Part shown: positions 1 through 33,951 of the stretch, piece by piece
How positions within the stretch are numbered: position 1 is the first letter of the stretch
How the letters are laid out: each line of letters opens with the position of its first letter
Origin: Thalassobaculaceae bacterium
GTDB lineage: Bacteria; Pseudomonadota; Alphaproteobacteria; Thalassobaculales; Thalassobaculaceae
Length of the DNA stretch: 33,951 nt
Direction of reading: 5' to 3'
NCBI GenBank assembly: GCA_029212785.1
Contig: JARGOG010000041.1
Span: 1-33,951, forward strand
Program-made: the position numbers and the translations under genes
The notes under the pieces: generated by a model
Seen by the model: the letters and a program-made list of their open reading frames with translations, nothing else
Database searches by the model: none
Told to the model about the DNA's origin: nothing

Positions 1-138
1 TCGTCGGCGGTCAGCTGGCGGCGCGCATAGGCGACAGAACAGATCATGGCGGCGTTATCGTAACCGGGGCGCCAACCGTCCTTATTGGGGGATGATGGGC
101 ATGCCATCAAAGATGGCTCGGCGACAGGGGGCATCCAG

Positions 139-213
139 CACATCCGGGGCGCGCCCAACCACCCACAGACCCAAGGCAAGATCGAGCGCTGGCATCAGAC
201 GCTGAAGAACCGA
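139..213 (+). pseudogene. IS3-type transposase fragment (integrase-core tail)
   Basis: The plus-strand frame reads HIRGAPNHPQTQGKIERWHQ and then TLKNR, the conserved stretch just before the catalytic glutamate region of many IS3-family OrfB (DDE integrase) proteins. Only about 25 codons remain; the reading before and after them does not resemble a transposase. It is a dead fragment from a different IS3 lineage than the element at 244-773, whose corresponding motif (MSRPGNVWDN, MESFFSSLKTE) differs. Bases 1-138 otherwise hold nothing I can assign. Confidence 0.6.
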
Positions 214-243
214 TTTGGGGTTTCTGTACCGGGTTCCCCCAAA

Positions 244-773
244 TGGCCTGCTGCCGGTTCCGTGGACACCGAGACAAGGTGTTTCGAGGAACTGGAGGTG
301 GGAGATGCAACGACGTCAGTTCACGCGTGAGTTCAAGATCGAGGCGGCGCGGCTGATCGCAGATCGGGGTGTCTCACGGTCCGGCTTCCATGCCTGGCCG
401 CCGAGCCGGGAAGCCAGGGACGACGAGACTACCGGCTCTCAGGTGCGGGCGACCGTCCTTGCCAGTGACTGGACCTATGGTGCCCGGCGGGTCTGGCACT
501 GTTTGTCCCGGGGCGTCACCTGCTCGATGAGCCGGCCCGGCAACGTCTGGGACAACGTATCGATGGAGAGCTTCTTTTCGTCGCTGAAGACCGAACGGGT
601 CCGTTAGAAGGTATATAGCACGCGCGATGCCGCCCGGGCCGTGGGGGCGACTACACCGAGCGGTTCTACAACGCGACCCGCAGGCACTCGACGATCGGCC
701 ACTTCAACCCGTCGAGTTCGAGAGAGGCACCATGGTAGCCTAACCGCGTGTTCACGGAACCGACAGCAGGCCA
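244..773 (+). mobile_element. internally deleted IS3-family insertion sequence, 530 bp
   Basis: The left end (244-269) starts TGGCCTGCTGCCGGTTCCGT and the right end (748-773), read on the minus strand, starts TGGCCTGCTGTCGGTTCCGT. The 26-bp terminal inverted repeats match at 24 of 26 positions and have the TG...CA tips of IS3 elements. The flanking triplets are AAA (241-243) and AAA (774-776), consistent with a 3-bp target duplication. Intact members of the family are about 1.2-1.4 kb, so over half the interior is gone. What remains is the OrfA start, a piece of OrfB and the OrfB C-terminus. The element could move only if a full-length relative supplies transposase. Confidence 0.82.
305..740 (+). 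pseudogene. deleted IS3 OrfA/OrfB transposase remnant
   Basis: The ATG at 305 follows GGAGGTGGGAG and opens an OrfA N-terminus (MQRRQFTREFKIEAARLIAD). After RGVS the frame jumps directly into OrfB (RSGFHAW), then TYGARRVWHCL, then jumps again to GVTCSMSRPGNVWDN and MESFFSSLKTE. The first junction removes the rest of OrfA and the OrfB start. The second removes the integrase core with the first two catalytic aspartates; only the glutamate-bearing segment stays. A stop follows VR at about 605. The tail (ERFYNATRRHSTIGHFNP, about 655-710) is in another frame, so the gene is dead. Confidence 0.8.
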
Positions 774-802
774 AAAAGGCCGCACCCGAGAAGGGTGCGG
801 CC
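773..802 (-). terminator. rho-independent terminator of the minus-strand binding-protein gene
   Basis: On the minus strand a 10-bp perfect stem (GGCCGCACCC with GGGTGCGGCC, arms 793-802 and 778-787) closes a 5-nt loop and is followed by TTTTT (777-773). It lies 16 bp past the stop codon at 819. The T-tract coincides with the right tip and AAA target duplication of the deleted IS element. Confidence 0.85.
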
Positions 803-818
803 CGCGGTCGGGGGTGGC

Positions 819-2405
819 TCAGCTACCGCTCTTGATCGAGAAGTTGTTGGCCCGGAAATCCATCCAGTAGAAGCTGTACGGCACCCAGTTGATGTCCTTG
901 CGGATACCGTAGATCTCGAGCGGGCGGTACATGATGATGGCCGGGTTATCGCGCTGCCAGATGTCGAGACCCTCGTGGAAGGCCGCGATGCGGGTGGCTT
1001 CGTCGAGGGTGCGCTCCATGACGTTGCCGACACGCTTGTAGTCGTCGCTGACGGCGACGAGATGGTTGCTGGCATACGACGCCGACGGCTCGCCGAACCG
1101 CCACCAGAACGGGGTCAGCGGATCGGGGATGCGGATGTTGGAGGAGTTGAGCCAGAGGTCCTGCCAGCCGTAAGGCCGCATCTGCGACCAGTTCTCGACG
1201 AACTGCAGGCGGACGTTCAGGCCGACCTGCTGCCACATCTGCATCATGACCTGCACGGCGCGGTCGCCGTTGACGTAGTAGCCGGCGGTGACCGCGACCA
1301 CGATCTCCTTGCCGTCGTATCCGGCCTCTTTCAGCAGCTTTTTGGCCTGTTCCGGATCGTAGGGCAGCGGCTTGCGATCGGCGTCGTACAGCTTGCCGTA
1401 CATCTCCCAGTTCGGTCCAGCCGGGACCGAGGCCATGCCGTTCCACAGCCGGTCGGCGATCTTCTGCCGGTCGACCGCCAGGATCATCGCCTTGCGGACG
1501 CGGGGATCATGCACCGCGGACTCGCGCTCGCAGGCCTGGTTCTCCTGGCCGCAGCCGGTCATGAAGGTGAGGTGGTGCATGTTTTCCACCTCGATGGTCC
1601 GGGTCTCGTAGTTGGCCTCGCGGTCGATCAGTTCGGCCTGATCCGGCGGCACCGAGGTGATGATGTCGTACTCGCCGGTCACCAGACCGGCGATACGGGC
1701 CGAGGTCTCCGGCACGGCCTTGAAGGTGATGCGCTTCAGCGGCGGCTTCTCGCCCCAATAGTCGTCGAACGCCTCCAGGACGATCTCTTCGTCGGCGACC
1801 ATGCGGACCCACTTGTACGGGCCGGTTCCGATCGGTGCCGCGGCGAAGCCTTCCGGGCCGAGTTCGCGGTATTCCTTGGCTGGAACCACATGGCCGATCA
1901 CATGGGCCAGGCGGTGCAGGAAGACCGGATCGGGATACTTGGTCTTCACCCGGATCGTCTCATTGTCGACGATCTCGACGCCGGCGATGCTGGAGGCCAG
2001 GGAGTGCGGCTGCAGGGCCTTCTCACCCCACAGGCGTTCCTCGGAGATGGTGAAGGCGACGTCCTCGGCCGTCAGGGTCCGGCCGTTGTGGAACTTCACG
2101 CCCTGGCGGACCTTGAATTCCCACTCGGTATCGGACAGCCGGTCCCATTTGGTGAGGATACCGGCGACGATGTCGGCGCCGTCATTGCCGTTCGGGCCGT
2201 TCAGCCAGTCGCGGTTCAGCAGTCCGTCCATGACCGACTTGATCACCCGGCTGTCGAAGTTGGATTCCGAGATCGCCGGATGCGAGCGCTGCATCGCCGC
2301 CATGGCGATGACGAGTTCGGGGCGGTCGTCGGCTCGGGTGGGCATGGAGATCGCCGTGAGCGCAATCGCGCCCGCCAGCAATCCTGCGAATAGTTGCTTT
2401 CTCAT
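819..2405 (-). CDS. ABC transporter substrate-binding protein, family 5 (peptide/nickel type)
   Basis: A 528-residue periplasmic solute receptor of the SBP_bac_5 (DppA/OppA) family, which delivers di- or oligopeptides, opines or similar solutes to an inner-membrane importer. A signal peptide is visible (MRKQLFAGLLAGAIALTAIS, cleavage likely after TRA at about residue 25). The family layout follows: VRQGVKFHNGRTLTAEDVAF near residue 125, GTGPYKWVRM near 200, and DPRVRKAMILAVDRQKIADRL near 300. It is divergent from two permease and two ATPase genes starting at 2786, which are its probable partners. An intrinsic terminator follows the stop. The substrate cannot be read from sequence. Confidence 0.9.
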   Translation of the reverse strand: MRKQLFAGLLAGAIALTAISMPTRADDRPELVIAMAAMQRSHPAISESNFDSRVIKSVMDGLLNRDWLNGPNGNDGADIVAGILTKWDRLSDTEWEFKVRQGVKFHNGRTLTAEDVAFTISEERLWGEKALQPHSLASSIAGVEIVDNETIRVKTKYPDPVFLHRLAHVIGHVVPAKEYRELGPEGFAAAPIGTGPYKWVRMVADEEIVLEAFDDYWGEKPPLKRITFKAVPETSARIAGLVTGEYDIITSVPPDQAELIDREANYETRTIEVENMHHLTFMTGCGQENQACERESAVHDPRVRKAMILAVDRQKIADRLWNGMASVPAGPNWEMYGKLYDADRKPLPYDPEQAKKLLKEAGYDGKEIVVAVTAGYYVNGDRAVQVMMQMWQQVGLNVRLQFVENWSQMRPYGWQDLWLNSSNIRIPDPLTPFWWRFGEPSASYASNHLVAVSDDYKRVGNVMERTLDEATRIAAFHEGLDIWQRDNPAIIMYRPLEIYGIRKDINWVPYSFYWMDFRANNFSIKSGS

Positions 2406-2785
2406 ATCACCTTCTCTCGGCAGGGGCCCCTTGGCAGCGGCACGGCGGCACGCCCCGGTAAGGGGGGTGAATGGGCAAAGGCTCCCAGGACAGAAACGCC
2501 CGGAAGCGACGACCGACAGGTCGCGTGCGTAAACCTTCCCCAGTGTTGACGCCGATACGGTGACGGGCCGGTGAACCTTGCGCGGTGAAATGGTGTCAGA
2601 AATATTAATCGGAACATCGTAAATATTGTCGAAAGAAATCTTATTGAATTAAATTTTTATATTTTTCGTAGTTTTATTTTAAATTCACCAAAATGAAACA
2701 CTGTTCTTATTTACTTATTATTTCCGAAATATCCGTGAAACCGGTCGCCTTCTACGGTCGCCGCGTTCCGTAGCGGAGTGCGTGC
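2406..2785. promoter_or_regulatory. divergent intergenic region with AT-rich island
   Basis: This 380-bp gap separates the divergent binding-protein and permease genes. The half nearest the binding protein (2406-2600) is ordinary GC-rich sequence. Positions 2606-2720 are roughly three-quarters A+T, very unlike the surroundings, and probably carry the promoters of both arms. A candidate plus-strand promoter is TTGTCG (2626-2631), 17 bp, TTAAAT (2649-2654), but several other matches exist in such AT-rich DNA. The permease start at 2786 has GGAG at 2775-2778. No gene is seen here. Confidence 0.5.
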
Positions 2786-3715
2786 ATGTTTGTCCTGATA
2801 TCTGCGAAGGCGCTTCGCGCTGTCGCCACCCTGTTGCTGGTGGTGACGGCGGTGTTCTTCATTCTGCGGGCGTCGGGCGATCCGACCTATGTCCTGCTGC
2901 CGGACGACACGCCGCAGTACATCGTCGATATCTACAAGGCGCGCTGGGGCATCGACCGACCGGTCTACGAGCAGTACGTGACCTATATCGCTTCGCTGCT
3001 GCAGGGCGATTTCGGCGTCAGCTTCTTCGACTTCAAGCCGGCAATCGACCTCGTGCTCGAGCGTCTGCCCAAGACCCTGCAACTCGGTGTGGTTGCCTAT
3101 GCCGGCGCCGTCATCTTCGGGGTGACCCTCGGCGTGATCGCCGCCCTCAACCGGAATACGATCATCGACCGTCTGGTAATGGTCGCGGCGGTTTTCGGCT
3201 ATTCGATGCCGAACTTCTTCTTCGGCCTGCTGCTGATCATTTTCCTGTCGCTGCAGCTCCGGTGGCTGCCACCGTCGGGCTCGGATACCTGGGCCCATAT
3301 GGTAATGCCGGCGGTCACCCTCGGGCTGGCGGCCGGCGCCCAGATCGCGCGCTTCACCCGCTCGTCGATCCTGGAGGTGATCCGCCAGCCCTATATCCGC
3401 ACGGCGCGGGCCAAGGGCGCCTCCTACGGCCGGCGCATCCGCTGGCACGCGCTGCCGAACGCGGCGATCCCGACCGTCACCGTGCTCGGCTTCCAGTTCG
3501 GCCTGATGATCGGCGGCACCGTGGTGATCGAGACCGTCTTCGCCTGGCCCGGAATGGGGCGCCTGTTCTACCAGGCGGTCGGCGCGCGGGATTACGCGGT
3601 GGTGCAGGCGATCATCCTGCTGATCGCGGCCAGCATCATCCTGGTGAATCTTGCCGTCGACCTGCTCTACGCCGTTCTCGACCCGCGCGTCCGTATCGCT
3701 CCCGAGAAAGTCTGA
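2786..3715 (+). CDS. ABC transporter permease, DppB/OppB type
   Basis: A 309-residue inner-membrane permease, the first of two membrane subunits of a family 5 importer. It opens with a hydrophobic segment (LLLVVTAVFFIL, about residues 13-24), has the periplasmic domain typical of DppB (LLPDDTPQYIVDIYKARWGI), and ends with membrane helices. The EAA-type coupling loop is RTARAKGASYGRRIRWHALPN, about residues 205-225, followed by the family hallmark VVIETVFAWPGMGRL. The ATG at 2786 has a GGAG ribosome-binding site 7 bp upstream. The next permease begins 9 bp after the stop, so the four plus-strand genes form an operon. The length is normal for the family. Confidence 0.93.
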   Translation: MFVLISAKALRAVATLLLVVTAVFFILRASGDPTYVLLPDDTPQYIVDIYKARWGIDRPVYEQYVTYIASLLQGDFGVSFFDFKPAIDLVLERLPKTLQLGVVAYAGAVIFGVTLGVIAALNRNTIIDRLVMVAAVFGYSMPNFFFGLLLIIFLSLQLRWLPPSGSDTWAHMVMPAVTLGLAAGAQIARFTRSSILEVIRQPYIRTARAKGASYGRRIRWHALPNAAIPTVTVLGFQFGLMIGGTVVIETVFAWPGMGRLFYQAVGARDYAVVQAIILLIAASIILVNLAVDLLYAVLDPRVRIAPEKV

Positions 3716-3724
3716 GAGGTCACC

Positions 3725-4648
3725 GTGGTGCACGTTCAGCCGGAATCGTCGGCCTTCTCCAAGAGCATGGCGGTGCAGCAGGGGGCGGTGATCCAGCATC
3801 CGCCGGGCTGGCGCCGGCGTGTCGGGTTGGACCGGCCCTGGATCGTCATCATCGCCGGCGCCTATCTCGTGCTCGTTGTGCTGGTCGCGCTCTTCGCCCC
3901 GGCGCTGCAACCTTATGATCATGCGCAACAGGACCTGTTCGAGATCCGCAACCCGCCGGTCTTCATGGGCGGGGACTGGCGCTACATCCTGGGGACCGAC
4001 GATCTCGGGCGCGACGTGCTGAGCCGGGTGATCTACGGCACCAAGGTCTCGGTCGCGATCGCCATTATCGGCACCGGTATCGGCGCCGTGCTGGGATCCT
4101 TCCTCGGCATCGTCGCCGCCCATTTCCGAGGCTGGGCCGACGAGATCATCATGATGTTCGTCGATGCCCAATCCTCCTTGCCGTTCATCATCTTCGCCCT
4201 GGCCGTTCTGGCGTTCTTCTCCGGCAATTTCTGGGTGCTAGTCATCGTCGTCGGGATCGACGGGTGGGAACGCTATGCCCGGCTCGCGCGCGGCATGGCG
4301 TTGTCCAGCGGGCAGGCGACCTATATCGAGGCGGTCAGTTCGCTCGGCGTCTCGACCTGGAAGCTCTACGCCCGCCACCTGCTGCCCAACATTCTGCCGG
4401 CGCTGATGATCCAGTTCACGATCAACCTGCCGGGGACGATCCTGCTCGAGACCTCGCTCAGCTTTCTCGGCCTCGGTGTCCAGCCGCCGATGACCAGTCT
4501 TGGTCAGATGCTGGGCTATGGCCGCGACTACCTGCTGCAGGCGCCGTGGATTGCCGTCGTGCCGGGCATGACGATCTTTTTCATCACCCTGTCGATCTCG
4601 ATCCTCGGCGATTGGCTGCGCGACCATCTGGACCCCAGCCTGCGATGA
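3725..4648 (+). CDS. ABC transporter permease, DppC/OppC type
   Basis: A 307-residue second membrane subunit. The GTG at 3725 is preceded by GAGAGG, which overlaps the upstream stop; a GTG one codon later is an equally possible start. An N-terminal cytoplasmic stretch is followed by the first membrane helix (WIVIIAGAYLVLVVLVALFA, about residues 39-58). The DppC motif LGTDDLGRDVLSRVIYGTKVS and the coupling loop EAVSSLGVSTWKLYARHLLP are both present. SLSFLGLGVQPPMTSLGQML is a further family hallmark. It pairs with the upstream DppB-like protein to form the translocation pore. Confidence 0.93.
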   Translation: MVHVQPESSAFSKSMAVQQGAVIQHPPGWRRRVGLDRPWIVIIAGAYLVLVVLVALFAPALQPYDHAQQDLFEIRNPPVFMGGDWRYILGTDDLGRDVLSRVIYGTKVSVAIAIIGTGIGAVLGSFLGIVAAHFRGWADEIIMMFVDAQSSLPFIIFALAVLAFFSGNFWVLVIVVGIDGWERYARLARGMALSSGQATYIEAVSSLGVSTWKLYARHLLPNILPALMIQFTINLPGTILLETSLSFLGLGVQPPMTSLGQMLGYGRDYLLQAPWIAVVPGMTIFFITLSISILGDWLRDHLDPSLR

Positions 4649-4672
4649 AGGGTTTGCGATGAGGATCCTGAT

Positions 4673-5725
4673 ATGACCGATGTCGTCACCTTCGGTGGAA
4701 CCACACAGCCGCATCCGTCCTGGTCGTCACCCAGGCCGCCGGAGCCGCTGCTGAGCGTGTCCGGTCTGCGGGTCGGCTTCACCGCGCCGGATGGCAGCGA
4801 GACCACCGTCGCGGTCGACGGCGTGGATCTGGCGATCGGTGCCGGCCGTACCCTCGGCCTGGTGGGGGAAAGCGGGTCGGGCAAGTCGATCACCTGTCTC
4901 TCGATCCTGCGTCTGCTGCCCGAGCGCGGTCATATTCTGAGCGGCCGCATCCGCTTCGCCGGCCGCGACCTCGGCGATCTCTCCCAGAAGGAGATGCAGG
5001 ATCTGCGGGGCGGCGATGTGGCGATGATCTTCCAGGACCCGATGTCGTCGCTGAACCCGGTCAAGCGGGTCGGCTGGCAGATCGCCGAGGCGCTGCATCT
5101 GCACGAGACCCTGTCCATGTCCGCGGCCCAGGGCCGGGCGGTCGACCTGCTGCGCCAGGTCGGCATCCCCGATCCGGCGTCGCGGGCCCGCAGTTTTCCG
5201 CATCAGCTTTCCGGCGGCATGTGTCAGCGGGTGATGATCGCCATGGCGCTTGCCTGCAAGCCACGGCTGCTGATCGCCGACGAACCGACCACGGCGCTCG
5301 ATGTGACCATTCAGGCACAGATCCTCGACCTGCTGCGCCGGCTCGCCGAGGAGACCGGCACGGCGGTGATTCTGGTCACCCACGATCTTGCAGTGGTCGC
5401 CGAGACCGCCGACGACGTCGCGGTGATGTATGCCGGGCGCGTGGTCGAAACCGGCCCGGTCGAGCAGATCTTCGCGGCACCGCGTCACCCCTATACCCAT
5501 GGGCTGCTCGGCTCGTTGCCGAGTCGCGCCAGTGGGAGCCGCCGGTTGCCACTGATCGAGGGTTCGGTCCCGGCGCCGAAGGACTATCCGCCCGGCTGCC
5601 GCTTTGCGCCGCGCTGCGCGCGGGCCAGCGACAGTTGCCGGCGGACCTCTCCAGCCCTGTCGGCGACCGACGGTGCCGCCGGTGCCGTCGCCTGCCATCA
5701 TCCTATGAGCGGAGATGTGTCATGA
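4673..5725 (+). CDS. ABC transporter ATP-binding protein, DppD/OppD type
   Basis: A 350-residue nucleotide-binding subunit that powers the importer. Walker A is GESGSGKS (residues 65-72). The Q-loop lies in MIFQDPMSSLNP, the signature is LSGGMCQRV, Walker B is LLIADEPTTALD and the switch histidine is in VTHDL. The C-terminal oligopeptide-transporter extension carries HPYTHGLL and cysteines in GCRFAPRC and DSC, as in DppD/OppD proteins with a C-terminal Fe-S-type cysteine motif. The ATG at 4673 follows GAGG at 4661-4664. Its stop overlaps the next start (ATGA), implying translational coupling with the partner ATPase. Confidence 0.93.
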   Translation: MTDVVTFGGTTQPHPSWSSPRPPEPLLSVSGLRVGFTAPDGSETTVAVDGVDLAIGAGRTLGLVGESGSGKSITCLSILRLLPERGHILSGRIRFAGRDLGDLSQKEMQDLRGGDVAMIFQDPMSSLNPVKRVGWQIAEALHLHETLSMSAAQGRAVDLLRQVGIPDPASRARSFPHQLSGGMCQRVMIAMALACKPRLLIADEPTTALDVTIQAQILDLLRRLAEETGTAVILVTHDLAVVAETADDVAVMYAGRVVETGPVEQIFAAPRHPYTHGLLGSLPSRASGSRRLPLIEGSVPAPKDYPPGCRFAPRCARASDSCRRTSPALSATDGAAGAVACHHPMSGDVS

Positions 5726-6780
5726 CGGTCCTGGTCGACGTGCAGAACCTGACCCGCCGATTCCAGGTCGGCCGCTCCATTCCCATCGTCGGAACCCGCA
5801 GGACGTTGACCGCGGCGACGGACGTGTCGTTCCAGATCCATGAGGGCGAGACCCTTGGCCTGGTCGGCGAGAGCGGTTGCGGCAAGTCCACCATCGGCAA
5901 GCTCGTCCTCGGCCTGTTGCCGCCGAGCGGCGGATCGGTGCATTTCCGCGGGCGCGAGGTTTCCGCACGCCGCGGCAGCCGGGACTGGCGGACTGCGCGT
6001 CGCGACATGCAGATGGTGTTTCAGAATCCGTTCGGCGCGCTCAACCCGCGCCTGCGGATCGGCATCCAGATCGCCGAGATCCTGGAGACCCACCAGATCG
6101 GCGCGGCGGCGGATCGACCCGGACGTCTGGCCGAGCTGCTGCAGTCGGTCGGCCTGGAACCGCACATGCTGGATCGCTACCCGCACCAGATGTCCGGCGG
6201 CCAGTTGCAGCGCGCGGTGATCGCCCGGGCGCTGGCGGTGTCGCCGAGCTTCATCGTCTGCGACGAGGCGGTCGCCGCCCTCGACGTGTCGATCCAGGCC
6301 CAGGTGGTGAATCTGCTGCTCGACCTGCAGGACGCTCACGGGCTGACCTATCTGTTCATCTCCCACGACCTGGGCATCGTGCGGCATATCTGCGACCGGG
6401 TCGTGGTGATGTATCTCGGCCGCATGGTCGAGAGCGGGACGACGGAAACCGTGTTCCGCGCGCCGGGCCACCCCTATACCCAGGCTCTGATCGCCGCCGC
6501 GCCGCAACCCGATCCGAAGGCGCGCCGGCGGGGCTCGCCGCTGGAAGGCGATCCGCCGAGCCCGCTCAACCCGCCCTCCGGCTGCGTCTTTCACACCCGA
6601 TGTCCGCATGCGACGGCGCTCTGCCAGCGCCAGGCGCCGACTTTGAGGCCGATGGGGGAGGCGGGGCGCAACGTCGCCTGTCACCACGGCGAGGCGGTGA
6701 TGGCCAAGGCGACCGGCGCCGATGCGCAGCCCGACTGGAGCGCGGACATCCGGCCGAGAACGCCCGCCATCGCCTCTTGA
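5722..6780 (+). CDS. ABC transporter ATP-binding protein, DppF/OppF type
   Basis: A 352-residue second ATPase of the importer. The start at 5722 is chosen because it has GGAG at 5711-5714, overlaps the previous stop by ATGA, and begins at the family N-terminus; a longer in-frame reading back to 5221 lies inside the upstream gene. Walker A is GESGCGKST (residues 49-57), the Q-loop region is MVFQNPFGALNPRLRIG and the signature is MSGGQLQRAV. Walker B and the D-loop read CDEAVAALD, where most relatives have CDEPVSALD; the catalytic DE pair is kept. The C-terminus has the oligopeptide-transporter cysteine motif (GCVFHTRCPHATALC). Confidence 0.92.
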   Translation: MTVLVDVQNLTRRFQVGRSIPIVGTRRTLTAATDVSFQIHEGETLGLVGESGCGKSTIGKLVLGLLPPSGGSVHFRGREVSARRGSRDWRTARRDMQMVFQNPFGALNPRLRIGIQIAEILETHQIGAAADRPGRLAELLQSVGLEPHMLDRYPHQMSGGQLQRAVIARALAVSPSFIVCDEAVAALDVSIQAQVVNLLLDLQDAHGLTYLFISHDLGIVRHICDRVVVMYLGRMVESGTTETVFRAPGHPYTQALIAAAPQPDPKARRRGSPLEGDPPSPLNPPSGCVFHTRCPHATALCQRQAPTLRPMGEAGRNVACHHGEAVMAKATGADAQPDWSADIRPRTPAIAS

Positions 6781-6823
6781 TCGGCGAGCGCTGAACGACC
6801 CGGGGGACGTCTGCCTTTCCGCT

Positions 6824-6851
6824 CGACCGGGCCAGGGCTGGCGGCCGGTCG
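6824..6851. terminator. GC-rich hairpin after the ABC operon
   Basis: CGACCGG (6824-6830) pairs with CCGGTCG (6845-6851), and the inner GCCA pairs with TGGC around a GGGC loop with a 2-nt bulge. It sits 43 bp past the last ATPase stop. There is no T-tract, so it could be a weak terminator or an mRNA 3'-end stabiliser. Confidence 0.3.
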
Positions 6852-6934
6852 ATGCGACCGTCATCGGCGGGAACCGATGCCTCTCTCGTCTCGTTGCTCT
6901 TTCTGATGGAGCGGCACCTGGACGGGGGAGAGCG

Positions 6935-7036
6935 ATGAGCGAGAGGATCCTGAAACGGCAGCGCGCCCGCCTGGCGGACCGGCATGACCCCGCGACCGGC
7001 GGAGCGGGCGGGTCGCGGATCGGCGCGCGGCCATGA
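6935..7036 (+). CDS. 33-residue small ORF coupled to the DUF4112 gene
   Basis: The ATG at 6935 follows GGGGGAGAG (6923-6931), the best ribosome-binding site in this stretch, and opens a 33-codon frame rich in arginine (11 of 33), beginning MSERILKRQRAR. Its TGA (7034-7036) overlaps the ATG of the DUF4112 gene at 7033 in an ATGA arrangement. The downstream gene lacks an obvious ribosome-binding site of its own, so translation of this ORF may feed ribosomes into it. I know no family for the peptide. It is either a short basic protein or a leader whose main role is coupling. Confidence 0.45.
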   Translation: MSERILKRQRARLADRHDPATGGAGGSRIGARP

Positions 7037-7449
7037 CCCGATCTTCCCGCGAAGCCCGATCCGGTCAAAAAGAAGGCGTGTCGCGCCCGGATCTCGAGAT
7101 TGGCGACCTGGAGACCCTGGCCGATTGGATGGACAGCCGCTTCCGGATCCCCGGCACCGGTATCCGCTTCGGACTGGACGCGTTATTCGGCATCGTTCCA
7201 GGTGTCGGCGACGGGCTGCTGACCCTGCCCGGGGTCTATATTCTCGTCAGGGCGCATCGCCTGGGCGCGCCGTTTCTGTTGCTCGCCCGCATGGCCGGCA
7301 ATCTCGCCATCGACCTCGTGGTCGGCGTCATTCCGCTCGTCGGCGACATTTTCGACATCGGCTTTCGCGCCAACCGCCGCAATGTCGCGCTCCTGCGGGC
7401 GCATTTCGACAAGACGGCACGCGCATCCGGCACGGCGCCTGACCGCTAG
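7033..7449 (+). CDS. DUF4112 membrane protein
   Basis: A 138-residue protein with the pattern of the DUF4112 family: a short soluble start, then LADWMDSRFRIPGTGIRFGL (about residues 35-54), LDALFGIVPGVGDGL, a membrane helix around LPGVYILVRAHRLG, and a second hydrophobic part with a glycine-proline hairpin (VVGVIPLVGDIFDIGFRANRRN). The paired GxxPxxGD motifs are diagnostic. The molecular function is unknown. Its start overlaps the stop of a 33-codon ORF. The stop is 21 bp from the end of the convergent DedA gene. Confidence 0.85.
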   Translation: MTRSSREARSGQKEGVSRPDLEIGDLETLADWMDSRFRIPGTGIRFGLDALFGIVPGVGDGLLTLPGVYILVRAHRLGAPFLLLARMAGNLAIDLVVGVIPLVGDIFDIGFRANRRNVALLRAHFDKTARASGTAPDR

Positions 7450-7470
7450 GATGAGCCAGGTCGGGCCAGC

Positions 7471-8082
7471 TCAGGAGGAGGGCTGGCGGTGTCGACGCAG
7501 GGCGAAGACGCGCCAGAGATACCAGACGACCAGAGCCGCCATGACGATATTGCCCGCGAGAGACAGATAGCCGGTGATCTGATCCTGTCGCTCGCCGAGC
7601 CAGACACCGGTCAGGGTGAGGACGCTGATCCAGATCAGTGAGCCGATGGTCGAGAAGACGAGAAATGGGAGCCAGCGCATCGCCGCAACCCCGGCCGGAA
7701 TGGAGATCAGGGTGCGGATCGCCGGGACCAGGCGCCCGAACAGAACGGCAAGATGACCCCGACGCCGGAACCAGTCCTGGGCGGTGTCGACGTCCCGCGG
7801 CTGAATTGTCAGCCAGTGGCCATGGCGGGCGCTGATGGCGCGGAGGCGGGAGATGCCGAGAGCTCTGCCGGCGATGTACCAGAAACTGGCCCCGGCCACG
7901 GACCCCAAGGTGCCGGCGATGATGACGGCGGTGGTCGACAGCTCGCCTCGGGTCGTCAGCACTCCGGCGATCGGCATCACCACTTCCGAGGGGATCGGCG
8001 GAAAGACGTTTTCCAAGAACATCAGCAGGCCGACGGCGGGCGCGCCCCAGGACACAATCCATTCGGTGATCAGGTTGACCAT
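7471..8082 (-). CDS. DedA family membrane protein
   Basis: A 203-residue inner-membrane protein of the DedA/SNARE-associated (VTT domain) family, whose members are linked to lipid flipping, membrane homeostasis and envelope stress. Family signatures seen are FLENVFPPIPSEVVMPIAG (about residues 22-40), GSVAGASFWYIAGRALG and FGRLVPAIRTLISIPAGVAAM with its reentrant loop, plus a C-terminal helix (IVMAALVVWYLWRVFAL). It has a basic tail. It is convergent with the DUF4112 gene and downstream of the glycosyltransferase on the same strand, with a 104-bp gap. The exact substrate is unknown. Confidence 0.9.
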   Translation of the reverse strand: MVNLITEWIVSWGAPAVGLLMFLENVFPPIPSEVVMPIAGVLTTRGELSTTAVIIAGTLGSVAGASFWYIAGRALGISRLRAISARHGHWLTIQPRDVDTAQDWFRRRGHLAVLFGRLVPAIRTLISIPAGVAAMRWLPFLVFSTIGSLIWISVLTLTGVWLGERQDQITGYLSLAGNIVMAALVVWYLWRVFALRRHRQPSS

Positions 8083-8186
8083 GGGCGCGCAGTCTCTTCC
8101 GTCCTTGGCGGGCGCGCCGACGATCGTCCGCGCGGGCCTTAATACGTAGGAGCGTTACCGGGAAATCGAAGCGTTTGCGCAGCGGA

Positions 8187-9785
8187 TCATGCCTGGGCGT
8201 CGGTATGCGGGATGTCGATCTCGGTGAAGGCCCCGGCATCGTCCGCCATCAGCACGCGACCGATATTCGGACCGGTCTTGGCCGGTTCGGGGCCGGCATC
8301 CGCCAGCGTCCCGGCAAAGGCGGTCACCGCTTCCAGGATTTCCGCAGGCGTCAGGTCCGAGATGTCGTGCCCGGACGCGATCAGCAAATCGCGCGAGGCC
8401 ACGCGGCCGAGTTTCGAATACACCAGCCAGTCGGTGACCCGCCGCCCGTCCGCCCGTTTCGTGATCGGCCGCAGGATCGTCCAGTTCCGCCGTCCCCAGG
8501 TGATCAGTTCGCTCGGATACCAGTTCAGCAGCAGGCAGGGCGTCCCGTAGAGCAGCGGGACCTGGGACAGGCCGGAACTGGAGCCGATATGAAAATGGGC
8601 AAGTCCGAACAGCTGAACGTCGAGCGCGTCGGATTTTAGGGGAGAGCGCGCGTAGTCAATCACGCCGTCGATCTCCGGCAGCGGGGTCATCGTCGGGTCG
8701 CCCAACCGCACCACGCGGTAACCCCGAGCCGCCAGCGCCTCGATCGCCGGCAGATAGGTGGCGATATCGACGTTCCGGAGGCGTTGGTGGATGTCCGCGC
8801 GAAACCCCTTTTCCCGGCAATGCAGCGTGACGATCCGGTCTCTGGGGGAGAGGCCGGTCTGACGGAAGAACCGCGCCAACTCCGGCTGGGCCGGGTCCGG
8901 AAGCGCCAGGATCCCGCCACGCGCGTCTCCGGCCCTATCGGCGACGATCCCGCAGGCCTCGAACAGGTTGACCTGCCGGCCGTCGACCTGTTCGCGCGAA
9001 TGGGTGCTGAAGAGCTCGGCGTACATGGTGCCCGCCGGCACCGGTTCCAGGCTCGCGGAGATATCGAGGAGCTGGGTCCGGAGCTCCGGGTTGGCCATGC
9101 GTCCATCCCAGATCTTCGCGGTCGTGTAGGGGAACAGACCCAGGTCCTGACCTTTGATCAGGAAGGCGGCGATCACCATATGACCGATGGCGAAGGTCCA
9201 GCGCCACGAGAAGATGCGGGCGCCGCCCGGATTGAACCGCTCGCGCATCCGTCGCTGGAAGACGCAGGTGCTATCCGCCATCACGTCGGTCAGCGTGAGG
9301 AACCCCGCGATCCGGAGCATGATCGTGATGTAATGCTTCAGAACCGAAAGCGAGTAGGCGGTTTCGGCGCTCGCGATCGACAGATTCTCCGACAGCAGGG
9401 CGAGGATCTTCTGCATGTTGTCGGTGCAATCCCGGAAGTCGATGTGCCGGTGCCGAAGGTCCTGGTAGTCCACGCGCTTGGTGACCATGAAGGCGGCGGC
9501 GAAAAACACCGAGATCTCGACGCGCCGCGGGTGGGTGAACTCGATGGGGTCGATGGCCCGCCGCAACTCGACTAGATCGAGGGCCGCGGTCGACAGCATC
9601 GCCCGGCGGATCACGTCCCCGTCTAGCCTGAGGACCGTGTAGTCGACCAGCAGGGCGAGCCGTCGGAACCAGCGGAACAGCGCCAGTGGGGTATCGGCCT
9701 GCCGGATCAGCGCCGCGTAGGCTGCCGTGTCGCCCGGGTCAAGCATGACCTGTAGTCGCGCCGCGTCCAGTTCCTCAAGATTCAT
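8187..9785 (-). CDS. TIGR04372-type glycosyltransferase
   Basis: A 532-residue protein starting at [12 protein letters not shown] chose 9785 rather than the upstream ATG at 9872 because AGGGTAGG precedes it and the extra 29 residues look unstructured. The C-terminal part carries features I associate with TIGR04372 putative glycosyltransferases: [12 protein letters not shown] (about residues 318-329), [31 protein letters not shown] and the loop [12 protein letters not shown] (about 399-410), a likely nucleotide-sugar pocket. The N-terminal half (about residues 40-210) is helical and hydrophobic in places but I cannot name it. No other surface-polysaccharide gene is nearby. The donor and acceptor are unknown. 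Confidence 0.72.
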
Positions 9786-9827
9786 CGGGCCTACCCTGGT
9801 CGGCGTCGCTGTCGATGGCGTGCGGCT

Positions 9828-11474
9828 GTGCCAGCGAGCCGCATATGGTGGGCTTTCTTTCCCGATGCTCACGGCGAATGCAAGGGACGTGACGCTTCGG
9901 GCGCGGCGCGTTGCCTGCCATGTTGCATTGCAAAATGGGCGACTATTCGATACTTCCTAGGCTCCCATGCAGGATCCGGCACCCAGGAGGGTACCTCGCT
10001 CGATACTTTCAAGAATGAGTGGCTCGGCAATGTCCGCGGTGACGTGCTGGCGGCCATGGTGGTGGCCCTCGCCCTGATTCCGGAGGCCATCGCCTTCTCG
10101 ATCATCGCCGGTGTCGACCCGAAGGTCGGTCTTTATGCGTCGTTCTCGATCGCCGTGATGACCGCCATCTTCGGCGGGCGTCCGGGCATGATCTCGGCGG
10201 CGACGGCGGCCACGGCCGTCCTCATGGTCACGCTGGTCCGGGATCACGGCCTTCAGTACCTGCTGGCGGCGACGGTCCTGGCCGGCGTGCTGCAGATTGC
10301 CTGCGGCTTCCTGCGGCTTGCATCGGTCATGCGGTTCGTCTCGAAGAGCGTGATGACCGGCTTCGTGAATGCGCTCGCCATTCTGATCTTCATGGCGCAA
10401 CTGCCGGAACTGATCGGCGTGCCGTGGCTGACCTATGTCATGGTCGCGGCGGGCCTTGCCGTGATCTATCTGCTGCCGCGTCTGACCACCACCGTTCCGT
10501 CACCGCTGATCTGCATCGTCATCCTGACGGCGGTCGCAATCGGCTTCGATCTCGACCTGCGCACCGTCGGCGACATGGGCGCGCTTCCGGACACGCTGCC
10601 GATCTTCCTGCTGCCGGACGTGCCGCTGACGCTGGAGACCCTGCAGATCATCCTGCCGTATTCAGCCGGCATCGCCGTGGTCGGCCTGCTTGAGTCGCTG
10701 ATGACGGCGACCATCGTCGACGACCTGACCGATACCCGTAGCAATAAGCATCGCGAGTGCGTGGGCCAGGGCATCGCCAATTTCGGCACCGGCTTCATCG
10801 GCGGGATGGCCGGCTGCGCGATGATCGGCCAGTCGGTGATCAACGTGAAATCCGGCGGACGCGGGCGGCTGTCCTGCTTGCTCGCGGGGATCTTCCTGCT
10901 GATCGCCTGCGTCGTGGTTGGCGACTGGGTGAAGCAGATCCCGATGGCGGCCCTGGTGGCGATCATGATCATGGTGTCGATCGGCACCTTCAGCTGGCAG
11001 TCGCTGAAGGACCTTCGGGTCCATCCTCGCAGTTCGTCGATGGTGATGCTGGCGACCGTCATCGTGGTGGTGGCGACCCATAACCTGGCGATCGGCGTCA
11101 TCGTCGGCGTCATGCTGTCCGGCATCTTCTTCGCTTGGAAGATCTCCCAGATCTTCCGAGTCACCTCGGTCCTGTCCGAGGACGGCGCGGCGCGAACCTA
11201 CCTTATCGAAGGCCAGGTCTTTTTCGCGTCCGCCGAGAGTTTTCTCGCCTCCTTCGACTTCCGCGAGGCGCTGGAGCGGGTGACCATCGATGTGTCGGGT
11301 GCCCATATCTGGGACATCTCCAGCGTCGCCGCTCTCGACACCGTCGTCTTGAAGTTTCGCCGCGAGGGCGCCAACGTCGAGATCGTCGGGCTGAACGAGG
11401 CCAGCGAGACGATCGTCGACAGGCTGGCGATCCACGATAAACCCGGCGCGATGGACCGGCTGCTCTCGCATTGA
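9828..11474 (+). CDS. SulP family anion transporter with STAS domain
   Basis: An inner-membrane SulP/SLC26-type anion (sulfate, bicarbonate or carboxylate) transporter. The family start is clear in [20 protein letters not shown], followed by [24 protein letters not shown] and multiple membrane helices. It ends in a STAS domain ([14 protein letters not shown] ... [18 protein letters not shown]). The coordinates use the only in-frame ATG. Conservation begins only near 10005, and AGGAGGG at 9985-9991 points to a start near 9996-10000, where the frame has TCG and CTC; the next in-frame GTG (10044) lies inside the first helix. The start is therefore unresolved. A universal stress gene follows after 37 bp. 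Confidence 0.9.
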
Positions 11475-11511
11475 GCGGCTGGAACCGTCGACGCGAACCA
11501 GGGAGGGCGGG

Positions 11512-12369
11512 TTGAGTAAGATCATCGCATTGATCGACGGGTCGGTTTATTCGCAGAGCATCAGCGATCACACGGCCTGGGCGGCGAGCCGGCTGGGGAC
11601 CAAGGACGTCGAACTGGTCCATGTGCTCGGCCGGCGTGACGGTCCGAACGCCCCGGCGGATCTGAGCGGTAGCTTCTCCGCCGGTATGCGCGAAGAACTG
11701 CTGAAGGAACTGTCGGAGCTCGACGAGCTGAATGCCAAGGCGGCGCAGAAACGTGGCCGCCTGATCCTGGAGGAGGCCCAGGGCGCGCTGAAGGCCAAGG
11801 GCATCGAGGCGATCGCCCCGAAACTTCGGCACGGCGACCTGATGGAGACGGTGGCGGACTTGGAGGTCGGCGCCGACATGCTGGTGATCGGCAAACGCGG
11901 CGAGGCGGCCGACTTCGCCAAGATGCATCTCGGCTCGAACCTGGAGCGCGTCGTGCGCTCCTCCCACGTGCCGGTGTTGATCGCGTCGCGTGCCTTCAAG
12001 CCGATCAAGCGCTTCCTGATCGCATTCGACGGCCAGCGCACGGCGCTGAAGGCGGTGGACTACGTGGCCCGCACGCCGCTCTTCGCCGGCCTGGAGTGTC
12101 ATCTGCTGACGGTCGGCGACCGCACGCCGGCGGTCGAACGCAACCTGGACAACGCCAAGGCGCTGCTCAAGGGCGGCAACCTGAAGGTCTCGGTCGACGT
12201 GATTCCCGGTCAGCCCTATCAGGTGGTCGCCAAATATGTCGAGGATGTCGGCATCGACCTGCTGGTGATGGGCGCCTACAGCCATTCCCGGCTGCGCAGC
12301 CTGTTCATCGGCTCGACCACCACCGAGACGATCCGAAACTGCCTGATCCCGGCGCTGATCTACCGGTAG
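11512..12369 (+). CDS. tandem universal stress protein (UspA family)
   Basis: A 285-residue cytosolic protein with two Usp domains. The TTG start at 11512 is preceded by GGGAGGG and yields the family N-terminus KIIALIDGS. Domain 1 (about residues 1-160) ends with an ATP-binding-type loop (VIGKRGEAADFAKMHLGSN, then VPVLIAS). Domain 2 (about 165-285) carries LLVMGAYSHSRLRSLFIGST and a final strand IPALIY. Both retain the Gly-rich GxxG/GS pattern of ATP-binding Usp proteins. It lies 37 bp behind the SulP gene, a pairing often seen in bacteria, so it may modulate the transporter or report its energy state. That role is inference. Confidence 0.9.
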   Translation: MSKIIALIDGSVYSQSISDHTAWAASRLGTKDVELVHVLGRRDGPNAPADLSGSFSAGMREELLKELSELDELNAKAAQKRGRLILEEAQGALKAKGIEAIAPKLRHGDLMETVADLEVGADMLVIGKRGEAADFAKMHLGSNLERVVRSSHVPVLIASRAFKPIKRFLIAFDGQRTALKAVDYVARTPLFAGLECHLLTVGDRTPAVERNLDNAKALLKGGNLKVSVDVIPGQPYQVVAKYVEDVGIDLLVMGAYSHSRLRSLFIGSTTTETIRNCLIPALIYR

Positions 12370-12393
12370 GGCGCTCCACCAACCATCCACGAC

Positions 12394-12482
12394 TTCCTGG
12401 ACGCGCGCCGCGCGATCCAGGACCCCAGGAGCGGGTAGAGGTGGATCCTGGATCGCGCGGCTTGCGCCGGTCGTCCAGGAAA
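12394..12482. repeat. long imperfect palindrome (REP-like), possible bidirectional terminator
   Basis: The left arm (12394-12422) begins TTCCTGGACG and ends GCGCGATCCAGGA. The right arm (12446-12482) is its imperfect inverse (TCCTGGATCGCGCGG ... CGTCCAGGAA). The arms enclose a 23-nt spacer. It fills the gap between the convergent uspA-type and HAD genes. Related CCTGGA/TCCAGG palindromes are dispersed in many alphaproteobacterial genomes (recollection, not tested). There is no T-tract. Confidence 0.7.
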
Positions 12483-12502
12483 TCGAGGGAAAGCGTTGCG
12501 GC

Positions 12503-13225
12503 TTAGCTCAGCAGGCCGTGCACGTCGTCCAGGATCAGGTCGGCCAGCGGTGCCAGCACGCTCCGGTCCGAGGCGCCCGACAGCACCCCGACCACCAATC
12601 CGCAGCCCGCTGCCCGGCCCGCCGCGAGGTCGGCCGGGGAATCGCCGATCATCGCCATGTGCTCGGGCGCCAAACCCCACCGCGTCTGCGCGGCCAGGAG
12701 CATGCCAGGGGCGGGCTTGGCGCCATGGCCGCTGTCATAGCCGACGATGAAGGAGAGGTGCGGGTCGATGCCCAGCCGCTCGGCCGTTTCCCGCGCGCCG
12801 GTCTCGCTGTCGTTGGTTGCCAGCCCGCACCGCAGTCCGGCGGCGCACAGGGTCTGGAAGAGCTCGGGAAGCGGGTCGATCGGCGTCAGATATGCCATCG
12901 CCGTGGCATGCCAGAACGCGTCGAGCCAGGGAATCAGAACCGGGTCTTCCGGGAGGTCGGGCGCAACCCCACGCCAGAGCCGCGCTACCTTGTCGGTGGT
13001 CCCGGAGGCCAGCTCGCTACCGGGCAGGATGCGCTGCGTGTCGGGACACCAGCCGCCGGCCACCATCATCGCCTCGGCAAGGTCGGGACGGCCGGTCTCG
13101 CGCGCCAGATGCTCGGCGCTGGCCCGGAAGGCCGGTGTCCAGGTCTCCTCGAAACGAATGAGGGTCCCGTCCTTGTCGAAGACGATGCCGCGAATGCCGG
13201 CACCGGTCAGGGCGGCGTGCAGCAT
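12503..13225 (-). CDS. HAD family hydrolase (phosphoglycolate-phosphatase-like)
   Basis: A 240-residue cytosolic HAD-superfamily phosphatase. Motif I is VFDKDGTLI (D17 nucleophile, D19 acid/base). A helical cap of subclass I follows, then motif II in GLATNDS, the motif III lysine in GAKPAPGM, and motif IV in MIGDSPADLAAG. The layout matches Gph/CbbY-like phosphatases, but the substrate cannot be read from this. The start lies 6 bp after the stop of the DUF3592 gene, so it is the last gene of the purL-bolA-grxD minus-strand run. A large palindrome follows it. Confidence 0.88.
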   Translation of the reverse strand: MLHAALTGAGIRGIVFDKDGTLIRFEETWTPAFRASAEHLARETGRPDLAEAMMVAGGWCPDTQRILPGSELASGTTDKVARLWRGVAPDLPEDPVLIPWLDAFWHATAMAYLTPIDPLPELFQTLCAAGLRCGLATNDSETGARETAERLGIDPHLSFIVGYDSGHGAKPAPGMLLAAQTRWGLAPEHMAMIGDSPADLAAGRAAGCGLVVGVLSGASDRSVLAPLADLILDDVHGLLS

Positions 13226-13231
13226 CGCGGC

Positions 13232-13702
13232 TCAATCGGTATCGCCGGAAGGCCCGCGCCGTGCCCGTCGGACACCGATGACGATGGTGATCATGCCGAA
13301 CACCACCATCCATAGCGGCAGGATCCAGCGGTCGCGGGGGTCCATCAGCCGGGCATCGGCCGGGTTGGCGGGGTCGAAGGCGACGGACAGTATCTCGCCG
13401 GCGCTGGTCGGTCGGTAGGTGTCGGCGACGACAGCCGTCATCCCGCCATGGACCGCAAGATAGCGCACGGTCGGCCGGTACAGGGTGAAGCCCTCTGTCG
13501 GATCGAAGGTCTCGACCGACACCACCTCGGCCTCCGCCTGTTCGGCGGAGATCAGGAAGCTGATGTGGTTGCGCAGGCCAAAGATGCCGCCGACAAGCGC
13601 CATGATGCCGACGATCACCAGGGTGCGGGGCCGGATGGCGAAGGGCGAGCGAAACCGTTTCGGTGGGGTATCCGGAGAGTCCGGACCGGGGTCAGGCGAC
13701 AC
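13232..13702 (-). CDS. DUF3592 membrane protein
   Basis: A 156-residue protein with an N-terminal proline-rich tail, one membrane helix ([16 protein letters not shown], about residues 29-44), a periplasmic DUF3592-type beta domain ([23 protein letters not shown], then [19 protein letters not shown]) and a second helix ([18 protein letters not shown], about 126-143) with a basic end. DUF3592 proteins have no established function. Its ATG lies 11 bp inside the 3' end of grxD, which suggests translational coupling. Confidence 0.8.
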
Positions 13703-14042
13703 CTTCGCTCGGCCTGGCCTCGACGCCGCGGCTGTTCATGAGCTCCATCAGCTCGCCGGTCTCGAACATCTCGCGCACGATATCGCAGCCGCCGACGAAC
13801 TCGCCCTTCACGTAGAGCTGCGGGATGGTCGGCCAGCTCGAATACTCTTTGATGCCTTCGCGGAGCGACGGATCGTCGAGCACGTTGACGCCCTTGAACT
13901 TGGTCCCCAGATGGCTCAGCACCTGGACCACGACGGCGGAGAAGCCGCATTGCGGGAAGACCGGCGTGCCCTTCATGAAGAGCACCACGTCGCTGCTCGC
14001 GACTTCGCCGTCGATCCGGGTCTTCAAGGTCTCGTCGAGCAT
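13692..14042 (-). CDS. grxD: monothiol glutaredoxin, Grx4/GrxD family
   Basis: A 116-residue CGFS-type glutaredoxin that binds and transfers [2Fe-2S] clusters with glutathione, usually in complex with BolA. The active site PQCGFSAVV sits at about residues 31-39. MKGTPVFP before it, [19 protein letters not shown] (cis-proline and glutathione site) and [12 protein letters not shown] are all family hallmarks. AAAGGAG precedes the ATG at 14042. The immediate upstream gene is bolA, the expected partner. The stop overlaps the DUF3592 gene by 11 bp. Confidence 0.96.
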
Positions 14043-14075
14043 GGTTACGCTCCTTTCAGTCTCTGGCCGCGTCCG

Positions 14076-14309
14076 TCAGTTCGGCGCGGCGGTTTGCAGG
14101 GCGAGCGCATGCAGCTCCGTACCCATGCGTCCCTGGAGAGCTTTGTACACCAGCTGATGCTGCTGCACGCGGTTCTTTCCCGAAAAGGCAGACGACACGA
14201 CATGGCACGCATAGTGGTCGCCGTCGCCACGCAGATCCTCGATGGTGACCTGAGCGTCCGGAAGCGCCTCTTTGATCAGGCGTTCGATCTCGTTGGCTTC
14301 CATGGCCAT
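14076..14309 (-). CDS. bolA: BolA family protein
   Basis: A 77-residue BolA-fold protein; the family works with CGFS glutaredoxins in iron-sulfur handling and iron sensing. It has the short IbaG/BolA layout: ERLIKEALPDAQVTIEDLRGDGDHYACHVVS, then the conserved RVQQHQLVYKALQGRMGTELHALAL, with the invariant histidine in HALAL at the end. AAGGAGAG lies 5 bp before the ATG at 14309; a second ATG two codons later is less well placed. It sits between purL and grxD. Confidence 0.94.
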   Translation of the reverse strand: MAMEANEIERLIKEALPDAQVTIEDLRGDGDHYACHVVSSAFSGKNRVQQHQLVYKALQGRMGTELHALALQTAAPN

Positions 14310-14369
14310 GGTCGTCTCTCCTTCTGCCGGCGGGTTCGGCGGTCGTTATCAGCTTTCGGCGGCCATGTA

Positions 14370-16571
14370 TTACGGTAGCCATGCCTCATGCCGTCGGCTC
14401 AGTTCATCCCTCGATATGAGGGCGGTGCCGTTGAGTGTCAATTCGCCGCCCTCGGCCACGCTGCCGATGACGGTCGCGACAACGCCGGCCACCTCGGCCC
14501 GCGCGGTCAGGGCGGCCGCATCGCCGGTGGTGACCACGTAGCGCCCCTGGTCCTCGCCGAAAGCCCAGGCATGGGTCACGGCGCCCTCGGGGGCTGTCAG
14601 ATCGGCGCCGAATCCGCGCGAGGCCATCGCCATCTCGGCGACCGCGACCAACAGACCGCCATCGGAGACGTCGTGACAGGCACTCACGGCGCTATCGGCG
14701 ATCAGCGCGCGCACCAGGTCGCCTGTGCGCTTCTCCGCGGCCAGGTCGATCGGCGGCGGCGCGCCTTCCTCCCGGCCTTCGATCTCGCGCAGGTAAAGGG
14801 ACGCGCCGAGCCAGCCGTCCTTGCGGTCATTCGGCTGGCCGAGCACGATCAGGGTCTCGCCGGCACTCTTCAGCGCCGGGGTCGCGAGCTTGGCGACATT
14901 CTCGATCACGCCGACACCGCCGATCACCGGGGTCGGCAGGATGGCCGCACCCTCGGTCTCGTTGTAGAGCGAGACGTTGCCCGAGACGATCGGGTAGTCC
15001 AGCGCCCGGCAGGCATCGCCCATGCCGGTCACGCAGCCGACGATCTGGCCCATGATGGCCGGCTTCTGCGGGTTGCCGAAATTGAGGTTGTTGGTCGCGG
15101 CGAGTGGCGTGGCACCGGTGGCGGTGATGTTGCGCCAGGTCTCGACCACCGCCTGCGCGCCGCCGGTCTTCGGATCGGCCAGGCAGTAGCGCGGCGTGCA
15201 GTCGACGGTGACCGCGAGGCCCCGCTCGGTGTCGCGAATGCGGACCACGCCGCTGTCGGCGCCGGGGCGGATCATGGTGTCGCCCATGACCAGATGGTCG
15301 TACTGCTCCCAGATCCAGCGGCGGCTGGCCATGTCCGGGCAGGACATCAGCGTCGCCAGAACCTCGCCCAACGGCGCCTTCGGGGCCGGGACGTCGCCGG
15401 CGGCGATCACCGGACGGGCGGCGGTGGGCACATGCGGACGGTCGTATTCCGGCGCCTCGCCGACCAGCGGCTCGACCGGGATGTCGCACTGAACCTCGCC
15501 ATCCTTCTTCAGCACGATGTGGCCGGTCTCGGTCACGGTGCCGATGACGGCGAAGTCCAGGTCCCACTTATCGAACACCGCCCGCGCCTCGTCGGCACTC
15601 TCCGGACGGATGATGATCAGCATGCGTTCCTGGCTCTCGGACAGCATGATCTCGTAGGCGGTCATGCCTTCCTCGCGCACCGGCACGCGGTCGAGATCGA
15701 GCTCGATACCGAGCCCGCCCTTGTCGGCCATCTCGACGCTGGAGGAGGTGAGACCGGCGGCGCCCATGTCCTGGATGGCGATGATGCAGTCGCGCTCCAT
15801 CAGCTCCAGGCAGGCTTCCAGCAGCAGCTTCTCGGTGAAGGGGTCGCCGACCTGGACGGTGGGCCGCTTCTCCTCGCTGTCCTCGTCGAACTCCTTCGAC
15901 GCCATGGTCGCACCATGGATGCCGTCGCGGCCGGTCTTGGCCCCGACATAGACCACCGAGTTCCCCGGTCCGGCGGCGGCCGAGTAGAAGATCCGGTCGG
16001 CCTGGGCCAGGCCCACGGTCATGGCGTTGACCAGGATGTTGCCGTTATAGGCCGGATGGAAATTCACCTCGCCGGCCACGGTGGGCACGCCGACGCAATT
16101 GCCGTAGCCGCCGATGCCGCGGACCACGCCGGAAACCAGATGGCGGGTCTTGGGGTGGTTCGGATCACCGAAGCGCAGCGCGTTCAGATTGGCGACGGGG
16201 CGCGCGCCCATGGTGAACACGTCGCGCAGGATCCCGCCGACACCGGTCGCGGCTCCCTGGTAGGGCTCGATGAAGCTCGGGTGGTTGTGGCTCTCGATCT
16301 TGAAGACCGCGGCCAACCCGTCGCCGATGTCGATGACGCCCGCATTCTCGCCCGGGCCCTGGATCACGTGCGGCCCCTCGGTCGGCAGGGTCTTCAGCCA
16401 GCGCTTGGAGGATTTGTAGGAGCAGTGCTCCGACCACATGACCGAGAAGATGCCGAGCTCGGTCAGGTTCGGCTCACGGCCGAGGATGCGCAGGACGACG
16501 GCGTATTCGTCGGGAGTCAGGCCGTGCTCGGCCACGACCTCGTCGGTGATGGCGGCGTTGGGAAGGGTCAT
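14370..16571 (-). CDS. purL: phosphoribosylformylglycinamidine synthase subunit PurL
   Basis: A 733-residue small-type PurL. With PurS and PurQ it converts formylglycinamide ribonucleotide to the amidine, using ATP and glutamine, in step 4 of de novo purine synthesis. Visible hallmarks are [15 protein letters not shown] (active-site H49), the glycine-rich [42 protein letters not shown] and [16 protein letters not shown] near residue 630. The length is standard for the small form, which lacks the glutaminase domain supplied here by purQ. It starts 12 bp after purQ ends; bolA and grxD follow. A long antisense frame covers it but looks like a coding shadow. Confidence 0.97.
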
Positions 16572-16583
16572 TGTCTATCCGGT

Positions 16584-17249
16584 TCAGTGCAGCGCTTTGA
16601 CCAGGCCGTCGAACAGGCCGCGCCCGTCGGTGCCGCCATGGAGGGCTTCGATCGCGTTCTCGGGATGCGGCATCAGGCCGAGCACCGTCTTGGTGTCGTT
16701 GTAGATGCCGGCGATGTCGCGCTGGGAGCCGTTCGGGTTCGTGCCTTCATATCGGAACGCCACCTGGCCGCGATCCTCGATCCGGTCGAGCGTCGCCGGA
16801 TCGGCGAAGTAGTTGCCGTCGTTATGGGCGACCGGCACCGAGATCACCTGACCGTCGCTGTAGCCGCTGGTGAACAGGCTCTGCGAGGTCTCGACCTTCA
16901 GCTGGACGGTCTTGCACACGAATTTCAGGCCGGCATTGCGCATCAGCACGCCCGGCAGCAGCCCGGTCTCGGTGAGGATCTGGAAGCCGTTGCACACCCC
17001 CAGCACCGGGACGCCCCTGTTGGCCCGTTCCTTGACCGTGCGCATGGCGGGCGACAGGGCGCCCATGGCGCCGGCGCGCAGATAGTCGCCATAGGAGAAG
17101 CCGCCGGGGACGACGATCAGGTCGACGTCGGGGATCTCGGTTTCCTTGTGCCAGATCATGGCGGGGTCGTTGCCCGAGGCCTGGCGCAGGGCCATGACCA
17201 TGTCGCGGTCGCGGTTCGAGCCGGGGAAGACGATGATGGCCGATTTCAT
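16584..17249 (-). CDS. purQ: phosphoribosylformylglycinamidine synthase subunit PurQ (glutaminase)
   Basis: A 221-residue class I glutamine amidotransferase that supplies ammonia to PurL. The nucleophile cysteine is C86 in [10 protein letters not shown], and the partner histidine and glutamate are H195 and E197 in [11 protein letters not shown]. The N-terminus ([14 protein letters not shown]) and [13 protein letters not shown] are typical. It is followed directly by purL. Its usual upstream neighbour purS is displaced: a histidine kinase gene ends 113 bp before the purQ start. Confidence 0.97.
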
Positions 17250-17362
17250 GGGCGCTCCAACGGCGGTTGCCCCGAACGCTCGATACGTCGGTGGCGGGAG
17301 GACCTGTTCGGCGGGAAACTAGGGCCGTGCGCGTTTGTGTGCAAGCGCGGCAAGCGGCGGGC

Positions 17363-19327
17363 TCACGCCGTCGCCGCGGGCTTGCTTCCATCGGCGCCGA
17401 TCCGGTCTGCCGGGAGCCAGATCGTGACGGTGGTGCCGACGCCGAGTTCGCTGTGAATCGAAAGACTTCCGCCGTGCAGCTCGACGAAGGCCTTCGACAG
17501 CGGCAGGCCGAGGCCGATGCCCTCGTACTTGCGGTTCAGCGCACTGTCGACCTGCTCGAACGGGCGCAACACCTTGTCGATGTCGCGCGTCCGGATTCCG
17601 ATTCCCGTATCGCGGACCCGAATTTCCAGCCCGCCCTCGCAGATTTCGGCGTCGATGGTCACGATGCCGTCGGCCATGGTGAACTTCGAGGCATTGGCGA
17701 TCAGGTTGAACAGGATCTGGCGGATCAGCCGTCCATCTGCCCAGGTCGGTGGCAGGTCGGCTGGGATGTCGATCTCGATCCGCGGTGCGGTCCCGGTCTG
17801 GCGGCTGCGCACCATGCCGACCGAGGCGGAGACCTCGGTGGCGATATCGACCCGGCTCTCGCGCAGCATGATCTGGCCGATTTCGGCGCGGGTGAGGTCC
17901 AGCATGTCCTCGATCAGCGACAGCAGGCTGTGGCCGCTGGCCTGCACGTCGCGGGCATAGGCGGTGTAGCGCTGGTCGCCGAGCGGACCGAAGACTTCGC
18001 TGACCAACAGATCGGAAAAGCCGATGATGGCGTTCAGCGGTGTCCGCAGCTCATGGCTGACCGTGGCCAGGAACATCGACTTCGCCCGGTTCGCCGTCTC
18101 CGCGTCACGGAGTGCGGTGCGCAGGGCCTGCTGCGCCTGCTGCAGCTCTTCGCGATAGTTGGTTTCATCGACCGAGGTCCCCCTGTACCCCTTGAACTCT
18201 CCGTCATCACCGAAGACCGGAACGCCGGAGAGCCGCCAGTGCCTGAGATCGCCTTGGGCGTCGGGTATGGCGTAGCGGAAATCGCGGAACGGCTCGTGCC
18301 GCTCCATGGTTTCCTTGTGCTCTTTCCAAATCGGATCGGTCTCGGGGTCGCCGCTGGCCATGTCCCAGCGCGTGCGGCCCAGGAACTGGCTGGCCTGCGG
18401 AAAGTGGGTATCGATGCGCATATCCATCAGCATGGTGAAGCGCAGCTTGGGGTCGAGTTCCCAGAACCGATCGGAGCTGGCCCGCACGAAGTCGCGCAGG
18501 CGGGCATCGCTCTCCCGTAGCGCATGTTCGGCCCGCATCATCTCCGAAATGTCGCTGACGGTGGTGATCGTGCCGCCGTCAGGGAGTGGTGCGTCGCGGA
18601 TCAGATACCAGCGGTTGCTGGCCAGCGGAATCAGGTGATCCTCGCCGCCGCGTCGGTGCTGCGTGATGCGCTCCTGGATGTAGCCCTCGGGATCCTCCAC
18701 ATCCACCGGGATGACGCCGAGCGCGGCTCGCCGCCGGACCAGTTCTTCGAAGGATATGCCGATCTCGAGCGGGACGCCGGTATCCCGGGCGATCTGTTGC
18801 ATGGCGGGATTGACGTAGATCAGCCGGTCGCCCGGATCCCAGATCTCGATGCCCTGGCGGGCATGATCGAGACCGCGGCGCAGCGACTCGTAGCTGATCA
18901 TCGATCCGCCAACGCGATCCCGCGCCTTGCGGCCGCGCTCATCGAAGGTGAGGGCGATGCCGCCGGAGGGAAGGCGTGATCCCGAGATCATCAGAATCGA
19001 CCCGTCGTGCAGAAGCCGTTCGATCTGGAATGGGAGAGCGTTCCGCGTGAAATCCAGCCGGTCGCGGGCGCGGTCCTCGGGGTCGCCGGCGCCGTAGTCG
19101 CCGCGTTCGGCGTTGCGTCGGATCATGGTCTCATAGGGCCAGCCGGGAACCAGCGTCTCCGGGGCGAGGTCGTTGATCTCGGCGAAGCGGGGATTGCTGG
19201 CGACGAGTTTCAGATCCGCGTCGAAGACGGCGATGCCGATGCCCGCATGGGTCACCGCCTCCAGCAGCGCCTGTGTTTCCTGCGTTGAAGGCTTCTCAGA
19301 CAAACGTTCGACCGTCGGACTCGGCAC
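17363..19327 (-). CDS. cytosolic PAS sensor histidine kinase
   Basis: A 654-residue kinase without signal peptide or membrane helix. It has three PAS-like segments: about residues 20-135 (GIGIAVFDADLKLVASNPRF), 145-265 (GIEIWDPGDRLIYVNPAM) and 275-395 (DRFWELDPKLRF ... GYRGTSVDET); the first two look like PAS_7. HisKA follows with the phospho-accepting H425 in ATVSHELRTPLNAIIGFSDL, then a HATPase domain with N545 (NLIANASKF), DTGIGI (573-578) and GIGLGL (603-608). No receiver domain is attached and no response regulator is nearby. The start is a GTG with a poor ribosome-binding site, so it could lie elsewhere. It sits between purS and purQ. The signal is unknown. Confidence 0.93.
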   Translation of the reverse strand: MPSPTVERLSEKPSTQETQALLEAVTHAGIGIAVFDADLKLVASNPRFAEINDLAPETLVPGWPYETMIRRNAERGDYGAGDPEDRARDRLDFTRNALPFQIERLLHDGSILMISGSRLPSGGIALTFDERGRKARDRVGGSMISYESLRRGLDHARQGIEIWDPGDRLIYVNPAMQQIARDTGVPLEIGISFEELVRRRAALGVIPVDVEDPEGYIQERITQHRRGGEDHLIPLASNRWYLIRDAPLPDGGTITTVSDISEMMRAEHALRESDARLRDFVRASSDRFWELDPKLRFTMLMDMRIDTHFPQASQFLGRTRWDMASGDPETDPIWKEHKETMERHEPFRDFRYAIPDAQGDLRHWRLSGVPVFGDDGEFKGYRGTSVDETNYREELQQAQQALRTALRDAETANRAKSMFLATVSHELRTPLNAIIGFSDLLVSEVFGPLGDQRYTAYARDVQASGHSLLSLIEDMLDLTRAEIGQIMLRESRVDIATEVSASVGMVRSRQTGTAPRIEIDIPADLPPTWADGRLIRQILFNLIANASKFTMADGIVTIDAEICEGGLEIRVRDTGIGIRTRDIDKVLRPFEQVDSALNRKYEGIGLGLPLSKAFVELHGGSLSIHSELGVGTTVTIWLPADRIGADGSKPAATA

Positions 19328-19353
19328 AGTTTCGGCTCGATTACTTTACGCGC

Positions 19354-19373
19354 GATTCTGTTATCGCAGAATC
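19354..19373. promoter_or_regulatory. inverted repeat upstream of the histidine kinase
   Basis: GATTCTG (19354-19360) and CAGAATC (19367-19373) form a perfect 7-bp inverted repeat with a 6-bp spacer, 27 bp before the kinase start. It could be an operator or an RNA hairpin in the leader. The flanking sequence is richer in A+T than the genes. Confidence 0.4.
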
Positions 19374-19412
19374 TTACCGATTCGACGCGCTAAAAATTCG
19401 ACAGGCGCACGG

Positions 19413-19431
19413 TCATCGGGACAACCGATGA
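19413..19431 (-). terminator. hairpin downstream of purS
   Basis: TCATCGG (19413-19419) and CCGATGA (19425-19431) are perfect 7-bp arms with a 5-nt loop, 22 bp past the purS stop. No T-run follows directly on the minus strand; a short TTTTTA lies about 15 bp on. It may be a weak terminator or attenuator separating purCS from the kinase and purQL. Confidence 0.35.
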
Positions 19432-19452
19432 ATGAGTTATTTTAGAAAAACT

Positions 19453-19695
19453 TCAGCGATCGATCCGAATGCTGTAATTCTCGATCACCGTATTGGCCAG
19501 CAGCCGCTCGCACATCGCGGTCACGTCGGCCTCTGCCTTGGCGGCGTCGGTCTCGTCCAGACTGATCTCGATCACCTTGCCCTGACGGACCTCGCCGACG
19601 CCGGCGAAGCCGAGCGTGGAGAGCGCATGTCCGATCGCTTTTCCCTGGGGGTCGAGTACGCCGGATTTGAGCGTCACGTGAACGGTGGCTTTCAT
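19453..19695 (-). CDS. purS: phosphoribosylformylglycinamidine synthase subunit PurS
   Basis: An 80-residue subunit that bridges PurL and PurQ and is needed for ammonia channelling. The start at 19695 gives the canonical N-terminus MKATVHVTLKSGVLDPQGKA, followed by the family core VGEVRQGKVIEISLDETD and MCERLLANTVIENYSI. The frame stays open upstream into purC, but homology begins at this ATG. It lies 28 bp after purC. Unlike the usual order, the next gene is a histidine kinase, not purQ. Confidence 0.96.
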   Translation of the reverse strand: MKATVHVTLKSGVLDPQGKAIGHALSTLGFAGVGEVRQGKVIEISLDETDAAKAEADVTAMCERLLANTVIENYSIRIDR

Positions 19696-19723
19696 CGTTG
19701 ATTCCCGTTTTCTGATCGGCCCG

Positions 19724-20491
19724 TTACTGAACGGCCTGCGGTCCTTTGATGTCCATCGGTCCGGCCTCCGGCAGGACGCCGAGGCGCCGGGCGACCTCCT
19801 GATAGGCCTCCTTGACGCCGCCGAGGTCGCGGCGGAAGCGGTCCTTGTCCATCTTCTCGTTGGTCTCGATGTCCCAGAGCCGGCAGTTGTCCGGGCTGAT
19901 CTCGTCGGCGAGCACGATCTGCACTTCGTCATGCTCGTTGTACCAGCGGCCGAACTCCAGTTTGATGTCCACCAGCCTGAGACCAACGCCGAGGAACAGG
20001 CCGGCGAGGAAATCGTTCACCCGCAGAGAGAGCGTGACCATGTCGTCCAGGTCCTGCGTGGTCGCCCAGCCGAAGCAGGTGATGTGCTCTTCGGAGATCA
20101 TCGGATCGCTCAGCTCATCGGACTTGTAGTAGTACTCGATGATCGAGCGCGGCAGCGAGGCGCCTTCCTCCAGGCCGAAGCGCTTGGCAAGCGAACCGGC
20201 GACCACGTTGCGGATCACCACCTCGACGGGCAGGATCTCGACTTGGTGGACCAGTTGCTCGCGCATGTTGACGCGCCGGATGAAATGATTGGGGATGCCG
20301 ATCTCGGTCAGCTTCGTCATCAGGTATTCGCTGATGCGATTGTTCAGCACGCCTTTGCCCGTGATCAGGCCGTGTTTCTGGTTGTTGAACGCGGTCGCGT
20401 CGTCCTTGAAGTACTGAATGATCGTACCGGGCTCTGGGCCCTCGTACATGATCTTCGCCTTGCCCTCGTAGAGCTTGCGGCGTCTGGCCAT
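19724..20491 (-). CDS. purC: SAICAR synthase PurC
   Basis: A 255-residue phosphoribosylaminoimidazole-succinocarboxamide synthase, which joins aspartate to CAIR using ATP. The start at 20491 is chosen because TGGAGA precedes it and the family N-terminus [19 protein letters not shown] follows; the open frame continues to 20632 but is not conserved. Both SAICAR synthetase signatures are visible: [18 protein letters not shown] and [11 protein letters not shown]. It is the first gene of the purC-purS unit and has a good promoter match about 90 bp upstream. Confidence 0.97.
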
Positions 20492-20582
20492 CAGATAGTC
20501 TCCAAATCGGCGACGGGCGCCGGTTCGCGTTCGTTGCGCGGCGCCGGGCGGGTGCGGGGCGAATGCGCGAAGGATTGCGGAC

Positions 20583-20611
20583 CCTATATCAGCAGGGCAC
20601 CGCCAACTCAA
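20583..20611 (-). promoter_or_regulatory. candidate sigma-70 promoter of purC
   Basis: On the minus strand TTGAGT (20611-20606) and TATAGG (20588-20583) are separated by exactly 17 bp. Transcription would begin near 20575, leaving a leader of about 85 nt before purC. It is the best match in the 137-bp gap between purC and the upstream same-strand gene. Confidence 0.5.
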
Positions 20612-20628
20612 TCGCAGGGACAACGCAA

Positions 20629-21414
20629 TCACGCGTCGGCGCTGTCGTTCCCGCCATCGGATGGCCAGGCGTCGATCGGCTCGTAAGGTGTCCGATCCGG
20701 TCGGCCGGCGGCGAACCTGAGGATTGGCCGGCCTTCGCCGGGAGCGGGCAGGGCGACCAGGGTCGAGCTCGTGGTTCCGAATCCGGTGTCGCTGACAACG
20801 GTCATGGCCCCGCCCGGTCCCGCCTCGGCGGCGAAATCGCGCGATCCCAGCAACATGGCCCAGACATCCCAGTCATCATGCGCCGGGTCGGGAGCGGGGG
20901 CCGCGCGGAACCGGTCGAGGTAGCGGGCGACCCGCGGCGAGGCCTGACGGTCGTTCAGGTCGTGCGCCGTCAGCATGGACACGCCTTCCGGCACCTTCTC
21001 CATCGTGACGGCGCCTTGCTCCTCCCGGTTGGCGACGCAGAAGGCGTCCCGGCTGTCGGCGATCAGCAGATTGAAGGGCCGGTAGCTCGACGGTTCGACG
21101 GCGGAGAGCGCCCGGGCGGCATCGGCGGCGTCGGCATGCTCCAGCGCCTCCAGCACCAGTTCGCCGCGCGAGCGCTTGTCCGGAGCCGGCCCGAGGGTGC
21201 CGTGGCGGTTCAGAATACAGGCCAGCACGCCGAAATCGTTGATGCCGAACCAGCTTCCGCCCGCCAGCACGTCGAGGCCGGCGACCACTTCCGGACGGTC
21301 CGGCCAGTGGCGCGCCGGTGGCTTCCAGGGCCGGTCGGCCATTTCGTCACGATTGGCGCCAAGGATCACGGGCCACACATGGCCCGGCCGACGCAGGATG
21401 ATCACGCTGCACAT
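20629..21414 (-). CDS. NRDE/TANGO2 family protein
   Basis: A 261-residue protein of the NRDE (TANGO2-like) family, predicted to have an Ntn-hydrolase fold. The start at 21414 is set by the family N-terminus MCSVIILRR, in which Cys2 would be the exposed nucleophile, followed by [11 protein letters not shown] and the conserved [10 protein letters not shown] (about residues 50-59). Later parts match the family ([33 protein letters not shown]). Its role in bacteria is unsettled; TANGO2 homologues are linked to haem or lipid handling. The frame upstream of 21414 is open but does not look coding. It is divergent from the ATPase zeta gene and precedes purC on the same strand. Confidence 0.85.
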
Positions 21415-21594
21415 TGAGCGCCAAAGTGGCGTGTCGCTCCCGGCTCGGCAAGCGGCAATCGGGTCTCTTCGCCGGCGTCGAACTCCCGCGTTCACATCAC
21501 CGGGGCGGTTGTGTATGGTCCGCCCGGTTCTGTCCGTGGCGCGCTGCGGACATCGTTTCGTTATCGGGGTTCCGCCCAGCCTGGGAGGCGTGTG

Positions 21595-21921
21595 ATGAGC
21601 GGTTTTGACGATCGTGAGAAGGCCCAAGAGAACAAGTCCGCGCACGATGCGGAACTGTTGTTCAAGGCGACCGCGCGCCGTAACCGGTTGCTCGGCGAGT
21701 GGGTGGCCGATGAATTCCTGGGGCTGAGTGGCGATGCCCGCAGCGCCTTCGCCAAGGAAGTGGTCGCCGCCGATTTCGACCGGCCGGGCGATGATGACGT
21801 GGTCGAGTTCGTGATCGGCAAGGTGAGTGCGGCCGGCGGTGAGCTGTCGGATGCGCGCCTGCGCCACAAGATGAACGAGCTGCTGGTCCAGGCGACCGCC
21901 CAGATCAGTTCCGACTCCTGA
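21595..21921 (+). CDS. F1-ATPase inhibitor zeta subunit (DUF1476)
   Basis: A 108-residue protein of the alphaproteobacterial zeta family, the natural inhibitor of the F1Fo-ATP synthase rotary engine (established for Paracoccus denitrificans). Its start MSGFDDREKAQENKSAHDAE contains the N-terminal inhibitory segment; ARRNRLLGEWVADEFLGLSG and the four-helix remainder (DARLRHKMNELLVQATAQI) are typical. GGGAGG at 21583-21588 fits the ATG at 21595. DUF1476 genes often lie near purC in Alphaproteobacteria, as here. It supports the taxonomic placement. Confidence 0.92.
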   Translation: MSGFDDREKAQENKSAHDAELLFKATARRNRLLGEWVADEFLGLSGDARSAFAKEVVAADFDRPGDDDVVEFVIGKVSAAGGELSDARLRHKMNELLVQATAQISSDS

Positions 21922-21960
21922 GTCGCCAGGTCCCGACCGCCCGATGGCAGATTGCCTGAC

Positions 21961-22986
21961 ATGAGCATTCCCGCCCTGCGTCCCGGCGACCGAACGCCAA
22001 ACCTGACCTTCCCGGATCTGAAGGGGCGTCAGCGCCAGCTTTATCTCGAAGTGCGTGGCGGTCCGATTCTGGTCGCCGCGACGCCGAATCCGAACGACGG
22101 AGACGGGCGCAAGGTTCTGGCATCCCTGGCCAAACGCGCCGGCGCGCTCGACAAGCTCGGCGTGCACCGCTTCGCGCTGATGCGCCGCGAGCCGGACTCG
22201 AGCGTGGATCGTGGGGCGGTCATCATGATCGATCCCTATGGCGACGGCATGCGGTTGTTCCGGCCGCTGCCCGAAGGGTCAGAGGACGATGCCGACCGCC
22301 CGGCGGCGGCAGTGGCGGCGCTGGACGCCAACCAGCGGGTGATCTCGATCTTCACGACCGCCAATAGCCGCGATCCGGTCGACGACGCGATCAAGGTGCT
22401 GGAGGTCGAGGCGAAGGCGGCGAAGGCGGGAGCCCAGCGTCTGGTCCGCGCGGCGCCGGCGATGATCCTCGACAAACTGCTACCCGACGCGCTTTGCGAC
22501 GCGTTGATCGCGGCCTGGAAGGCGGACAATGTCGAGGGCACGGTCAATGACGGCTTCAAGAATGTCACCGACGACACGATAAAGCGCAATCGCGAGCACG
22601 TGGTCACCGACCCGGAGATGCAGCGTACCGTCGCCCAGCAGATCGGTCCGCGGGTGATGAACGAGATCCAGAAGGTCTTTAACTTCCGCTCGCCCCTGCG
22701 CTTCGAGATGCTGACGGTTCTGGGATACGGCGACGACCGCAAGGACTTCTTCGCCCCGCACCGGGACAGCCTGCGCTCCGAGCGCCGGCGTCGGTTCGCG
22801 GTATCCCTGAACCTGAACGAGGGCTATGTCGGCGGCGAACTGACCTTCCCGGAATACGGTCCCCACCTCTACGCGCCGCCCAAGGGGGCCGGTGCCGTGT
22901 TCGGCTGCGAGGTCCTGCACGAGGCGAAGCCCGTGACCAAGGGCCAGCGCTGGGTGTTGACGACCTTCCTGATCGATCCGAAGTAA
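21961..22986 (+). CDS. peroxiredoxin-like domain fused to 2OG-Fe(II) oxygenase
   Basis: A 341-residue two-domain protein. Residues 1-150 resemble an AhpC/TSA-type thioredoxin fold (LRPGDRTPNLTFPDLKGRQ, AVIMIDPYGDGMRLF) but contain no cysteine where the peroxidatic residue would be. Residues 165-341 form a prolyl-4-hydroxylase-like oxygenase: H267 and D269 in APHRDS, H320 in CEVLHEAKPV, and R330 ten residues later for 2-oxoglutarate, giving the full iron and cosubstrate set. GGELTFPEYGPHLYAPPKGAGAVF is typical P4Hc. I prefer the ATG at 21961 to the TTG at 21952, because GGCAG is better spaced from it. The substrate is unknown; a protein or peptide side chain is plausible. Confidence 0.87.
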   Translation: MSIPALRPGDRTPNLTFPDLKGRQRQLYLEVRGGPILVAATPNPNDGDGRKVLASLAKRAGALDKLGVHRFALMRREPDSSVDRGAVIMIDPYGDGMRLFRPLPEGSEDDADRPAAAVAALDANQRVISIFTTANSRDPVDDAIKVLEVEAKAAKAGAQRLVRAAPAMILDKLLPDALCDALIAAWKADNVEGTVNDGFKNVTDDTIKRNREHVVTDPEMQRTVAQQIGPRVMNEIQKVFNFRSPLRFEMLTVLGYGDDRKDFFAPHRDSLRSERRRRFAVSLNLNEGYVGGELTFPEYGPHLYAPPKGAGAVFGCEVLHEAKPVTKGQRWVLTTFLIDPK

Positions 22987-23029
22987 CCCTTCGACACGTC
23001 CCGGAATTAATCCGGGGCGTGTCGAAGGG
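22987..23029. terminator. 19-bp stem hairpin between convergent genes
   Basis: The arms 22987-23005 (starting CCCTTCGACACG) and 23011-23029 pair along 19 bp with a single mismatch (a G-T pair in RNA) around the loop ATTAA. The hairpin begins at the base after the oxygenase stop and ends 12 bp before the GNAT stop. No T-run follows on either strand. It probably acts as a bidirectional transcript end or is a dispersed palindromic repeat. Confidence 0.65.
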
Positions 23030-23041
23030 CCGTCGCTCCCG

Positions 23042-23967
23042 TTAGTTCCCGTCCCATTCCAGGACTTCGTCCTCGCCGGCGCGCGCACCGGTCGGCCGCC
23101 AGCCGAGCTTGCGGTAGAAACCCGAGGCGCGCAGATCCGGGTCGGGCGTCGCGGCGAGCCAGATCGGCGCACAGCCCTGATCGCGGAGCCAGTCGACCGC
23201 CTGGCGCAACAGCCTGCGACCGATGCCGAACCCCTCAAATCCCGGCCGTACCGCCAGGACCTCGACTTCGCCGTCGCTGCGATCGGCCATGGTGAAGCCG
23301 ACGACCTGCCCGTCGACCGCGCAGAGCCAGCCCTCCAGATCGCGACCTAGTCGGGGGATCAGGCTGGCGACGGTGACGCCGTATTGACGCGCCAACCGCT
23401 CCGGTGTGATCGGGTTCTCGTTGGTCGTGTACCGCATCTCCAGGGCCGGGGCGATATCGGCGACCGTCATCTGGCGGAAGGTCAGTCGCGGGGCGTCGAA
23501 CTGGCTGCCGTCGGCGCGCCAGAGATAAAGGACGTCCGGTGTCTTCTCCGCGTTGCCGGCGCCGTCGGTGAACTCAACCGCCCGGAACCCGTGCGCCTCG
23601 TAGAAGCGCCGGGCGGGCAGGTTCCGCTGGAAGGCCCAGAGCTTGAGCTGCTCGGCGTCGTCCTGGGCGCGGCGGAGCAGGGTGGAGCCGATCCCCCGGC
23701 GCCAGTGGCCGGGCAGGATATAGAGGTGCTCGACCCAGCGCCCGGTGTCGCTGACGGCCATATAGGCGACCATGGCATCGGGGGCTTCGGCACCGTCATC
23801 CACGGCGACGGTGACCGACGAGTCGGCGAGCAGACGGCTCTCGACGAACCGGCGGTCCTCGTCGGCGGTGTGCAGATCCGGCAGCCAGGGCATGGCCGCG
23901 CGCATCGATGCCCGCAGGATGCGCGCAATGGCCGGCGCGTCCGAGGCGACCGCCGGCCGATAGCTGA

Positions 23968-23971
<4 letters not shown>
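23042..23971 (-). CDS. tandem-domain GNAT N-acetyltransferase
   Basis: A 309-residue protein with two GNAT folds. Domain 1 (about residues 1-155) carries the acetyl-CoA loop LYILPGHWRRGIGSTLLRRA and the C-terminal NLPARRFYEAHGFRAVEF. Domain 2 (about 160-309) carries VLAVRPGFEGFGIGRRLLRQA and ASGFYRKLGWRPTGARAGE. Both pyrophosphate loops (RxxGIG and GxGIG) look functional. The ATG at 23971 overlaps the purB stop by ATGA, which fixes the start and implies coupling to purB. The acceptor is unknown; nothing links it to purine chemistry except position. Confidence 0.88.
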
Positions 23972-25272
<1,301 letters not shown>

Positions 25273-25307
25273 GCGGGCAGGACTCCGATGGCGGACATGA
25301 AGACAGG

Positions 25308-25336
25308 GTCATATCACCGCCGCCCCGTCCTGTCAG
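25308..25336 (-). promoter_or_regulatory. candidate purB promoter
   Basis: On the minus strand CTGACA (25336-25331) and TATGAC (25313-25308) are 17 bp apart, ending about 35 bp before the purB start. The -10 match is modest (4 of 6). The first hipB-type operator begins 24 bp upstream of the -35 box. Confidence 0.4.
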
Positions 25337-25360
25337 CCGGTGTGACGGAGAGTCGGTGGT

Positions 25361-25376
25361 ATTCCCTATGGATCAT
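25361..25376 (+). promoter_or_regulatory. HipB operator-like site 1
   Basis: ATTCCCTATGGATCAT. First of four near-identical sites in the purB-hipB gap. It is the closest to purB and lies immediately upstream of the proposed purB promoter. Confidence 0.65.
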
Positions 25377-25410
25377 GTTTGACTCCCAAAGGTAACGTCA
25401 GGCTTATTTT

Positions 25411-25426
25411 ATTCCTCATGGATCAT
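25411..25426 (+). promoter_or_regulatory. HipB operator-like site 2
   Basis: ATTCCTCATGGATCAT, starting exactly 50 bp after site 1 and matching it at 14 of 16 positions. It lies about 90 bp upstream of the hipB -10 box. Confidence 0.65.
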
Positions 25427-25461
25427 AGATCGACATCAAATCCAGCATGGATGCGAGTGAT

Positions 25462-25477
25462 ATTCTCTATGGATCAT
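25462..25477 (+). promoter_or_regulatory. HipB operator-like site 3
   Basis: ATTCTCTATGGATCAT, starting 51 bp after site 2. It ends 5 bp before the hipB -35 box (25483), so bound protein would sit beside RNA polymerase. Confidence 0.7.
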
Positions 25478-25482
25478 ATTTC

Positions 25483-25510
25483 TTGAGAAAGACGTTGAAT
25501 CCTGTATAAT
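25483..25510 (+). promoter_or_regulatory. hipBA promoter
   Basis: TTGAGA (25483-25488) and a perfect TATAAT (25505-25510) are separated by 16 bp. The start site expected 7-8 bp downstream falls on or next to the A of the hipB ATG at 25518. The promoter lies between operator-like sites 3 and 4, as expected for autorepression. Confidence 0.75.
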
Positions 25511-25526
25511 ATTCCCCATGGAGAAT
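25511..25526 (+). promoter_or_regulatory. HipB operator-like site 4, overlapping the hipB start
   Basis: ATTCCCCATGGAGAAT, starting 49 bp after site 3. It is the most symmetric of the four (ATTC, 8 bp, GAAT; the surrounding 20 bp are palindromic at 18 positions). It follows the -10 box directly and contains the hipB ATG. Confidence 0.7.
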
Positions 25527-25766
25527 ATTTCGTATGTCCTGGATCCCACCGATCCAGCGGCGCAGCCGGTCGGCCGCCTGCTGCGGAAGGCCCGGGAGCG
25601 CCAGAAGGTCACCCAGACCGAGATCGCCCTGATCGCCGGCCTCAGTCAGCGGGCGGTCTCGGAGATCGAGACCGGCCGGGTCGAGCCACACGTGGCGACG
25701 GTGCTCCGCATTCTCGCGGCCCTCGGCGGCCGGATGATCATCGAGGTGCCGGATGACGACGGGTGA
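25518..25766 (+). CDS. hipB: HipB-type antitoxin, XRE family regulator
   Basis: An 82-residue helix-turn-helix protein. The HTH (about residues 31-52, VTQTEIALIAGLSQRAVSEIETGR) is of the Cro/XRE type, followed by the HipB-like strand [11 protein letters not shown], which in HipB dimers forms a small beta-lid. Its job is to bind and neutralise HipA and to repress the operon, with operators of the kind seen here. The ATG at 25518 has no ribosome-binding site; transcription from the TATAAT at 25505 would start at this codon, so a leaderless mRNA is expected. The 3' end overlaps hipA by 14 bp. Confidence 0.88.
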   Translation: MENISYVLDPTDPAAQPVGRLLRKARERQKVTQTEIALIAGLSQRAVSEIETGRVEPHVATVLRILAALGGRMIIEVPDDDG

Positions 25767-27081
25767 TGCAGGACCGGCCCCGCGGCGCCTGACGGTGCGG
25801 GCCGACGGCCGACGCCTCGGCACCCTGGAGCAGGATTCGGCCGGTTACCTTTCCTTCGCCCATGACGCGGCGTGGCTGCGCGATCCCGCCTTCGCCATCA
25901 GCGTCCGGTTGCCGCTGCGGGCGGAACCCTACGACCACGCGATGATCGATCCGTTCCTGGCCGGTCTGCTGCCGGACCTGTCCAGCGTGCGGGAGAAGAT
26001 CGGCCGAGCCTTCGACGTGGACGGCGACAACGATTTCAGTCTGTTGTCGGCAATCGGCCGGGATGCGGCCGGCGCGCTGTCCTTCACGCCGGAGACCGCG
26101 CCCGAACCGGGTCCGCCGACATGCGAGCCGCTCGATCTCGAGGCGCTGGCCGCCCGGGTGGCGACCCTGCCCGACGCTCCGCTGGTGGTCGATGAGGACG
26201 GCGAGATCCGCTATTCGCTCGCCGGGGTGAACAACAAGCTGGCGCTGGTGGAGACCGGCGACGCGGCAGCCCCCTACGGCCTGCCGAAGGGCGGCGCGCC
26301 GTCCACCCACATCCTGAAGACCGACATTCCGCGCCTGATCGGTTCGGCCAAGGTGGAGCATTTCTGCCTGCGGCTGGCCCGGCGGGTGAAGCTGCCCGCC
26401 GCCGAGACGCGCCTGCTGCCGTTGCCGGAGGCGGACGGTCGGCCGGCTGCCACCGTGATCCTGATCCACCGCTACGATCGGATCTTCGCCACCAAGGACG
26501 GCGCGGTGAACGCGATCCGACGGGTGCATCAGGAGGATTTCTGCCAGGCGCTCGGCGTGCTGCCCCGGGTGAAATACGAGAAGGACGGAGGCCCCAATCT
26601 GGCGGCGATGATCGCGGTGATCCGCGCCCATTCCCTGCGCCCGGCCAAAGACCTGCCGCAGTTCCTGGATGCGGTCGCCTTCAACGTGCTGGTCGGCAAC
26701 CCGGACGCCCATGCCAAGAACTATTCGCTGCTGCACCGCCGGGGCGGCGTGCGGCTGGCCCCGCTCTATGACGTGTTCAACGCCGCCGCCTTCCGGGGAT
26801 TCTTCAAGACGCAGACCCCCCGCATCGCCCAGGCCATTGACGGTGAGCGGGATCCGAACAATGTGACGGTCGAGCATTGGCGGAATTTCGCGGCGGCGAA
26901 TGGACTGGCGGTACCGCCGCTGCTGGCCCGGCTGCGCGCGGTTGCCCGTGCGATGACGGCGGCGTTGCCGGATCTGCTCGCCGAGCATATGGATGACCCG
27001 GTACGGCGCAGCGACCTGCTGCCGCTTGCCGCCGACGACATTTTCCGCCGCTGCGCGACACTGGCGGCCAAAGCATCCTGA
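25753..27081 (+). CDS. hipA: HipA-type serine/threonine kinase toxin
   Basis: A 442-residue HipA-family kinase; E. coli HipA phosphorylates glutamyl-tRNA synthetase and halts translation. The N-subdomain ([21 protein letters not shown]) is followed by the Gly-rich loop [15 protein letters not shown], in which S155 matches the autophosphorylated serine of HipA, and by [15 protein letters not shown]. The kinase core has [22 protein letters not shown], the catalytic [10 protein letters not shown] (D318) and the metal-binding LAPLYD (D340). All catalytic residues are present, so it looks active. It overlaps hipB by 14 bp. Its target could be a different tRNA synthetase than in E. coli. Confidence 0.94.
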
Positions 27082-27097
27082 GAGTGGGAAGAGCGCG

Positions 27098-28198
27098 ATG
27101 AAGGTCAACGGCACCCATTACCGCCCGATCTGGCAGGCCAGGGACGGCGAGGCGGTGGAGATCATCGACCAGACGAAGCTGCCGCACGGCTTCGAGACCC
27201 TGCGGCTGGCGTCCATGGCCGACGCCGCCCATGCGATCAAGGCGATGCTGGTGCGCGGCGCGCCACTGATCGGGGCGACCGCCGCCTGGGGGCTGTGGCT
27301 GGCGATGCGCGAGGATGCCTCCGACGGCAACCTTGAGATGGCCTACACCACGCTGATGGCGACCCGGCCGACGGCGGTCAACCTGCGCTGGGCACTGGAT
27401 GCCGGCCGCGCCCGGCTGGCGCCGCTCGCCCCGGACGCGCGGGTGGAAGCCGCCAAGACCTTCGCCGAGCGGGTCTGCGACGAGGATGCGGAACTGAACC
27501 ACGCCATCGGCCGCCACGGGTTGGAGATCATCCGGGCGATCGCCGCGAAGAAGCCGGGCGAGACGGTGAACATCCTGACTCACTGCAACGCGGGCTGGCT
27601 GGCCACGGTGGATTGGGGGACCGCGACCTCGCCGATCTATCAGGCCCATGACGAAGGCATTCCGGTCCATGTCTGGGTCGACGAGACAAGGCCGCGCAAC
27701 CAGGGCGCCTTCCTGACCGCGTGGGAACTGAACAATCACGGCGTCCCGCATACGGTGATCGTCGACAATGCCGGCGGCCACCTGATGCAGCACGGCAGGG
27801 TCGACATGGTCATCACCGGCACCGACCGGGTCACGGCCAATGGCGACGTGGCCAACAAGATCGGCACCTACCTGAAGGCGCTCGCCGCCCATGACAATGG
27901 CGTGCCGTTCTACGTCGCCTTGCCGAGCCCGACCATCGACTGGACGCTGGACGACGGCATGAAGATCGAGATCGAGGAACGCGCCGGCGAGGAGGTGACC
28001 CGCATTCCGGGTCGCCTGGACGACGGCAGCATCGGCGCCGTGACCATCACGCCGCAGGGCTCGCCGGTCGGCAATCCGGCTTTCGACGTCACCCCGGCGC
28101 GCCTGGTGACGGGCCTAATCACCGAACGCGGCATCGCCGAGGCGACCCCGGCCGGCCTGCTCTCCCTGTTCCCCGAGCACCGCGCCGTCGGGGAGTGA
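27098..28198 (+). CDS. mtnA: S-methyl-5-thioribose-1-phosphate isomerase MtnA
   Basis: A 366-residue methionine-salvage enzyme that turns methylthioribose-1-phosphate into the ribulose form. Hallmarks are [16 protein letters not shown] (about residues 50-65), [19 protein letters not shown] with catalytic C163, [18 protein letters not shown], and [18 protein letters not shown] with catalytic D243. The start at 27098 gives the family N-terminus; the frame stays open 5' inside hipA. It begins 16 bp after hipA stops, so it may share that transcript. No other salvage gene is in the window. It is convergent with a small secreted-protein gene. Confidence 0.95.
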
Positions 28199-28224
28199 GG
28201 AGAGGGGATGGCGGTTTCGCCACG

Positions 28225-28491
28225 TCACCCCAACTTCTGGACGCTGCGGCAGAACTGGGCGCGGGCGTAGCTGCGGGCCGCGGCGAGGCCGACCAGGGAG
28301 TTGCTGCGGAGCTGGAAGCGCCGGTCGGTCGCAAGCTGACGGAACGCCGTCGATCGGGTCGGGGTTAGGACGCAGGCGCTGCGGTCGTCCATGAACAGGG
28401 CGTAGTACTCCGCCGCCTGGACCGGGATAGCGGTCGAAGCCAGGCTCAATGCGGCGGCCAGCGTCAGCGCTGCGGTCGCGATGCGGGTCAT
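28225..28491 (-). CDS. small secreted protein of unknown function
   Basis: An 88-residue protein with a clear signal peptide (MTRIATAALTLAAALSLAST, likely cut after VQA at about residue 26) and a mature part of about 60 residues beginning AEYYALFMDDRSACVL. The mature chain has two cysteines, one in SACVL and one in AQFCRSV, which could form a disulfide in the periplasm. The ATG at 28491 is preferred over the GTG at 28497, because the latter overlaps the GGAGG ribosome-binding site. I recognise no family. Confidence 0.6.
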   Translation of the reverse strand: MTRIATAALTLAAALSLASTAIPVQAAEYYALFMDDRSACVLTPTRSTAFRQLATDRRFQLRSNSLVGLAAARSYARAQFCRSVQKLG

Positions 28492-28640
28492 GTTCACCTC
28501 CTAGTCGCTGTCAGAGGGATGTCGGCGCCCCGGTCATGGCAGGGCGGGGCGGATTTTCTCGCGGTCCCGTGTATCCAGGCGAATTGACCCGGCGCCGCCC
28601 GGCCCTATCCTCGATCCCAGACATCCACGAGGATCCGACC

Positions 28641-30320
28641 ATGCGCCGCTTCCTGCTCGCCCTGCTCGCAATCCTGGCGACCCTACCTGCCGTGTGGGCG
28701 CCTGCCGCCCAGGCGCGGGACACGCTGACCATCGGGGTGAGCCAGTATCCTTCGACCCTGAACCCGATGATCGATGCCATGTTGGCCAAGTCCTACGTGC
28801 TGGCGGCCACCCAGCGTCAGCTCACCATCGAGGGCCACGACTGGGAGTCGGTCTGTCAGTTCTGCGTCAAGCTGCCGACCATCGAGGATGGCGATGCCGT
28901 GCCGTTCGACAGCAAGACCGAGGCGGGCGAACCGGTCACGGGCGTGCGCAAGACCTACGAGATCCGCGACGACGCCTATTGGGCCGACGGCACGCCGGTC
29001 ACCACCGACGACGTGCTGTTCGCCTGGGAGTTGGGGCGCAACCCGGAGACCGGGGGCGATACACTGAAGGCTTACCAGGACGTGCTCGACATCGAGGTGC
29101 ACGGGCCCAAGCGCTTCACCATCACCGACCGCAAGCTTGACTACCGCTATCCCTCCATGGGGGATTTCGCGGTGATGCCGGCGCATGTCGACCGCGCCGC
29201 CTTCGCCGAGCCGCGGGAGTACCGCAACCGCACCCTGTACCAGACCGACCCGACCAATCCGGGACTGTGGAACGGGCCGTACCGGGTCAGCGAGGTGCAA
29301 GTCGGCAGCCAGATCACCCTGGTGCGCAACCCGTACTGGAAGGGGCCGGCGCCCGCCTTCGAGCGGGTGGTGGTCCGCGCCATCGAGAACACCTCGGCCC
29401 TGGAGGCCAACCTGCTGTCGGGTTCGATCGACATGATCGCCGGCGAAAGCGGCCTCGCCATCGACCAGGCGCTGGCCTTCGAGAAGCGTCAGGGCGGCGA
29501 CTTTCAGGTGATCTACCAGCCCAGCCTGATCTACGAGCACCTGGACGTCATGCTTTCCAACCCGATCCTCGGCGACCTGAAAATCCGCCAGGCCCTGCTG
29601 CATGCGGTCGATCGCGACGCCATCAATGCGCGTCTGTTCGCCGGTAAGCAGCCGGTGGCGACCGGCTCGGTCAACCCGCTCGACTGGACCTACACCACAG
29701 ACGGCGTGCCGACCTATCCCTACGATCCGGACAAGGCGGTGGCGCTGCTGGAGGCGGCCGGCTGGAATCCGGGGCCGGATGGCGTGCGGGTGAACGGCGA
29801 GGGCACGCGGCTGTCGATCTCGCTGATGACCACCGGCGGCAACCGGTCGCGCGAGCTGGTGCAGCAGGTGCTGGCCGACTACTGGAAGCGGGTCGGAATA
29901 GACACCGTGATCCGCAACGAGCTGCCCCGCGTGTTCTTCGGCGAGACCGTCTCCAAGCGCCGCTTCCCCGGCCTTGCCATGTTCGCCTGGCTGTCGGCGC
30001 CGGAGCATCTGCCGCGCACCACCTTGCAGTCGGACTCGATCCCGACCGAGGCGAATAACTGGGGCGGGCAGAACTACACCGGCTACGCCAATCCGGAGAT
30101 GGACGCGCTGATCGACGCCATCGAGATCGAGCTCGATCGCGACAAGCGCGCCGATCTCTGGGCCGCATTCCAGCGGCTCTACGCCACCGACCTGCCGGTT
30201 CTGCCGCTGTACTTTCGTGCCGACAGCTACATTCTGCCCAAGTGGCTGCAGGGTGTGCGCCCGACCGGGCACAAATACACCTCCACCAACTGGATCGAGG
30301 AATGGCGGGTGGTGGAGTAG
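28641..30320 (+). CDS. orphan ABC substrate-binding protein, family 5
   Basis: A 559-residue periplasmic receptor of the SBP_bac_5 family. The start at 28641 follows GAGG and gives a signal peptide (MRRFLLALLAILATLPAVW, cut likely after AQA); the longer open frame to 28449 is not supported. Family features are YEIRDDAYWADGTPVTTDDVLF, NGPYRVSEVQVGSQITLVRNPYWKG and LKIRQALLHAVDRDAIN. A CQFC pair near residue 74 is unusual. It differs clearly from the binding protein at 819-2405. No permease or ATPase gene adjoins it, so it either shares another importer or has a non-transport role. Confidence 0.88.
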   Translation: MRRFLLALLAILATLPAVWAPAAQARDTLTIGVSQYPSTLNPMIDAMLAKSYVLAATQRQLTIEGHDWESVCQFCVKLPTIEDGDAVPFDSKTEAGEPVTGVRKTYEIRDDAYWADGTPVTTDDVLFAWELGRNPETGGDTLKAYQDVLDIEVHGPKRFTITDRKLDYRYPSMGDFAVMPAHVDRAAFAEPREYRNRTLYQTDPTNPGLWNGPYRVSEVQVGSQITLVRNPYWKGPAPAFERVVVRAIENTSALEANLLSGSIDMIAGESGLAIDQALAFEKRQGGDFQVIYQPSLIYEHLDVMLSNPILGDLKIRQALLHAVDRDAINARLFAGKQPVATGSVNPLDWTYTTDGVPTYPYDPDKAVALLEAAGWNPGPDGVRVNGEGTRLSISLMTTGGNRSRELVQQVLADYWKRVGIDTVIRNELPRVFFGETVSKRRFPGLAMFAWLSAPEHLPRTTLQSDSIPTEANNWGGQNYTGYANPEMDALIDAIEIELDRDKRADLWAAFQRLYATDLPVLPLYFRADSYILPKWLQGVRPTGHKYTSTNWIEEWRVVE

Positions 30321-30378
30321 CGGGCGAGGGGCGGCCTCTCTCGGCGCAGGGAATGGCCCGGGCGACCGGATCCATGCG

Positions 30379-30870
30379 ATGATCCAGTCCGATCGGGACC
30401 GGGGGACGAGGCATCGAGTGGAAAATGGGATCGACCATCCCCTGCTGCGCCAGCTCCTTGCCTATTGGGAGTCCAGGCGCGGCAACCGGGCGATGCCGGC
30501 GCGCCGGGACCTGGACCCGCTGGACATCCCCGGCCTGTTGCGCCACCTGATCCTGCTCGACGTGACCCACGACCCGTTGCGCTTCCGGGTCCGGCTCTAC
30601 GGCACCGAGGTGGTCGACCTGCGCGGCCGCGACCTGACCGGGCGCTATCTCTACGAGGGCGAGATGACCGCCATCGGCGAACAGACCCGGCCGTGGAACG
30701 TCGCCGTCGTGGAGAGCCGCCGGCCGCATCACGTGACCGGCCCCTATACCGATATCAGCGACGGACGGATCGGAACCTTCCACCGCCTCGGCCTACCGCT
30801 GTCGGAGGACGGGAAGCGGGTGGACATGCTGATGACCGGGCTGGTGCGGGAGTGGGAGGGTCCTCTTTGA
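30379..30870 (+). CDS. PAS_5 domain protein
   Basis: A protein of up to 163 residues that is essentially one PAS_5-type domain: HPLLRQLLAYWESRRGNRAMPARRDLDPLDIPGLLRHLILLDV, then RFRVRLYGTEVVDLRGRDLTGRYL and the C-terminal strand pair FHRLGLPLSEDGKRVDMLMTGL. Stand-alone PAS_5 proteins are common in Rhodospirillales and have no assigned role. A GTG at 30418, in frame and 6 bp after GAGG, may be the true start; the ATG at 30379 lacks a good ribosome-binding site. No effector domain is attached. Confidence 0.72.
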   Translation: MIQSDRDRGTRHRVENGIDHPLLRQLLAYWESRRGNRAMPARRDLDPLDIPGLLRHLILLDVTHDPLRFRVRLYGTEVVDLRGRDLTGRYLYEGEMTAIGEQTRPWNVAVVESRRPHHVTGPYTDISDGRIGTFHRLGLPLSEDGKRVDMLMTGLVREWEGPL

Positions 30871-31096
30871 GGCCCGACTGACCCAATCTAGGCTCCAGAC
30901 TCATAACCAGTAACAGACGATTGCGACGAACTGGATAACGGCCCGGAAATGGCCTGGCCGACGTTTATCCGCGCCGGGGTCACGCCCGCCCGACATCTCC
31001 CGGGCCCGTGGCCCACTCCCCGCATTGCCGCCGGCGAACGCCCTCTGCTAGCGTCCTCCTCCCTTCCTTTCGACCCCCCGCGCGAGGAGTACCCCC

Positions 31097-31795
31097 ATGG
31101 CCATCACCTTCTACGATCTCTGCGGCAAGGACCGTGCGCGGTTCAGCCCCTATGGCTGGCGCACCCGCATGGCGCTGGCGCATAAGGGCCTCGACTATGC
31201 GCTGGAATTGGTGACGTTCACCGACAAGGAGAAGATCGCCTTCTCCGGCCAGAAGCTCGTGCCGGTCATCCGGGACGGCGAGACGGTGGTCAGCGACAGT
31301 TTCGCCATCGCCGCCTATCTGGAGGATGCCTATGGCGACCGGCCGTCCCTGTTCGGCTCGGCCGAGGGGCGCGGCATGGCCAAGGCGCTCAATGGCTATG
31401 TCGACCGCATGGTGCAGCCGCTGATCGCTCCGCTGATCGTCGCCGACGTGTTCGCTTGCGTGGGCGAGACTTGCAAGGACTACTTCCGCACCTCGCGCGA
31501 GCAGCGTTTCGGCATGACGCTGGAGGCGTTCCAGGCCGGGCGCGACGAGAAACTGGCCGCCTTCCGTACGGCGCTGGAGCCAGTGCGTCTGGTGGTGAAG
31601 GATCAGCCCTTCATCGGTGGGGTGGCGCCGACCTATGCCGACTACATCCTGTTCGGCAGCATGCAATGGGCGCGGCTGACCTCGACCTTCCGACTGGTCG
31701 AGAGCGACGATCCGATCCATGCTTGGGTCGACCGGCTGCTCGACGCCCATGGCGGCGTCGCCCGCGAGGAGCCGATCGCCGCCCAGGTCGCCTGA
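31097..31795 (+). CDS. glutathione S-transferase, LigE/beta-etherase-like
   Basis: A 232-residue GST. The thioredoxin-fold half reads FSPYGWRTRMALAHKGLDYAL, then LVPVIRDGETVVSDSFAIAAYLEDAY (cis-proline and the glutathione-binding DS pair). The helical half contains AGRDEKLAAFRTALEPVR and the conserved ADYILFGSMQWA. The SPYxWRT ... HKG start resembles LigE-type beta-etherase GSTs, which cleave aryl-ether bonds in lignin dimers, but that activity is inferred only from pattern. The ATG follows GAGGAG at 31083-31088. Two same-strand enzymes follow at 35 and 47 bp, forming a likely operon. Confidence 0.87.
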   Translation: MAITFYDLCGKDRARFSPYGWRTRMALAHKGLDYALELVTFTDKEKIAFSGQKLVPVIRDGETVVSDSFAIAAYLEDAYGDRPSLFGSAEGRGMAKALNGYVDRMVQPLIAPLIVADVFACVGETCKDYFRTSREQRFGMTLEAFQAGRDEKLAAFRTALEPVRLVVKDQPFIGGVAPTYADYILFGSMQWARLTSTFRLVESDDPIHAWVDRLLDAHGGVAREEPIAAQVA

Positions 31796-31830
31796 GCTGC
31801 CGCAGTACAAGAAAACACCGGAGGAACCGC

Positions 31831-32397
31831 ATGCCGCCCGTCCTGCCACCATCCCGTCTTTCGCTGCCCGACCCCGACAAGATGACGCCCGAGCAGCGCC
31901 GCATCCATGACGAGATCGCGTCGGGGCCGCGCGGCAAGGTGCAGGGGCCGCTGGCGATCTGGCTGACGTCGCCGGACCTCGCCGACAAGGCGCAGCAGCT
32001 CGGCGCGTTCTGCCGCTTCGGCTCGTCACTGGAGCCGCGGCTGTCGGAACTGGCGATCCTGGTCACCGGCCGGGTCTGGGGCGCTCAGTTCGAATGGACC
32101 GTGCACAAGCCGATCGCGCTCAAGGCCGGGCTGTCCGAGGCGGTGGTCGAGGCGATCCGCACCCGCCAGACGCCGCCTTTCGAGAAGCGCGACGAGCGGG
32201 TGGTGCATGATTTCTCCACCGCCTTGCACCGCGATCGCAAGGTGACCGACGAACTCTACGCCGAGGCGGTCGCGGTTCTGGGCGAGCGGGGGGTGGTCGA
32301 TCTGGTCGGTATCCTCGGCTACTACACCTTGATCTCCATGACCTTGAATGCATTCAACGTTCCGCTCGAGGGCGATGCCCAGCCGGAACTCGACTAG
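31831..32397 (+). CDS. carboxymuconolactone decarboxylase family protein
   Basis: A 188-residue protein of the CMD/AhpD superfamily. The core helix pair is PRLSELAILVTGRVWGAQFEWTVHKPIALKAGLSEAVVEAIR, about residues 70-110. It lacks the CxxC of AhpD peroxidases; the glutamate-tryptophan-histidine arrangement (EWTVH) matches the CMD-like branch of unknown substrate. The ATG at 31831 follows GGAGG at 31820-31824; the open frame upstream overlaps the GST gene and is not real. It lies in the middle of the GST-CMD-MDR group. Confidence 0.86.
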   Translation: MPPVLPPSRLSLPDPDKMTPEQRRIHDEIASGPRGKVQGPLAIWLTSPDLADKAQQLGAFCRFGSSLEPRLSELAILVTGRVWGAQFEWTVHKPIALKAGLSEAVVEAIRTRQTPPFEKRDERVVHDFSTALHRDRKVTDELYAEAVAVLGERGVVDLVGILGYYTLISMTLNAFNVPLEGDAQPELD

Positions 32398-32444
32398 CGG
32401 AACCGGACGGACTGTACTGACGGATCCTGACGAAGGAGGCGGCG

Positions 32445-33428
32445 ATGCTGGTGGCGGAACTGACGGCGATCGGACCGGCGCATGAGGTGGTGCACGCGGT
32501 GGAGGTGGCGGAGCCCGGCGCGCCCGGCGCCGACGAGATCGTGGTGGCGCTCTCGGCCTGCTCCATCAACCCGGCCGACCTGCTGCTGATCGAAGGCAAA
32601 TACGCCAGCCTGCCGGAGGTGCCGTCGCGCCTCGGCATCGAGGGGGTGGGGATTGTCGAGGCCGTCGGCGCGGAGATCACGCACCTGGCTCCCGGCGACG
32701 TGGTGCTCAGCCTCGGGCGTACCAACTGGGCGCACAAGGTGGTGCTCAAGGGCACCCAGGCGGTGAAGCTGCCGGCCGATATCGATGTCGAGCAGGCGGC
32801 GATGCTGAAGGTGAACGGCGCCACGGCGCTGCGCATGCTGCAGGACTATGTCGACCTCGCGCCCGGCGACTGGGTGATCCAGGACGCCGCCAATTCCGGG
32901 GTCGGCATCAACTTGATCCGGCTGGCCGCCGCCGCCGGTATCCGCACCGTCAACGTGGTGCGCCGGGCAGAGCTGATCGAGCCGCTGATGGACCAGGGGG
33001 CGGACGTGGTCGTGGTCGACGGCCCGGAACTCGTCCGCCATGTCCACGACGCCACCGGCGGGGCGGAGATCCGGCTCGGTATCGATGCGGTCGCCGGATC
33101 GCTGATCCATCGGCTCGCCGACTGCATGGCGCCGGGCGGCGTGATCGTGAACTACGGGCTGCTGTCCGGCGATCCCTGCCAGATATCCGCCGATCATCTG
33201 GTGTTCAAGGGCCTCAGCCTGACCGGATTCTGGCTCGCCAAGGTAGCCTCGGGCATGGCCTACGAGGAGGTCGCGCAGATGTATCAGGCGCTGGCCGCCC
33301 GCATCCAGGACGGCACCCTCGCGGTTCCGGTCGAGGCGCGCTATCCGCTGGAGGAGATCGAGGCCGCGATGCGCCACGCGGGGACCTATGGCAGGGATGG
33401 GAAAATCCTGCTGCGACCGGCCGGCTGA
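32445..33428 (+). CDS. MDR-superfamily NADPH oxidoreductase (enoyl/quinone reductase type)
   Basis: A 327-residue medium-chain dehydrogenase/reductase. The N-terminal GroES-like half contains CSINPADLLLIEGKYASLP and LGIEGVGIVEAVG. The Rossmann half contains WVIQDAANSGVGINLIRLAAAAG, followed by NVVRR, whose arginines suggest NADPH. No structural or catalytic zinc ligands are visible, so it belongs to the zinc-free quinone oxidoreductase / MECR-like branch, which reduces 2-enoyl thioesters or quinones. The start at 32445 has GGAGGCGG just upstream. It ends the GST-CMD-MDR run; the arsR-type gene follows after 117 bp. Confidence 0.88.
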   Translation: MLVAELTAIGPAHEVVHAVEVAEPGAPGADEIVVALSACSINPADLLLIEGKYASLPEVPSRLGIEGVGIVEAVGAEITHLAPGDVVLSLGRTNWAHKVVLKGTQAVKLPADIDVEQAAMLKVNGATALRMLQDYVDLAPGDWVIQDAANSGVGINLIRLAAAAGIRTVNVVRRAELIEPLMDQGADVVVVDGPELVRHVHDATGGAEIRLGIDAVAGSLIHRLADCMAPGGVIVNYGLLSGDPCQISADHLVFKGLSLTGFWLAKVASGMAYEEVAQMYQALAARIQDGTLAVPVEARYPLEEIEAAMRHAGTYGRDGKILLRPAG

Positions 33429-33455
33429 ACGTATTTCGGGTGCGATTTGGCGGCT

Positions 33456-33476
33456 AGACAAACCTACAGTTTGTCT
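33456..33476. promoter_or_regulatory. perfect inverted repeat upstream of the ArsR gene
   Basis: AGACAAAC (33456-33463) and GTTTGTCT (33469-33476) are perfect 8-bp arms with a 5-bp spacer. The arms are AT-rich, so an operator is likelier than a terminator of the preceding gene, although the T-rich sequence that follows leaves both open. Confidence 0.5.
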
Positions 33477-33518
33477 GCAATTGTTTTCACGAAACGGTCA
33501 CTAAAATTCATCTGTACC

Positions 33519-33542
33519 GTCACATGATTCGGAGAATGTGAC
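33519..33542. promoter_or_regulatory. inverted repeat embracing the ArsR ribosome-binding site
   Basis: GTCACAT (33519-33525) and ATGTGAC (33536-33542) are perfect 7-bp arms around a 10-bp spacer that contains GGAGA (33531-33535), the ribosome-binding site of the gene starting at 33546. As DNA it may be the repressor's operator; as RNA it would place the ribosome-binding site in a hairpin loop. Confidence 0.55.
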
Positions 33543-33545
33543 GCC

Positions 33546-33884
33546 ATGGACACGGTGAAAGTCGTCGCCGCGCTATCCGCGCTGGCGCAAGAAAATCGGC
33601 TTGGGATCTTCAGACTCCTGGTGCAAACCGGGACGCCTGGAATGTCGGCTGGCGGTATCGCCAGGGAGCTGGGGATTGTCGCGTCGACGCTATCGCATCA
33701 TCTCGGGCTGCTCGAGCAGGCGGAGCTGGTGCGGTCAAACCGGCGCGGCCGCAACGTCATCTATACCTGCAACCTGGATGGGGTGCGGACGCTGCTCAGA
33801 TTCCTGATTGAGGATTGCTGCGGCGGACGCGCGGAACTGTGCGGCGATCTCGGTGCTGTGGCGCTTGGAAGTGCCGCGCAGTAG
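33546..33884 (+). CDS. ArsR family metalloregulator
   Basis: A 112-residue winged-helix repressor. The HTH is MSAGGIARELGIVASTLSHHLGLLEQAELV, about residues 33-62, and the wing is RSNRRGRNVIYTCN. Cysteines lie at 75, 91, 92 and 99; the CCGG...LC tail resembles C-terminal cysteine clusters that bind arsenite or antimonite in some proteobacterial ArsR proteins, so arsenic sensing is likely but not shown. Two inverted repeats upstream are candidate operators. Arsenic-resistance genes would be expected beyond the right edge. Confidence 0.88.
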   Translation: MDTVKVVAALSALAQENRLGIFRLLVQTGTPGMSAGGIARELGIVASTLSHHLGLLEQAELVRSNRRGRNVIYTCNLDGVRTLLRFLIEDCCGGRAELCGDLGAVALGSAAQ

Positions 33885-33906
33885 GCTGCGCCGCTTGAAC
33901 CGGGAG

Positions 33907-33951
33907 CCCGTTGACCCTGCTCCCCGTTGACCTTGCCCCCGTTAACCTTGC
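33907..33951. repeat. short tandem repeat at the right edge
   Basis: Three units of the form CCCGTTGACCTTGC begin at 33907, 33923 and 33938 (periods of 16 and 15 bp) with small changes (GTTGACCC, GTTGACCT, GTTAACCT). The array runs off the window, so its full extent is unknown. Confidence 0.7.

Follow-up and report, generated by a model that had tools for sequence, protein, structure and literature searches.

The formation of FGAM synthetase from PurS, PurQ and a small PurL is established (PMC3261824). In the stretch of Thalassobaculaceae DNA analysed here, 33,951 nucleotides long and called the window below, the gene for a histidine kinase lies between purS and purQ. This raises the question of whether the kinase has a role in purine synthesis or is a neighbour of the purine genes. 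The best explanation is probably that purCS and purQL form separate transcription units, with an orphan multi-PAS kinase inherited in the gap between them.

The kinase and its neighbours in the window

The minus strand of the window carries, in order, purC (19724..20491, with an ATG start codon at 20491), purS (PF02700; 19453..19695, start 19695), the kinase gene (17363..19327), purQ (GATase_5; 16584..17249, start 17249) and purL of the small type (14370..16571), the purine genes being identified with Pfam. Genes, strand and order match those of the purCSQL cluster, as does the presence of PurS and PurQ as proteins separate from a small PurL. The distance from purS to purQ is 2206 bp, thus the two are not adjacent as they are in that cluster. 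The minus-strand spacer between purS and the kinase (19328..19452) is a possible site for a putative kinase promoter and has a G+C content of 0.45, compared with 0.66 for the window. Nothing in an Rfam scan of the window scored above the gathering score and therefore no known riboswitch is present in it. A search of one paper library on purS/purQ and histidine kinases, Thalassobaculum kinases, and alphaproteobacterial purQ/purS order found no description of this arrangement.

The preliminary description of the locus, as a 654-residue soluble three-PAS kinase without a receiver between purS and purQ on the same strand, is borne out by both the ORF and Pfam. The gene has a GTG start codon in the ORF list. 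Its product has two PAS_7 domains (best match 28-129), a PAS_4 domain (312-390) that is the weakest of the three PAS matches, HisKA (415-482), and HATPase_c (531-641). HisKA and HATPase_c are both above the Pfam cut-offs, placing the protein by sequence among the HisKA sensor histidine kinases, and Pfam finds no receiver domain fused to it, so it is not a hybrid kinase. A membrane helix is not likely, the highest 19-residue Kyte-Doolittle mean being 1.34 and located within HisKA.

Identity between the kinase and eight orthologues is 45-73%, and H425, N541, N545, D573, G575, G577, G605, and G607 are unchanged across the nine aligned sequences. The gene is under purifying selection, with dN/dS of 0.21-0.28 in six pairs within its genus; the pur genes have 0.03-0.21. 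Given this identity, these dN/dS values, and the invariance of H425 and the ATPase motif residues, the kinase is not a chance ORF. Within the genus, HisKA is 93-96% identical to that of the window's kinase and the PAS domains 57-71%. An AlphaFold model made from the nine sequences is poor overall (mean pLDDT 67.2, pTM 0.32), and its Foldseek matches are to HK853-type cores and to PAS kinases of a generic kind. Sequence and fold searches alike show an ordinary PAS-HisKA kinase, with a core similar to those of HK853 and DivL. It shares its PAS_7, PAS_7, PAS_4, HisKA, HATPase_c layout with orphan soluble multi-PAS HisKA kinases and is unusual among them only in its location. Most likely it acts as sensor kinases of this kind ordinarily do: the PAS domains would read a cytosolic redox, gas, energy or small-molecule signal, upon which H425 would be phosphorylated from ATP and the phosphate passed to a response regulator encoded elsewhere.

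The absence of a partner regulator beside the kinase, also claimed previously, holds for the whole of the window's 37.6-kb contig (C128), where Pfam finds no Response_reg domain. The genome has 69 receiver matches, 68 of them above the cut-off, and all are on other contigs. As no response regulator gene adjoins the kinase, the locus is not a paired two-component system.

Membership of the DivJ/PdhS group of DivK-type cell-cycle kinases, with an incidental placement at this locus, is conceivable but unlikely. When the core is ranked against NCBIfam, DivJ is first and PdhS third. However, all scores are far under the curated cut-offs (192.6 against 1000 for DivJ and 188.0 against 2000 for PdhS), so by score the kinase is not an equivalog of either, and the likeness to these alphaproteobacterial cell-cycle kinases is confined to the core. 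The ranking itself says little because TorS scores second, and many paralogues in the genome have similar HisKA sequences.

Distribution of the kinase and of the purS-purQ gap

Genera are labelled g1 to g12 within family f1, the window belonging to g1. The closest named relative is Thalassobaculum litoreum DSM 18839 (NZ_FNBW01000009.1; 69% identity over the best segment), which NCBI taxonomy places in the Thalassobaculaceae, Rhodospirillales. Using residues 1-400 of the kinase as query at E 1e-60, orthologues were identified in 10 of 36 family genomes and 4 of 12 genera (4/6 genomes of g1, 3/3 of g3, 1/1 of g5 and 2/2 of g6). Compared across related genera, the purCSQL locus has the order purS-kinase-purQ in all eight genomes with the three genes on one contig. 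In another, G010, purS and the kinase are together and purQ is on a separate contig, and in G019 the contig with the kinase stops 17 bases ahead of its start codon. The kinase is therefore not limited to one strain, as had been considered, but is old and has kept its place in this small group of marine bacteria. This distribution rules out a strain-specific insertion.

Across the species collection of GTDB-220, a scan gave 28 kinase loci, eight of which are from Thalassobaculaceae. Seven of these eight have pur genes beside the kinase; the other is a 3.6-kb contig without a pur match. Beside the kinase in the 20 loci from outside the family, which are stretches of 3.8-13.6 kb, no purC, purS or purQ was found at E 1e-5; purL matches below 50% identity were discarded in this check.

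In the metagenome-assembled genome G048 (L137, L171) both the kinase and purL are interrupted. Because purL is affected as well as the kinase, decay is less likely here than an error of assembly or sequencing.

Both purS and purQ were surveyed in 33 of the 36 family genomes, since G041 and G042 gave neither gene and G044 only a purQ fragment. In every one of the 24 genomes with both genes on one contig they are 1.38-6.33 kb apart, whether or not there is a kinase. The genes are on different contigs in six of the others, and in three only one was found. At class level, 11 of 16 comparison genomes have purS and purQ on one contig, and in nine of these 11 the genes are within 300 bp of each other, the exceptions being G038 (2.26 kb) and G039 (0.78 kb). 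Unlike the purCSQL cluster, the Thalassobaculaceae have purS and purQ apart wherever they share a contig, and they evidently tolerate purS being set apart from purQL. The content of the gap differs by lineage and may be the kinase, a PAS-GGDEF gene (g2), an MGS-like gene (g8 and g9) or several genes (g12). As the gap is family-wide and its contents are varied, the kinase is not needed to explain the split. The suggestion of a chance insertion that uncoupled PurS from PurQ and PurL was thus right as to the uncoupling, but this is a property of the family that is independent of the kinase.

The five g2 genomes have a PAS-GGDEF gene on the strand opposite to the pur genes (L096:2837-4222, L097:2881-4251, L168:3615-5150, L169:2804-4189, and L170:2649-4082), recognized by Pfam in four and by sequence similarity in G046. 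A GNAT-type gene is called next to purS in three of the five. Between purS and purQ in g8, g9, and g12, the opposite strand carries a gene whose C-terminal domain is MGS-like (methylglyoxal synthase; L098:2137-3186 and similar), the domain call in g8 and g9 coming from Pfam on one member. In G011 an MGS-like gene is upstream of purQ (L122:4656-5765). Two genomes have an additional feature between purS and the kinase: a DDE_3 transposase gene in G007 (BAL199; L117:3813-4910), and in G018 a 157-aa ORF on the opposite strand that has no Pfam match and may not be a gene.

For the history of the locus, a tree was constructed from concatenated PurC, PurS, PurQ, and PurL of 32 family and 8 outgroup genomes, G024 being left out for length. 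The kinase carriers and two non-carriers form one clade with support of 100/100. Both non-carriers, G001 and G005, have genomes of 1.5 Mb and fall within g1, where they group as sister to the window's genome (support 82/87, on 24% of columns). Presence of the kinase requires two state changes on this tree, or one without the two reduced genomes, which fits a history of one gain and one loss. The genus groups reappear in the kinase tree, which does not resolve their deeper branching. As part of the favoured explanation, the pur genes would have been broken between purS and purQ into the two units, and the orphan cytosolic kinase would probably have entered the gap in the common ancestor of the four genera and been inherited there since.

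Expression of purQ

Directly behind the kinase stop codon, on the minus strand at 17314..17345, there is a promoter-like element of purQ, CTTGC-N19-TAGTTTCC, recognized by consensus only. It is within the spacer between the kinase and purQ (17250..17362), in which 84 of 118 alignment columns are invariant among four genomes of g1, compared with 35 of 128 in the spacer between purS and the kinase. Conservation in g1 is also high in the purQ leader that follows the element (17250-17313), where the four genomes do not differ over the final 24 bases ahead of the start codon.

Of 31 family purQ upstreams of 200 bp, 27 contain a looser pattern, TTGC-N18..20-TA[CGA]N[TG]T, where dinucleotide shuffles lead one to expect 0.4. 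The pattern was derived from the very upstreams used for the count, and the counts, coming from related genomes, are not independent. The spacing is exactly 19 in all 27. Only one of eight class-level outgroups has the pattern, this being G038, in which purS and purQ are also split. A stricter pattern is found in 20 of the 31 and in none of the eight. Family genomes with the kinase all have the element (9/9), as do 18 of the 22 without it; those missing the looser pattern are G001, G005, G014, and G023. A similar strict pattern occurs genome-wide at chance level (5 matches, and 4 for a reversed control), so the element is not just a common sequence. This points to a promoter-like sequence belonging to purQ and separate from the kinase, a further difference from the purCSQL cluster, and purQL is probably transcribed from a promoter of its own just upstream of purQ.

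Other expression signals are fewer. A relaxed promoter pattern is ahead of the kinase in only two of the eight kinase-bearing genomes other than G019 and G048 (0.4 expected). Two general scans were not informative, one for sigma-70 with no promoters in the region, which is under the shuffled mean, and one for terminators with a single terminator-like site, placed within purQ on the opposite strand, a count that is also below its shuffled mean.

Co-transcription of the kinase with purQL had been proposed. In its stronger form, a kinase-purQL unit in g1 would start with the kinase, whose level, or that of purQL, would depend upon read-through, and the purQ promoter would be secondary. All are on the same strand, the kinase-purQ spacer is just 113-117 bp in the four g1 genomes, and no terminator was seen in it, so read-through is possible in g1; the place of the kinase is also kept in eight of eight genomes. 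The conserved promoter-like element within the spacer argues against such a unit, as does g6 (G019 and G010), where the kinase is followed immediately by a FrhB/FdhB-type gene on the opposite strand. In G010 the first 177 residues of this gene are upstream of purQ and residues 180-430 are behind the kinase, on separate contigs. Since the gene spans the contig break, we infer the g6 order of purS, kinase, opposite-strand FrhB, and purQ across that break. Co-transcription is disfavoured and a kinase-purQL unit of this kind is quite doubtful. The locus is an example of an enzyme complex with its subunit genes in two probable transcription units, whatever gene sits between them.

The question of a purine link

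With purCS and purQL as probable separate units, the kinase is probably a stable neighbour in the purine cluster and not a purine sensor, because the pur genes that flank it look separately controlled. The contrary suggestion, of a kinase that detects some purine, nucleotide or energy signal and through its output controls either purine synthesis or growth, draws on its position among the pur genes and nothing else, and is very improbable. Two reduced genomes retain purS, purQ, and purL without it, 26 of the 36 family genomes lack it, there is no regulator or receiver near it, and some neighbours that are not pur genes hold their place too. In genus g3, used as a baseline for gene order, the TANGO2-family, IF-2B-family, and adenylosuccinate lyase genes do so, and others do not. 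The held position of the kinase is consequently weak evidence of function, although a position kept for so long could itself signal a functional tie. Nothing was found that links the kinase to purines, and the purine-linked role once proposed for it is unlikely and unproven.

It is least probable of all that the break between purS and purQ took in PAS signalling genes repeatedly (the kinase and, on the opposite strand, the g2 PAS-GGDEF gene) with output tuned to purine or GTP supply, the Thalassobaculum kinase being co-expressed with purQL by read-through and informing a distant regulator of the purine or energy state. Insertion in an operon should not by itself be taken to imply a regulatory link, and the kinase here is an orphan that can be tested, at a location that is fixed in Thalassobaculum and its relatives.

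In the two reduced genomes (L094 in G001 and L095 in G005), purS and purQ are separated by 1.4-1.6 kb of AT-rich non-coding DNA with no kinase, at the site that the kinase occupies in free-living relatives, and an intact purL is 72-73 kb away. The three genes therefore persist without the kinase. A pseudogene remnant of the kinase was sought in both with tblastn and rejected (best E 3.2); the non-coding stretch is at most consistent with decay of the kinase. G001 and G005 are probably Candidatus Endolissoclinum faulkneri L5 and L2, a tunicate symbiont with genomes reported at 1.51 and 1.48 Mb, in which coding density is low and the intergenic sequence is degraded (PMC3851785). The same source gives T. 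litoreum as its nearest characterised relative by 16S rRNA.
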